A stretch of DNA of 56,208 nt from Myxococcaceae bacterium. Its GTDB lineage: Bacteria > Myxococcota > Myxococcia > Myxococcales > Myxococcaceae. The notes beneath the pieces were generated by a model. The model did no database searches. It saw only the letters and a list, made by a program, of their open reading frames with translations, and had not been told where the DNA came from. The translations under genes and the position numbers were made by a program. Positions 1 through 56,208 of this stretch are shown one piece after another (within the stretch, counting starts at the first letter, position 1; each line of letters begins with the position of its first letter). The stretch covers positions 1 to 56,208 of the forward strand of contig JAFGNZ010000003.1 of assembly GCA_016926755.1 (NCBI GenBank). The letters are read 5' to 3'.

Positions 1-61
1 CCATCAGCACCACCAGCAGGAGCAACGCCCGTGGCGGCCTCGCTTCATGGCGTTGGTACAT
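1..61 (-). CDS. N-terminal fragment of an exported protein (runs off the left edge)
   Basis: An open frame reads leftward from an ATG at 61-59 to the window edge without a stop. Its 20 residues have a charged n-region (YQRHEARPPR) followed by a run of Leu and Val ending in Met, as at the start of a signal peptide or membrane anchor. The ribosome site is weak (GAGTGG upstream). A second ATG at 48-46 is in another frame and stops within 15 codons. Function cannot be judged. The call rests on the signal-like pattern and on the divergent layout with the lipoprotein gene at 548. Confidence 0.4.
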   Translation of the reverse strand, partial: MYQRHEARPPRALLLLVVLM

Positions 62-547
62 CGTTCCACTCTAGCGTTGAAAGCGTGGGATACGGGCTCT
101 CCAGTGGGCGCCTTCCCGCGAGCGGCAGAGGTTGACCAGAGGTCCCACCAGTGGGACCTGGCGCTGGGGACGAGCAGTGGAATTCGACCAGTGGGGTCCC
201 ACCAGTGGGACCTGGGGCCTCCGTGGTGCTCACTGAACCGGTGAGATTCCAGCGCCAGCGGACTCTGGGTGGATTCCAGGCGGTCAGTGCCCACCAGTGG
301 GCACTGGAGCTGGGGGGGGAGCAGTGGAATTCGGCCAGTGGGTACCCACCAGTGGGTACCCACCGGTGGGCACTGAGCCAGTGAGTGCCCACCAGTGGGC
401 ACTGGAGGGCTGCCACGTACGTACTGGGCAGGTGAGTAGTGGTGCCCGGCCGAGGTGATGAAGAGGATCGCTTCGATGGCGTCCGCGAGCGGCGCCTGCT
501 CTTCCGCGGAGCAGCGTGAGTTCCCTCATCTCCTGGAGGTGCCGGAA
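62..547. other. Non-coding divergent region with a palindrome array
   Basis: About 490 bases separate two divergent starts. The segment 141-405 holds short inverted repeats (listed separately). Open frames across it are artefacts of the repeats, giving translations rich in repeated WVPTGG/GTHW-like strings. No tRNA or clear sigma-70 promoter was recognised. Confidence 0.6.
141..405. repeat. Array of palindromes with core CCCAC-CA-GTGGG
   Basis: At least five dyads share a CCCAC/GTGGG core around a CA (once CG) spacer. They lie at 141-158 (GGTCCCACCAGTGGGACC), 195-212 (the same 18-mer), 285-306 (arms CAGTGCCCAC / GTGGGCACTG), 341-360 (GGTACCCACCAGTGGGTACC), about 353-373 (CG spacer, partly overlapping the last) and 384-402 (arms AGTGCCCAC / GTGGGCACT). 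Outer bases differ between copies but change together, so each full palindrome stays symmetrical. A longer unit around GCAGTGGAATTCG also occurs twice, at 174-186 and 321-333, each time followed by CCAGTGGG and a dyad, which points to an older duplication. Spacing is irregular, so this is not a CRISPR array. Confidence 0.85.
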
Positions 548-1138
548 ATGCGATATCGAGCGCTTGGGGTGTCCCGGGCGTCAGCAGGGCTGCTCCTGCT
601 CTGGTTGGCGCTCACGGCGTGTCGAACCGGATCCCAAATCTCCTCCGACGAGTACCGCGTCGAGGAAGCGCTGGCCGCACGGGACACGGTGGCCTTCGTG
701 GACTGGGGGCGGCGCACGGTCCACGTGGCGTCGGGCGCGCGTGGCGCTGTGGGGGCCCGGTGGAAGATCGACGATCCGTCGGCGAACGAATGGCTCCTGG
801 CCGACCCCGCGGGCGCGCGGATCGCCGTGCGTGTCAACGAAGTGCCCGAAGGGCAGGTCATGCCGCCCGGGCGCATCGAGGTGGGCTCGAGGCGCGTACG
901 GCGGCACCGGCGCTGCGGCGAGAACCGGCCGCCGGGCACGGACAACGTCCAGTGCACCCCGTCGCTGACCGGCGCCTTTCAGATCGTCCAGCGCTCCGGC
1001 TACGCCCGGTGCGTCGAGGGCGAGGAGATGTGCGACGAGCAGCTCGTGCAGGTTGGCGAGATCATCGACTACCGCGAGCAGACGGTGTGCGTCACGGAGC
1101 GGGCGCGGATGCCCTATCGACGCTGGGTGTGCCTCTGA
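548..1138 (+). CDS. Lipoprotein of unknown function, cysteine-rich C-terminus
   Basis: The start is set at the ATG at 548 because GGAGG lies 8 bases upstream and translation from it gives a type II signal peptide ending in LALTAC, a lipobox. An in-frame ATG at 455 would bury this signal. The mature part (about 170 residues) is soluble-looking, and its last 75 residues hold six cysteines (around RRCGENR, VQCTPS, YARCVEG, EMCDEQ, TVCVTE and the terminal VCL), which suggests a disulfide-stabilised periplasmic or outer-membrane protein. I do not recognise the family. It stands 180 bases upstream of a small exported protein and a DUF3396 protein and could belong with them, but nothing shows this. 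Confidence 0.75.
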   Translation: MRYRALGVSRASAGLLLLWLALTACRTGSQISSDEYRVEEALAARDTVAFVDWGRRTVHVASGARGAVGARWKIDDPSANEWLLADPAGARIAVRVNEVPEGQVMPPGRIEVGSRRVRRHRRCGENRPPGTDNVQCTPSLTGAFQIVQRSGYARCVEGEEMCDEQLVQVGEIIDYREQTVCVTERARMPYRRWVCL

Positions 1139-1318
1139 CGCCCTCCGCGCGTGCCGCGGCGCGTCTGCCCGACGGGTCAGGCCTTCTACTCAGGTCGCGG
1201 GTCCCTCGCTGCGGGGCGGGTCCCCTCGTCGCTGACAGGCAACCTCGGAGGGAACGCTCGCCGCGGGAATTCCGCGGGTTCTTCCGGTATCCCGCGCGCC
1301 TGACTGAAGCTCGGCTCC

Positions 1319-1654
1319 ATGCCCCGCTCCTTCAGGCTGGCGTTGATGCTGGTGCTGTCCACCGCCTTGCTGGGCAGTGACTACTCGGACAGCAACAAGC
1401 AGCACGATTTTTCGGCCAGATCCCCCAAAGCAGCCCTTGAGCGGCTCAGCGCTGATGTCCAGGAAGCGAGGGCCAAGTACGCAGGGAGCGTGGAGATACG
1501 CTGGCCAGGCCACCCGCTCTTCGGGCGCAAGGTGGTTGTCTCTCGGGTGCACCTTGTCTATGACGGCGAGCGGATCTTGCCGGAAGTCAGGCGTGCGCTT
1601 CTCGAGGTCGCAGAAAGGTCTGGAGTTGAACTCCACTTCCATAGCCAGCGATGA
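1319..1654 (+). CDS. Small exported protein of unknown function (111 aa)
   Basis: The N-terminus MPRSFRLALMLVLSTALLGS is a signal-peptide-like segment without a lipobox cysteine. The mature part is about 90 residues, charged, and has a plausible alpha/beta pattern (ERLSADVQEARAKYAG, then strands KVVVSRVHLVY, then helix PEVRRALLEVAERSG). The stop overlaps the beginning of the DUF3396 gene in another reading frame, so translational coupling is likely. Function unknown. Being immediately upstream of an immunity-family gene, it may belong to the same toxin/immunity unit. Confidence 0.6.
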   Translation: MPRSFRLALMLVLSTALLGSDYSDSNKQHDFSARSPKAALERLSADVQEARAKYAGSVEIRWPGHPLFGRKVVVSRVHLVYDGERILPEVRRALLEVAERSGVELHFHSQR

Positions 1655-2990
1655 GTGGAACAAGTCAGATGACTTCGTTCTTCACCTGTTTTCGGCCACC
1701 CCTGTGATGGCCCGAGGCTTCGAAGGGTTGGAACAAGTGCTGGGCGCCATTGAGTCGATGGCCGCCGAGCTTCGACCGGACCGGATCCGCCTCGCCCGGC
1801 GGACCAGGAAATACTCACGACAGGTGCTACGAGAGCGATTGCACGAGGCATATCTTGGTGACGTCTTCCACATCATGTTGTCGCGCGCCAAGTCTCCTGA
1901 AATCATGCTTACGCTCGCGAGTTCGGAGTATGAATCGGGGGTCCGCTCGGTACTCTCGCTATGGGTGACCCCCTTCGGCTTCTTCAGCGAGCCGGGACAT
2001 TCCGAGAGGCGCGCGGAGCACATCATCTCCTTCGTTCGTGAGTTGTCCTCGCGCCTGCCGCTCTCCTACGGCCTGGGGCACAGCCTGGCCGACCTGGACA
2101 AGAGCAGCGACCCGGACGCTTCGGACGTCCGTTCCCCTCCGCGCATCCAAGAAGCCTTCTGGCTCAACGTGTATGGCCCGCAGCTGGTAGAGCAGGTGGG
2201 GCGCCAGCGCATGTTGTCCACGCCCGCCTTCCACCTCGAGGAGCTGCCCGGCGGCGCCGTCCTCTGGCTCACCCGGCCCACCCCCGCGGACTTCGCCTCG
2301 GAGGAGGCGCGGCTGGCCCAGGCCCGCGCCATGGTTCACCTGCGCCAAGAGTGGAGCCTGGACTCCACGCTGGCCGCTCTGCGCCAGCGCTCGCTGGAGT
2401 TCACCCCCATCCCCATGGAGTTCGACGCGGACGTGGCCGACATCCTGCGCATGGAGGTGGACTTCCAGGGGCTGATCGGTGGCCAGCGCCAGAATGTCGA
2501 GCGCTTCAACCGCTACCGCCCACCTCCTGTCTCCGAGTGGATGGCTGCCTCGCAAGCACCACCCCCGGACGTGGAGGATGTGCAGGCCGCCATCGACACC
2601 TACGAGGGCCTCTACGCCGAGCAGCTCATCGCCTTGTTCCACGAGGAGGAACCGCTCGTGCTCAAGGACAGCGTGGAGGCCCTGCCGCGGATGGACTTCC
2701 GCCTGTGGCACTACGGCTGGCCTGGCCGTCTGTCGGACGAGCAGCGCGAGATCCTCGTGCGTGCGCTCGGAGGCTGGTTGGGTCGCTACCTCGTCTACTT
2801 CCTGGGGGGGCGCTGGGTGCCGCGCAGGAAGGTGGAGGAGAGCGCTGTGCTCGTGGGCGAGCGGGCGTGGTTGCCGTTTCTGCGTGCGCGCCATTCCCTC
2901 CAGGGTCCAGAGGCTCCGCTCGATTACTCCTGCTCCCAGTTCTTCCGCGTGGCTCAGCGGCTGGCGGGGAAGGCCGTTGGATCTGCTTGA
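1626..2990 (+). CDS. DUF3396 (type VI immunity family) protein with an extra C-terminal domain
   Basis: The first 230 or so residues resemble DUF3396, the TsiV-like immunity family common in myxobacteria: a long helix (MARGFEGLEQVLGAIESMA), a central VLSLWVTPFGFF strand region, and a closing segment with FWLNVYGPQLVEQVG then LPGGAVLWLT. The last 200 residues form a second unit (LVRALGGWLGRYLVYF, LGGRWVPRRKVEE, GERAWLPFLRARH) that I do not recognise. Total is about 454 residues, longer than a single DUF3396 domain. The start is uncertain: TTG at 1626 has GAAAGG upstream and overlaps the preceding gene by 29 bases in another frame; GTG/ATG at 1704/1707 would cut into the domain. The open frame reaches back to 1377, but that part is the shadow of the upstream gene. 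No partner toxin gene is recognisable here. Confidence 0.7.
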   Translation: MNSTSIASDEWNKSDDFVLHLFSATPVMARGFEGLEQVLGAIESMAAELRPDRIRLARRTRKYSRQVLRERLHEAYLGDVFHIMLSRAKSPEIMLTLASSEYESGVRSVLSLWVTPFGFFSEPGHSERRAEHIISFVRELSSRLPLSYGLGHSLADLDKSSDPDASDVRSPPRIQEAFWLNVYGPQLVEQVGRQRMLSTPAFHLEELPGGAVLWLTRPTPADFASEEARLAQARAMVHLRQEWSLDSTLAALRQRSLEFTPIPMEFDADVADILRMEVDFQGLIGGQRQNVERFNRYRPPPVSEWMAASQAPPPDVEDVQAAIDTYEGLYAEQLIALFHEEEPLVLKDSVEALPRMDFRLWHYGWPGRLSDEQREILVRALGGWLGRYLVYFLGGRWVPRRKVEESAVLVGERAWLPFLRARHSLQGPEAPLDYSCSQFFRVAQRLAGKAVGSA

Positions 2991-3005
2991 GGCTGAAAAC
3001 ACGAC

Positions 3006-3036
3006 GGGGGCCGACCCGGAGTGCGGGCCGACCCCC
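3006..3036. terminator. Imperfect GC hairpin between convergent genes
   Basis: GGGGGCCGACCC pairs with GGGCCGACCCCC at 10 of 12 positions around a 7-base loop (GGAGTGC). It sits in the 72-base gap between the DUF3396 gene and the convergent STN-domain gene, so it could end transcription from both sides. There is no T-tract. Confidence 0.45.
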
Positions 3037-3062
3037 ATGGGGTGCACCGGAGCCTGAGCGCC

Positions 3063-4535
3063 TCAGCCCACGACGGTGGTGGAGCTGGGCGAGAGGGGCT
3101 CGGGGATGCCGCGCGGCCGGCTTCCGAACCGCGTGCGGACCACCGCGCCGAAGGCCACCATCGACGCCAGGAACATCACCATCCACCCCAGCACCGGGAT
3201 GGAACCCACCCCCAGCAGCACCAGCAGCCCCAGCGCCAGCACCACCGCCTGCGTCTTGCGCCCGCGCAGCACTGGCAGCTTCATGCCGATCTCGCTCGCC
3301 ACCGCCGCCAGCCCCAGCGCCCCCGCCAGCGGCGCCACCAGCCACAGCGCCACCGCCGCGGGAATCCCCACGATGGTGATGGCCAGCACCAGCGTGATCG
3401 GGATCATCGCGATGATCGCCAGCAGGCCCGTCAGCCCGCTCAGGACCGGCTGGCGCTTGATCTCCGCCGACAGCTCCTTCATGCGGCTCGGGAAGAAGAT
3501 CTGCCCCAGGAAGCCCAGCCCGAAGAGCGCGGCGAACCGGAGGATGAAGCTCGGGACCCCACTCCGATCGTCATCGTCGTCCTCCCGGACATCCTGGGGA
3601 CGGAACTCCTTCTTGAGGCTGTCCTTCACCTCGCCCGCCACCATGGCGCCGATGTTGCCTCCGCTGAGCGACTCGGTGCTGCCCTCCACATAGGCCTCAT
3701 CGTCGCGGATGACCGTGCCGCCGATGGCCGAGACATCCCCCTGCACGGAGGACTGCGGGTGGAGGACGACGTTGCCGCCGAAGGCGTGCGCATCCCCCTC
3801 CACGTGGCCGTAGACGTCCAGGTTGCCGCCGAAGGCCACCGCGTCCTCCTGCACATGCCCCTTCACCACCAGGTTGCCGCCGTAGACGACGGCGTTGTCC
3901 ACGCTGTCGTTCTCCTTCACCTCCAGCGAGTGGCCGCGCGCCACCACGTCCCGCTTGCCCTTGCTCAGGCGCTGGGCCTTGCGGACTCCGTTGCGGACCC
4001 GCTCCTGGATCTCGCGGGGATCGAGATCGTCCGCCGAGATCTCCGGCGGCAGGGGAGGCGAGGGCGGCGCGACGGCCACCGGGGGGACCGGCGGCAGGGC
4101 GGGCGGCCTCGGGGGAGGCGGAGCCTTGTTCTCACTCGGGGTGGGCGGGGCCTCCGCCTTCGGAGCCGCGCGGGCCGTGGCCGCCGCCTCCTTCTCCGAG
4201 CCCGTCATGGGGCGCAGGGTGAAGATGGAGCCCTCCTCGTCCAGGCGCAGCGAGTAGGTGCGCGCGATGGTGCGCAGGGCCTGCTGGGCGGTGACACCCT
4301 TGAGGTGCACCTCCACGGAGGTGTCCAGCTCGCCCGTGGCCACCACGTTGAGGCCCCCGTCCTCGGCGATGCGCTTGAGCGCGTCCCGGAGCGTGCCGCG
4401 GAAGCTCACGTCGAGGGTCTTCGTGGCCGAGGCGGCCGGGGTGTTGTCGGGCGCGGGGGCAGGCGTCTCCGCGGCGAGCGCGACATTCGCGCCGAGCAGC
4501 AAGGAGGGCAGGAGGATGTGAGCAGCGATCTTCAT
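3063..4535 (-). CDS. STN domain plus bactofilin-like repeats plus C-terminal membrane segments (490 aa)
   Basis: The start MKIAAHILL opens a signal peptide ending near ANVALAAE. Residues about 35-105 form an STN domain (FRGTLRDALKRIAEDGGLNV, VTAQQALRTIARTYSLRL), a short domain usually found at the N-terminus of secretins and TonB-dependent receptors. A proline-rich linker follows, then repeated strands with G-N-L/V and H-V-x-x-D-A patterns (VVYGGNLVVKGHVQED, AFGGNLDVYGHVEGDA, AFGGNVVLHPQSSVQGD) like polymer-forming bactofilins. The last 150 residues carry about four hydrophobic helices. It is the third gene of an ECF sigma / anti-sigma operon, with an 8-base gap to the anti-sigma gene, so it is probably made under that sigma factor or helps sense its signal. 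The combination of STN and bactofilin-like parts is unusual. Confidence 0.75.
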   Translation of the reverse strand: MKIAAHILLPSLLLGANVALAAETPAPAPDNTPAASATKTLDVSFRGTLRDALKRIAEDGGLNVVATGELDTSVEVHLKGVTAQQALRTIARTYSLRLDEEGSIFTLRPMTGSEKEAAATARAAPKAEAPPTPSENKAPPPPRPPALPPVPPVAVAPPSPPLPPEISADDLDPREIQERVRNGVRKAQRLSKGKRDVVARGHSLEVKENDSVDNAVVYGGNLVVKGHVQEDAVAFGGNLDVYGHVEGDAHAFGGNVVLHPQSSVQGDVSAIGGTVIRDDEAYVEGSTESLSGGNIGAMVAGEVKDSLKKEFRPQDVREDDDDDRSGVPSFILRFAALFGLGFLGQIFFPSRMKELSAEIKRQPVLSGLTGLLAIIAMIPITLVLAITIVGIPAAVALWLVAPLAGALGLAAVASEIGMKLPVLRGRKTQAVVLALGLLVLLGVGSIPVLGWMVMFLASMVAFGAVVRTRFGSRPRGIPEPLSPSSTTVVG

Positions 4536-4543
4536 GGGAACAC

Positions 4544-5047
4544 TCACGCTTCGGAGGGATGGGGACCGTTGCCGACGAGCCGCTTGAGCCCGGAGAGGGA
4601 GACGATCAGCAGGACGACGAGGAGCGCGGCGACGGGGCCCGCCGCGGTATTCCAGATGGCGCTCGCGCCGCTCGCCAGCCCCTGGATCAGCACCTTGCCG
4701 TCCGTGAACAGCGCGGCGAGCGCCGTGCCCAGGCGGGAGAGCGCCTGATCGTTGCTGATCAGCAGCCCGAGCCCCACCCCCAGCGAGGCCACCAGGATGC
4801 TCAGCCCGGCCCACAGCTCGCGGCGCAGCGGCGTGGGCTCGGTGGCCACCCGCGCCATCACGTTGGCCACCAGCGTGGGCGGCGGCAGCGGATCGGCCAG
4901 CCGGTAGAGATCCTTCTCCAGCTGGCGGTGCTCCTCCAGGATCGCGCTGCACAGCGGGCAGGAGGCGGCGTGCTCGAGCGAGGCGCCCTCGCCCGCCTCC
5001 AGCTCGGTGAAGAGGACCTCGAGGTCCGGGCACTGGATGGAAGTCAT
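4544..5047 (-). CDS. Zinc-binding anti-sigma factor, membrane-anchored
   Basis: 167 residues. The N-terminal HAASCPLC matches the H-x3-C-x2-C motif of zinc-binding anti-sigma domains that hold an ECF sigma factor at the membrane. Two hydrophobic segments follow (LWAGLSILVASLGVGLGLLI and VAALLVVLLIVSL). The start codon overlaps the stop of the upstream sigma gene (ATGA), the usual arrangement for a cognate pair. It should inhibit the sigma factor at 5044-5667 until a periplasmic or membrane signal releases it. The C-terminal domain is short, so sensing may involve the downstream STN/bactofilin-like protein. Confidence 0.85.
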   Translation of the reverse strand: MTSIQCPDLEVLFTELEAGEGASLEHAASCPLCSAILEEHRQLEKDLYRLADPLPPPTLVANVMARVATEPTPLRRELWAGLSILVASLGVGLGLLISNDQALSRLGTALAALFTDGKVLIQGLASGASAIWNTAAGPVAALLVVLLIVSLSGLKRLVGNGPHPSEA

Positions 5048-5667
5048 GTGGGCTCCTCCGGGGTCATCTTCTTGCGGAGCTTCTCACGGGCCCGGAACAG
5101 GCGCGCCATGATGGTGCCCGGCGCGCAGCCGAGGAGCTGCGCGATCTCCTTGGTGGTGCGCTTCTGGACGTAATAGAGCGCGAGCACCTCCCGGTCCTCC
5201 ACGGACAGGGTGCCCATCGCCTCCTCGAGCGACTGGCGCTCCTGGCGGGCGATCGCCCCCTCTTCCAGCGAGGCCTCGCCGCTGGGGAGCACCTCCTTCA
5301 TGGGATCCAGCTCCTCGGTGCGCACCTTGGTGCGCCGCCGCAGCAGATCCAGGCACAGGTTGCGGGTGATGGCCATCACCCACAGATCGAAGGGCCGCGA
5401 CTCGTCGTAGCGGTGGAGGTTCTGGTAGGCCCGAAGGAAGGCCTCCTGGGACACCTCGGCGGCCTCCGCCTCGCTGTTGAGCAGCCGCAACGCCAGGCCG
5501 TACACCGCGCGCTGGACGCTGCGCACCAGCGCCTCGAAGGCACTGGGATCCCCGCGGCGGGCGGCCTGCACATCCGCCTTCCAGGGGAGCGCTGGGGCCT
5601 CCTCAGCCATCAGCGACCCGATGGCCTGAGCGATGTCCCCAAGAGGGTTGAGTGTGAGAGCGTTCAC
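5044..5667 (-). CDS. ECF-type RNA polymerase sigma factor (RpoE-like)
   Basis: 207 residues with the two ECF domains. Region 2 spans about 40-105 (FEALVRSVQRAVYGLALRLL, AAEVSQEAFLRAYQNLHRYD, FDLWVMAITRNLCLDLLRRR). Region 4 spans about 145-200 (LSVEDREVLALYYVQK, TTKEIAQLLGCAPGTIMARL). It should direct core polymerase to stress or envelope promoters. The start used is a GTG at 5667; an ATG 17 codons later (MAEEAPALP) is also possible, and neither has a strong ribosome site. It is first in an operon with its anti-sigma factor and the STN protein. No promoter of its own could be identified with confidence in the 48 bases upstream. Confidence 0.88.
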   Translation of the reverse strand: MNALTLNPLGDIAQAIGSLMAEEAPALPWKADVQAARRGDPSAFEALVRSVQRAVYGLALRLLNSEAEAAEVSQEAFLRAYQNLHRYDESRPFDLWVMAITRNLCLDLLRRRTKVRTEELDPMKEVLPSGEASLEEGAIARQERQSLEEAMGTLSVEDREVLALYYVQKRTTKEIAQLLGCAPGTIMARLFRAREKLRKKMTPEEPT

Positions 5668-5715
5668 GCACTGGTGTACGCAGCATGGCTCCCCCCATTG
5701 CGCGCTCCCGCGAGC

Positions 5716-7215
5716 CTATTTTTTTCTGTGTGTTTTCGCGGGCTTGGCGGCCATCTCGGCCCGGGCGCGGACCTTGTTCTCCTTCTTGAGCCGCTGGCGC
5801 TCCCGGAAGCCGGGCGTGGGCTCGGGAGGCTCGGCCCTGGCCGGGGCGGGGGCCTCCGGGGGAGCGGGGGAGCGCTCGAGGGCTCGGGAGCGCCCAGCGG
5901 GGGCGCGCTCCGAGAAGCGGCCGGTGGAGGGGCCGCGCCGCTCGGGGGCTGCACGGGGGCTCCGAGGGGAGGGGGCCTGCGCCTGGAGCGCCTCGGTGAG
6001 CCGGGGGCGCTGGGAGGCGCGGATCTCGTCCGCGGTGTCCTCGCGCCAGGAGAAGTGGAACAGGCGCTTGACGACCAGGGTGGCGTAGGCGCCCGGGGGC
6101 AGGGTGAAGGCGACGTTGACCTTGATGGCGCCGCGGTTGAGCTCGTCCGCCTGGGGCCGCCCGAGCACCAGCTTGTGCGGGAAGACCAGCACCGGGCGCT
6201 CCTCGTGCCTGAAGTAGAGCAGCCGCTTCGCCTCGGGGATCACCAGATCCTTCAGGCTGATCTTCTCCCGGCCCAGCACCCAGTGGACGGCCTCCTCCAC
6301 CTTGGGATCATGGAACGTGCTCTCCGGCGCGAGCAGGGGGAAGCGGGCCTCGCGCAGGGTGCGCAGCACCTCCGGGCTGGCCTCGCGGTGGAACAGCAGC
6401 GTGCCGGCCTGGTAGCGCAGGGGGAACAGGTGCTCGCGAGGCAGCAGCAGCTGGAGGTAGCGCCGCACGCCCTCGTTCCACAGGTAGCTCTGGTAGGTGA
6501 ACAGCAGCATCGCGCGGTAGTCCGCGTCGATCTGCAGGAAGGCGCGCAGGTAGTCGGTGGGGCGCTCGCGCAGCGAGCGCAGGAGGCGGTGGTACTTCTT
6601 CGTGCCCTCGAAGGGGACGCGCGCGTCCCACCGGCCCCAGTTGTCCCGCCAGAACTGCTTCACCTTGGCGTCCTCGGTCCGGTCCAGCTCCGAGGGCTTG
6701 GCGAAGTAGTTGCGCAGCGCGGCCTCGAAGTCGCCGCGGATGAGATCCTTGGCGATGAAGCCCTGGCCGTGCTTGAGCGAGCCGAAGCGCTGGCTGTCGA
6801 AGTAGTTCACCACCCCCAGCCGGTTCACCTCGGCGGCGGCCACGTTGAGCGGGCCCAGCGCGGCCTGCTCCAGCGCGCGCGCGGTGACGGCGAAGCGGTT
6901 GGAGGTGATGTTGGCGGCCGACAGGGGCTTGTCCGTGCGGCCCAGGTACTTGAGGCGCAGGTTCGGCTCCTGCATCTCCACGTCCGCGCGCTCCACGGCG
7001 ATGAGCTGCTCGGTGCGCCCCTGCTTGTCCTTGAGGCCGCAGAAGCTGATGGCGCCGGGCTTGAGGCCGAAGGCCTCTCGGAGGCGATCCACCGCCTCGA
7101 AGGTGGACAGCTTCTGCTTGTCCATCAGGTAGACGCGGAAGTGCCCGCCGGGCACCTCGTCGAAACGGTAGGACTCCTTGACGGAGAAGTCCTCGGGTCT
7201 TTGCTTGAGTCTCAC
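5716..7215 (-). CDS. truD: tRNA pseudouridine(13) synthase TruD with a basic C-terminal tail
   Basis: TruD converts uridine 13 of certain tRNAs to pseudouridine. The N-terminus (MRLKQRPEDFSVKE) and GLKDKQGRTEQ, carrying the catalytic Asp, are typical, and FCGLKDK is at about residues 64-70. Further family blocks include SNRFAVTARAL, NYFDSQRFGS and YQSYLWNEGVRRY. The GTG start has AAGGG upstream. The core ends near residue 400; the last 100 residues are low-complexity Pro/Arg/Ala/Glu ending in many Lys and Arg, which TruD normally lacks and which may be a disordered RNA-binding tail. It is divergent from the lipoprotein gene at 7308 and probably its own transcription unit. Confidence 0.93.
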   Translation of the reverse strand: MRLKQRPEDFSVKESYRFDEVPGGHFRVYLMDKQKLSTFEAVDRLREAFGLKPGAISFCGLKDKQGRTEQLIAVERADVEMQEPNLRLKYLGRTDKPLSAANITSNRFAVTARALEQAALGPLNVAAAEVNRLGVVNYFDSQRFGSLKHGQGFIAKDLIRGDFEAALRNYFAKPSELDRTEDAKVKQFWRDNWGRWDARVPFEGTKKYHRLLRSLRERPTDYLRAFLQIDADYRAMLLFTYQSYLWNEGVRRYLQLLLPREHLFPLRYQAGTLLFHREASPEVLRTLREARFPLLAPESTFHDPKVEEAVHWVLGREKISLKDLVIPEAKRLLYFRHEERPVLVFPHKLVLGRPQADELNRGAIKVNVAFTLPPGAYATLVVKRLFHFSWREDTADEIRASQRPRLTEALQAQAPSPRSPRAAPERRGPSTGRFSERAPAGRSRALERSPAPPEAPAPARAEPPEPTPGFRERQRLKKENKVRARAEMAAKPAKTHRKK

Positions 7216-7307
7216 GGGGGCACCCTTAGCAGCGTGGGCCCGCGGAAAGAAGGCGCGAGTGTTGGACCCCTGACAGCGGCGCCAGAAAACACATAACCTC
7301 CGGGGGC

Positions 7308-8234
7308 ATGAGAATCCTCCCGCTGCTGCTCGCCCTGGCGTTTGGGTCCGGCTGTGCCTCCAACCTCTCCACCCTGCAGACGGCGAAGCCGCTGGCCCGG
7401 GGCCAGTTCCAGGTCACCCTGGGCAGCGGCCTCTTCGTGCCGGTGGGGCAGATCGTCGACGTGATCGACCTGGGCATCGACCAGGGCAAGGAGATCAAGG
7501 ACGCCGTGGACCGGGATGAGCCCGTCCGGCTCACCGAGGAGGATCAGCAGCGGCTGCTCACGGCCGGGCTCTCCCTGGCGGTGGCGCCCCCTGGCCCGGT
7601 CAGCGAGGTGACGATCCGGGCGGGCCTGGCGGACGACGTCGACGTGGGCCTGCGCTACAGCGGCATCTCCCTGCGGCTGGACACCCGCTACCGCTTCCTC
7701 CACGCCGGAGACGGGCCGCAGGTGCCCGAGAACAACCGCAAGTCCTTCGACATGGCGATCGGGCTGGCGGGGGCTCGCCACTCCTTCAAGAGCCCGGTGC
7801 TGGACGTGCTGGAGATCATCCAGGTGGACGACTTCTCCCGCTGGGACGTGGAGGTGCCGCTCTACATCAGCGCGGACATCGGCGACATCTTCCGCGTGTA
7901 CGCCGCCCCCAAGTACGTCTACAGCCGCACCCGCCTGGATCAGAAGCTCGTCAACTTCGCCGAGCAGGGCAAGGACGTGACGGGCTTCGACGCCTCGCTG
8001 CCGGCCAAGGTGAACAGCCACTTCATCGGCTCCACCTTCGGGCTCTCTTTGGGCTACAAGTATGTCCACGTCTTCGCCGAGCTGACGGGCGGATACACCT
8101 CCTGCAAGCCCACCCTCTTCGGCCAGCAGCGCAACCTGGGCGGCGCCACCTTCTACCCGGCCATCGGCATCGCCATCCGCAACCTGGCGCCCGTGCGCCA
8201 GTCCCCTGAGCTCGGGCAGCCCGAGTCCCTCTAG
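7308..8234 (+). CDS. Lipoprotein with a beta-barrel-like body
   Basis: 308 residues. The leader MRILPLLLALAFGSGC ends in a lipobox with Cys16. The body alternates short amphipathic strands with turns (GQFQVTLGSGLFVPVG, VTIRAGLADDVDVGLRYSGISLRLDTRYRF, STFGLSLGYKYVHVFAELTGGY), the pattern of outer-membrane barrel or barrel-like proteins. No catalytic motif is seen. Function unknown; probably outer-membrane. It is followed by 150 non-coding bases with two small palindromes before the cyclase gene. Confidence 0.72.
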   Translation: MRILPLLLALAFGSGCASNLSTLQTAKPLARGQFQVTLGSGLFVPVGQIVDVIDLGIDQGKEIKDAVDRDEPVRLTEEDQQRLLTAGLSLAVAPPGPVSEVTIRAGLADDVDVGLRYSGISLRLDTRYRFLHAGDGPQVPENNRKSFDMAIGLAGARHSFKSPVLDVLEIIQVDDFSRWDVEVPLYISADIGDIFRVYAAPKYVYSRTRLDQKLVNFAEQGKDVTGFDASLPAKVNSHFIGSTFGLSLGYKYVHVFAELTGGYTSCKPTLFGQQRNLGGATFYPAIGIAIRNLAPVRQSPELGQPESL

Positions 8235-8240
8235 CCTGGA

Positions 8241-8298
8241 CTAGGGCCCTAGGGGTGATAAACCCGCAATGCCCGCTCGCCTGCCTGGCAGTCCAGGC
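8241..8298. promoter_or_regulatory. Two short palindromes between genes
   Basis: CTAGGGCCCTAG at 8241-8252 is a perfect 12-base palindrome directly after the lipoprotein stop. GCCTGG-CAGT-CCAGGC at 8283-8298 is a small perfect hairpin. They could end the upstream transcript or serve as operators for the cyclase gene starting at 8386. There is no T-tract, so terminator function is uncertain. Confidence 0.35.
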
Positions 8299-8385
8299 GT
8301 GAGGGGGAGCGAGGTGGTGGCTCGCCAAGCGTCGTTCCCCCCGGGGGATCGGGTCTGGTAGTGTCCCACCGGTGAGGTCTGTCGC

Positions 8386-10032
8386 GTGACCCAAGCTACC
8401 GTTCCTTCCGCTGCACAGCCCAAGACACTGCGTGGGCCGCGCCTGACGGGCATGTTCGCGGACGGCACCCTCGGGGAGTTTCCTCTCGGTCCCAAGACGA
8501 CGCTCGGTCGCCACCCGGCCAACACCCTGCGGCTGGTGGATCGCGAGGTCTCCAAGGAGCACGCCGTCATCGAGCAGTCGGGGCGCGACTACATCCTCCG
8601 GGACCTGAACTCCTCCAACGGCACCTTCGTGAACGGGCGCCGGGTGAAGGAGATGCGGCTGCGGGACGGGGACGAAGTCACCCTGGGCAGCTCCAAGTTC
8701 ACCTTCCACGCGGGGGATGCCCCCTCGGTCCCCTCGGCGCCCGCGGGGGTGACGGTGGTGGCCAACCCGCGCTCCGTGCCGGCGTTCCTGGCGCAGATGG
8801 ACCAGGGCCCGCAGAACTTCCGTCCGGCGGACGAGCTGGGCGACATGGAGGCGCTGCGCCGGGACTACGAGAAGCTGCGCATCGCCTACGAGTTCCACCG
8901 GCAGGTGAGCCTGGCGGGCACGCAGCAGGAGCTCTTCGATCAGATCATCCGGGTGGCGTTCCAGCTGCTGCCCGCGGACAACGGCGTCATCCTCACGCTG
9001 GTGGCGGACGGGCAGTTCGAGCCAGTGGCGGTGCACCACCGGCAGGGCCGGGTGATGTCGGTGATGCTGTCGGACACCGTGCTGCGGCGCGTGGTGGAGA
9101 CGGGCAAGGCGGTGCTCACCGCGGACGCCATCATCGACGAGCGCTTCTCCGCGGCCGAGAGCATCGTCGCGCAGGGCATCCGCTCCGCCATGGCGGTGCC
9201 GCTCACCAGCAACGGCAGCATCAAGGCGGTGCTCTTCCTGGACAGCCGCCAGCGCATCAACGCCTTCTCCGAGAATGATCTGACGATCCTCACGGGCATC
9301 GCCGCGCAGGCGGGCATCGCCCTGGAGAACGCGGCGCTGGCCGAGCAGATCCGCACCGAGGCCATCACCCGGGCCGAGCTCAGCCGATTCCTGTCCAAGG
9401 CGGTGGCGGACGCGGTGATCAAGGGCGAGACGGAGGATCTGCGCCAGAGCCGGCTGGCCGAGGTGACGTGCCTGTTCGCGGACATCCGCGGCTTCACCAC
9501 GCTGGCGGAGAACGAATCTCCGCAGGACGTGGTGGAGATGCTCAACGAGTTCTTCAGCGCCATGGCCAACGTGGTGTTCCGCCACGAGGGCAACCTGGAC
9601 AAGTTCATCGGCGACTGCGTGATGGCCGTGTGGGGGCCGCCGCTGTCGCACCCGGATGATCCCTCCCGCGCCCTGCAGGCGGGGCTGGAGATGATGGAGG
9701 CGGTGGACGAGCTGAACGAGAAGCGCAAGGCGCAGGGCCGCAAGCCGATCGAGGTGGGCATCGGCATCAACACCGGCCAGGCCGTCGTCGGCTACATGGG
9801 CAGCGTGGAGCGCCACGAGTTCACCGCCATCGGTGACACGGTGAACACGGCCTCCCGGCTGTGCGGCCTGGCCAAGAGCGGCGAGGTGCTGGCCTCGGAG
9901 ACGACGGTGAAGAAGGCGGGGGCGGGCTTCTTCGCGGAGGCGCTGCCGGTGCTCCAGGTGAAGGGCAAGGAGAGGGGTGTCCAGACGTTCCGCGTGACTG
10001 GCTCGGAGCGCACCGCTGTCCGGGACGTATGA
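8386..10032 (+). CDS. FHA-GAF class III adenylate/guanylate cyclase
   Basis: 548 residues. An FHA domain (about 20-108) carries the phosphothreonine-binding signatures GRHPAN, SKEHA and SSNGTFVNG. A GAF domain (about 178-320) follows, then a class III cyclase domain (about 355-530). The cyclase has FADIRGF with a metal Asp, DKFIGD with the substrate Lys and second Asp, and AIGDTVNTASRL with the transition-state Asn, so it looks active, making cAMP or cGMP. There is no membrane segment. The start is GTG with GAGGT upstream. The stop overlaps the start of a Ser/Thr kinase gene (ATGA). An FHA domain beside a kinase suggests that phosphorylation controls the cyclase, an inference from context. 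Confidence 0.9.
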   Translation: MTQATVPSAAQPKTLRGPRLTGMFADGTLGEFPLGPKTTLGRHPANTLRLVDREVSKEHAVIEQSGRDYILRDLNSSNGTFVNGRRVKEMRLRDGDEVTLGSSKFTFHAGDAPSVPSAPAGVTVVANPRSVPAFLAQMDQGPQNFRPADELGDMEALRRDYEKLRIAYEFHRQVSLAGTQQELFDQIIRVAFQLLPADNGVILTLVADGQFEPVAVHHRQGRVMSVMLSDTVLRRVVETGKAVLTADAIIDERFSAAESIVAQGIRSAMAVPLTSNGSIKAVLFLDSRQRINAFSENDLTILTGIAAQAGIALENAALAEQIRTEAITRAELSRFLSKAVADAVIKGETEDLRQSRLAEVTCLFADIRGFTTLAENESPQDVVEMLNEFFSAMANVVFRHEGNLDKFIGDCVMAVWGPPLSHPDDPSRALQAGLEMMEAVDELNEKRKAQGRKPIEVGIGINTGQAVVGYMGSVERHEFTAIGDTVNTASRLCGLAKSGEVLASETTVKKAGAGFFAEALPVLQVKGKERGVQTFRVTGSERTAVRDV

Positions 10033-12173
10033 TCACCCAGTCCTGCCCCAACTGTGAGCGCACGCACGATGTGAGCGTGTACGTAAGCGGCCAGCGTGTG
10101 CTGTGCCGCTGCGGGATCCGCTTCGAGGTGCGCCGCCAGGTAGCGAGCACGGCGGGCGACCGCGTGACGGCCTCGGGGCTGTCCGCCGTCCAGGCCGCTG
10201 CCCCGGGGGCTGCGGATGGAGGCTCGGCGCCGAACGCCGTGGTGCCCTCTCCTCAGGAGGCCCAGCCCACGGTGCCAGGGGGCGGCGTGGCGCCGCCAGC
10301 CCAGCCGTTCATGGTGGATCTGGATCTGAGCGGGGCCACGGTGGTGCGGGGCTCCCAGGCCGCGGCCGAGCCGGCCGCCGAGCCCGAGGGGAACGAGACG
10401 TTCGTCGCCCCGGCCAAGGTGGAGCTGCCGGGCTACGAGCTGCTGGAGGTGCTGGGGCGGGGCGGCATGGGCGAGGTGTGGCTGGCGCGGCAGCACTCGC
10501 TGGCGCGCACGGTGGCGGTGAAGTTGCTGCCGCCGCGGCTGGCCAGGGATCACGAGTTCGTCACCCGCTTCGACAAGGAGGCCACGGCGCTCGCGGCGCT
10601 CAGCCACCCCAATATCATCCAGATCATCGATCGGGGCGTGGCCGGGGAGCACTACTACTTCGTGATGGAGTACGTGGAGGGCCGCTCCCTGAGGGATCTG
10701 ATGGGGGTGAGCCGGATGGTGCCGCAGCAGGGGCTGCGGGTCCTCTCCCAGGTGGCGCGCGCCATCGAGTACGCGCACGAGAAGGGGATCATCCACCGCG
10801 ATCTGAAGCCGGAGAACATCCTGGTGGACGCGCGGGGCCACGCGAAGGTGGCGGACTTCGGGCTGGCGGGCATCCGGCAGCCGGACTCGCGGCTGAACCT
10901 CACGGCGACCGCGGTGGCCATGGGGACGCTCAACTACATGGCCCCGGAGCAGCGCCGGGATGCCAAGAACGTGGACGGGCGCGCGGATCTGTTCTCCCTG
11001 GGCGTGATGCTCTACGAGGTGCTCACCGGGGAGCTGCCCGTGGGGCGCTTCCGGATGCCTTCGGAGCGGGTGCAGGGGCTGGATCCGCGGGTGGACGAGG
11101 TGGCGGCCCGGCTGCTGGAGAACGAGCCGGAGGCGCGCTACCCGGCCGCGGCCGAGGTGTGCGTCGCGCTGGAGGCGCTGATCGGCTCTGGCTCCGGGCC
11201 CTCCCTGAGCGGCGTGGGCGCCGCTCAGAGCCCCCAGCCCGCTCGCCCGTCCATGGCGCAGACGGTGGTGAAGCGGCTGCGCGTGGGCTGGAAGGGCATG
11301 CGCACGGGGCTGTCGGTGGTGGGCGGGCTCATCCTCCTGGCCTATGGAGCGCGCGCCCTCATCGGGCCGGTGGATCTGCACGTGGGCGGCGGGGAGAAGG
11401 GCGGCGTTGTCATCGGCACCTCGGGCATCGCGGTGAAGCCCGGCAAGAGGCCGTGGCCGGCGAACACGGACACCGAGTTCTTCATCACCTCCAAGGTGGA
11501 GGCGCTCCAGAAGCCCGCGGGGATGTCGCGGCTGACGATGGAGTTCCTGCCGGGCGAGGAGGAGGTGAACGCCTGGTCCGGGACGTGGCGCCTGAAGGAT
11601 GGGAGGCTCGAGGCGCTCCAGGGCGGCAACGAGCTGGGCCCCAAGGAGCGCTTCCGGCCGCGCACGTACGTGGCGCACCGGTACTTCTCCAGCGACGACT
11701 TCTCCGCCGAGGTGGAGATGGACGTGAGGCCGCTGGGCCCCGAGTACATGGACGTGCCGGATGCCCAGCACTTCGGCGAGCTGTCGTTCCGGATCAAGGA
11801 TCTCCAGGTGTCCGCGTTCGCCATCCCGGACGTGGGCATGCGCCTGTCCTGGCGCTACATCCAGGACGACGGCACCGAGGTGGTGGGCAACAGCGCCCAG
11901 GATCTGGAGAACCTCACGGAGGACGAGATGCCGGTGCCCACCCGGCGCCCGTTCCGCGTGCGCCTGCAGCTCAAGCGGCGCAACGGCGGCGTCATGGCGG
12001 AGGCCTACGTGAACAACGCGCGCTTCGCCCACAAGATGCTCAAGGGGCTGGAGGGACGCGTGGGCAAGGTGGCCATGGGCTGCCGTAACCTGGCCTGCAG
12101 CTTCAAGGATCTGAAGGTGCAGGGGATCTTGATGGAGCGCCCCAAGCGGCCGGTGGCTGGCGCCCAGGAGTGA
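10029..12173 (+). CDS. Zinc-ribbon Ser/Thr protein kinase with a transmembrane segment and extracytoplasmic domain
   Basis: 714 residues from the ATG that overlaps the cyclase stop. A short CxxC...CxC ribbon (C6, C9, C26, C28) precedes a Pro/Ala-rich linker. The Hanks-type kinase domain spans about 136-390: G-loop GRGGMGEVW, Lys165 (VAVKLL), HRDLKPEN with Asp258, DFG at 276-278, and MAPEQ. All catalytic residues are present. One membrane helix (about 427-446) leads to a 270-residue outer domain (strand-rich, ending with two cysteines near GCRNLACSF) that could bind sugar or another ligand; it resembles a jelly-roll but I cannot name it. Co-translation with the FHA cyclase suggests they act in one pathway. 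Confidence 0.88.
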   Translation: MITQSCPNCERTHDVSVYVSGQRVLCRCGIRFEVRRQVASTAGDRVTASGLSAVQAAAPGAADGGSAPNAVVPSPQEAQPTVPGGGVAPPAQPFMVDLDLSGATVVRGSQAAAEPAAEPEGNETFVAPAKVELPGYELLEVLGRGGMGEVWLARQHSLARTVAVKLLPPRLARDHEFVTRFDKEATALAALSHPNIIQIIDRGVAGEHYYFVMEYVEGRSLRDLMGVSRMVPQQGLRVLSQVARAIEYAHEKGIIHRDLKPENILVDARGHAKVADFGLAGIRQPDSRLNLTATAVAMGTLNYMAPEQRRDAKNVDGRADLFSLGVMLYEVLTGELPVGRFRMPSERVQGLDPRVDEVAARLLENEPEARYPAAAEVCVALEALIGSGSGPSLSGVGAAQSPQPARPSMAQTVVKRLRVGWKGMRTGLSVVGGLILLAYGARALIGPVDLHVGGGEKGGVVIGTSGIAVKPGKRPWPANTDTEFFITSKVEALQKPAGMSRLTMEFLPGEEEVNAWSGTWRLKDGRLEALQGGNELGPKERFRPRTYVAHRYFSSDDFSAEVEMDVRPLGPEYMDVPDAQHFGELSFRIKDLQVSAFAIPDVGMRLSWRYIQDDGTEVVGNSAQDLENLTEDEMPVPTRRPFRVRLQLKRRNGGVMAEAYVNNARFAHKMLKGLEGRVGKVAMGCRNLACSFKDLKVQGILMERPKRPVAGAQE

Positions 12174-12287
12174 ACGGACGCCCCCGCTGAAAGGGTTGTG
12201 TGTCCGACGCACCGCGCCCGAGCTGCCGGGCGCCCTTGCACGCGCAGTGCGGCATCTCCACCCTCGACTCCAGCCGCGGGGGAAGGG

Positions 12288-13190
12288 ATGGACGTCCGGA
12301 TGATGCTGGCGCCGCTGTGCGCGGCGGGCCTGAGCGCGCTGGTGATCGCGGCGTTCGCCTTCGGGCGCAAGGACGCGCGCGAGCTCATGCCGCGCTGGCC
12401 GCTGGCCTGGTTCGGGCTGCTGGCCGCGCTCTCGCTGGCGCTCGTCATGGACTCCGTGCCGGCGTCGCTGCTCGTGTCCCTGGACTCCGCGGGCCGGGGC
12501 GTGGGGTTCGCGCTGCTGGGGGTGGCGGCGGGGCTGGCGCTGCTGGGCTCTCGGGCGAGGCTGCGCGCGGACACGCTGCGGGGCCTGGCGCCTCGGAGCC
12601 TCGACGAGGCCGTGGCGGAGCTGCGGGCGGGCCGGGAGCCCGGGTGGGGCGTGTACCAGGGGCGGCTGGGGGCTAGCGAGCCGGTGACTTCCCCGAGCGG
12701 AGTGGTGTGCGCCTTCTATGAGGCGGAGCTGCGCACCGCGGGTGAGCAGGGGCGCAAGGGGCCGTTGATCTCCCAGGAGCGAGCCTACGCGCTGCTCATC
12801 ACGGTGCGGGGCGCGCGGGCGGAGGCGGCGGTGGGCTTCGCGCCGTCCACCATACTCGCGCCCACGCAGGTGCGGCGCTGCCAGAGGGATCCGCGGCGGG
12901 TGGAGCCGGAGGCGGGCGAGCTCGCCGCGGGGCGGCCGGTGGAAGAGGTGCTCTCCTACGAGCGGGTAGGAAGGATCGGGGAGCCCTGCCTCGTGGTGGG
13001 AGAGCTACAGCGAGGGCCCGCGCCGGGCTCCTACGTGCTGCGGGGCAAGCAGGGAGGGCCGGCGATGCTGGTGCTGGGCAGCGAGGGCACGGGCACGGGG
13101 CGGGCGCTGGCCCGCCGGGCCTGGGGATTCTTCTCGGCGGCCGGGGCGCTCTCGGTGGCCGCGGCGTTCGTCCTTTCACGGACGCTCTAG
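12288..13190 (+). CDS. Membrane protein with a GIDE-like layout (300 aa)
   Basis: The ATG at 12288 is chosen because it starts a hydrophobic helix and has GGGAAGG close upstream; the open frame extends further but with no plausible start. Two or three N-terminal membrane helices (about 5-24, 36-55, 66-82) precede a 190-residue soluble part, and one helix closes the protein (AWGFFSAAGALSVAAAFVL). The soluble part has an SPSGVVCAFYEAEL segment and a later SYERVGRIGEPCLVVGELQ, the layout of GIDE-type (PF12483) prokaryotic membrane proteins. The assignment is a resemblance only. It lies 114 bases after the kinase gene and may share its transcript. Confidence 0.65.
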   Translation: MDVRMMLAPLCAAGLSALVIAAFAFGRKDARELMPRWPLAWFGLLAALSLALVMDSVPASLLVSLDSAGRGVGFALLGVAAGLALLGSRARLRADTLRGLAPRSLDEAVAELRAGREPGWGVYQGRLGASEPVTSPSGVVCAFYEAELRTAGEQGRKGPLISQERAYALLITVRGARAEAAVGFAPSTILAPTQVRRCQRDPRRVEPEAGELAAGRPVEEVLSYERVGRIGEPCLVVGELQRGPAPGSYVLRGKQGGPAMLVLGSEGTGTGRALARRAWGFFSAAGALSVAAAFVLSRTL

Positions 13191-13375
13191 GCGCTTCGCG
13201 GAGATCGACCTGGGGGCGTGCTGTTTCCACCACGGAGCGCGAGATAGCAGGGTGCGCCACGTAACGTGGTGGGTGGCAGAGCGCTATCCTCACAGGTTGA
13301 TTGGACTGGGAACGTCATCGTCTCCGCTGTGACATTCCCGTAGATTGGAGCCCTCCTCAATCTGGAGCGCTCGCC

Positions 13376-14677
13376 ATGCCTTCTCGCCTGATCGCGATGG
13401 TCCTCCTTGTGGTTCTGTCCACCGGATGCACCACACGGCGCGTGGTACTCCTCGACACGGGGCAGGGCGCGCCATGGGAGTACAGGCCGCCCACCACGAA
13501 CCCGCCCGTGGAGGTGGGCGCGGACGACTTCGAGGAGGCGTTGAAGCAGTGGGTGCTGAATGCGCCTCTGCCCCTCCGCCCCCTCCAGCAGGGCTGGATC
13601 GTGCGTGCCTCCTACCCCAGCAATGAGGCGGACACACGATGGCAGCGCTTGATGAGCAAGAGCTACGGCGGCATCTGCAATCCGGGCCAGCGCAGGCAAG
13701 ACTGCTTGTCACTGCTCGACGATGTGGCGGGGCTGACTGAATGGGACAAACTGGGGGTGGCCCTGGGCCTGTCGATCGATCCCCTCAGAGAGAGCATTGC
13801 CAAGGCGGTGGAGAACACGCTGGCCCCTCAGCTCTTCTTTACCCTCATTGCATCAGGCCTCATCACCTGGGCCGTCCTGGCGGCCAACCCCGAGCCCGTC
13901 TTCACCAAGGCGGCGGCTGTCGTCTCGGCGCTCCTGCTGATCTACTTGGGTGTGGAGACCTTCCTGGCGCTCGTAGACGCAAGCCGGGAGCTGAAGCGGG
14001 CCACCGACAAAGCCACCGTCCCAATGGAGTTGCAGCAAGCCGGCCGGCGCTTCGCGAACCGGGTGGGGCCGGAGGTGGCGCGTGTCTTCGTCCTCGCGGT
14101 GACGGTGGTGGTGAGCCATGGCATGAGCGGGGGCGCCGGGTGGCTGGCCTCGCGGCTGCGGATGTTGCCCCGTTTCTCGGAGGCTGCGGCGGCGGGAGCC
14201 TCTCGGGTGGGGCTCAACCTGGCGAACGTGGGACAGGTGCGCGAGGTGGCCGTCATTGGGAACACCATCGTCATCTCCCTGCCAGCCACGGCAGTTGCCA
14301 TGGCGGCCCAGGGAGTGGGTGGAGAAGGAGCCTCAGCGGGGGGGCATCCTGCCGACTTCAGATCCTGGAGTTCGTTCAAAGGCCTCAAGCGTGCTTTGGG
14401 CTCGGCGGGAGAGGGCAAGCAGTGGCACCACATCATCGAGCAGACACCGGGCAATGTGGAGCGCTTCGGTCCTCATGCCCTTCACAACACTCGGAACGTC
14501 ATCCCGCTGGAAGAAGGGCTGCACCTCCGCGTGAGCGCGTTCTATTCAAGAAAGATTTGGCGAGTTACTGGTTCGGACGATCTGACCGTACGCCAGTGGT
14601 TGAGCACGCAGTCATACGAGGCTCAGCGCGCATTCGGGCTTAAGGCCATCGAGAATATCCAGAAGGGGATCTGGTGA
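13376..14677 (+). CDS. SitA-type lipoprotein polymorphic toxin with a WHH nuclease-like C-terminus
   Basis: 433 residues. The leader MPSRLIAMVLLVVLSTGC has a lipobox at Cys18, followed by VVLLDTGQG, as I recall for the SitA5/SitA6 toxin families of myxobacteria. The middle holds several hydrophobic stretches (about 150-195, 228-250, 295-315), also typical of SitA. The variable C-terminus from about residue 340 carries QWHHIIEQ (W350-H352), HNTRNVIPL, HLRVSAFYS and VRQWLSTQSYEAQR, which matches HNH/WHH-type toxin nucleases. SitA lipoproteins are known to pass between kin cells by TraA/TraB outer membrane exchange and kill those lacking immunity. The start has GGAG 9 bases upstream. The next gene overlaps by one base and looks like its immunity gene. 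Base composition here is lower in GC than in neighbours, hinting at transfer. Confidence 0.75.
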   Translation: MPSRLIAMVLLVVLSTGCTTRRVVLLDTGQGAPWEYRPPTTNPPVEVGADDFEEALKQWVLNAPLPLRPLQQGWIVRASYPSNEADTRWQRLMSKSYGGICNPGQRRQDCLSLLDDVAGLTEWDKLGVALGLSIDPLRESIAKAVENTLAPQLFFTLIASGLITWAVLAANPEPVFTKAAAVVSALLLIYLGVETFLALVDASRELKRATDKATVPMELQQAGRRFANRVGPEVARVFVLAVTVVVSHGMSGGAGWLASRLRMLPRFSEAAAAGASRVGLNLANVGQVREVAVIGNTIVISLPATAVAMAAQGVGGEGASAGGHPADFRSWSSFKGLKRALGSAGEGKQWHHIIEQTPGNVERFGPHALHNTRNVIPLEEGLHLRVSAFYSRKIWRVTGSDDLTVRQWLSTQSYEAQRAFGLKAIENIQKGIW

Positions 14678-15027
14678 TGACGCTGGAGGAGTTGGTTGAG
14701 CAATTCGCCCAGCATGTTCAGGCCGAGACCGAGGCAGGTTGGAGGGGAGATGCCAAGACTGCCAATCGGCATGCGGATCGATCCATCGCGGTTTTCAAGA
14801 AGCTCCGAGCCCATGGCAACGCCGGACGAGATGCACTGAGCGTTCTTTTCAAGCATCCACGCATGGATGTCCGGGTTGCAGCGGCGGCATTGCTGCTCCG
14901 CTATCGCACCAAAGAGGCCAAGGCCGTTCTGGAAGAGGCCGCACGAGGGGAGGGGATGGTGCCCTTCGAGGCGCAGCAAGCCCTGCTGCGCTGGGAGGAA
15001 GGCACCTGGGCCCTGGACCCAGAGTAG
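14677..15027 (+). CDS. DUF2019-type immunity protein for the SitA-like toxin
   Basis: 116 residues in one helical, HEAT-like domain. MTLEELVEQFAQHVQAE, RGDAKTANRHADRSIAVFKKL, HPRMDVRVAAAALLLRY and EAKAVLEEAA match DUF2019, small cytoplasmic proteins often found after toxin genes. ATG at 14677 overlaps the last base of the toxin stop; a GTG at 14674 would add one residue. AGAAGGGG lies upstream at good spacing. It has no signal peptide, fitting neutralisation of a nuclease in the cytoplasm. That this pair is toxin and immunity is inferred from order and overlap. Confidence 0.75.
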   Translation: MTLEELVEQFAQHVQAETEAGWRGDAKTANRHADRSIAVFKKLRAHGNAGRDALSVLFKHPRMDVRVAAAALLLRYRTKEAKAVLEEAARGEGMVPFEAQQALLRWEEGTWALDPE

Positions 15028-15036
15028 AGAAAACGC

Positions 15037-16608
15037 TCAGCCCTCGTCCGCGAGCCCGTACTCCTTGAGCTTGCGCGCTAGCGTGTTGCGGCCGATCTCC
15101 AGCACCTTCGCCGCCGCCGTGCGGTTGCCCTTCACGGACTCCAGCACCCGCAGGATGTGGCGCCGCTCTACCTCCGCCAGCGGCAGCAGCCCCGAGGCGC
15201 CCGTGGACGCCGCCACCTCGGAACCCGCAGCCGCGGCCGGCGCCGCCCGGTCCACCGAGGGCAGCGGCAGGTGCTCCTCGAGGATCTCTCCCTCGCACAG
15301 CACCACCGCGCTCTCGATGCAGTTCTCCAGCTCGCGCACGTTGCCGGGCCAGCGGTACGCCTTCAGCCGCTCCAGCGCCGCCGCCCCCAGCCGAGGCTGC
15401 TCCAGCCGGTGCCGCTTCGCCGCCGTCGCGATGAAGTGCCGCGCCAGCCGCTCGATGTCCTCCGCCCCGCGCTCGCGCAGCGGCGGCAGCACCATCTCCA
15501 CCACCTTGATGCGGTAATAGAGATCCTCGCGGAACTTGTTCTCGGCCACCATGCGCGCCAGATCCCGGTTCGTCGCCGCGACGATGCGCACGTTCACCTT
15601 GACCGTCTGTGTGCCGCCCACCCGCTCGAACTCGCGATCCTGCAGCACCCGCAGCAGCTTGCCCTGCACCGGCAGCGGCAGCTCCCCGATCTCGTCGATG
15701 AACACCGTGCCGCCGTCGGCCGCCTCGAACTTGCCAGGCACCCGGTGATCCGCCCCCGTGAAGGCGCCCTTCTCGTGGCCGAACAGCTCGTTCTCGATCA
15801 GCGTGGCCGGCAGCGCCGCGCAGTCCACCTTCACGAACGGCTTGTCCCGCCGCGGCCCGTTGACGTGGATGGCTCGCGCGAACAGCTCCTTGCCGCAGCC
15901 ACTCTCGCCTCGCAGCAGCACCGTGGCGTCCGTGGGCGCCGCCTTCTGCACCAGCCGGTAGATGGACTTGAGCTGCGCGGACTCGCCGATGATCCGGTTG
16001 AAGAAGTAGCCCACCGGCGCCTGCGGCTGCTCCTTCGCGCGCTTGAGCTCCTGGTAGAGGCTGGTGCTCTGCAGCGCCGTGCTCACCTGCGAGGCGATGG
16101 CCGTCAGCCGCTCGACGTCCTCCTCCGTGAAGCGCCCGCCGCCCAGGCGGTTGAGCACCTGGAGCACCCCGTAGATCGCGCCCTCCGCGTCCCGCAGCGG
16201 CACCGCGAGCAGGCTCGTGGTCCGGTAGCCGGTCATCCGATCGATGTCCGCGAAGAACAGGCGCTCCCCTCGCGGATCCGGCACGCTCACGGGCTCGCCC
16301 GCCTGCGCCACGTGGCCCGCTACCCCTTGCCCGAGCTTCACCCGGATCTGGGACACCTCCGGCAGGTGCGCCGCGCGCGAGAACAGCTCCCCTCGGGCCG
16401 CGTCCAGCAGCCAGAGCGTGCCGCGATCGGCCTGTATCGTCACCGCGATGCGGTCCACCAGCGTCTGGAGGAACGCGTCGAGATCGACCTCTCGCCCGAC
16501 GAGGCTTCCGACCGAGAGCAGGACCTGGTTGACGTCCGAAGGCTGAGGCATGGTGGGCAGCGGCGGGAGGACGAACGCCGTGGCGCCACCATAGCATTCG
16601 TAGAGCAT
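15037..16608 (-). CDS. Sigma-54-dependent activator with a GAF sensor domain
   Basis: 523 residues: GAF (about 28-185), AAA+ (about 203-440) with Walker A GESGCGKE (234-241), the sigma-54 contact motif GAFTGA (281-286), Walker [13 protein letters not shown] and the arginine-finger region, then a Fis-type helix-turn-helix (about 478-520, [31 protein letters not shown]). It should activate sigma-54 promoters when its GAF domain senses a small ligand. The ATG at 16608 has GAGGG 7 bases upstream; an alternative ATG at 16551 lacks a site. It lies 10 bases after the metallo-hydrolase gene and is probably co-transcribed. Its targets are unknown. Confidence 0.92.
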
Positions 16609-16618
16609 CGCGACGCCC

Positions 16619-17458
16619 TCACGCAGTCACGGAGTTGCCGAACAGCAGGCGCTTGCCCTCACGCGCCGGCTCGGTGGCGAAGAAGTGGTTGCGGGCCTCC
16701 TCGGCCATGTTCTCCACCATGTCGTCGTTGTGCGCCGGATCATGGTGGAACAGCAGCAGCCGCCGGGCGTCCACCGCCTGGGCCACCTGCGCCGCGTCCA
16801 CCATCGTCGAGTGGCCCCAGCCCTTCTTGGGCATGCCCACCTTCCCCGAGTACTCCTCGGGCGTGTACTGGGCGTCCAGCACCAGCGCGTCCGCGCCCTC
16901 GAAGTAGCGCCCCACCTCGGCGGTGAGGCTGTCACGCGCCAGCTCCACGTCCGTGGCGTAGACGAAGGTGTGCCCGTCCGCCTCCACCCGGTAGGCCAGG
17001 CACCCCTGCGGGTGCGGCACGTCGATCGGCGTCACCCGGAACGGGCCCACCTCGATCGTGCGGCCGTGCAGCGCCGAGCCGAACGTCATCTTCGAGCGCA
17101 TGATCGACAGCGGCACCGGGAAGTTGGGCGGCTCCATCTGCTTGGACAGCACGCTCTGCAGCGCCTGGTCCCCGTTGGCGCCCGGGCCGTACAGGGTCAG
17201 CTCGGTGGAGGCCAGGTACGCGGGCGTGAAGAAGGGGAAGCCCTGCACGTGATCCCAGTGCAGGTGCGAGAAGAACATCGTCGCCTTCTGGGGCGGGCTC
17301 TCGCGCATCATGAGATCGCTCAGCGTGCGAATGCCGGTGCCGGCATCCAGGATGATGCGGTGCCCCTGGCTGGTGAGCTCCACGCAGGCCGTGTTGCCGC
17401 CGATGCGCGAGCCCGACACCGCGATGCTGCCCCGAACTCCGAAGAACCGGACTTCCAT
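16619..17458 (-). CDS. Metallo-beta-lactamase-fold hydrolase (phosphodiesterase-like)
   Basis: 279 residues. SHLHWDH (H65, H67, D69, H70) is the metal-binding motif of the fold; further ligands are likely in VPHPQGCLAY, YATDVE, DAQYTP and LFHHDP. The opening FGVRGSIAVSG and GGNTACVEL resemble the family of cyclic-phosphodiesterase or tRNase Z-like hydrolases, so a phosphodiester bond is the likely target, but the substrate cannot be read from sequence. The start MEVRFFGVRG is preceded by GGAGGAGG at ideal spacing, which rules out longer forms. It is the first gene before the sigma-54 activator, and two tandem 20-base repeats lie 43-83 bases upstream. Confidence 0.85.
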   Translation of the reverse strand: MEVRFFGVRGSIAVSGSRIGGNTACVELTSQGHRIILDAGTGIRTLSDLMMRESPPQKATMFFSHLHWDHVQGFPFFTPAYLASTELTLYGPGANGDQALQSVLSKQMEPPNFPVPLSIMRSKMTFGSALHGRTIEVGPFRVTPIDVPHPQGCLAYRVEADGHTFVYATDVELARDSLTAEVGRYFEGADALVLDAQYTPEEYSGKVGMPKKGWGHSTMVDAAQVAQAVDARRLLLFHHDPAHNDDMVENMAEEARNHFFATEPAREGKRLLFGNSVTA

Positions 17459-17500
17459 GGTGATCCTCCTCCGAAATGCGCGCGGCCAGGGGGTGGCCGC

Positions 17501-17541
17501 GCTGACGTCTTCACGTAAGACGCTGACGTCTTTGCGTAAGA
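17501..17541. promoter_or_regulatory. Two tandem 20-base direct repeats (possible operator)
   Basis: GCTGACGTCTTCACGTAAGA (17501-17520) and GCTGACGTCTTTGCGTAAGA (17522-17541) match at 18 of 20 bases with a one-base spacer, so their period is 21 bases, two turns of the helix. Each contains the palindrome GACGTC. They lie between the divergent hydrolase and efflux genes, 43-83 bases upstream of the hydrolase start, where a cooperatively binding regulator could sit. Confidence 0.6.
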
Positions 17542-17775
17542 GCATGGATGATGCCAAAGCCTAAGTGCCTGGAATCACATGGCTGGGCACGAGGATGGAT
17601 CACCCAGGTGCACCGCTTTGGATCGCACTGGATCAGGACAGTCGCGCCATTCCGGAACATCCGAGCTGGCTTGGAAGTCGGCTTTCGGGAGGGCTCCTCC
17701 AAGGCTCTGCCTGCCGCGCTCCGTGATATGGCGCGCGGAGACGTCCCTCGCGCCGCGTACGACTTCCCACCGCTC
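17542..17775. other. Remaining upstream region of the efflux operon
   Basis: This stretch completes the 317-base divergent gap (17459-17775). It stays open in the TolC frame, with in-frame ATGs, but translation gives no signal peptide until 17776, so it is treated as leader or promoter DNA. No clear -35/-10 or -24/-12 pair was recognised. Confidence 0.4.
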
Positions 17776-19152
17776 ATGTTCATCGCCCGACCTTTCCTCG
17801 CAGCGTCGCTCTGTGCGTGGATCGTCCTGAACCCCCGACAGGCCCAAGCACAGACCGCCGAGGCGACGCCCCAGGCTCCGGAGTCCGAGGCCAGCCCCCT
17901 GGAAGAGGCGAGCGGTGCGCCGCTCTCCCTGGAGCAGGCCGTCGCGCTCGCGACCGAGCGCAATGAGGCGGTCCTGGCCGCCATGCAGCGCGCCGAGGCC
18001 GCGGACGCGCGCGTGGCTCGGGCCCGGGCCTTCTTCTTCCCGGAGCTGTCCCTCACCGGTACCTATACGCGGCGCCTGCGCGAGTCGGTGCGACAGGTGG
18101 AGGGCCAGCCAGTGGTCATCCAGCAGCTCAACGCGCTGGGGGCCACGGCCACCGCTCGGGTGGCGCTCTTCGACGCGCGCGGCTTTCCGCTGTACCGCGC
18201 GGCCCGGCTGGAAGGGGAGGCGGCGGAGCTGGACGCCCGGGAGGCTCGCCGGCTGGTGGCCTTCGAGGCGGCGGACGCCTTCCTCACCACCCTCGGCAAC
18301 CAGCAGGTGTACGAGGCAGCCCTCCGGCGGCTCGACTTCGCCCGCCAGAGCCTGCAGGACGCGCAGGCGCGAGCCGAGGCCGGCCTGGCCAGCACCAACG
18401 ACGTGACGCGCGCCGAGCTCGAGGTCGCCAACGCGGAGGTGCAGCTGTCCTCGGCCCGGGGCTCCGCCGACACGAGCCGCATCGAGCTGGGCTTCCTCCT
18501 CGTCTCCCCCGTGGAGGGGCCGCTGGCCTCCCCCGAGCCCATGCTGCGGGAGGCCGCCCGGCCAGCCGAGCCGCTGAGCGCGCTCGGCCAGGGAGCGGAG
18601 GAGCGCCGCCTGGACATCCTCTCCACGAGGCTCCGGGTGCAGGCGCAGGAGGCCGCCGCGAAGGAGCCCCTGGCCCGCCTGTTCCCCTCGCTCGGGCTTA
18701 CCGGGCAGTACCGCTTCACGAACGAGGCGGGCCTCGCTGGCCGCCGGGGGGATGGGTTCGTCTCCGTCGATCTCTCGTGGACGCTCTTCGACGGCGGCGA
18801 GCGGTACGCGGAGCGGCGCGAGCGCGTGGCCCTGGCCCGGGCCGCGGAGCTGGAGGCCACCGCGCGCACCCGCCGTGTCGGGGTGGACATACAACGCGCG
18901 CGGGTGGAGCTGCTCACCGCCCAGGCCGCCCTGCGGCAGAGCGACCTGGCCGCCGCCCAGGCGCGCAAGAACGCGGAGGAGACGGGGATACTTTATCGAC
19001 AGGGGCTGTCCACGGCGCTGGCGGTGGCGGACGCCTCCCTGCGCCTGTTCGAGGCGGAGGTGGCGGCGGCTCGCGCGCGCTACGCCCTGGGCGTTTCGTT
19101 ATTGAATCTCCGGGCCGCGGTGGGACTCGATCCTCTCGGGAAGGAGCCGTGA
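17776..19152 (+). CDS. TolC-family outer membrane efflux protein
   Basis: 458 residues. MFIARPFLAASLCAWIVLNPRQAQAQ is a cleavable signal peptide, which decides the start even though the ribosome site is poor. Two homologous halves follow the TolC pattern: LSLEQAVALATERNEAVLAA at the first half, long Ala/Arg/Glu-rich coiled helices, strand pairs LSLTGTYTRRL and LGLTGQYRF, and the second-half strand VSVDLSWTLFDGGER. Such proteins trimerise into the outer-membrane channel of an RND pump. It is the first gene of an operon with the membrane fusion protein and the RND transporter. No local repressor is beside it; the repeat at 17501-17541 is the nearest candidate control site. Confidence 0.9.
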   Translation: MFIARPFLAASLCAWIVLNPRQAQAQTAEATPQAPESEASPLEEASGAPLSLEQAVALATERNEAVLAAMQRAEAADARVARARAFFFPELSLTGTYTRRLRESVRQVEGQPVVIQQLNALGATATARVALFDARGFPLYRAARLEGEAAELDAREARRLVAFEAADAFLTTLGNQQVYEAALRRLDFARQSLQDAQARAEAGLASTNDVTRAELEVANAEVQLSSARGSADTSRIELGFLLVSPVEGPLASPEPMLREAARPAEPLSALGQGAEERRLDILSTRLRVQAQEAAAKEPLARLFPSLGLTGQYRFTNEAGLAGRRGDGFVSVDLSWTLFDGGERYAERRERVALARAAELEATARTRRVGVDIQRARVELLTAQAALRQSDLAAAQARKNAEETGILYRQGLSTALAVADASLRLFEAEVAAARARYALGVSLLNLRAAVGLDPLGKEP

Positions 19153-19154
19153 TC

Positions 19155-20363
19155 GTGAAGCGAGGCATGGGACTGTGGGTCCTGGTGGCCATGGTGGCGG
19201 CCGTGGGGGCGGGGTGTGGCAGCAAGGAGGCGGGAGGGGCGCCGGGCGGTGGCGCGCCGGTGGGCAAGGCGGGCGGTGGTGGCCCCGGCGGGCGCGGCGC
19301 CATGCGCTTCCCGGTGGAGGTGGCGCCCGTCGAGGTGCGTGACGTGGAGTACGTCGTCAACGCGGTGGGCTCCGTGGAGGCCTTCGAGCGGGTGCAGATC
19401 ACCGCGCGCGTGGCCGGCGTGGTGGAGCGCGTGCTGTTCACCGAGGGACAGGCGGTGAAGAAGGGTGAGGTGCTCGCGGAGATCGAGCCCACCCGCTACA
19501 GCCTGGCGGTGAACGCGGCGAAGGCGGCGCTGGAGAAGGCGGAGGCCTCGGCGGCGGAGGCGCAGGCTGGCGCCCAGCGGCGGGCGGCGGTGAACGAGCA
19601 GCGCCCGGGCCTGCTGCCCGCGGAGGAGCTGGAGTCCTTCCAGACGCGGGCGCGCACCGCGGCGGCCGAGGTGAACGCGGAGAAGGCGGCGCTGGCCCAG
19701 GCGGAGCTGAACCTGCGGGATGCGTACGTGCGCGCGCCCATGGATGGGGTGCTGCAGACGCGCACCGTGCAGACGGGGCAGTACGTCACCCCCGGCCATG
19801 TGCTGGCCACGCTGCTGCGGCGCGATCCGCTGCTGGTGCGCTTCCGCGTGCCCGAGGCCGACGTCGCGCGGATCAAGCCGGGCATGACGGCGCGCTTCTC
19901 CGTGCGCTCCGATAGCCGCGCGTACAGCGCGAAGATCACCCACGTGGCCGCCGCGGCGGACGATCAGAGCCGCATGGTGCCGGTGACGGCGGAGGTCGCG
20001 AAGCAGGACGTGGAGGTGCTGCGGCCGGGCGCCTTCGCCTCGGTGGCCGTGCCGGTGGAGGCCGCCAGGGGCGCGCCGGTGATCCCACAGACGGCGGTGC
20101 GCCCCAGCGAGCGCGGCTTCCTGGCGTACGTGGTGGACGGGGACAAGGCACGCGAGCGCGTGCTGGAGCTGGGCATGCGCACGGCGGACGGCCGGGTGGA
20201 GGTGCGCGAGGGGCTCGAGCCGGGCGAGCGGCTGGTGGTGCGCGGCTCCGAGGCGCTGAAGGACGGGGTGGCGGTGCGCATCGAGGATGGAGCCAGTCCG
20301 GCCTTGACGGGTGAGCCGCGCCGGCCGGCGGATGGCGGCAGCAACGGAGGCGCCAGGCGATGA
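19155..20363 (+). CDS. RND efflux membrane fusion protein (lipoprotein)
   Basis: 402 residues. The leader ends in a lipobox (AAVGAGC), so it is anchored in the inner membrane facing the periplasm. After a Gly-rich linker come the MFP blocks: VEVRDVEYVVNAVGSVEAFERVQITARVAGVV, a lipoyl half (GQAVKKGEVLAEIEP), an Ala/Glu-rich helical hairpin, the second lipoyl half (VRAPMDGVLQTRTVQTGQYVTPG) and a beta-barrel domain. GTG at 19155 is chosen since GGAAGGAG lies 8 bases upstream; GTG at 19149 overlapping the TolC stop is too close. The stop overlaps the RND start (ATGA). Substrate unknown. Confidence 0.92.
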   Translation: MKRGMGLWVLVAMVAAVGAGCGSKEAGGAPGGGAPVGKAGGGGPGGRGAMRFPVEVAPVEVRDVEYVVNAVGSVEAFERVQITARVAGVVERVLFTEGQAVKKGEVLAEIEPTRYSLAVNAAKAALEKAEASAAEAQAGAQRRAAVNEQRPGLLPAEELESFQTRARTAAAEVNAEKAALAQAELNLRDAYVRAPMDGVLQTRTVQTGQYVTPGHVLATLLRRDPLLVRFRVPEADVARIKPGMTARFSVRSDSRAYSAKITHVAAAADDQSRMVPVTAEVAKQDVEVLRPGAFASVAVPVEAARGAPVIPQTAVRPSERGFLAYVVDGDKARERVLELGMRTADGRVEVREGLEPGERLVVRGSEALKDGVAVRIEDGASPALTGEPRRPADGGSNGGARR

Positions 20364-23300
20364 GCATCACCGAGGCGTGCATCAAGAAGCCCGTCTTCGC
20401 GTGGATGCTGATGGCGGCCACCATCGTCTTCGGGCTGGTGGCCGCGCAGCGCATCGGGATCAGCCAGTTCCCGGACGTGGACTTCCCCACCATCAACATC
20501 TCCGTGAGCTGGGAGGGCGCCTCTCCCGAGGCCGTGGAGAGCGATCTGGTGGAGCCCATCGAAGAGGCCGTGATGCAGGTGGAGGGCGTCAAGTCCATCA
20601 CCTCCAACGCGCGCCTGGGCAGCGGCTCCATCACCGTGGAGCTGGATCTGTCGCGCAACGTGGATCTGGCGCTGCAGGACGTGCAGACGAAGGTGAGCCA
20701 GGCCCAGCGGCGGATGCCGCGGGACGCCGATCCGCCCGTCATCTCCAAGACGAACCCGGAGGATCAGCCGATCATGTGGGTGGGCCTGTCCGGGCCCTTC
20801 GCCCCGCAGGTGCTGAGCGACTACGCGCGCTACCGCATCAAGGAGAAGCTGCAGACGGTGCCGGGCGTGGGCGAGGTGACGCTGGGCGGGGCGCTGGAGC
20901 GCAACGTGCGCATCTGGGTGGACGCCGGGAAGCTGGACGCCCAGGGGCTCACCGTGACGGACGTGATCGGCGCGCTGCAGCGCGAGCACGTGGAGCTGCC
21001 CGCCGGCCGTATCGAGACGGAGGGCCGCGAGGTCAGCGTCCGCGTGATGGGCGAGGCGCTGGATCTGGAGACGCTGCGCAACGTCGTCGTCCGGGAGCAG
21101 GGCGGGGCCCCCGTGTACCTGTCCGACGTGGCGCTGGTGGAGGATGGCTTCGAGGACGTGCGCCGGCTGGCGCGCGTGAATGGCGATCCCGCCCAGGGCC
21201 TGGGCATCCGCAAGCAGCGCGGGGCCAACGCGGTGGCCGTGGCCGAGGGCGTGCGCGCCATGCTGGAGCAGCTGCGCACGGATCTGCCCGAGGGCATGCA
21301 GCTGGGCATCAACTTCGACTCGACGCGCTTCATCGAGGAGAGCGTGCACGAGATCGAGATCGAGCTGCTGCTGGCGTGCCTGCTGACGGCGCTGGTGTGC
21401 TGGATCTTCCTGGGCTCGCTGTCCAGCACCCTCAACGTGGTGCTGGCCATCCCCATGTCCCTGCTGGGGACGGTGGCCGTCATCTACTTCCTGGGCTTCA
21501 CGCTCAACACCTTCACGCTGCTGGGGTTGGCGCTGGCGGTGGGCATCGTCGTGGATGACGCCATCATGGTGCTGGAGAACATCTACCGGCACGCGGAGAT
21601 GGGGAAGGGGCGCGTGCGCGCCGCGCGCGAGGGCACCGCGGAGATCACCTTCGCGGCGCTGGCGGCCACGCTGGCGGTGGTGGCCATCTTCCTCCCCGTC
21701 ATCTTCATGAAGGGGATCATCGGCAAGTTCTTCCTCCAGTTCGGCGTCACCCTGTGCGTGGCGGTGCTGCTGTCCTACCTGGAGGCCATCACGCTGGCGC
21801 CGGCGCGGTGCGCGCAGCTGCTCAAGGCCTCGCGCGAGCACCGCGGGCGGGTGGGCCAGCTGGTGGATCGCGGCTTCGAGCGGCTGGAGGGCTTCTACGG
21901 GCGGGTGCTGGGCAGGGCGCTGCGGCGGCCCTGGTGGGTGCTGGCGGGCGCGGCGGTGCTGCTGCTCGGCTCGGTGTTCGCCTTCCGCTCGCTGAAGGGC
22001 GAGTTCGTCCCCTCCCAGGATCAGAGCCGGCTGATGGTGCGCCTGCAGACGGCGGTGGGCAGCAGCCTGGACGAGACGGATCGGGCCTTCAGGCGGGCGG
22101 AGGCCTTCGTGGGCAGCCGGCCGGAGGTGCAGCGCCTCTTCGCGGTGGTGGGCGGCTTCGGCGGCGGCGCGGTGAACACGGGCATCATGTTCGTCACCCT
22201 GCGGCCCCCCGAGGAGCGCATCTCCCAGGCGGAGTTCCAGCAGGTGCTGCGCAAGGAGCTCAACTCGTACCCGGGGCTGCGCGCGGTGGTGCAGGATCTG
22301 TCCCAGAGCGGCTTCACCGCGCAGCGCGGCTTCCCGGTGGAGTTCAGCGTGCGCGGCGCGGACTGGGAGCGGCTGGTGGAGGCCAGCGCGGAGCTGCGCG
22401 AGAAGCTCCAGGCGAGCGGCAAGGTGGTGGATCTGGACACGGACTACCAGCTCGGCATGCCGGAGCTGCGCATCACGCCGGACCGCGCGCGCGCGGCGGA
22501 TCTGGGGATCTCCGTCGAGTCGGTGGCCGCCACCATCAACTCGCTGGTGGGCGGGGTCCGCGTGGGCAAGTACAACACCGGCGGGCGGCGCATCGACGTG
22601 CGGCTGCGGCTGCTGGCGGATCAGCGCTCGCGGCCGGAGGATCTGTCCCGGCTCAAGGTGCGCAGCTCCAGCGGCGAGCTCGTCCCGCTCTCCTCCCTGG
22701 TGCAGCAGGAGGAGCGCCCGGCGCTGCAGGCCATCACCCGCAGGGATCGCGAGCGCGCCATCAGCCTCTTCGCCAACGTGGCGCCGGGGGCCAGCCAGGA
22801 GGAGGCGATCGCCCTGGTGGAGAAGACGGCCAGGGAGCTGCCGGGGGGCACCCGCGTGGTGCTGGGCGGCGCGAGCGTGGCCTTCCGTGAGTCCATGAGC
22901 AGCCTGGTGTTCGCGCTCATCCTGGGGATCCTCGTGGCGTACATGGTGCTCGGCTCGCAGTTCAACTCGTTCCTGCACCCGGTGACGGTGCTCACCATCC
23001 TCCCGTTGTCGGTGGCGGGCGCCGCCTTCGCCCTGGGCGCCACGGGCACCACGCTCAACATCTTCAGCATGATCGGCCTGCTGCTGCTGATGGGCATCGT
23101 GAAGAAGAACTCCATCATCCTGGTGGACTACGCCCTGCAGCAGCGCGAGCAGGGCGCGAATGCGGTGGAGGCCATGCAGCGCGCCGGCCCGGTGCGGCTG
23201 CGGCCCATCCTGATGACGTCCATCGCCACGATGATGGCGGCGGTGCCGGCCGCGCTGGCGCTGGGCGCGGGCAGCGAGACGCGTCAGCCCATGGCCATCG

Positions 23301-23458
23301 CCGTGCTGGGCGGCCTGTCTGTCTCCACCGTCCTCAGCCTCCTGGTCGTCCCCGCCTTCTACGTGGTGGCGGATCGCATCAAGTCGCGGCTGCTCGCACG
23401 CCAGGCACGGAGCGAGCCCGGCCATGAAGAGGTGCAGGCCAGCAAAGGGGCGATGTGA
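20360..23458 (+). CDS. RND efflux transporter (AcrB/HAE1 family)
   Basis: 1032 residues, full length. The N-terminal helix begins MSITEACIKKPVFAWMLMAA. The proton-relay acids are in GIVVDDAIMVLENI, and the matching lysine is in GIVKKNSIILVDYA, so it should be active. Two large periplasmic loops and about twelve membrane helices follow the family plan. It exports hydrophobic or amphiphilic compounds across both membranes together with the two preceding products; drugs, bile-like detergents or secondary metabolites are possible, and sequence alone does not tell. The start overlaps the MFP stop. Confidence 0.96.
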   Translation: MSITEACIKKPVFAWMLMAATIVFGLVAAQRIGISQFPDVDFPTINISVSWEGASPEAVESDLVEPIEEAVMQVEGVKSITSNARLGSGSITVELDLSRNVDLALQDVQTKVSQAQRRMPRDADPPVISKTNPEDQPIMWVGLSGPFAPQVLSDYARYRIKEKLQTVPGVGEVTLGGALERNVRIWVDAGKLDAQGLTVTDVIGALQREHVELPAGRIETEGREVSVRVMGEALDLETLRNVVVREQGGAPVYLSDVALVEDGFEDVRRLARVNGDPAQGLGIRKQRGANAVAVAEGVRAMLEQLRTDLPEGMQLGINFDSTRFIEESVHEIEIELLLACLLTALVCWIFLGSLSSTLNVVLAIPMSLLGTVAVIYFLGFTLNTFTLLGLALAVGIVVDDAIMVLENIYRHAEMGKGRVRAAREGTAEITFAALAATLAVVAIFLPVIFMKGIIGKFFLQFGVTLCVAVLLSYLEAITLAPARCAQLLKASREHRGRVGQLVDRGFERLEGFYGRVLGRALRRPWWVLAGAAVLLLGSVFAFRSLKGEFVPSQDQSRLMVRLQTAVGSSLDETDRAFRRAEAFVGSRPEVQRLFAVVGGFGGGAVNTGIMFVTLRPPEERISQAEFQQVLRKELNSYPGLRAVVQDLSQSGFTAQRGFPVEFSVRGADWERLVEASAELREKLQASGKVVDLDTDYQLGMPELRITPDRARAADLGISVESVAATINSLVGGVRVGKYNTGGRRIDVRLRLLADQRSRPEDLSRLKVRSSSGELVPLSSLVQQEERPALQAITRRDRERAISLFANVAPGASQEEAIALVEKTARELPGGTRVVLGGASVAFRESMSSLVFALILGILVAYMVLGSQFNSFLHPVTVLTILPLSVAGAAFALGATGTTLNIFSMIGLLLLMGIVKKNSIILVDYALQQREQGANAVEAMQRAGPVRLRPILMTSIATMMAAVPAALALGAGSETRQPMAIAVLGGLSVSTVLSLLVVPAFYVVADRIKSRLLARQARSEPGHEEVQASKGAM

Positions 23459-23545
23459 TGCCCGCTCCTACATAGGGGCTGTGGCCGAAACATGGGCCTG
23501 CCGGTCTTCTCGGCGATGTTGGCCGGACCTCACCTGGAGACCTAC

Positions 23546-24454
23546 ATGAGACCCATTTCCACCCTGGCTTCGTGCCTCTTCACGCTCGCGCTGACTCTGA
23601 TCGGCTGCGGCGGAGACAGCCAGGTGACGATCAAGCTCACGGACGCGCCCGGGGACTTCAAGCGCGCCGTCGTCACCATCTCCGAAGTCGAGCTGCTGGG
23701 CGAGGGGGAGAACAACCGCGTCATCCTCCTCGATCAGGCGGTGACGACCGATCTCATCACCCTGGCGAACGACACGGCGGATCTGGTGAAGGACGCCACC
23801 GTCCCGGCCGGAACCTACAAGGAGCTGCGCTTCGTCATCACCGGCGCCTTCATCGAGGTGGAGGAGGCGGACGGCAGCACGAAGATCTACGCCTCGGCGC
23901 CGGACTACGCGGGGCTGCCCGAGGGCGCCCAGGTGGCCGGCGAGCTGCAACTGCCCAGCTACGGCCAGTCCGGGCTCAAGGTGAAGATCGCCGAGCCGGT
24001 CGCCGTGGAGGGGGAGCAGAAGGTCATCCTCGTGGACTTCGACGTGGGGCAGAGCTTCGGCCGTCAAGCGGGCGGCTCGGGCCGGTGGGTGATGAGCCCC
24101 GTCATCAAGGCCGCCGACATCACCTTCAGCGGCAGCGTGACGGTGACGCTCACCCAGGGCGGCGGTGTCTCCCTGCCCACCCAGAATGGTCAGCAGCTCA
24201 CCCTGGCGAACTTCCAGGCGACGCTCACCAACACGGGCAACAGCACCGAGACGCTGGCCTTCACGGACGCCAACGGTGACGGTGTCTTCGAGGCCCAGTT
24301 CAACTTCCTCATCCCCGGCGACTTCTCGGCGGGCATCGTCGGCCCCGAGGGCGTGACGTTCACCACCAACCCGACCAGCCCGGCGCCCGTGACAGTGGGC
24401 TCCGGCAAGCAGCTCAGCGTGGCGTTCACGCTGAGCTCCGCTTCGCTGCGGTAG
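23546..24454 (+). CDS. DUF4382-type lipoprotein
   Basis: 302 residues. The leader MRPISTLASCLFTLALTLIGC ends in a lipobox. Residues 30-185 match DUF4382 (VTIKLTDAPGDFKRAVVTISEVELLGEG, PAGTYKELRFVITGAFIEVE, VKIAEPVAVEGEQKVILVDFDVGQSF). A second beta-sandwich-like part (about 195-302) has FTDANGDGVFEAQFNF. The start is at the ATG with GGAG upstream; a longer frame to 23492 would bury the signal. Role unknown; such proteins are usually surface or periplasmic carbohydrate-type binders, an inference. Likely separate from the RND operon (87-base gap). Confidence 0.8.
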   Translation: MRPISTLASCLFTLALTLIGCGGDSQVTIKLTDAPGDFKRAVVTISEVELLGEGENNRVILLDQAVTTDLITLANDTADLVKDATVPAGTYKELRFVITGAFIEVEEADGSTKIYASAPDYAGLPEGAQVAGELQLPSYGQSGLKVKIAEPVAVEGEQKVILVDFDVGQSFGRQAGGSGRWVMSPVIKAADITFSGSVTVTLTQGGGVSLPTQNGQQLTLANFQATLTNTGNSTETLAFTDANGDGVFEAQFNFLIPGDFSAGIVGPEGVTFTTNPTSPAPVTVGSGKQLSVAFTLSSASLR

Positions 24455-24462
24455 CCTCATGG

Positions 24463-24485
24463 ATCCGAGGCCCCTCGGATTTCTG
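24463..24485 (+). terminator. Hairpin after the DUF4382 lipoprotein gene
   Basis: ATCCGAGG (24463-24470) and CCTCGGAT (24473-24480) form a perfect 8-bp stem with a 2-base spacer, immediately followed by TTCT. It lies 8 bases after the lipoprotein stop, so it is a plausible weak intrinsic terminator. The very short loop is unusual. Confidence 0.45.
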
Positions 24486-24587
24486 AGGGGACTCGGGCTC
24501 CTGGCTGTCCATAGAATCAGGAGGTTGGCCCCGGGTCAGGCGCTTGCATGTCGCCACCGGGGCTTTTCCTTGTCCGAAGGGGGACAC

Positions 24588-26204
24588 ATGCGTCACGTAG
24601 CGGTGTGGGGAGCACTTCTCACGGCGGGGCTCCTGGCGGCGCCACCGGCCGAGGCCTGCGGCGGCTTCTTCTGCTCGCGGGTTCCGATCGATCAGGCGGG
24701 CGAGCGCATCGTCTTCGGGGTGCGCGACGACACCGTCGAGGCGCACATCCAGATCCAGTACCAGGGCGACGCGGAGAAGTTCTCCTGGGTGGTGCCGATG
24801 CCGGCGCTGCCCAGCCTGGACGTGGGCTCTCCGCTCATCTTCGGGTTCCTGGACAGCCGCACGCAGCCGCGCTTCCAGATCGAGTGGCAGAACTTCTGCG
24901 GCGGCGGGCCTCGGGGGGATGTCCTCATGGATGGCGACAGCGCGGGCCCACCCCAGGAGGGCAGCGCCGGTGGAGGGGGCGTGGTGGTGGTGTCCCAGCA
25001 GGAGGTGGGGCCCTATGACGCGGCCATCCTCCAGGCGAGCGAGCCCACGAAGCTGACCGACTGGCTGAGGGACAACGGGTACGATCTGACGGAGCAGGGG
25101 GCCGCGGCGCTCGAGCCGTACGTGGGGCAGGGCAACTACTTCGTCGCGCTCAAGCTGCAGCAGAACAAGCAGGTGGGGGATCTGCGGCCCATCGTCCTGC
25201 GCTTCCAGGGCAACCGGCCCTGCATCCCCATCAAGCTCACGGCGATCGCCGCGCGGCCGGACATGCCCATCATCGCGTACGTGCTGGCCAACAAGCGGGC
25301 CATCCCGGTGAACTACCGGCACGTGCTCATCAACCCCACCCGCATTGACTGGCTGCGCTTCGGGAGCAACTACGCCTCGGTGGCCACCGAGGCGGTGGAC
25401 GAGGCGGGCGGCCGCGCGTTCCTCACCGAGTTCGCCGGCGCCGCGGAGCCCATCGCCCAGGGCTTCGATGCCTTCCTGCCGGACTACGACACCCTGCGGC
25501 TCTCCGGGAAGAGCCACCCCGTGGACTTCGCGGACGAGCTGCTGCGGCAGGGCTTCACGCAGGATCCCGCCATCCCGGGCATGCTGCGAAAGTACATCCC
25601 CATGCCCGCGAGCCTCGTCCAGCAGGGCGTGAAAGAGCCGCAGTTCTACAACAACCTGGCGCAGTACCGGGGCGACATTGACGCGGATCCGAACCGCCCG
25701 CCCTTCGACGTGTCCGGCTTCGTGCAGGAGATCAAGGACACCATCGTCACGCCGGCGAAGAAGTCCCTGGAGCTGCTCCAGGCGCACCCGTACCTCACCC
25801 GCCTGTACACGACGATGTCCGCCGAGGAGATGACGGTGGATCCGGACTTCGACTTCAACTCGGACGCGCCGGACGTGCCCAACCTCTACACCGTCAAGGC
25901 GACCCTCGAGTCTTGCGAGGCCAACGGCCGGGTGCGGCTCGAGCTGCCGGATGGCCGCTACTGGTACACGAACTTCAACGCGGGCCCCTTCGACCAGGGC
26001 CCCAGCTCGCTGCGCATCGAGCAGTGGTCCACGGTGGGGCCGGCCGCGATCGTCCAGGACAACAGCGGGCGGGTGAACAAGGCCCTGGAGGACGGCGGTG
26101 GCGGGGTGGGCAGCTGCGGGTGCTCCTCCACGGAGGCGGGCTCCGCGGGGCTGCTCTCGCTGTTCTTCGCCCTGTGGGGCGCGCGCCGCCGCCGCGTGAG
26201 CTGA
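24588..26204 (+). CDS. DUF2330 protein with a MYXO-CTERM-like sorting tail
   Basis: 538 residues. MRHVAVWGALLTAGLLAAPPAEACGGFFCS is a signal peptide followed by CGGFFC, the opening of DUF2330. Family-typical segments follow: ERIVFGVRDDTVEAHIQIQYQGDAEKFSWVVPMP, FVALKLQQNK and KLTAIAARPDMPIIAYVL. The C-terminus GSCGCSS, a hydrophobic stretch and ARRRR form a MYXO-CTERM-like tripartite tail, which in myxobacteria is thought to mark proteins for surface sorting. So it is probably displayed on the cell surface. The start is the ATG at 24588 with GAAGGGG upstream. Its biochemical role is unknown. Confidence 0.85.
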   Translation: MRHVAVWGALLTAGLLAAPPAEACGGFFCSRVPIDQAGERIVFGVRDDTVEAHIQIQYQGDAEKFSWVVPMPALPSLDVGSPLIFGFLDSRTQPRFQIEWQNFCGGGPRGDVLMDGDSAGPPQEGSAGGGGVVVVSQQEVGPYDAAILQASEPTKLTDWLRDNGYDLTEQGAAALEPYVGQGNYFVALKLQQNKQVGDLRPIVLRFQGNRPCIPIKLTAIAARPDMPIIAYVLANKRAIPVNYRHVLINPTRIDWLRFGSNYASVATEAVDEAGGRAFLTEFAGAAEPIAQGFDAFLPDYDTLRLSGKSHPVDFADELLRQGFTQDPAIPGMLRKYIPMPASLVQQGVKEPQFYNNLAQYRGDIDADPNRPPFDVSGFVQEIKDTIVTPAKKSLELLQAHPYLTRLYTTMSAEEMTVDPDFDFNSDAPDVPNLYTVKATLESCEANGRVRLELPDGRYWYTNFNAGPFDQGPSSLRIEQWSTVGPAAIVQDNSGRVNKALEDGGGGVGSCGCSSTEAGSAGLLSLFFALWGARRRRVS

Positions 26205-26218
26205 GCGCGGGCCCGGCC

Positions 26219-26245
26219 GCCGGGAGCTACTTCGCGGCTCCCGGC
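26219..26245. terminator. Perfect 9-bp hairpin between convergent genes
   Basis: GCCGGGAGC (26219-26227) and GCTCCCGGC (26237-26245) form a perfect stem around a 9-base loop. It straddles the stop of the PilZ gene (its last codons are within the arm) and follows the convergent DUF2330 gene by 14 bases. It could end transcription in both directions; no T-tract. Confidence 0.45.
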
Positions 26246-26835
26246 AGGTAGGGCTTGAGCTTCTCCTCCAGCGCCTTCTTGTCCGCGAACATGACGGAGA
26301 CGCCCGCGCGCATGTTGCCCTGGGGCAGGGTGATGTGCACCACCGTGGCCTCCAGCTCCGCCGTGGCCTCCGCGAAGTCCATGCAGAGGGCGACCGTGAC
26401 GCGGTCCTGGATGCGCAGCGGCTTGTCCGTGAGGATGAACGCGCCGCCCATGCGCAGCTCCCGAGCATATGCGGTCTGGAGCTGCTCGGCGGTGGCGTAG
26501 TGCAGCTCGAAGGTGGCGGTGTCCTTGCTGACGATGTCCGCCACCACCTCGCCCGGGTAGAGGAAGCGCACCCCGAAGCCGCCCGGCTCCACCTGGCGCA
26601 GCTCGGGGGGCACCCGCCGGTGCCGCTGGACGATCCCCTCGAACAGCACGTAGTTCTTCGGATCCAGCTGGATCTGCAGGTGGATGCGCGAGTCGAGCGG
26701 GATCAGCTGGGTGGTGTGGATGAAGGCGCCGCCCTTGGAGATGTCGCCCGTGAAGCCCGACTTCGACAGATCCTCCGTGCCGAACCGGACCGTGTACCGC
26801 TTCTTGAACCTCCGGTGTTGCCGCTTCTCCGCCAT
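26227..26835 (-). CDS. PilZ-domain protein
   Basis: 202 residues. RRFKKR (about 8-13) plus DISKGG (31-36) give the R-x3-R and D/N-x-S-x-x-G signatures of cyclic-di-GMP-binding PilZ domains. Residues 1-100 form one PilZ unit; residues 105-200 look like a second PilZ-like barrel (ARELRMGGAFILT, MRAGVSVMF), without the RxxxR motif. It is soluble and has no output domain, so it probably acts as an adaptor for motility or polysaccharide control. It is a single gene, convergent with the DUF2330 gene and 103 bases after the VIT/vWA gene on the same strand. Confidence 0.88.
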   Translation of the reverse strand: MAEKRQHRRFKKRYTVRFGTEDLSKSGFTGDISKGGAFIHTTQLIPLDSRIHLQIQLDPKNYVLFEGIVQRHRRVPPELRQVEPGGFGVRFLYPGEVVADIVSKDTATFELHYATAEQLQTAYARELRMGGAFILTDKPLRIQDRVTVALCMDFAEATAELEATVVHITLPQGNMRAGVSVMFADKKALEEKLKPYLPGAAK

Positions 26836-26938
26836 CGAGACCTCGCGCCAGGGGGCCTGGAACCTCCCCCTTGTACTATCGCAAGTCTGCCCGGGTTGGA
26901 TATTTTCGGGTGAACCAGTGCGGTAGGAGACGGGGCCG

Positions 26939-29257
26939 CTACTTGAGGAAGGCCTGGATCTTGGCGGCGTCCTCCTCGCCCTCCGGGCCGACGATGATGC
27001 TCTTGCCCTTGGCGATCTGCACCACCACGCGATCGCCCAGGGCGAAGGCGGCCTTCAGCTCGGGGCGGGCCTGGAGCAGCGCGAAGTAGCCCTTGGAGAG
27101 GAACTTCACCTTGAGCCGCTTGCCGGGGGTGGTGAGGGCCTCGGAGTCGATCCAGCCGCCGTCGCGGAAGATGAACGTGCGGCCCGCGGCCACGCGTACC
27201 GGCTCGCTCGCCGACGGCCCGCGCTCCTGCTCCTTCATCCGCTTCGTCGCGCGGGAGACCGCCACGCCGCTCTTGCCCTCGGCGGCGGCCATGGGCTCGG
27301 CCGGTGCCGCGGCTGGCGCGGAGCCCCTCGCGCTCCCGGTGGGCGCGGAGCCGCCGCCGAAGAGGCTGTCGAAGCTGTCATCCGCCTCCTCGGACTTCTC
27401 CGGGCTCATGGGCCGAGGCGCGGGCCGGGGCTGATCCTCCCACGGGCGCATCACGGGCGGCGGCGGCGGCCGGTTGGCCACCACCGGCGTGTCCTCCACC
27501 ACGAGGTAGCTGGTGTACGGCGTGACGATGCCGAACTTCTTGCCCAGGGCCGTCACCTCGTCGCGCAGCTCCGCGCGCTCGCCGCGCAGGCGGATCTCTT
27601 CCAGCAGGAAGCCCACCTTTCGGATGGCCCACAGCCGGGGGATGAAGTCGTCCCGGGTGGCCTCGCGGGGCGCCGTGGTGCCGTAGTCGAACGTGCGCTT
27701 CTCGCCGTTCACGTAGCCGGTGAGCACCACCTTTGCGTCGCCCGGCTTGCGGTAGCGGCCCATCACCACCAGCTGCGTCCCCTTGAAGAGATCCGGCAGC
27801 TTGCGCGGGTAGAGATCGTAGGCGTCAATGGAGGACAGATCGAGCGCCAGGTCCGCCAGCACCGGGTGGCTCACCTTGTCGTAGAAGCCGGAGATCTTCG
27901 TCTCGAACTCCTTGCCGTCCCGGACGAAGTCGGAGGTGCCGTTGCCCTCGGCGGAGAGGCGATCCAGCAGCCGCGCGTTCAGATCCTCGCCGACGCCGAA
28001 GGTGAACATGCGCGTCTTCGCCTTCCGGCCTTCCCGCGCGTGCTGGGCGATGGCGCCCTCGTCCGTCTCGCCGATAGTGGGCTGGCCGTCGGTGATGAAG
28101 AGGAGCAGGTGGGGGGTGGGGGACTTGCCGTCATTGTCCTGGAGGCCGCGCACCAGCGCCTCGTCGATCGCCGTGCCGCCAATGGCCTCCAGCTGGTCCA
28201 CGAAGGAGACGGCCTTGCGGATGTTCTCCTTGCTCGCGGGCTTGAGCCCCGGGAAGAGCGGCTCCACGTCCGTGGAGAAGCGCACCACGTTGAAGGTGTC
28301 CTGCGGGTTGAGCCGGGTGACGCAGTACTTGAGCGCGTCCCGGGCGATCTTCATCCGCTCCCCCTGCATGGAGCCCGAGGTGTCGATCACGAAGGTGACG
28401 CGCTTGGCGGCGACCTCGTTGGCGCTCACCTCCGTCTTCGGGGCGATGAGGGCCAGGAAGTAGCCGGGCTCGTCGGCCTGCTTGTACGTCAGCAGCGACA
28501 GCCCCACCGCCTTGTCCGAGACGGAGAAGTAGAGATCCAGATCCTTGGAGAGATCCGCGCCGCCCACCTGCTCCAGGCCCACCACGGCGCCCGTCTCGCC
28601 CCGGCGGGACACGTCCATCTGGTGCGTGGGCGAGTAGAGGCTGCGCAGCGGCGTCTTCGTGGACACCCGGGCGCTGAAGGTGAAGTCGTTCGTCGCCTTG
28701 CCGCCCACCCGCCGCCAGTCCTCGGGCTGCCCCTGGGCCGTCGCCCCGAGCGGGTAGTGGTAGTGGTAGAGGCCGCTGGAGTAGTTGAGCACCTGACTGA
28801 AGGCCAGCTCCACCTTCTGCTCGCCCCGCGCGGGCACCGGGAAGACGCGCACGCGGAACACATCCGAGTCCACGTACTCCAGCAGCCCCGGGTCCGCCAG
28901 CCGCCGGACGATGCCCTCGTAGATGCTGGTGGCCTTCTCCTTCTCGAGGATCTCGCCCCGGGTCTTCTGGCCGTTGATCCACAGGTAGAACTCGGAGAGC
29001 GCGGCGCCCTTGGGGAGCGGGAAGATGTAGTGGGCCTCGAGCTGCGAGGGGCCGTCGTTCTGGAACGTCTGCTCCACCCGGGTGACGGCCGTGCCGTCCT
29101 GGATCTCCACCCGCACGCGCTGGCTCTTGATGGCCAGTGGCCGCGCGTTCGGCGTGGTGGGCAGCAGCATGCCCTGCGCCGAGGCGAGCAGGGGCACCAG
29201 GGAGGCAGCGATCAGCAGCAGGCGGTGGGGGGCGTTCACGGCGGTTTGTCTCCTCAT
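26939..29257 (-). CDS. VIT and von Willebrand A domain protein, exported
   Basis: 772 residues. The signal peptide MRRQTAVNAPHRLLLIAASLVPLLASAQG fixes the ATG at 29257; the open frame runs on to a TTG at 29278. The VIT domain (about 40-165) has TAVTRVEQTFQNDG, EAHYIFPLPKGAALSEFYLWI and KATSIYEGIVRR. The vWA domain (about 285-460) has the MIDAS motif FVIDTSGSMQG and the later TDGQPT. The tail holds a Pro-rich linker and a strand-rich end domain (VRVAAGRTFIFRDGGWIDSE). Proteins of this kind (inter-alpha-trypsin inhibitor heavy-chain-like) act in adhesion or protein-protein contact outside the cell. Its place between unrelated genes says nothing about partners. Confidence 0.9.
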   Translation of the reverse strand: MRRQTAVNAPHRLLLIAASLVPLLASAQGMLLPTTPNARPLAIKSQRVRVEIQDGTAVTRVEQTFQNDGPSQLEAHYIFPLPKGAALSEFYLWINGQKTRGEILEKEKATSIYEGIVRRLADPGLLEYVDSDVFRVRVFPVPARGEQKVELAFSQVLNYSSGLYHYHYPLGATAQGQPEDWRRVGGKATNDFTFSARVSTKTPLRSLYSPTHQMDVSRRGETGAVVGLEQVGGADLSKDLDLYFSVSDKAVGLSLLTYKQADEPGYFLALIAPKTEVSANEVAAKRVTFVIDTSGSMQGERMKIARDALKYCVTRLNPQDTFNVVRFSTDVEPLFPGLKPASKENIRKAVSFVDQLEAIGGTAIDEALVRGLQDNDGKSPTPHLLLFITDGQPTIGETDEGAIAQHAREGRKAKTRMFTFGVGEDLNARLLDRLSAEGNGTSDFVRDGKEFETKISGFYDKVSHPVLADLALDLSSIDAYDLYPRKLPDLFKGTQLVVMGRYRKPGDAKVVLTGYVNGEKRTFDYGTTAPREATRDDFIPRLWAIRKVGFLLEEIRLRGERAELRDEVTALGKKFGIVTPYTSYLVVEDTPVVANRPPPPPVMRPWEDQPRPAPRPMSPEKSEEADDSFDSLFGGGSAPTGSARGSAPAAAPAEPMAAAEGKSGVAVSRATKRMKEQERGPSASEPVRVAAGRTFIFRDGGWIDSEALTTPGKRLKVKFLSKGYFALLQARPELKAAFALGDRVVVQIAKGKSIIVGPEGEEDAAKIQAFLK

Positions 29258-29415
29258 GGAACCCGAGGACTTCTTCAACGCGCGAGCCTTCAGCGCGGTC
29301 TACCTACATCAGCGTCTATCATCAGCGACCCCCTGGTCCGCGGGAGCTGATGAAGCGGGCGCGGCGCTATCAACGCACCCGCCGCGAATAGAATCCAGCG
29401 CCGGATCTTCGCGCT

Positions 29416-30228
29416 ATGGTGGGCGACATGAGCCAGCCAATCTGGGGAGGAAGGAGCCCTGCCTGGAGCAGGACCTGGGGCCTCGTGGGGTTCCTGTGGC
29501 TGATCACGGCCCCCGAGGCGCTGGCGGAGCGCCGCACGATCAATCCGGACACGCAGCTCTCCCTGGAGCTCACCGTGAAGGGCGCCACCACCTGCATCGT
29601 CGTGCCCCAGGAGCTGTACGATCCCCAGGTGTGCGAGGGGATCCCCCGGAGCGAAGTGGCGACCCCCCCGGCGGGCGCCCAGGGCGTGCGCGCGGTGGCC
29701 ATCCTGAGGCAGGACACCGGCGGCGTCGTCCTCACGGTGGCGAGCATCCACCGGCCGGGGATCGGCCAGATGCATGAGCAGCAGATCCACAGCTTCATCC
29801 AGAGCACGATGAAGCGGCTGTCCGGGGAGCTGGGGGCTCCGACGCACGCGGTGGATGGGGCCGCCCAGAAGCCCTTCACCGTGCAGCAGGTGGGCGGCGT
29901 CCCCGTGGTCCGTTGGGAGTACACGGCGGATCTTCCGGACACGGATCCGCGGGCGAACACCGCCAGCGCGGTGGTCTACCTGGTGCCTTCGATCGACGCG
30001 CTCGACATCATCTCCCTCAACACCCACCGGCAGAACCTGGAGGCGACCCGCGGCTTCGGCGAACAGGTGATCTCCACGCTGCGCGTCCCGCTGACCATCG
30101 ACGCGGAGGCGTTCGGCGACGACATGATCTGGGCGCTCGGAGCCAAGGTCGGGATGGTCCTCATTCCCGTGGTGCTCGTGCTAGGGGGCGGGGTGTGGCT
30201 GTGGCGGCGTGCCAGGCGGGCGAGCTGA
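29416..30228 (+). CDS. Exported protein with a C-terminal membrane helix, unknown function
   Basis: 270 residues. An N-terminal signal helix (TWGLVGFLWLITAPEALAE) and a C-terminal helix (VGMVLIPVVLVLGGGVWLW followed by RRARR) frame a 185-residue soluble domain, which should lie in the periplasm with the tail in the cytoplasm. The domain has strands GVRAVAILRQDTGGVVLTVASI and VPVVRWEYTA and no catalytic motif I recognise. ATG at 29416 is used; ATG at 29428 (MSQPIWGG) is equally possible. No family recognised. Confidence 0.65.
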   Translation: MVGDMSQPIWGGRSPAWSRTWGLVGFLWLITAPEALAERRTINPDTQLSLELTVKGATTCIVVPQELYDPQVCEGIPRSEVATPPAGAQGVRAVAILRQDTGGVVLTVASIHRPGIGQMHEQQIHSFIQSTMKRLSGELGAPTHAVDGAAQKPFTVQQVGGVPVVRWEYTADLPDTDPRANTASAVVYLVPSIDALDIISLNTHRQNLEATRGFGEQVISTLRVPLTIDAEAFGDDMIWALGAKVGMVLIPVVLVLGGGVWLWRRARRAS

Positions 30229-30282
30229 ACGCTCCGTGAAGAGAGAGCGACACTGTCAGCCCGGAAGGGAGTAGGGTGGAGG

Positions 30283-31242
30283 GTGGCACTTCCATCCCCG
30301 AGCCCGCCCTTGAACGGACAGACCGAGCACCGCATCGCCCTCTTCCTCGACTTCGAGAACCTCGTCACCAATACCGGCATCAGCGCGGCGGGCTTCGATC
30401 TGCAGCCCTCGCTCGATCGGCTGCTGGAGAAAGGCAAGGTGGTCTTCCGCCGCGCCTACTGCGACTGGTCCCGCTTCTCGGAGGCCAAGGCGCGCCTGCA
30501 CGAGCACGGCGTGGAGCTGCTCGACGTGCCGCCCTCCACTCGCGCGGGGAAGAACGGCGCGGACATGCGCCTCGTCATCGACGCGCTGGAGCTGTGCTAC
30601 GCGCGCGAGCACATCGACACCTTCGTCATCGGCTCCGGAGACAGCGACTTCTGCCCGCTGGCCTACAAGCTGCGCGAGAATGGCCGCACCGTGATCGGCC
30701 TGGCGGTGAAGGGCTCCACCTCGCCGCTCTTCGTGAAGGCGTGCGATGAGTTCCTCTACCTGCGCCCCAAGCAGGCTCGCGGGGAGAAGGACAAGGGTGA
30801 CTCCGTCAGCGCCGAGGAGCCTGCTCGCGGCTCGCGCTCCGGGCACCGCGGCAAGGGGCAGGGTGAGAAGGGCGGGGAGCGCGAGGCCTCCGGTGGGGGC
30901 AAGAGCCGGCCCAAGGTGCCGGAGATCGCCCGCTCGGTGGTCAAGCGCCTGCTCGGGAGCGCGGCAGGTCCGATCAACCCGTCCCTCATCAAGGAGACGA
31001 TCGTCCGCAAGGAGCCGGACTTCGACGAGCGCGATCACGGCTTCCCGACGTTCGCGCGCATGCTCGAGGCGATGGAGCAAGAGGGGATCCTCAAGCGGCA
31101 GCAGCAGGGCCGGCAGTGGTACGTGGTGACGCCGGAGGCGCCCCCGGCGCGTGGCGGGCACGCGAAGCGCGGCGCGGCCACGGAGGAGGACGAGGCCGAG
31201 GAGCTGGAGTCCTACCCGGATCCCGAGGACCTGGAGGGATAG
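30283..31242 (+). CDS. NYN-domain (PIN-like) protein with a LOTUS/OST-HTH domain
   Basis: 319 residues. Residues about 15-160 form a NYN nuclease-like domain with acidic positions in LFLDFEN, NGADMRLVIDAL and IGSGDSDFCPL, the layout of LabA-like and related RNases. A charged linker (about 162-205) is followed by a winged-helix LOTUS/OST-HTH domain (RSVVKRLLGSAAGPINPSLIKETI through GILKRQQQGRQWYVV), which in other proteins binds RNA. The tail is acidic. Together this suggests an RNA-binding or RNA-cleaving regulator. GTG at 30283 starts it, after a run of GGTGGAGG. Stands alone. Confidence 0.85.
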   Translation: MALPSPSPPLNGQTEHRIALFLDFENLVTNTGISAAGFDLQPSLDRLLEKGKVVFRRAYCDWSRFSEAKARLHEHGVELLDVPPSTRAGKNGADMRLVIDALELCYAREHIDTFVIGSGDSDFCPLAYKLRENGRTVIGLAVKGSTSPLFVKACDEFLYLRPKQARGEKDKGDSVSAEEPARGSRSGHRGKGQGEKGGEREASGGGKSRPKVPEIARSVVKRLLGSAAGPINPSLIKETIVRKEPDFDERDHGFPTFARMLEAMEQEGILKRQQQGRQWYVVTPEAPPARGGHAKRGAATEEDEAEELESYPDPEDLEG

Positions 31243-31268
31243 CGGAGGACGGCGCGGAGTCCGGGGCT

Positions 31269-32297
31269 TTACTGCGGAAGGTCGTCCAGGACTTCCGCGA
31301 GGCGGGTGGCCGTCAGGGCCTTGTCGAACCACCGATCGAGGGTGGCCATCTCCGTGCACGTCAGGATTCGCTGCCGGGCCTTCTCATCCACGGGCACGCC
31401 CCGCGCGGAGAGAATCCGCAGCACATCCTCGGCCCGAGCCTTGGCCAGTCCCTCGGCCTGCCCCTCAGCCCGCCCCTCAATCCTGCCGCGCTGACGTCCC
31501 TTCTCGATGAGCTCTTCGCTCCAGGTTGCCATCAGTTCCTCCGCGCGCTGCGCACCTGCCACTGAAACTAACACGTCCACTGTCGCTCCTCGCGCGGCTT
31601 TGTCCCCGACGAGAAGCAGATAGTGGACTACCGTGCGAAACTCCTCGAAGCCGTTGGGGGCCGCCTCCACCTGGGCGAAGAGCGCCGTCCAGTCAGGAAG
31701 CCGCTCCGCCAGATCTTCGGTGCGCCCGTAGCGCAGCGCCAGGAGCGCCAGGCGGACCAGGGGAGGACCGGGGCGCTCCATCAGGCTCTCCGCGCGCTCG
31801 ACCGTCAGATCATCCACCTGATACTCGAAGCGCGGCACCAGCGTTCTCCAGCGCTCCGGGAGCACGCCCTCGTCAGGCATTTCGAAGAGCTCCTCGACCT
31901 GGCGCGGAGCAGTCCAGGAGCCTTCCGGCCCGTGGTACAGCACCAGAGGGAGGATGATCGGCAGCTGAGTGCTTTCCGGGTGATCGAGTCGCCATCGCTC
32001 CAGCTGGCGCACCACGTAGCGCAGCATGCGCAAGGCCATCCACCTGTCCACCGAGGACTGGTGCTCTATCAACACGTAGAAGAGCAAAGAGCCCCCGCCG
32101 CGCAGATGAGCCGAGAAGAGCAGATCGCTCTCGGTCTCCCGCAACTGCGTGTCCACCACGGAGCCTGGCTCTCGCCGCAGGGTGGACCAGTCCACCCGGG
32201 AGACGAGCTCCGGGGGCAATGCAGCGCGCAGCTCGGCGGCGGCCCGCTCGGGCTGGCCGAAGGTGAAGCGGACGAAGAGATCGTGAGGGCCGGACAT
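31269..32297 (-). CDS. Rpn family nuclease / putative transposase-like protein
   Basis: 342 residues. The N-terminal PD-(D/E)XK-type core has TESDLLFSAHL (D58) and LFYVLIEHQSS (E78, Q80), and the flanking blocks MALRMLRYVVRQLE and LPIILPLVLYHGP are typical of the Rpn/Transposase_31 family (PF04754), recombination-promoting DNA nucleases. The C-terminal part has the coiled RIEGRAEGQAEGLAKARAED segment common in the family. The protein looks intact. Despite the family name these are not true insertion sequences, and no terminal repeats were seen here. Role in the host is unclear. Confidence 0.88.
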   Translation of the reverse strand: MSGPHDLFVRFTFGQPERAAAELRAALPPELVSRVDWSTLRREPGSVVDTQLRETESDLLFSAHLRGGGSLLFYVLIEHQSSVDRWMALRMLRYVVRQLERWRLDHPESTQLPIILPLVLYHGPEGSWTAPRQVEELFEMPDEGVLPERWRTLVPRFEYQVDDLTVERAESLMERPGPPLVRLALLALRYGRTEDLAERLPDWTALFAQVEAAPNGFEEFRTVVHYLLLVGDKAARGATVDVLVSVAGAQRAEELMATWSEELIEKGRQRGRIEGRAEGQAEGLAKARAEDVLRILSARGVPVDEKARQRILTCTEMATLDRWFDKALTATRLAEVLDDLPQ

Positions 32298-32414
32298 GGC
32301 CAGCGGCCCTCAAGCACAATGCGGGCCAAGGCCGCCTCGCAGGGAGCCAACTGAGCAGAGGTGTCCGGTGAGTGCTTCTACCGTCCGAAACGGGAGACGG
32401 TTCTCCTGGCTTCA

Positions 32415-32446
32415 GGAAGGCATCAGCCCGTCAGGTGATGCCTTCC
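32415..32446 (-). terminator. Strong hairpin downstream of pntB
   Basis: GGAAGGCATCA (32415-32425) and TGATGCCTTCC (32436-32446) form a perfect 11-bp stem around a 10-base loop, directly after the pntB stop at 32452. This is the best terminator-like structure in the window, although the T-tract is missing on the minus strand. Confidence 0.55.
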
Positions 32447-32451
32447 CAAGA

Positions 32452-33885
32452 TCATGCCGCCTGCGCCTTGCCGACGGCGGCCAGCAGCGCGTCGATGGAC
32501 TTGCGCGCGTCTCCGAAGAGCATGCGCGTGTTGTCCAGCAGGAACAGTGGGTTCTCCACGCCGGCGTACCCCGCCGCCATGCCGCGCTTGAGCACCACCA
32601 CCAGCTTGGACTTCCACACCTCCAGCACGGGCATCCCGTAGATCGGGCTGGAGGGATCATCCAGCGCGCCCGGGTTGACGATGTCGTTGGCGCCGATGAC
32701 GAGCACCACGTCCGTGCTCGCGAAGTCGTGGTTGATGTGCTCCATCTCCTGCACGATGTCGTAAGGCACGCCGGCCTCGGCGAGCAGTACGTTCATGTGC
32801 CCCGGGAGCCGGCCGGCCACCGGGTGGATCGCGAAGCGGACGGTGACGCCCTTCTCGCGCAGCCCACGGGTGAGATCCTCCACCGCGTTCTGCGCGCGCG
32901 CCACCGCCATGCCGTAGCCCGGCACGATGATGACGTTCCTGGCCGAGCGCAGCCGCGCGGCCGTCTCGTCCGCGGAGATCTCCCGCACCTCGCCGGAGCG
33001 CGGCGCCTCGGAGGTCTTCACGTCGCCGGTGCCGAAGCCGCCGAAGACGACGTTGAGGATGGAGCGGTTCATCGCGCGGCACATGATGATGGACAGGATC
33101 GCGCCGCTGGCGCCCACCAGCGCCCCGGTGACGATGAGCAGATCGTTGGAGAGCACGAAGCCCGCCGCCGCCGCCGCCCACCCCGAGTAGCTGTTGAGCA
33201 GCGACACCACCACCGGCATGTCCGCGCCGCCAATGGCCATCACCAGGTGGATGCCCAGCAGGCCCGCCAGCACCGTCATCACCAGCAGCCACACCAACCC
33301 CTCGCCGGGCCCGCTGGTGGCCACGAAGGGCACCGCCAGGCCGACGATCCCCGCGGCGATGCCCGCGTTGATCAGGTGACGGCCCGGCAGCAGCAGCGGC
33401 TTGCCGGAGAGGCTCCCGCGCAGCTTCGCCCAGGCGATGATGGAGCCGGTGAAGGTGAGCGCGCCCACGGCCACTCCCACCCAGATCTCCACCATGGCCA
33501 CCGTGTGGGCCGCGCCCGTCAGCTCATGCGAGCCCGCGCGGGGCGCCAGGTAGGAGGAGACGCCCACCAGCACGGCGGCCAGCCCCACGAAGCTGTGGAG
33601 GATGGCGACCAGCTCCGGCATGCCCGTCATCTCCACCCGCCGAGCGAGCACGCCGCCGATGACCGAGCCGACGAGCACCGAGCCGATGAGCAGCGGCAGC
33701 CCGGCGCCGATCGTGCCCCCGTTGGAGATCAGCCAGGTGACGCCGGCCACGCCCACGGCCAGCGCCATGCCGAGCATGCCGTACAGGTTGCCGCGCGCCG
33801 CGGTCTCCTGCTTGGAGAGGCCGCCGAGGCTGCGGATGAAGAGCACGCCCGACAGGAGGTAGGCGATGGAGGTGACGCCGTTCAT
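32452..33885 (-). CDS. pntB: NAD(P) transhydrogenase beta subunit
   Basis: 477 residues, the usual length. It pairs with PntA to move hydride from NADH to NADP+ while protons flow inward. Many membrane helices (about eight to nine) fill the first 280 residues. The C-terminal NADP-binding domain (about 300-477) has [46 protein letters not shown] and [16 protein letters not shown]. The ATG at 33885 has GGAGGTGG upstream and overlaps the pntA stop (TGA at 33884-33882). Confidence 0.95.
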
Positions 33886-35450
33886 GCGCCACCTCCGGGG
33901 TTCTTTCGGAACATCTTGAGCATGCGTTGGGTGACCAGGAAGCCGCCGGCGATGTTGATGGCGGCCACGAGCACGGCGATCGCGCCCAGGATGGAGGCCA
34001 GATCGATGTCGGTGCCTATCTGCAGCATGCCGCCGATGATGATGATGCCGCTGATCGCGTTGGTGACGCTCATCAGCGGCGTGTGCAGGGCGGGCGAGAC
34101 GCTCCAGATCACCTGCCAGCCGACGAAGCAGGCCAGGATGAAGACGGTGAAGTGCTTGAGGAAGTCCTCGGGGGCGAAGCGCCCCAGGATGAACAGGAGG
34201 CCGATGATCAGCAGGCCACCGATGGTCGTCCCCCAGGCGTGACGCGAGGGCGCCATGATGGCGTGCTGCTGAGGCCGGGCGTCCGCGGGCGGCGGCTTCG
34301 GGGCCGGCTTGGGCGGCGCGGCGGGGGTGGGATCCTTGCGCGGCGGCGGAGGCAGCACCTCGCCTCCGTGGGTGACGAGCGCCGGCCGCACCACGTCATT
34401 CTCCAGATCGACGCGGAACTTCTCGCCGGCCCCCATCTCGGTGATCAGGTGGACGAGGTTGTTGGCGAAGAACCGGCTGGCGGTGCCGGCCATGCGGCTG
34501 GCCAGATCGGTGAAGCCGATGATCTGCACCCCGTTGAACTCGATGACTTCGCCCGGCTTGCACAGCTCGCAGTTGCCGCCCTGCTCGGCGGCCATGTCCA
34601 CGATGATGGAGCCGGGCTTGAGCTTCTCCACCACGTCCCGCGGCAGGAGGATGGGCGCGCGCGTGCCGGGCACCAGCGCGGTGGTGATGAGGATGTCCAC
34701 CTCGGCGGCCTGCTTGCGGAACAGGGCCATCTCCGCCTCGATGAACTCCTTGCTCATCGTCTTGGCGTAGCCGCCCCCACCGTCACCGCTCTCCTGGATG
34801 TCCACCTGGAGGAAGGCGGCGCCGAGGCTCTCCACCTGCTCACGCGCGGCGGCGCGCACGTCGAACGCGCGCACCTCCGCGCCCAGCGATCGGGCCGCGG
34901 CGATGGCGGCCAGCCCCGCGACGCCCGCGCCGATGATGAGCACGCGGGCCGGTGGGGTGGCGCCCGCGGCGGTGATCTGCGGACCGAAGAAGCCCTGGTA
35001 GTGCTGCGCGGCCTCGATGACGGCGCGATAGCCGGCCAGGTTCGCCATGGAGCTGAGCACGTCCATCTTCTGGGCGCGCGTCACCCGGGGGATGCGCTCC
35101 AGCGCGATGGCCGACAGCTTCATCGACTGGAGGACCGGGGGCAGCTCCGGGTTGCGCTCGGGCTGGAGCAGCGAGATGAGCGTGGTGCCAGGGCGCGCCC
35201 GCGAGGCCTCATCCGGGGTGGGCGGCCGGACCTTCACGACGACGTCGGCGGCCTTCCAGAGGGCGTCGGCCGTGTCAGCGAGGGTGGCGCCCGCCTCGAC
35301 GTATGCGTCATCGAGGATGCCGGAGTCGGCGCCAGCGCCCTTCTCGACCTGGACCTCGAAGCCCAGCTCGCGAAGCTTGCGGATGGACTCGGGGGTGGCG
35401 GCGACACGCCGCTCACCTGGGAGGATCTCTCGTGGAACTCCAATACGAAT
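33882..35450 (-). CDS. pntA: NAD(P) transhydrogenase alpha subunit, probable ATT start
   Basis: About 522 residues. The N-terminal NAD-binding domain resembles alanine dehydrogenase ([47 protein letters not shown]), a Pro-rich linker follows, then about four membrane helices, matching a fused alpha1-alpha2 PntA. The start is odd: the natural first residues fall at ATT (35450-35448), with AAGGAGG ending 6 bases upstream, the best ribosome site nearby. No ATG or GTG lies upstream in frame; TTG codons further upstream (to 35534) would add a basic, non-family tail. ATT is a rare but known start codon (as in infC). Confidence 0.9.
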
Positions 35451-35463
35451 TGCCGGCCTCCTT
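35448..35463 (-). promoter_or_regulatory. Ribosome site and ATT start of pntA
   Basis: Reading the minus strand, AAGGAGG covers 35463-35457, a 6-base spacer follows, and ATT covers 35450-35448. The strength of the Shine-Dalgarno match and the family N-terminus beginning exactly there argue for ATT as the initiator. The upstream TTGs have no comparable site. Confidence 0.6.
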
Positions 35464-35699
35464 GCCGAGGGGTGCGCGGAAGATAGCCGCAAAGGGCGGC
35501 AACCCCTACGAGAGAACAACCCTACGGGTTCCAACGAGCCCGGCTGCTCCTGGGGCTGGCACCCCGCCAGGTGGCGCGGGGGAGCGTCCGGTGGGCCTGA
35601 GGGGTTGGGAGGAGGCGGGCAGGCGCTCCTTATGTATGGAGCGGGCGGGCGGTGATTGCATCAGCCCCCCGGAGCACTAAGCTGCACCGCTGGGAAGTC

Positions 35700-37934
35700 A
35701 TGGACATCGTCAAGGATACCGCCCTGGAAGTGGGCTACCTGGTCTGGCAGGTGCGTCCGCCGAGACCTTCATTGACGGTCGTCGCCAAGGCCACGTTCGC
35801 GCTCGTCCCGGGAGGGACCTGCGCACTGGCGGAGGAGCAGCACCCGGTCAGCGGGCCTGTCTTCCTTGAAGACGATCCGCTGAAGAGCATGCGCCTGGAC
35901 ACGGATCTCGCCGTCTGGAAGATCCGAGGGGAGTGCTTCCTCGCGGGGACGTGCTACCCGCCCGGCGGAAAGCCCACGCAGACCTCCGCGGTGTCCTTCC
36001 AGGTGGGCAAGGTGTCCAAGGCGCTGGCCATCTTCGGGGACCGCACCTGGGGGAGCCTGGGCGTGCTGAGCGCGCCCAAGCCCTTCACCTCCATGCCCCT
36101 GCACTACGAGCGCAGCTTCGGCGGGCCGAAGAACGACGCCAACCCGCTGGGCAGCCCGGTCCCCAACATCGAGGATCCGCGCGAGCTCATCACCTCGCCG
36201 CGCTCACGCCCGAAGCCGGCCGGCGCCTTCCCCATCCCTCCGGACTGGAAGAGTCGGATCAAGCGGGCGGGCCGCTATGACAAGAAGTGGCTCACCCAGC
36301 GCTGGCCCTACTTCCCCGAGGACTTCGACGGGAGCTTCTTCAACGCCGCCCCCGAGGATCAGTGGATCGAGGGCTTCTGGAGGGGAGACGAGGAGCTCGT
36401 CCTTCAGAACCTTCACCCTCAACACCTGACGCTGCGCACGCGGCTGCCCGGCCTGAGCGCCCGGGCCTTCCTGGTGGAGAAGGGCGCCGGGTTCCGTGAG
36501 GTCCCCCTGCGCCTGGACACGATCACGGTGGACGCGGACGCGGGCCTCGCCCTGGTGCTCTGGCGCGGCATGGTCGAGGTGAAGACGGAGTCCCTGGACG
36601 AGGTGGACTTCCTCTACCTGGCGCAGGAGCCGCTGGGCGCGCCCCTCGCCCAGGAGGCCCACCAGGCCCGCTTCGAGCAGAAGCTGGCGGAGCGGGCGAA
36701 GGAGGACGAGGACTTCGAGCCCGAGGCCCCTCCGCCCTCGCCCCCCGCCGTGGCCGCCGCGCCCCCGCCGCAGGCAGCGCCCGCCACCCTCGATCCCGCG
36801 GAGCTCGAGGCGAAGCTGAGGAAGCTGATCAATCCCCCGCCACCGAAGAAGGTGGATCCCAAGGCCATCCCTCCCGCGGACGAGAGCGCCGAGAAGCTGC
36901 GGGCGGCCTTCGCGGCGGTGGGGCTGGCGAACAGCAAGGAAGTCGAGGCGTTCCTCGCGGAGCTCGCGGCCGAGGAGACCACCCAGATCGTGCGCCACCT
37001 GGGGCTGGAGGAGCCTCGTGAGCGGCTGTTGAAGCGCTTGAAGGCGCGGCAGCCCGTGGCGGGCGAGGACTGGAGCGGCGCCGATCTCTCGGGGCTGGAT
37101 CTGCGCCGAGTCGATCTGACGGGGGCGATCCTCCAGGGGTGCTCGCTGCGTGAGGCGAAGCTGGATGAGGCGAAGCTGGAGGGCGCCGTCCTCGCTGGCG
37201 CGGATCTGTCACGGGCGAGCTTGCGTGGGGCCTGCCTCGATGGCGCCGATCTCACCCAGGCGCGCGCCACCTCCGCGCACTTCGAGGAGGCGAGCCTCGA
37301 GGATGCCACCCTGAGCGGGGGGGACTTCTCCGGGGCCTCCTTCCAGAAGGCGAAGTGCGCGCGCGCGCAGCTCGTCGAGGCGCGCCTGCCCAAGGTGGAC
37401 TTGAGGGAGGCCTGCCTCGACGAGGCGGATCTCTCGGGCGCCCTGCTGGAGGAGGCTCGGCTCGACGGGGCGAGCCTGAAGGACGCGGATCTGGCGGGGG
37501 CGGATGCCTCTCGCGCCAGCTTCGACGGCGCCAACCTGACCCTGCTCCGGGCCTCACCGGGGGTGCGCATGGCCCGGGCGTCCTTCAAGCGCGTTCAAGC
37601 GGCGAAGTCCCGCTGGGGTGGGGCGCTCCTGGACGAGGCGGACTTCAGCTTCTCCGAGCTGGAGCGGGCGGACTTCAGCGGCGCCTCGCTGGTGAAGGCC
37701 CGCCTCAATGGGTGCAACGTGCCGCACGCCCGGTTCGCCAGCGCCCGGCTGGTGGGCGCGTCGATGCTCAAGGCCAACGTCTTCGAGGGGCTCTTCGAGG
37801 CCGCGGATCTGTCCCACGCCGATCTGCGAGGCGCCAACCTCTTTGGCGCCGAGTTCTGGAAGGCGCAGACGTCCTCCACGCGGCTGGAGCTGGCCATCCT
37901 CACCCGCACCAAGCTGGCGGACCGTGCCCCATGA
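35700..37934 (+). CDS. DUF2169 domain fused to pentapeptide repeats (T6SS accessory)
   Basis: 744 residues. The first 300 are DUF2169 (VVAKATFALVPGG, LRVSFEVGKV-like SFQVGKVSKAL, MPLHYERSFGGPKNDANPLG, NIEDP), a domain found beside VgrG and PAAR genes in type VI secretion clusters. A Pro/Glu-rich linker follows. From about residue 455 on, pentapeptide repeats of A(D/N)LxG/R type (SGADLSGLDLRRVDLTGAIL, and onward) form a right-handed beta-helix. It probably helps load or fold the spike-associated effector; that is inference from gene context. The ATG at 35700 is used; upstream DNA holds the gap to pntA. The stop overlaps the next gene (ATGA). Confidence 0.88.
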   Translation: MDIVKDTALEVGYLVWQVRPPRPSLTVVAKATFALVPGGTCALAEEQHPVSGPVFLEDDPLKSMRLDTDLAVWKIRGECFLAGTCYPPGGKPTQTSAVSFQVGKVSKALAIFGDRTWGSLGVLSAPKPFTSMPLHYERSFGGPKNDANPLGSPVPNIEDPRELITSPRSRPKPAGAFPIPPDWKSRIKRAGRYDKKWLTQRWPYFPEDFDGSFFNAAPEDQWIEGFWRGDEELVLQNLHPQHLTLRTRLPGLSARAFLVEKGAGFREVPLRLDTITVDADAGLALVLWRGMVEVKTESLDEVDFLYLAQEPLGAPLAQEAHQARFEQKLAERAKEDEDFEPEAPPPSPPAVAAAPPPQAAPATLDPAELEAKLRKLINPPPPKKVDPKAIPPADESAEKLRAAFAAVGLANSKEVEAFLAELAAEETTQIVRHLGLEEPRERLLKRLKARQPVAGEDWSGADLSGLDLRRVDLTGAILQGCSLREAKLDEAKLEGAVLAGADLSRASLRGACLDGADLTQARATSAHFEEASLEDATLSGGDFSGASFQKAKCARAQLVEARLPKVDLREACLDEADLSGALLEEARLDGASLKDADLAGADASRASFDGANLTLLRASPGVRMARASFKRVQAAKSRWGGALLDEADFSFSELERADFSGASLVKARLNGCNVPHARFASARLVGASMLKANVFEGLFEAADLSHADLRGANLFGAEFWKAQTSSTRLELAILTRTKLADRAP

Positions 37935-39874
37935 AGATCTTGAAGACGGTGGAGGAGATCACCCGGGCGTGTGAGGGCGAGGGGCTGCGCGAGGTGCTGA
38001 TCCGGGGCGTGAGCCTGGCCGGCTACTCCTTCGCCTCTCGCCCCCTGGTCCGCGTGCGCTTCGAGGAGGTGGATCTGCGCGGCGCCAGCTTCACCGAGGC
38101 CCAGCTCGTGGAGGTCGTCTTCCAGGGGGGGAACCTGCGCGAGGCGGACTTCTCCAGGGCCCTGCTCCACGCCGTGGAGCTGGCGGGCGAGGGCGCGCGG
38201 CGGGTGGACGCCACGGGAGCGCGCTTTACAGGAGTGGATCTCAACAAGGCCCGCCTGGGGGGCGCCTGCCTGGCGGGCGCGCACCTGGAGAACGCGCTGC
38301 TGACGGACGTGGATCTCACCCGGAGCGAGCTGACGGGCGCGCTGCTCACGGGCGCGGACCTGTCGGGGGCGAAGCTGGTGGAGGCGCGGGCCGAGGGCGC
38401 GGACTTTCGCGGCGCGGTGCTCCACGGCGCGAACCTGGAGCGGGGGCGCTTCGACAAGGCCTGCTTCGCCGAGGCCCGCCTCACCGCCTGCAACGTGAAG
38501 GGCGCCGCCCTGGAAGGGGCCGATCTGGAGGGCGCCGATCTGAAGGAGACCGCGCTCTCCGAGGCCGCCAGCCTGTCCACCCGGCTCGCCCGCGCGCGGC
38601 TGGCGAAGGTGAAGCTCGCCCGGCGCTCCCTGGCGGGAGCCGTGCTGGCGGGCGCGGACCTGCGGGGCGCGGATCTGCGAGAGGCGGTGCTGGAGCGGGC
38701 GGATCTCTCCGGGGCACTGCTCGACGGGGCCGACCTGGGAGGCGCGCGCCTGGATGGCGCGGACCTTCGTAATGCCTCCGCGGTGGGGGCTCGCCTCGAG
38801 CAGGCCTCGCTGCGGCGGGCGCGGCTGGAGGGCGCGCAGGTGACGGGCGCGAACTTCCAGGGCGCCACGCTCACGGGCGCCACGCTGGAGGGCTGCAAGC
38901 TGGAGTCCGCGGATCTCCGCCAGGCTCGGCTCGAGGGGGTGAAGCTGACCCAGCTCGCTCTGCAAGGCGCGAACCTGGAGGGCATGGATCTGCGCGGGCT
39001 GGATCTCTCCGAGAGCGATCTGACGGGCGCGCGGCTGATGGGGGCGCGGCTGGAAGGGGCGCAGCTCCGGGAGACGCTCCTCGCGGAGGCCTCGCTGGGC
39101 AAGGCGCAGCTGGTGGGCGCGCGGCTGATCGGCGCGCTGCTGGAAGGGGCGGATCTGAAGGAAGCCAACCTGGAGAAGGCCGACCTGGAGAGCGCGCAGC
39201 TCGCGGGGGCGGAGCTGGCCCGGGCCCGGCTGGTGGACGCGAAGCTGGTCGGGGCCGACATGGATGGCGCCGATCTGGAGGGGACCCTGCTCCAGGGCGC
39301 GGATCTCACCCGCTGCAGCATGGTGGGGGCCCGCGCCGCGCGGCAGGACTTCTCCCGCTGCGAGCTCACCGACGTGGATCTGTCCAAGGCCGATCTCACC
39401 GCGGCGAACCTCTCCTTCGTCTCCGGCAAGCAGGCCAACTTCTCCGGAGCCGACCTGACGGAGGCGCGGCTGCGCGAGGCGCGGCTGCGCTCGGCCGACT
39501 TCTCCCGGGCGAAGCTGGAGCGGGCGGATCTGTCCCAGGCCGATCTGTGGCAGGCCCACTTCCGGCATGCCATGGCGCTCAAGGCCTCCTTTGCCCGCTG
39601 CCGCCTGGACAAGGCCCTGTTCATCCACGCGGATCTGCGCAGCGCGAACCTCTCCCACATCCAGGCACCCGGTGCCGACTTCTCCCATGCCAGACTGGAT
39701 CTGGCGGACTTCACCTCGGCCCATCTCGAGGGTGGGAAGCTGCACCGGGTGACGGAGGCCGGGACACGCTGGACGCAGGCGGTGCTGACGGACGTGGAGC
39801 GGACCGACCCGGCCCTGGCCGCCGCGGAGGACTTCAAACCTGGAGGGTCGGGTGGAGGCGCGCCGGCCCGGTGA
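37931..39874 (+). CDS. Giant pentapeptide repeat protein (647 aa)
   Basis: Almost the whole protein is pentapeptide repeats, beginning near residue 30 (VSLAGYSFASRPLVRVRFEEVDLRG) and reaching the end: on the order of a hundred or more pentads such as ADLSG, ANLEG and ARLxG. This predicts a long quadrilateral beta-helix. The only non-repeat part is a 25-residue head. It has no signal peptide and no catalytic motif. Its start overlaps the DUF2169 gene, so the two are translated together and may form a complex. Function within the T6SS unit is unknown; scaffold or effector chaperone are possible. Confidence 0.9.
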   Translation: MKILKTVEEITRACEGEGLREVLIRGVSLAGYSFASRPLVRVRFEEVDLRGASFTEAQLVEVVFQGGNLREADFSRALLHAVELAGEGARRVDATGARFTGVDLNKARLGGACLAGAHLENALLTDVDLTRSELTGALLTGADLSGAKLVEARAEGADFRGAVLHGANLERGRFDKACFAEARLTACNVKGAALEGADLEGADLKETALSEAASLSTRLARARLAKVKLARRSLAGAVLAGADLRGADLREAVLERADLSGALLDGADLGGARLDGADLRNASAVGARLEQASLRRARLEGAQVTGANFQGATLTGATLEGCKLESADLRQARLEGVKLTQLALQGANLEGMDLRGLDLSESDLTGARLMGARLEGAQLRETLLAEASLGKAQLVGARLIGALLEGADLKEANLEKADLESAQLAGAELARARLVDAKLVGADMDGADLEGTLLQGADLTRCSMVGARAARQDFSRCELTDVDLSKADLTAANLSFVSGKQANFSGADLTEARLREARLRSADFSRAKLERADLSQADLWQAHFRHAMALKASFARCRLDKALFIHADLRSANLSHIQAPGADFSHARLDLADFTSAHLEGGKLHRVTEAGTRWTQAVLTDVERTDPALAAAEDFKPGGSGGGAPAR

Positions 39875-39941
39875 GCCATCGCGATAATTTTCGCGTGGGG
39901 TTGCCTCCTGCCAGACGAATCCAGGAGACTCGGGAGACGCC

Positions 39942-40826
39942 ATGCCGCTGCCCCAACACGATCATTCAGAGCACGCCTCGCCTTCGGAGCCCACCTCGGC
40001 GCTGAGCCCCGCCACGGTGAAGTCGGTGTCACACGGCCGCGTCTGGTTGGAGGTGGAGGGGCAGCCTCCCGTCTCCGCGCTGGTCGCGGTGCCGGCCCCC
40101 TACGCTCCTCGCGCCGGGGACTCCGTGCTCGTGGCGCCCGGCCATGGGGGCGAGCGCTACGTGGTGGGCGTCCTCGTGGCGCTGCGTGAGGCCACCCCGC
40201 CGCTGGTGCTCCAGGACGGGACGAGCGCCGCCGTCACGCAGGGGCCCGAGGGCGAGGTGCTCTCGGTGAGGGATCCCACCGGGCGGCTCGTCTTCGAGCA
40301 CCACGCCGCGGCCCACCGCAGCGTCGTGCACGCCACGGGCAACCTGGAGCTGCGCGCGGACGAGGGTGGCATCCTGCTCTCGGCGCGGGACGCCGTGCGC
40401 GTGCACAGCGAGCGCGAGCTGCGGCTCGAGTCGGATCACGCGGTGAGGCTGGGCACGACGCCGGCAGGTGAGCGCCCCGCCTCCTCGCTGGCGATGGACG
40501 CGCGGGGCACCCGGCTGGACACGCCGCACCTGGAGGCGCGCGCGGACACGGCCCGGGCGGAGCTGGAGGAGGCCTCGCTCACCGCGCGGGCCCTCAGCAC
40601 CACCTGCCAGACGGCGCGCCACGCGGTGGACGTGCTGGAGGTGAAGGCCGGCCGCATCCTCGAGCACGCGGAGAACGTCTACCGCGAGGTGAAGGATCTG
40701 GCGCAGACGCGTGCGGGCCGCGTGCGCCTGTTCGCCGAGGCCTCCTTCCACCTCTTCGGCCGCCGCACGCTCTTCAAGGCCAAGGAAGATCTCAAGCTCA
40801 AGGCGGACAAGATCCACCTGGCGTGA
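39942..40826 (+). CDS. DUF3540-type protein of T6SS clusters
   Basis: 294 residues. The N-terminal half has an OB-like beta domain (VKSVSHGRVWLEVEGQPPVSALVAVPAPYAPRAGDSVLVAP, RYVVGVLVAL). The centre has repeated short strands (NLELRADEGGILLSARDAVRVHSERELRLESDH) reminiscent of the VgrG needle, and the C-terminal helix ends FGRRTLFKAKEDLKLKADKIHLA. This layout matches DUF3540, small proteins encoded between DUF2169 and PAAR/VgrG genes. Its precise role is unknown; fitting the spike is likely. The 67-base gap before it and the 43-base gap after keep it in the same operon. Confidence 0.78.
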   Translation: MPLPQHDHSEHASPSEPTSALSPATVKSVSHGRVWLEVEGQPPVSALVAVPAPYAPRAGDSVLVAPGHGGERYVVGVLVALREATPPLVLQDGTSAAVTQGPEGEVLSVRDPTGRLVFEHHAAAHRSVVHATGNLELRADEGGILLSARDAVRVHSERELRLESDHAVRLGTTPAGERPASSLAMDARGTRLDTPHLEARADTARAELEEASLTARALSTTCQTARHAVDVLEVKAGRILEHAENVYREVKDLAQTRAGRVRLFAEASFHLFGRRTLFKAKEDLKLKADKIHLA

Positions 40827-40869
40827 GGCCCACGGGCCCCAGGTGCTCACCCTCTCAGGAGCAGCGCAC

Positions 40870-41280
40870 ATGTTTCCAGCTTCAACCAAGGGGGGAGGGA
40901 TGTGCTTCGCCTTCCCCAACGTCTGCAAGACGCCCGCGGCCCCCTCGCCCATCCCCATCCCGTACCCGAGCATCGGCCAGTGCTCCGGCGCCAACGGGGA
41001 CACCTGCACCCAGAAGGTGAAGATCCTCAACAAGCCGGTGATCCACAAGAGCTCGGAGATCTCCTCCACCAATGGAGATCAGGCCGGCACGCTCAAGGGC
41101 CTGGTGTCCTCGACCACCGGCGACAAGGCCACCTACAAGACGTCCGTCAGCAAGGTGCTGGTGGAGGGCAACGAGATCGTCACCCACCTGAAGATGGCGG
41201 CGCAGAACGGCTCGAACGCCAACTCGCCCCCGGGGACCCAGGTGGCCCCCAGCCAGATGAAGGTCATCGTCGCACCGTGA
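40870..41280 (+). CDS. DUF4150 PAAR-like protein (spike tip)
   Basis: 136 residues. MFPASTKGGGMCFAFPNVCKTP, then PIPIPYPSIGQ, NKPVIHKSSEISSTNGDQAGT and TTGDKATYKTSVSKVLVEG match DUF4150, the PAAR-like domain that sharpens the VgrG spike in T6SS and often carries or binds effectors. It is a stand-alone tip without a toxin extension, so any effector should be encoded elsewhere, most likely in the following genes. An earlier start in the same frame is possible but does not match the domain. Confidence 0.85.
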   Translation: MFPASTKGGGMCFAFPNVCKTPAAPSPIPIPYPSIGQCSGANGDTCTQKVKILNKPVIHKSSEISSTNGDQAGTLKGLVSSTTGDKATYKTSVSKVLVEGNEIVTHLKMAAQNGSNANSPPGTQVAPSQMKVIVAP

Positions 41281-41293
41281 TCCGGAGCCCCCA

Positions 41294-42769
41294 TTGGCCG
41301 AGACTGCTTCTGAAAGCGAAGTGGTGTTCATCTCCTCCGCCCTCGGGCCGGGAGAGCTGTTGCTGGAGCGCATGAGCGGCCGCGAGGCCCTCAGCGAGCT
41401 GTACTCGTTCGAGCTGTGGCTGGCGGGGGAGGGCGAGGCGGCGCTGGCCGCCGACACCCTGCAGGACGTGCTGGCGGGCACCGTGGGCATCGCCTTTGGC
41501 AACGGGCACGAGTACCCGCTGTGGGGTGTGCTCCGCGAGATCGAGATGGTGGCGCGCGACGACGGGCAGGCCCCGCTCTACCGCGCGGTGATGGTGCCGC
41601 GGCTCTGGTACACCACGCTGACGGTCCGCTCGCGCGTGTACCAGGATCTGAGCGTGCCAGACATCGTCGCCACCGTGCTGAAGGACTCCGGCATGGAGGA
41701 CTCCCACTTCGAGCTGCGCGTGGAGGGCTCCTACTCCAAGCGCGAGTACGTGGTGCAGTACCAGGAGTCGGACTACCAGTTCATCTGCCGCCTGCTGGAG
41801 TACGAGGGCATCTCCTTCTTCTTCGAGCACACCTCGGACGGCGAGAAGGTGGTGTTCACGGACGCGAACGCCAACTTCAGCGCGCCGGCGGGCTACGAGC
41901 AGATCCCGTACCTGCCGCGGGAGGGCACCACGGATCAGGGAGAGTCCGCCTGGTCCGTCTCGTACCGCGCGCACATGGTGCCCCAGCAGGTGACGCTGCG
42001 CGACTACAACTGGCGCACGCCGAGCGTGCCCCTGCTGGCCCAGCAGAAGGTGGACAGCCAGGGCCGCGGGTTGCAGATGTACTACGGGGAGCACTTCCGG
42101 GACGCCGGGGAGGGCAAGCGGCTGGCCAAGGTGCGCGCCGAGGAGCTGGCGGCGCGCCGCGAGGTGTACACGGGCAACAGCCGCGTGCGGGCGCTGCGCG
42201 GCGGGCAGCTCTTCGAGCTGATGGGGCACCCGCTGGGCCAGTTCGACCAGCGCTACCTGGTGACCGAGGTGACGCACCAGGTGGATCAGCAGCGCGTCTC
42301 CGGCGAGAGCGGCGCGGCGCAGGGGACGCATGGGTACACCAACGCGTGGCTGGCCATCCCGGCCGGAGTGCCCTTCCGCCCGGAGCGGCGCACCCCCAAG
42401 CCGCGGGTGATGGGGATCGTCAACGCCGTGGTGGACGGCACCGTGAACGGCGCGGCCGCCCCCATTGACGAGCTGGGGCGCTACAAGGTGCTGCTGCCCT
42501 TCGACGTCTCGGGGAAGGCGGGCGGCAAGGCCTCGCGGTGGATCCGCATGGTGCAGACGGCCAGCGGCTCCGGCTACGGCATGCACTTCCCGCTGCACGT
42601 GGGCACCGAGGTGGCCATCGCCCACACCAACGGGGATCCGGATCGCCCCATCATCGTCGGCTCCGTGCCCAACCCGGAGACGCTCACCCCGGTGATCTCG
42701 GACAACGCCACGCAGAGCGTCATCCGCACGCGCGCCGGCATCCACATCGAGTTCGAGGACGACGCCTGA
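41294..42769 (+). CDS. vgrG: T6SS spike protein VgrG (short form)
   Basis: 491 residues from a TTG with GGAG 8 bases upstream. The gp27-like part (about 10-330) has YSFELWLAGEGE, YRAVMVPRLWYTT, YVVQYQESDYQFICRLLEYEGISFFFEH and GEHF. The gp5 OB-fold (about 370-470) has GRYKVLLPFDVSGKAGG, SRWIRMVQTASGSGYGMHFPLHVGTEVAIAHTNGDPDRPIIVGSVPN. The protein stops soon after (GIHIEFEDDA), so the usual C-terminal needle (DUF2345-type beta-prism) is almost absent. The next gene seems to supply this part. It should trimerise and sit under the PAAR-like tip. Confidence 0.93.
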   Translation: MAETASESEVVFISSALGPGELLLERMSGREALSELYSFELWLAGEGEAALAADTLQDVLAGTVGIAFGNGHEYPLWGVLREIEMVARDDGQAPLYRAVMVPRLWYTTLTVRSRVYQDLSVPDIVATVLKDSGMEDSHFELRVEGSYSKREYVVQYQESDYQFICRLLEYEGISFFFEHTSDGEKVVFTDANANFSAPAGYEQIPYLPREGTTDQGESAWSVSYRAHMVPQQVTLRDYNWRTPSVPLLAQQKVDSQGRGLQMYYGEHFRDAGEGKRLAKVRAEELAARREVYTGNSRVRALRGGQLFELMGHPLGQFDQRYLVTEVTHQVDQQRVSGESGAAQGTHGYTNAWLAIPAGVPFRPERRTPKPRVMGIVNAVVDGTVNGAAAPIDELGRYKVLLPFDVSGKAGGKASRWIRMVQTASGSGYGMHFPLHVGTEVAIAHTNGDPDRPIIVGSVPNPETLTPVISDNATQSVIRTRAGIHIEFEDDA

Positions 42770-42798
42770 GCGTCTGCTCCCTCTAGAGGATCCCGATC

Positions 42799-44184
42799 AT
42801 GCCCCCTCGCCCGACTCGCTACGACCAGCAGCAGGATCAGCAGAACCAGCAGGCGAACCAGCAGCAGAATGAGCAGATCCAGAACCTGCAGAACAGGCTG
42901 ACGGGCGTCGAGTCCAACGTCGTCGAGCAGGGCGGGCAGGCCTCCACGCTGCAGCGGCTGCGGATCCACATCCCCACCCCGTACACCCACTTCCTGCTGG
43001 GCCAGCGCGCCACGAGCAACCCCGCATTCGGCTACACGGGCGTGTCGCTCCAGACGGACGAGAACTTCTTCTTCGACATCAAGAAGGCGTCGGTCTTCCA
43101 GAGCGAGAAGTTCATCCTGCTGCAGACGAAGGACATCTGGCAGCAGGTGGCCCAGCACCTCATGGAGCTGAGCTCCCCCACGGCGGTGAAGGTGGTGGGC
43201 GGCCAGGTGTTCCTGGGGGCCATCCCTTCGCCCACCCCGCCGAAGTTCAACCCCAACAACGGCGAGGAGCTGAAGTCCGTTGACCCGAACAACCTGCAGC
43301 CCCTGATGGAGCAGGTGCTGAAGTCGGCGGGCACCTGGGACACGGTGGCCACCATCCTGGGCATCCTCCACTCGAGCGTCTTCCTCACGACGCCCGACTC
43401 CACCCTCAACTCGTGGCTGCCGTTCCTCGAGAGCCTCTATGGCATCGGCAAGGATGCCTTCGGGATGCGCCCCGACTCCGGCGCGGCCGCGCCCTCGAAG
43501 GACGTGAGCATCTACGGGCACAGCGGCGTGAGCGTGCTGACGCCCGCCAACCTCATGTTCACCGCCGAGGGGGACGTGAAGTCCTTCGCGGGCGGGGACA
43601 CGGGCATCACCAGCAAGAAGTACAGCACGTTGCAGGCGGGCATCGGCGCGAAGTGCTTCGGCGGCTTCAAGGCCTCCGTGGAGGCGGGCCTCTACGCGGA
43701 GGTGAAGGCGGCGAGCACGGTGGGCGTCGCGTCCCTCCGGGGCACGGCGGAGCTCAAGGGCAAGCAGATCGAGATCGGGGCCGACACGCCCAACCTGGCC
43801 CAGGTCGCCACCCAGGAGATCAACCTGGAGGCGACGAAGAAGATCCACGCCAAGGCGGGGGAGGAGATCCACCTGGAGGCCGGCGAGGAGGCCCTCGTCG
43901 AGACCAAGAAGGCCAAGATCAAGACGGAGGAGTCCGTCCAGATCCAGGTGGGCGACTACTGCATCGAGGTCACGACCAAGGGCATCAAGATCGGCAAGGG
44001 CAGCAACGGCACGCCGTCCGATCCGGTGATCACCGTTGAAGGGGACACCATCACCCTCAACTCCAGCGGGATGGGCGTGATGGTCAACAAGAGCCGCGTG
44101 CACCTGGGGAAGAAGGGCGATCACCTGACCATCACGGACACGGGCACCGTCATGCTCAAGGGCAAGACGGTCAAGCTGGGGTGA
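42799..44184 (+). CDS. VgrG-needle-like protein with unknown N-terminal domain (candidate effector or split spike)
   Basis: 461 residues. A Gln/Asn-rich coiled-coil head (about 8-45) precedes an unrecognised middle (about 50-230, with FLLGQRATSNPAFGYTG, FFFDIKKASVFQSEKFILL, and helical LLKSAGTWDTVATILGIL). From about residue 230 the protein turns into repeated short strands (YGHSGVSVLTPANLMFTAEGDVKSFAGG, EINLEATKKIHAKAGEEIHLEAGEEALVETKK, HLTITDTGTVMLKGKTVKL) like the VgrG C-terminal beta-prism. So the needle missing from the preceding VgrG may be encoded here. The overlap with the kinase gene downstream (TGATG) makes all three one unit. Family not recognised as a whole. Confidence 0.7.
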   Translation: MPPRPTRYDQQQDQQNQQANQQQNEQIQNLQNRLTGVESNVVEQGGQASTLQRLRIHIPTPYTHFLLGQRATSNPAFGYTGVSLQTDENFFFDIKKASVFQSEKFILLQTKDIWQQVAQHLMELSSPTAVKVVGGQVFLGAIPSPTPPKFNPNNGEELKSVDPNNLQPLMEQVLKSAGTWDTVATILGILHSSVFLTTPDSTLNSWLPFLESLYGIGKDAFGMRPDSGAAAPSKDVSIYGHSGVSVLTPANLMFTAEGDVKSFAGGDTGITSKKYSTLQAGIGAKCFGGFKASVEAGLYAEVKAASTVGVASLRGTAELKGKQIEIGADTPNLAQVATQEINLEATKKIHAKAGEEIHLEAGEEALVETKKAKIKTEESVQIQVGDYCIEVTTKGIKIGKGSNGTPSDPVITVEGDTITLNSSGMGVMVNKSRVHLGKKGDHLTITDTGTVMLKGKTVKLG

Positions 44185-45908
44185 TGCTCTCGTCCATGGA
44201 AGCAACCGCGTGCGTCGTCTGCGGGGCGCGCCTCACGGAGGCGCGGTGCGGGGCCTGCGGGGCGGCGGCTCGGCCCGGGGGCTACGAGGTGCGGCGGTTG
44301 ATCGCGCGGACACCGCACAGCCGCGTGTACCTGGCGCGGGCCCCCGGGGGACAGGAGGTGGCGCTCAAGGAGCTGCTCTTCGCGCAGGTCCCCGATGCCC
44401 AAGAGCTGGACGCCTTCGAGCGCGAGGCCCGGCTCCTCGAGGCGCTCTCGCACCCGCGCATTCCCCGGCTGCTGGGGCACTTCCAGGAGGGAGAGGGGGC
44501 CTCGCTGCGGCTCTACATGGCCTCCGAGTACATCTCCGGGGAGACGCTGCTGGAGCGGCTGGGCCACCACACCTTCAGCGAGCGGGAGGCGCAGGACATC
44601 GGCCGCCAGGTGCTCGACATCCTGGTGTACCTGCACGGGCGCACGCCGCGTGTCCTCCACCGGGACCTCAAGCCCGCCAACCTCATCCGCCGGCCGGATG
44701 GCACGCTCGTCCTCGTGGACTTCGGCGCCGCGCGAGAGGCCGCGCAGGGCGCCACGGCGGGCGCCACACTGGTGGGAACCTTCGGCTACATGCCCCTGGA
44801 GCAGTTCGGCGGCACGGTGGATGTCACCAGCGATCTGTACGCGCTGGGCGCCACGCTGGTGCACCTGCTGGGCCGTACGCCCCCCGCGGAGCACTTCCGG
44901 CCGGACGAGGGGCTCGATCTGGCGCACCTGGAGGCGCCCACCTTGCGGCCCTGGCTCCGGAAGCTGACCGCGCTGCGGCCCTCGGATCGGTACTCCAGCG
45001 CCGCGCTCGCGCGCCAGGCCCTGGACGCGCTCCGGCCTGGCGGGCAGCCGGTGCACTCGGAGGAGGTGGCGGCCACCCCCCCCTCGGCGGCGGTACCGGC
45101 AGCGCTGGCCCGGCTCGCGCACGAGGCCCAGGCGGCGCGCGCGGCCACGGCGGAGGCGCGGGGACGCTCGGAGCAGCGGGTGCTGAATGCGGCGGAGGCG
45201 AAGGTCCGGGAGCAGGAGCGGTGCAGGGCCCGGCACGAGGATGACCGGCTCACCCTGCTGGACTTCTACCGGATGGCCAGCCACTGGGCGACGACTCCCT
45301 CAGCGCTGCCCCTGCTCAGCTTCTTCTCGGGCGGGGGCGTCTACCTCGTCATCAGCACCTTCAAGCTCATGCAGCTCCCCAACCTGGAGACGCGCGCGGG
45401 GCTGCTGCTCGTCCTGGCGCTGATCGCCGCGGCCTTCGTGGGGGTGGGCGGGCCGCTGCTGCTCCGCGCCTGGCGGTGGAGGAGGGCCTTCCGGCGGCTG
45501 CCCTTCGCGCTGGAGGGGCTGGGGCAGGTGGTGCATCGCGCGGATGGGGAGTGGACCCGGTTCACCCGGTGCTCGCTGCGGCTGATCTTCCGCGAGGTGG
45601 AGGCCCCGCCCGGGACGGACGATCTGGTGAAGTCGGCGCGGAGCACCGCGCTGAGGCTCGCCGCCGATCGCGCCAACGAGGCGCTGTCCCGCATGGTGAC
45701 CCATCCGGAACTCTTCCAGAAGCTCCGCTGGACGATCCAGGACGACAAGGCCGAGGGCTACGCCAACTGGCGCACCTGTGGGCAGCTGCTGACCGTGTGC
45801 ATCCAGAGCCTGGCGCCCTTGCAGCATGAGCTCGGGCTGCTCCAGGCCGTGCTGCTCGAGCCTTCCGAGCAGCAGTACAAGCTGCCCAACAAGCGGGGAA
45901 GGCGGTAG
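44184..45908 (+). CDS. Ser/Thr protein kinase with zinc ribbon and two membrane helices, in a T6SS island
   Basis: 574 residues. A CxxC...CxxC ribbon (C10, C13, C22, C25) precedes a Hanks-type kinase (about 34-290): Lys62 (VALKEL), HRDLKPAN with Asp161, DFG at 179-181, MPLEQFGG and SDLYALG. Activity is expected. Two close membrane helices (about 373-393 and 408-425) follow, then a 140-residue tail ending in basic RGRR. Its ATG overlaps the stop of the previous gene (TGATG); GTG at 44181 is an alternative. In some T6SS loci kinases such as PpkA control assembly by phosphorylating Fha proteins, so a regulatory role is plausible, but it could also act on the cargo. No PppA-like phosphatase is seen nearby. 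Confidence 0.85.
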   Translation: MLSSMEATACVVCGARLTEARCGACGAAARPGGYEVRRLIARTPHSRVYLARAPGGQEVALKELLFAQVPDAQELDAFEREARLLEALSHPRIPRLLGHFQEGEGASLRLYMASEYISGETLLERLGHHTFSEREAQDIGRQVLDILVYLHGRTPRVLHRDLKPANLIRRPDGTLVLVDFGAAREAAQGATAGATLVGTFGYMPLEQFGGTVDVTSDLYALGATLVHLLGRTPPAEHFRPDEGLDLAHLEAPTLRPWLRKLTALRPSDRYSSAALARQALDALRPGGQPVHSEEVAATPPSAAVPAALARLAHEAQAARAATAEARGRSEQRVLNAAEAKVREQERCRARHEDDRLTLLDFYRMASHWATTPSALPLLSFFSGGGVYLVISTFKLMQLPNLETRAGLLLVLALIAAAFVGVGGPLLLRAWRWRRAFRRLPFALEGLGQVVHRADGEWTRFTRCSLRLIFREVEAPPGTDDLVKSARSTALRLAADRANEALSRMVTHPELFQKLRWTIQDDKAEGYANWRTCGQLLTVCIQSLAPLQHELGLLQAVLLEPSEQQYKLPNKRGRR

Positions 45909-45939
45909 CCGCGATCCCCGCGAAGGCGCGCCTGGCGGC

Positions 45940-47290
45940 TCACCCCACCTTGGGCAGCTTCGCCATGGAGGCCTCGACGGCCTCGCGCGGGTACTCGAAG
46001 TCCTCGAGCTGGCCGGCGAGGTACTGATCGTAGGCGGCCAGATCGAAGTGGCCGTGGCCGGAGAGGTTGAAGAGGATCACCCGCTGGCGGCCCTCGGCGT
46101 CCGCGCGGCGGGCCTTCTCGATGGCGGCCTTGATGGCGTGCGAGCTCTCCGGGGCGGGGAGGATGCCCTCGGCGCCCGCGAAGAGCACGGCGGCCTCGAA
46201 GCAGGCCCGCTGGGCGTAGGCGACGCCCTCTGCCAGCCCGGCGGCCACCAGCTGGGACACCAGGGCGCTGGCGCCGTGGTAGCGCAGGCCGCCCGCGTGG
46301 ATGCCCGGCGGCATGAAGTCGTGCCCCAGCGTGTGCATCTTCATCAGCGGCGTCATCTTCCCCGTGTCACCGAAGTCGTAGGTGTACACGCCGCGGGTGA
46401 GGGTGGGGCAGCTCGTCGGCTCGGCGGCCACCAGCCGCACCTGCTTGCCGTGCATCTTGTCGCGCGCGAAGGGGAAGGCGATGCCGGCGAAGTTGCTGCC
46501 GCCGCCGTGGCAGCCGATGACGACGTCCGGGTACTCGCCGGCCAGCTTCATCTGCGCCTGGGCCTCCAGCCCGATCACCGTCTGGTGCAGGCACACGTGG
46601 TTGAGCACCGAGCCCAGCGCGTACTTCGTGTCCTCGTGCGTGGCGGCGTCCTCCACGGCCTCGGAGAGCGATCCCCAGCGAGCCCGGGCTGCGCGCATCC
46701 CTCTCCAGGATGGCGCGGCCGGCGTTCGTCTTCTCGGTGGGGGAGGCAAACACCTCGGCGCCCCAGGTCCGCATGAGCGAGCGGCGGTAGGGCTTCTGCT
46801 CGTAGCTCACCTTCACCATGTAGACGGTGACGGCGAGCCCGAAGAGCTGGCCGGCGAAGGCCAGCGAGCTGCCCCACTGGCCGGCGCCCGTCTCGGTGGC
46901 CAGCCGCCGCACGCCGGCCTTCGCGTTGTAGAAGGCCTGAGCCACGGCGGTGTTGGGCTTGTGGCTGCCGGCGGGGGAGACGCCCTCGTACTTGTAGTAG
47001 ATGTGGGAGCGCGTCCCGAGCTTCTGCTCCAGCGCATGGGCGCGGAACAGGGGCGAGGGGCGCCAGCGGGCGAGCGCGGCGCGGATCTCCTCGGGGATGG
47101 GGATCTCCCGCTGGGCGCTCATCTCCTGCTCGATGAGGGCCATGGGGAACAGCGGCGCCAGATCATCCGGCTTCACCGGCTGGAGCGTGCCCGGGTGCAG
47201 CACGGGCGCGGGCGGGGAGGGCAGATCCGGGATGATGTTGTACCAGTGGCGGGGGATCTGATCCTCGAGGAGCAGGTATTTCAAAGTCAC
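45940..47290 (-). pseudogene. TrpB2-like tryptophan synthase beta chain, interrupted by a frameshift
   Basis: The gene starts at GTG 47290 (GAGGT upstream) and reads [35 protein letters not shown] in one frame for about 208 residues, including the PLP lysine in GSHKPNTA (K111). It then continues in another frame with [30 protein letters not shown] (phosphate-binding loop) and a normal C-terminus. The break lies in GATCGCTCTCCGAG on the minus strand, about 46664-46670: family members read GIA-I/L-SEAVED, so one CT pair seems missing from a short CT repeat. Repaired, the protein would have 450 residues, the usual TrpB2 length. It may be a recent mutation, a phase-variable tract or a sequencing error. 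No trpA is next to it. Confidence 0.8.
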
Positions 47291-47358
47291 GTCCAGACCT
47301 CTTGGGCTGGAGAGGCTCGGGAGTCTAGCGCATGGAGGGGGCGTCTCGGCGCCGGGGG

Positions 47359-49554
47359 TCAGCCGGGCTCGGGGAGCTCGTGGATGGGCAGCAGCAGGGA
47401 GAACGTGGTGCCCTGGCCCACCTGGCTCTCCACCCGCAGCTCGCCGCCCATCTTGTGGACGATCCCATGGCTGATGGACAGGCCGAGCCCCGTGCCCATG
47501 CCCGCCGGCTTGGTGGTGAAGAACGGATCGAAGATGTGGGGCAGGGCCTCTCGGGGGATGCCGTGGCCGGTATCGGAGATGTCCACGCGCACCTGGCGCT
47601 CGTCGGCCCAGGTGCGGATGCGCAGCATGTTGTCCTGGGGCGAGCCGGGGCGCATGGCCTGCAGGGCGTTGACGATCAGGTTGAGGAACACCTGCCCGAG
47701 CCGGCCCTCGCTGCCGAGCACCAGGGGCAGCTCCGGGGCGTACTCCTTCTCCAGGCGCGCGGTGTGCTTGAGCTCTCCGTGGGAGATGTGCAGCACCGAG
47801 TCCAGGATGGCGTGGACGTCCAGCAGCACCTGCTCATCGGTGTGGCCCTGGTGGGACAGGTGCCGCATGCCACGGACGATCTCCTGGATGCGCGAGCACC
47901 CGTCGAGGCAGTCGGCGATCAGGTGCCGGGCCTCGCCGAGCCCCCGCTCCAGCGAGGCCGGCAGCGGGGGTTGGGTGGACAGGTGCTGCTCCAGCTCGCC
48001 CCACCACTGCCGCAGGAAGTCGAGGTTGGAGATCACGTAGGCGGTGGGGTTGTTGATCTCGTGGGCGATGCCCGCCGCCAGCACGCCCATGGCCGTGAGC
48101 CGATCATTCTGGATGCTCTGCTGCTCCAGGCGCCGCTTCTCGGTGAGATCGTGCCCGACGATCAGCAGCCGCCGGGCCTCGCCGATGTCCTGGATCGAGC
48201 CGAGCAGCTGCACCGCCAGGCGGCTGCCCGTGGCGGAGCGCAGGCCTTGATCCTCCAGGCGCATGGTGCCTCGGGCGAGCAGATCCCCCAGCGCCTTCCT
48301 CAGCGGCAGGCGCTCCGAGGGGGGAGCCAGCGAATCGAAGGGGACGCCCACGAGCTGCTCGGCCTGGAGCCCCAGCAGCTGCCGCGCCACGGGGTTGATC
48401 TCGAGCACGCAGCCGATCGCGTCGAGCACGAAGACGGCGTCCAGGGAGGCCTCCATGAGCCGGCGGTGGCGCTCGCGGGCCTCGTACATCAGGGCCTCCA
48501 GGCGCGCGGCGTACCGCTCCACCTCGCGCAGGGCCTCGTGGAGCTCCGTCTCGTGCTGGTGGCGATCGGTGATGTCCGTGAAGATGCCCAGCACGGACCA
48601 CACGCTGCCGTCCGGATCGCGCAGCGGCGCCTTGCTCGTCAGCACCCAGCGCACCGTCCCATCCGGCCTCGGGAGGGGCTCCTCGATGTCGAGCTTGGGC
48701 CGGCCGGTGTTCATCACCTCCAGATCATCCTGGCGGTAGGCCTGGACCTGCTCGGGCGGGAAGCCGAGCTCGTGGTCCGTCCGGCCGATGATCTCCTGGG
48801 GAGAGGCATGGCCGAGCTGGCGCGCGAACGCGTCATTGCAGCCCTGGAAGACGCCCTCGCGATCCTTCCAGAACACCGAGTGGGGGATGTGGGTGAGCAC
48901 GCGCGTGAGCAGCTCCCGCTGGGAGCGCAGCTCCCGCTCGATGCGCTGGCGCTCCAGGATCTCGGCCTGGAGGCTCTCGTTGAGCGTGTGCAGGCGCGCC
49001 CGGGCCTGCTCCAGCTCGGCGTTGCGCGCCTGGGCCTCGAGCAGCTCCAGGCGCAGGCGGAAGTGCGTCTCGAGCTGGCGCCCCAGCTGCTCCAGGGCGC
49101 GCAGCTGGAGCGGGCTCAGGGTGCGCGGGACGTGATCGATCACGCAGAGCACGCCGAGCCGGAAGCCCTCCTCCGTCCGCAGCGGCATTCCCGCGTAGAA
49201 CCGGATGTAGGGCTCGCCGAGGACGCGCGGGTTGTCCCGGAAGCGCGCATCCGCGTGCGTGTCCTCGACGATGAGGGGCGCGTCCTGTTCGACGACGCGC
49301 TCACAGAAGGAGTCGGTGCGGGTGGCCTGGGAGATCCCCGGCAGCCCGAACCTGGCCTTGAACCACAGCCGATCGCGGTCCACCAGGCTCAGCAGGGCGA
49401 TGGGCACCTGGCAGAACTCCGCGGCGAGCCGGACGATGGCATCGAACTCCGGCTCGGGCGCGGCGTGCAGCAGGCCGTACCGATGGAGCGCGCGCAGGCG
49501 CTCCTCTTCGCCAGGCTTCTTCGACGCCCCTTCCTCGACCTGCGGCTGAAGCAT
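47359..49554 (-). CDS. GAF/PAS sensor histidine kinase
   Basis: 731 residues from the ATG at 49554 (GGGGG upstream). Order of domains: GAF (about 15-160, [30 protein letters not shown]), coiled coil, PAS (about 218-345, [22 protein letters not shown]), second PAS (about 370-490, [25 protein letters not shown]), then histidine kinase: phospho-acceptor in [15 protein letters not shown]-binding N box [12 protein letters not shown]1 DTGHGIP and G2 [11 protein letters not shown]. No membrane segment, so it senses a cytoplasmic signal. No response regulator is adjacent, making it an orphan kinase. Confidence 0.92.
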
Positions 49555-49740
49555 GAACGCCCCCGGAGTACTGATCCTGCCTTTTACTGGCAACCCGAAA
49601 GCCATGGAAACGCTAGGGGCTGATGCGGTGTGTCAGGTGTCAATCATGCAAGAACCTTTCACCCATTCAAAGGCAGAGGCCTGCGGTAGGTTTCGCGCCT
49701 ACGTGGGGAGCTGCACCTGCCTGGTAGAGGAGCGAGAGAC
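49555..49740. other. Divergent intergenic region with no recognised site
   Basis: 186 bases between the histidine kinase and the reductase genes, lower in GC than the surroundings. It must contain both promoters, but no clear consensus pair was found. AGGAGCGAGAG before 49741 is the ribosome site of the reductase. Confidence 0.4.
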
Positions 49741-50757
49741 ATGAAGGCTGTTGCCCTGAAGCGCTACCTGCCCATCTCCGAGCCCGAGTCGCTGCTGGAC
49801 GTGGAGCTGCCGGATCCGAAGCCCGAGGGACGGGAGCTGCTCGTGCGAGTCCAGGCCGTCTCGGTGAACCCGGTGGACACCAAGGTCCGCTCCCCGAAGG
49901 ACAAGGTGGAGGCCTCGCCGCGGGTGCTCGGGTGGGATGCCGCCGGCGTGGTGGAGGGCGTGGGGCCGGGCGTCACGCACTTCAAGGTGGGGGACGCCGT
50001 CTTCTACGCGGGGAGCCTCACGCGCCCGGGCTGTGACAGCGAGCTGCACCTGGTGGACGAGCGGATTGTCGGGCGCAAGCCCGGCTCGCTGGACTTCGCT
50101 CAGGCGGCGGCCCTGCCGCTGACGGCGATCACGGCGCACGAGGCCCTGTTCGATCGGTGTGCCATCGACGTGGGCGGGCGGCACGCGGGGCGGACGCTGC
50201 TCATCATCAACGGGGCGGGGGGCGTGGGCTCCATCGCGATCCAGCTCGCGAAGCTGGCGGGGCTGCGCGTGATCGCCACCTCCTCGCGGCCCGAGTCGCA
50301 GCAGTGGTGTCGCGACATGGGGGCCGATCACGTGATCAACCACCGCGAGGAGATCCCCAGGCAGCTCAAGGAGCTGGGGATCGCGGAGGTGGACTACCTC
50401 TTCAACACGGTCAACACGGCGGCCTACTGGGACGTGATGGTGGAGGTGATCAAGCCGTTCGGGCGGATCGTGTCGATCGTGGAGACGGAGGAGCCGCTCA
50501 AGCTCGGGGCGCTGATGCGCAAGAGCGTGAGCTTCTCGTGGGAGCTGATGTTCACCCGGCCGATGTTCCAGACGGCGGACATGGAGGAGCAGCACCGCAT
50601 CCTGACGCAGGTGGCCGAGTGGCTCGACGCCGGCCGCCTCAAGTCGACGCTGAGGGAGCGGCTCTCGCCCATCTCCGCCGCCAACCTCCGAGCCGCCCAC
50701 GCGAAGCTCGAGTCCGGGAAGATGGTGGGCAAGCTCGTGCTGGAGGGCTGGCGCTGA
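49741..50757 (+). CDS. Zinc-type alcohol dehydrogenase-like (quinone oxidoreductase/MDR) enzyme
   Basis: 338 residues, full length. MKAVALKRYLPISEPESL and LVRVQAVSVNPVDTKVR open the catalytic GroES-like domain. The nucleotide-binding domain has LLIINGAGGVGSIAIQLAKLAGLRVIATSSRPES. The set of motifs suits the MDR subgroup of NADPH-dependent quinone or enone reductases (adh family 1); the cysteine/histidine zinc ligands of true zinc alcohol dehydrogenases are not evident. Substrate unknown. AGGAG lies upstream of the ATG. Divergent from the histidine kinase, with the membrane-protein gene convergent behind it. Confidence 0.9.
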   Translation: MKAVALKRYLPISEPESLLDVELPDPKPEGRELLVRVQAVSVNPVDTKVRSPKDKVEASPRVLGWDAAGVVEGVGPGVTHFKVGDAVFYAGSLTRPGCDSELHLVDERIVGRKPGSLDFAQAAALPLTAITAHEALFDRCAIDVGGRHAGRTLLIINGAGGVGSIAIQLAKLAGLRVIATSSRPESQQWCRDMGADHVINHREEIPRQLKELGIAEVDYLFNTVNTAAYWDVMVEVIKPFGRIVSIVETEEPLKLGALMRKSVSFSWELMFTRPMFQTADMEEQHRILTQVAEWLDAGRLKSTLRERLSPISAANLRAAHAKLESGKMVGKLVLEGWR

Positions 50758-51429
50758 TCACGCGTGCCTCGCCTCGGTGCCGTAGGCCCAGAGCTCGATG
50801 GGGGTGGCGTAGTAGATCCAGCCGAAGAAGCCGCCGACGGCGGAGTGGGCGGGGGGCCGGAGATAGGCCTTCTGCCGCACGCCGAGCAGGGCCAGGAGCC
50901 CGCCGAGGGTGATCGTCCACAGCACCTGGAGGGTGAAGGTGATGACGTACGAGAGGCCCACGAAGGGCAGGTAGAGGGGGCCGAAGATCCGGGCCTGGAG
51001 CAGGTGGATCTTCTCGTGGTTGCCGGCGCCGCCGAGGTTCACCGTGCCCAGCGTCTGGAGGACGTCCCTGCCGAACGAGCTCCCCGGGCGCGGCATGAAG
51101 ACGATCCACCCCTGGCCCTCGGAGTGCTTCTTCGAGAGGCTGCCGAACCAGGCATAGGTGAGGTTGCCGACGACGAAGCCGAACACGGTGCTGGGCAGGC
51201 TCCAGGTGAGATCGACGATCAGCTCCACCCAGCCCCGGCTGGTGGACAGCTCGTAGGCGCGCAGGAGGCCCGCCTCCAGGCCATAGCCGAGGCCGAACAC
51301 CGCGCCGATGATCAGCGCCACGCCCGCGGAGAGCGCTCCGCCGCTCGCCAGGCTGATCCCCAGCAGCACGAAGGTGGGCAGGACGATCGAGACGAGGACA
51401 ATCAGCAAAGACTGGAGACCCTTCGACAT
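50758..51429 (-). CDS. Membrane protein with a HExxH motif, unknown function
   Basis: 223 residues from the ATG at 51429 (AGAGGTG upstream; a GTG at 51438 is possible). About four to five hydrophobic stretches (5-30, 33-52, 75-96, 150-180, 192-213). NHEKIHLLQARIFGPLYLP at about 137-155 contains H138-E139-K-I-H142, the metal-ligand pattern of zinc peptidases, at the edge of a membrane helix. Whether it is a peptidase is uncertain, because no third ligand is evident; I do not know the family. Confidence 0.65.
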   Translation of the reverse strand: MSKGLQSLLIVLVSIVLPTFVLLGISLASGGALSAGVALIIGAVFGLGYGLEAGLLRAYELSTSRGWVELIVDLTWSLPSTVFGFVVGNLTYAWFGSLSKKHSEGQGWIVFMPRPGSSFGRDVLQTLGTVNLGGAGNHEKIHLLQARIFGPLYLPFVGLSYVITFTLQVLWTITLGGLLALLGVRQKAYLRPPAHSAVGGFFGWIYYATPIELWAYGTEARHA

Positions 51430-51638
51430 GATCAGCACCTCTTTCGGGGGGCTTCACTGCATCAACCGTCCCCGATGGAGGGCTGCTCCTGGCGGTGTGA
51501 CGTCCTCGCGGCCAAGGGGGATCACAGCCAGGCATGGGCCTCGCGGGAGGCTCGGGCCCCGGTTGACGAGGCGAGCGAGAGCCCAGGTGCTCAGTCAGCC
51601 GTAGCCCCGAAGCGCTTGAAGATGTACGAGGGACAGCC

Positions 51639-52475
51639 ATGAGCGTCCCCCTGGAACTGGACGACTGGGGTGGCACCGGCCCGGTGCTGCACCTGGCGCA
51701 TGCCAACGGATTCCCGCCGGGCAGCTACCGCAAGCTCATCGAGTTCCTGAAGCCGCGCTATCGCGTCTTCACGAGCCGGAGCCGCTGCCTGGTGCCGGGG
51801 GCCCATCCGCTGGAGATGGAGGCCTGGGATGACATGGCCGACGATCTGGCGCACGCGCTGCGCGCTCGGGGGCTCGAGGGAGTGGTCGGCGTAGGCCACA
51901 GCATGGGGGGCGTGTCCACGCTGCTCGCCTCGGCGAAGGAGCCTGGGCTGTTCCGAACCGTGGTGGCGTTGGATCCCGTATTTCTCACGGGCGCGCGCCT
52001 CTTTGTGCTCCACGCGGCGACCTGGCTCGGGCTGCGGAGCAGGATTCCTCCCGCGAGCCTGGCCCGCCGCCGCCGCGAGTCCTGGGGTTCCCGAGAGGAG
52101 GCCGCCGCGAGCTATCGCAGGAAGGCCCTGTTCCAGCGGTTCGATCCCGAGTGCTTCCAGGACTACATCTCCCACGTGCTCACCGAGTCAGGGGACGGCG
52201 GCTTTCGCCTGAGCATCCCCAGGGACTGGGAGGCTCGCATCTTCGAGACGAACCCGCGCGACCCCTGGCGCATGCTGCGCTCGGTGAGGGTGCCGACGCT
52301 CGTGATACGCGGGGGCGACACGGACACGCTCACCCCGGGGGCGCTGGAGCGAGTCCGACGCACGCTCCCAGGAGTTCGCACCGAGGAGCTTCCCGGCACC
52401 ACGCATCTCCTCCCGCTGGAGCAGCCGGAAGAGTGCGGAAGGCGCATCCTCGCGTTCCTGGACAACAGCCCCTGA
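51639..52475 (+). CDS. Alpha/beta hydrolase
   Basis: 278 residues. LHLAHANGFPPGSYRKLIEFL is the oxyanion region; GHSMGG gives the nucleophile Ser88; the acid is probably in LVIRGGDTDTL and the histidine in LPGTTHLLPLEQPEE. The fold is complete and the protein is cytoplasmic. Substrate unknown (ester, epoxide or lactone are possible). GAGGGAC upstream of the ATG. Convergent with the UbiB-family gene. Confidence 0.88.
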   Translation: MSVPLELDDWGGTGPVLHLAHANGFPPGSYRKLIEFLKPRYRVFTSRSRCLVPGAHPLEMEAWDDMADDLAHALRARGLEGVVGVGHSMGGVSTLLASAKEPGLFRTVVALDPVFLTGARLFVLHAATWLGLRSRIPPASLARRRRESWGSREEAAASYRRKALFQRFDPECFQDYISHVLTESGDGGFRLSIPRDWEARIFETNPRDPWRMLRSVRVPTLVIRGGDTDTLTPGALERVRRTLPGVRTEELPGTTHLLPLEQPEECGRRILAFLDNSP

Positions 52476-52490
52476 AACCTCGCCCCAGCG

Positions 52491-54173
52491 CTACAGGCGC
52501 TTCTTGAGCCAGCGGCTCACGCTCACCTTTCGGAACCGGCCGCCGAACAGGTACCAGGTGAACACCGCCCCGAAGAACGCCGCCGCCACCGCGATCCCGA
52601 TGATCCCCAACATCGGCACGTTCCCGTACATCCACGGCTTCTGCGCGAACGAGATGAACGCCCCCACGATGAACCCACACGCGCACAACCCCAAAAACGC
52701 GATGATCGCCACGCTCCGCAGGTTCTCGTTCAGCTTGTCGAACTGATCCGCGCGCACCGTCACCGTGAACTTACCGGACTCCAGATCCAGCAGGATCTGC
52801 GAGAGCTGCGTGGGCAGATCCGTCGCCAGCGACTGGAACCGCAGCAGCGTCCGCATCAGCCCCCCCTGGAACTGGCTCGGATCGTACCGCCCCGCCAAGA
52901 GCTCCTTCGCGTACGGCAGCACCATCTCCAGGATGTTCATCTCCGGGTACAGGCTGCGCAGCATTCCCTCCGTCGACACCGACGCCCGGCTCAGCAGCGC
53001 GTACTCCTTCGGGATCCGGATCCGGTACTTCACCGCCAGATCCAGCAGATCCCTCAACAGCCGCCGCGCGTTCACCTCGCCCAGCGTCGTCGGCAGGTGC
53101 TGCCCCAGGATGCTCTCGATGTCGTTGCGGAACCCCACCAGGTTCGCGCGCCCGTCCGCCACCCCCACCCGGTACAGGAGCCGCGCCACCGAGTCGCTGT
53201 CCTTCAGCGCCACCGCCAGGCACAGCATCACCAGCGTCTCCTGCATCGGCTTCGTCAGCCGCCCCACCACCCCGAAGTCCAGCAGCGCCAGCCGGTTGCC
53301 CTCCAGCACCAGCAGGTTCCCCGGGTGCGGATCCCCGTGGAATAGCCCGTCGTCGAAGAGCTGCCGGAAGCTCGCCTCCACGATCGTCCGCGCCAGCGCC
53401 TTGCGCTCCTCCTCCGAGAGCCTCGCCTGGCTGATCTTCACCCCGCGGATGAACTCCAGCGTCAGCACCTTCCGGCTCGACAGCTCGTCGTACACCCGCG
53501 GGATCTTCAGGTACGGCCGCTCCGCGTGGTTGGCCAGGAAGGCCCGGATGTTCGAGGCCTCGTTCACGAAGTCCAGCTCCTCGTGGATCGCCTTGTCGAA
53601 CTCGTCGACGATCCCCGTGGGCGTGTACACCCCCGTCTCCTCCACCACCGCCTCCAGCAGCCGCGCCAGCGAGCGCAGCACCGTCAGATCCGAGTTGATC
53701 CGCTCCGAGATCCCCGGCCGCTGCACCTTCACCGCCACCTCGTCACCCGCCAGCGTCACCGCGCGGTGCACCTGCGCGATCGACGCCGCCGCCAGCGGCG
53801 TGGGATCGATCGTCGCGAACAGCTCCTGCACGTCCTTGCCCAGCGACTCGCGGATCTGCGCGTGCACCTGCTCCAGCGGGATCGGCTCCACCTGATCCTG
53901 CAGCGTGGCCAGCTCGTCGATGAACTCGGCCGGCAGCAGATCCCCGCGCGTGGAGAGGATCTGCCCCAGCTTCACGAAGGTGGGGCCCAGATCGTTCAGC
54001 ATCATCCGGAAGCGCCGCGCCGTGGAGGCCCGCTGCAGCTCCGGGGAGACCTCCACCTTCTCCTTGCGCCCCAGCATCCTCCACAGCCCGGCGCGCTCGG
54101 TCACATCCGCGAAGCCGTACCGCGCCGCGATGACGGCGATCTGACGCACCCGGTTGAGGTCCTGGAGGATCAC
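52491..54173 (-). CDS. ABC1/UbiB-family atypical kinase
   Basis: 560 residues. The family signature FVKLGQILSTRGDLLP (KxGQ motif, about 66-80) is followed by an Ala-rich loop AAASIAQVHRAV, VAVKVQRPG, HGDPHPGNLLV and LLDFGVVGRL. Two C-terminal membrane helices (about 490-545) anchor it. In bacteria these proteins act in ubiquinone biosynthesis or lipid handling as ATP-binding, mostly non-protein kinases. GTG start with GGGGAG upstream. No ubi genes lie nearby. Confidence 0.93.
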   Translation of the reverse strand: MILQDLNRVRQIAVIAARYGFADVTERAGLWRMLGRKEKVEVSPELQRASTARRFRMMLNDLGPTFVKLGQILSTRGDLLPAEFIDELATLQDQVEPIPLEQVHAQIRESLGKDVQELFATIDPTPLAAASIAQVHRAVTLAGDEVAVKVQRPGISERINSDLTVLRSLARLLEAVVEETGVYTPTGIVDEFDKAIHEELDFVNEASNIRAFLANHAERPYLKIPRVYDELSSRKVLTLEFIRGVKISQARLSEEERKALARTIVEASFRQLFDDGLFHGDPHPGNLLVLEGNRLALLDFGVVGRLTKPMQETLVMLCLAVALKDSDSVARLLYRVGVADGRANLVGFRNDIESILGQHLPTTLGEVNARRLLRDLLDLAVKYRIRIPKEYALLSRASVSTEGMLRSLYPEMNILEMVLPYAKELLAGRYDPSQFQGGLMRTLLRFQSLATDLPTQLSQILLDLESGKFTVTVRADQFDKLNENLRSVAIIAFLGLCACGFIVGAFISFAQKPWMYGNVPMLGIIGIAVAAAFFGAVFTWYLFGGRFRKVSVSRWLKKRL

Positions 54174-54247
54174 GCGCTCCCCACCTTCCCACGCGCCCGC
54201 CAGCCCCGCAATCCATCAGCCGCGCGCTGTTGGCACCTGGCTGGCGC

Positions 54248-55585
54248 TCAGGCTGACGCCGGGACCACCTTCGGCGCCGGGCCGAAGCGCAGCAGCAGGT
54301 AGCCCACCACCGCCGACAGCAGCGAGCCCAGGAGGATCCCCAGCTTGGCCTCGATCAGCAGCTCGGGATGCCCTGGGAACGCCAGCGTCGCCACGAAGAG
54401 CGCCACCGTGAACCCGATGCCCGCCACCACCGCCACCCCGTGGACCTGCGAGGCCTGGGCCCCGCCTGGCATCGTGGACACCCCCGCCTTCACCGCCCCC
54501 CAGGTGAACAGGAAGATGCCCGCCTGCTTGCCCACGAAGAGGCCCACGATGATGCCCAGCGGCAGCGGCTTGGCCAGATCCGCCAGGGACATGCCCTCCA
54601 GGGAGATGCCGGAGTTGGCCAGCGCGAACAGCGGGACGATGCCGAACGCCACCCAGCCGTGCAGCAGGTGCACGAAGCGGTTGAGCGGCGGCTCGATGTC
54701 CTCGAGCTGCTCCTCGATGTGGAGCAGCTGCGCGCCGCGCACCGCCTCGTCCTCGGGCTCCTCCACGAGGCGGGTGATGTAGCGCGAGAGCTCGGTGAGC
54801 ACCTCGCGGCCCCGGCGCGTAGGCCGCGCCGGGATGCACAGGCCCAGCGCCACCCCCGCCAGGGTGGCGTGCACCCCGCCGTGATGCATGGCGTACCAGA
54901 GCGCCGCTCCCAGCAGCCCGTAGACGACGCCGTTGCGCAGGTAGAAGAAGTTGCACGCCGCCAACACCGCCGCGATGCCGCCCGCCGCCAGCAGCCACTC
55001 CACGTGCACGCCCGTTCCGTAGAAGAAGGCGATCACCAGGATGCCGCCGATGTCGTCGAAGATGGCCAGGGCCGTGAGGAACACCACCAGCGCGTGCGAC
55101 ACCCGGGCCCGCAGCAGCGTCAGGCACCCGATGGAGAAGGCGATGTCCGTGGCCATGGGGATGGCCCAGCCCCCCACCGCCGGCGTGCCCGCGTTGAAGG
55201 CCAGGTAGAGGACCGCCGGGACGACCATGCCCCCCAGCGCCGCGATCAGCGGCAGCATCGCCCGCGCCGGCGTGCGCAGCTCTCCCGCGGACAGCTCGCG
55301 CTTGATCTCCATCCCCACCACGAAGAAGAAGAAGGTCATCAGCCCGTCGTTGATGAGCTCCCGGACCGTGAAGGCGCCGCGCGCTCCGGCGGCCTCCAGC
55401 GCCAGCGGCGCGTCGAACAGGCCCGTGTAGCTGGCGGCCCAGGGGGAGTTGGCCCACACCATGGCCCCCACGGCGCAGAGCGCCAGGAGGATGCCGCTGC
55501 TGGCCTCCAGCTTGAAGAAGGCCTGGAGCGGCGCGAGCGCGACCTTGAAGAGGGCAGGGACGGGGGGCGGCGGACGGGGCTCCAT
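54248..55585 (-). CDS. nhaA: Na+/H+ antiporter NhaA
   Basis: 445 residues. The ion-binding aspartates are in ALAIFDDIGGILVIAFFY, and MATDIAFSIGCLTLL gives the other NhaA signature. About eleven to twelve membrane helices, with FFFFVVGMEIKREL, the helix pair around NAGTPA and VGKQAGIFLF. It exports Na+ in exchange for protons and keeps internal pH and salt balance. The inner-membrane protein is a little longer than E. coli NhaA, mainly through a charged loop (SRYITRLVEEPEDEA). ATG at 55585, with no strong ribosome site seen. Confidence 0.95.
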   Translation of the reverse strand: MEPRPPPPVPALFKVALAPLQAFFKLEASSGILLALCAVGAMVWANSPWAASYTGLFDAPLALEAAGARGAFTVRELINDGLMTFFFFVVGMEIKRELSAGELRTPARAMLPLIAALGGMVVPAVLYLAFNAGTPAVGGWAIPMATDIAFSIGCLTLLRARVSHALVVFLTALAIFDDIGGILVIAFFYGTGVHVEWLLAAGGIAAVLAACNFFYLRNGVVYGLLGAALWYAMHHGGVHATLAGVALGLCIPARPTRRGREVLTELSRYITRLVEEPEDEAVRGAQLLHIEEQLEDIEPPLNRFVHLLHGWVAFGIVPLFALANSGISLEGMSLADLAKPLPLGIIVGLFVGKQAGIFLFTWGAVKAGVSTMPGGAQASQVHGVAVVAGIGFTVALFVATLAFPGHPELLIEAKLGILLGSLLSAVVGYLLLRFGPAPKVVPASA

Positions 55586-55751
55586 AGGGGGGCGCTAGGT
55601 TGCCCTCTCAGGAGTCGGGCGTGAATTGTTTTCGGCACCCAGGGTGGTGAAGATGTCAGCAGGGGGTGTTACAGGTGAGCGGCAGGTGACGTAGGGGGTA
55701 GGACGTGCGCGCGCGTTGATCCGCGGCGGTGGGCGTGAGAGAAGGCACGAC

Positions 55752-56208
55752 ATGGGTGGAACGCAGGTGAAGACAGCCAAGGGAGCCGCCGTGGAGGCCG
55801 CTCCGGAATCCAACCTGGAGGGTATGGAAGCGGGGGCCGAGCCCGCCGGGGCGCGTGAGATCGCCGCGTTGACTCCGATGATGCGCCAGTACCTGGAGAC
55901 GAAGGCGCTCCACCCGGACGCCATCCTCTTCTTCCGGCTGGGCGACTTCTACGAGATGTTCTTCGAGGACGCCGAGCGCGCCGCGGAGCTGCTCCAGATC
56001 ACCCTCACCGCGCGCGCCAAGGGCAGCGAGAAGGTGCCCATGTGCGGGGTGCCCTACCACTCCGCGCGCCGCTACATCGCTCGGTTGATCGAGCAAGGGC
56101 TGAAGGTGGCCATCTGCGATCAGATGGAGGCGCCCGGCAATGGGCCCGGCATCGTCAAGCGCGAGGTGACGCGCATCATCACCCCCGGCATGGTGCTGGA
56201 CGAGGAGG
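55752..56208 (+). CDS. mutS: DNA mismatch repair protein MutS (5' part, runs off the right edge)
   Basis: 152 codons are inside the window. After a 38-residue acidic head, [35 protein letters not shown] starts domain I with the mismatch-contacting F-Y-E motif (GDFYEMF), followed by [40 protein letters not shown] and [17 protein letters not shown]. MutS recognises mismatches and starts repair together with MutL. The N-terminal head is longer than in E. coli MutS. Divergent from nhaA, 166 bases apart. Confidence 0.96.

Follow-up and report, generated by a model that had tools for sequence, protein, structure and literature searches.

A probable, rare AUU start codon at pntA of a Hyalangium-like myxobacterium suggests that translation is kept low on purpose and may be regulated

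Where does translation of pntA begin when no ATG or GTG stands at the head of the gene? The question arises in a window of 56,208 nt (the whole stretch of DNA that was analysed; contig JAFGNZ010000003.1 of assembly GCA_016926755.1, Myxococcaceae bacterium), in which the N-terminus of the PntA family falls at a non-NTG codon, ATT, behind a Shine-Dalgarno (SD) sequence. We conclude that pntA of this Hyalangium-like myxobacterium very probably starts at AUU, by an SD-driven, inefficient initiation that would limit PntAB and would be sensitive to the initiation factor IF3.

The start region of pntA

The following features, all on the minus strand, are referred to below (window coordinates).

32452..33885, minus strand: pntB, with its own GGAGG-6 nt-ATG; the ATG overlaps the TGA of pntA (ATGA)
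33882..35450, minus strand: pntA, fused alpha1+alpha2, 522 codons plus TGA (family profiles, 1x13_A alignment)
35448..35450, minus strand: assigned ATT start codon of pntA (ATT in 11 of 12 loci without a nearby canonical start)
35457..35463, minus strand: Shine-Dalgarno sequence AAGGAGG, with a 6-nt spacer (35451-35456) before the ATT
35480..35485, minus strand: TATCTT, putative -10 box, 29 nt before the ATT (promoter scan, shuffle P 0.33)
35486..35500, minus strand: inverted repeat GCCGC-5 nt-GCGGC, directly before the -10 box (read by eye)
35490..35492, minus strand: in-frame TTG at -42, rejected as start (frame reading)
35517..35519, minus strand: in-frame TTG at -69, rejected as start (frame reading)
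35532..35534, minus strand: in-frame TTG at -84, rejected as start, with AGGAG 12 nt before it; the TTG from which the preliminary description numbered its residues

The gene encodes a fused-form Re/Si-specific NAD(P)+ transhydrogenase alpha subunit, part of a membrane enzyme that produces NADPH. Its product matches NF006942 (685 bits, cut-off 383) and TIGR00561 (644 bits, cut-off 444) at whole length, in both cases over residues 2-517, and contains the Pfam domains AlaDh_PNT_N, AlaDh_PNT_C and PNTB_4TM. Directly downstream lies pntB, whose product scores 632 bits against Pfam PNTB and 627.5 against the NCBIfam beta equivalog, below the cut-off of 689. With an identical SD core, identical spacing and an ordinary ATG, pntB provides a built-in contrast to pntA. 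A second transhydrogenase of the source genome, of the split type, also starts at ATG. The divergent neighbour at window 35652-37934 encodes a DUF2169 domain and pentapeptide repeats.

The minus strand reads ...ctcggcAAGGAGGccggcaATTcgtattggagttcca..., that is AAGGAGG-CCGGCA-ATT, and thus has the AAGGAGG six bases before the ATT, as the preliminary description had it (SD 35463-35457, spacer 35456-35451, ATT 35450-35448). The predicted duplex with the 3' end of 16S rRNA has an energy of -11.2 kcal/mol; of 8700 random positions within the loci, 27 have an equally strong one (the 16S sequence used for all duplex energies is an assumed one). Read from the ATT, the protein would begin MRIGVPRE, with (f)Met as residue 1, and the R at residue 2 lines up with the R that opens RIGIPRE in chain 1x13_A, which we take to be the E. 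coli protein with a tag. This alignment, together with the PntA family scores, confirms the earlier placement of the family N-terminus at the ATT, a non-NTG codon behind an SD. Upstream, the frame runs without a stop for 210 nt, as far as a TGA, and the only canonical codons within it are the TTGs at -42, -69 and -84. The preliminary description was right that no in-frame ATG or GTG precedes the ATT and that the ATT is residue 29 when counted from the -84 TTG. As for the ribosome sites that it found wanting at the TTGs, none of the three has an SD core at a distance of 5-9 nt, but an AGGAG precedes the -84 TTG by 12 nt. Downstream, no canonical codon occurs before a GTG at +213, which already falls within the conserved domain of the N-terminus.

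The leader carries further candidate signals. The putative -10 box is aligned as TATCTT in two relatives (L008 and L009) and as TATCGT in a third (L010). It lies 28-29 nt before the ATT in L007-L009, a spacing that leaves room for an SD; in L010 the scan ranked a different site higher. Taken alone, the box of the window is weak; if real, it would have the transcript begin only after the in-frame TTGs and so exclude them. The inverted repeat directly before it is kept in L008 and L009 and altered in L010. A block GGGTTGTTCT...GTAGGGG is found further upstream, at window 35503-35522. Repeat and block are largely conserved in four relatives and may be operator or activator sites. The four Hyalangium-group loci differ by 1-nt indels in the leader close to the start, which argues that the leader is non-coding and holds no conserved upstream reading frame. 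Single-sequence folds, computed without a control, draw the SD into small stems at several of the ATT/ATC loci described below, which number 12.

The start codon in fused-PntA relatives

We compared 29 fused-PntA loci of Myxococcota. This set leaves out two loci with start sequences already represented (L037, as L008; L038, as L013), distant fused loci (L024, L121-L125 and L127; 53-57% identity) and gene fragments in three genomes (G007, G018, G030); L040, labelled only 'Proteobacteria' in its record, was placed by the tree. In 12 of the 29 loci the 9 nt that precede the family N-terminus contain no canonical codon, and codon 1 is ATT in 11 of these (L007-L010, L013, L014, L018, L019, L039, L040, L041) and ATC in L020. 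ATT and SD are identical in the four assemblies of the Hyalangium group (our own included), and seven more distant Myxococcota loci also have ATT. An SD-like stretch is present in all 12 (duplex -5.8 to -11.6, median -10.7), the weakest, that of L018 at -5.8, being at a level reached by 1442 of 8700 random positions. Four of the 12 contain no in-frame ATG, GTG or TTG at all between the preceding stop and the ATT, and their next canonical codons downstream are at +213 (L009), +210 (L013), +90 (L014) and +75 (L019). In L009, which belongs to the same genus as the source, an in-frame TAG lies 9 nt upstream of the ATT. A canonical upstream alternative is thus lacking altogether in four of the 12; the other eight have canonical codons at a greater distance upstream, among them the pntA locus of the window with its three TTGs, which have no well-spaced SD.

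The remaining 17 loci have their start one to three codons further upstream, at ATG in three and at GTG in 14. Their SD duplexes are mostly weak, with a median of -3.6 versus -10.7 for the ATT/ATC loci (P 0.0004); 4 of 17 reach at least the strength of -6.3, and three of these at least that of -10.0. Among seven more distant fused loci of Myxococcota, residue 1 is ATG in five and GTG in one, and one has an upstream GTG. ATT, ATC or ATA at the aligned codon was found in none of 12 other loci of the order (L025-L036, called split-type by match length and relatedness; L025 aligned badly) and in none of 75 further loci, mostly from other phyla (L042-L116), the aligned codon in both checks being extrapolated where the match began later.

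Codon usage indicates what the ATT is kept for. Inside the 12 ATT/ATC genes, isoleucine is encoded by ATT 24 times, by ATC 316 times and by ATA three times (343 codons), and at codon 1 ATT is found in 8 of 9 cases when the Hyalangium group is counted once (binomial P 5e-9). Where the aligned codon is an internal isoleucine behind an ATG or GTG, it is ATC in five loci, ATA in one and ATT in none of the six (Fisher P 0.0004, two lineages being multiply sampled in this set). These P values, like that of the SD comparison, are optimistic, because the 12 loci were chosen by their lack of a nearby canonical start and the lineages are related. Since internal isoleucine is rarely ATT, the codon appears to be kept as a start codon and not as isoleucine.

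A protein tree of 31 rows, in which L044 and L114 (both ATG) serve as outgroup only, requires a minimum of three changes of start state. With canonical outgroups, the simplest history is a single early gain, at the root of a 28-row clade, and two losses; the fork at that root is weakly supported (85/52). In the first loss, an ATG lying two codons before the old start took over in the sister group (L011, L012, L119) of the Hyalangium lineage, and the old codon persists there as an internal isoleucine (ATC/ATA) at residue 3. In the second, a GTG took over in a 13-row clade (support 100/97). Replaced in two sub-clades, the AUU start is evidently dispensable.

The GTG loci have a promoter-like arrangement of their own. 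In 13 of 14 (L015-L017, L021, L042, L120, L218-L224; the exception is L022) the best sigma70-like match within the 80 nt scanned ends 6-8 nt before the GTG, a position at which such a match occurs in none of the three ATG loci and none of the 12 ATT/ATC loci. A TTGNNN with a 17-nt spacer is found in 9 of the 14. The scoring used an assumed consensus, and the shuffle P of the individual GTG loci ranges from 0.01 to 0.84. These 13 relatives look leaderless. Leaderless GTG may be a simple default, since starts that lack an SD may be common in the source genome: only 149 of 725 surveyed ORFs have an SD core beside a canonical start by a strict criterion.

The source genome and the rival explanations

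The survey covered 725 ORFs in 1,187,331 of the 9,592,223 bases of the source genome (the window and 79 further stretches; L138, which lies within the window, was left out) and scored each ATT close to an ORF start for an SD at a distance of 5-9 nt. Two of 119 ATT codons qualified (16.8 per 1000), compared with a mean of 16.7 per 1000 for an SD before any non-start codon; in these 725 ORFs (1.19 Mb) there is no enrichment of SD and ATT over background. The two cases are pntA and one copy of infC. Because the combination occurs at background rate, the source genome alone suggests but does not prove an ATT start, and the proof comes from the comparison of relatives. The genome has two infC copies, both with ATC at the place of the start, behind GGAGG or AAGGAG. 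They lie at C295:24973 (L117) and C342:5619 (L118), and in the latter the ATC is followed by ATT, behind AAGGAG. Among 57 tRNA matches there are two initiator tRNA genes, both CAU; across the loci covering these matches, the two are identical and the only tRNAs that combine a GGG/CCC anticodon stem with an anticodon ending in AT. A short contig carries an array of 23 tRNA genes (G000:C231:8300-10700, L255), including tRNA-Ile(GAU) and tRNA-Met(CAU), which is possibly of mobile origin.

Could one of the upstream TTGs be the true start, with the ATT an internal isoleucine and the SD match due to chance? The 210-nt open frame does hold three TTGs, TTG is a canonical start, an AGGAG precedes the -84 TTG by 12 nt, and the background rate of SD and ATT elsewhere in the genome leaves room for coincidence. 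Yet in L009 the TAG 9 nt upstream closes the frame, and L009, L013, L014 and L019 have no canonical start to offer; close relatives differ by 1-nt leader indels; the ATT is fixed although internal isoleucine is ∼ 92% ATC (316 of 343); and the putative -10 box, weak as it is alone, stands after the TTGs and ahead of the ATT. On the strength of the stop-bounded relatives, the codon usage and the leader indels we reject a TTG start, which we consider improbable. An error of sequencing or assembly that turned ATG into ATT, named in the preliminary description as what would undo its assignment, is conceivable in a draft of 409 contigs; however, ATT stands at the same place in L008, L009 and L010 and in seven more distant loci, all from other genomes. 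This repetition in other assemblies excludes the error in practice, and we give it next to no weight. The comparison with relatives thus lends strong support to the earlier proposal of ATT as the pntA start.

If the start is AUU, how it is read and what it does may still be explained differently. The idea that this lineage has a special initiator tRNA for AUU finds no support beyond the Ile(GAU) tRNA of the 23-gene array on contig C231. That tRNA lacks the GGG/CCC stem, and the tRNAs with an initiator stem are both CAU; AUU as a normal start should moreover be widespread, of which the 725-ORF survey shows no sign. With two CAU initiator genes as the only ones among 57 tRNA matches, an altered initiator tRNA is rejected as exceedingly improbable. 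A rival of a different order, and one we hold to be quite possible, is that AUU sets only a low, constant level of PntAB, without a regulated response to IF3. According to PMC13009471, the AUU of cvfC1 in Staphylococcus aureus has no medium-dependent effect, which speaks for this rival. Most of the replacements in relatives have a poor SD and could also keep the yield low. E. coli pcnB is reportedly 'translationally limited' by its AUU start, to go by the title of a 2002 report by Binns and Masters. Against a merely constant level speaks a title of La Teana from 1993, in which AUU translation is said to be subject to repression by IF3, and because of this some IF3 sensitivity is to be expected at pntA.

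Proposed limited translation of PntAB and its possible control by IF3

For the AUU start of pntA we propose the following mechanism. The strong SD (AAGGAGG, 6-nt spacing) would hold the 30S subunit at the AUU, where the ordinary initiator tRNA (CAU) would mispair at the third base; because of this mispairing fMet would still be residue 1 and initiation would be weak, the strong SD compensating for the mispaired codon. The AUU would thereby cap synthesis of the PntAB transhydrogenase, with pntB, which overlaps pntA by ATGA, controlled through it. IF3 would discriminate against the AUU and render PntAB IF3-sensitive, as for infC, so that PntAB would be held low or tuned by its weak start. Among fused PntA genes of a deep clade in Myxococcota the AUU start is probably the ancestral state, and its presumed retention by selection suggests that it has a use. 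The tie to regulation drawn in the preliminary description, as in infC, is one that we likewise infer, the IF3 link coming from precedent.

A non-canonical start of infC is conserved widely. Like pntA, infC has an AUN start behind a strong SD that is conserved over large distances, whereas the conservation in pntA is confined, among the loci sampled, to one clade of Myxococcota; and since pntA does not encode IF3, it lacks the autoregulatory loop of infC. To our knowledge few genes other than infC have been reported with an AUU start. E. coli pcnB is, like pntA, a chromosomal non-infC gene with this start, and the limited translation described for pcnB would apply to pntA too; the two differ in gene and function, and pntA is followed by pntB through an ATGA overlap. 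In the open-access literature we found AUU starts reported for other genes among the matches listed and no report of one for pntA; nor was there anything, by title, on leaderless genes or the infC start of Myxococcus.

Two reports give the infC start as AUU in E. coli, ATC in Streptomyces and AUA in S. aureus (PMC5472188, PMC13009471). As the former describes it, Streptomyces sigR has a GTC start behind an extensive SD, and its repression by IF3 was tested (PMC5472188). The similarities to pntA are several: a non-canonical start, an extensive SD, a redox-related function, an overlapping ATGA partner downstream and upstream canonical codons that mislead annotation; the start of pntA is ATT, however, not GTC. 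In S. aureus, cvfC1 (AUU) and ccpN (AUA) likewise combine a strong extended SD with a non-canonical start, both conserved among relatives, and the yield is reported as ∼ 10% of that of AUG in poor medium (PMC13009471). These are other genes in another phylum, and their yield was measured, whereas pntA is known from its sequence. Borrelia pncA (bbe22) is described as having an AUU start that annotation missed, with a protein structure that supports the longer N-terminus (PMC13398362); it too is a metabolic, NAD-related enzyme, although the genes are unrelated. The kind of start is thus already known (infC, pcnB, sigR, cvfC1, ccpN), and what pntA adds is deep conservation.

We further speculate, as an outside possibility, that pntAB of Myxococcota is an IF3-controlled operon in which control is selected while its mechanism turns over, SD and AUU serving in the ancestral and Hyalangium lineages and leaderless GUG in the 13-row sub-clade. 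Both AUU starts and leaderless starts have been reported to be repressible by IF3, and the reports on leaderless mRNAs conflict. According to one review, raised IF3 inhibits some leaderless mRNAs, low IF3 enhances leaderless mRNAs, and IF3 is needed under some conditions (PMC9031893). Given this review and the precedent for AUU, both designs are possibly IF3-sensitive. If so bold a reading were true, NADPH supply would be tied to the IF3-to-ribosome ratio. Against it speaks the possibility, mentioned above, that leaderless GTG is a simple default in these genomes.

Starts of this kind readily escape correct annotation, as happened with sigR and infC in Streptomyces (PMC5472188). That a metabolic operon has retained AUU and a strong SD so deep into a phylum suggests control by weak starts to be older and wider than annotated. 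In Myxococcus xanthus, IF3 carries a tail needed for development, according to PMC2129111. With the AUU of pntA it could readily be tested whether an NADPH-producing enzyme has its level set by IF3 in organisms in which IF3 is linked to development.
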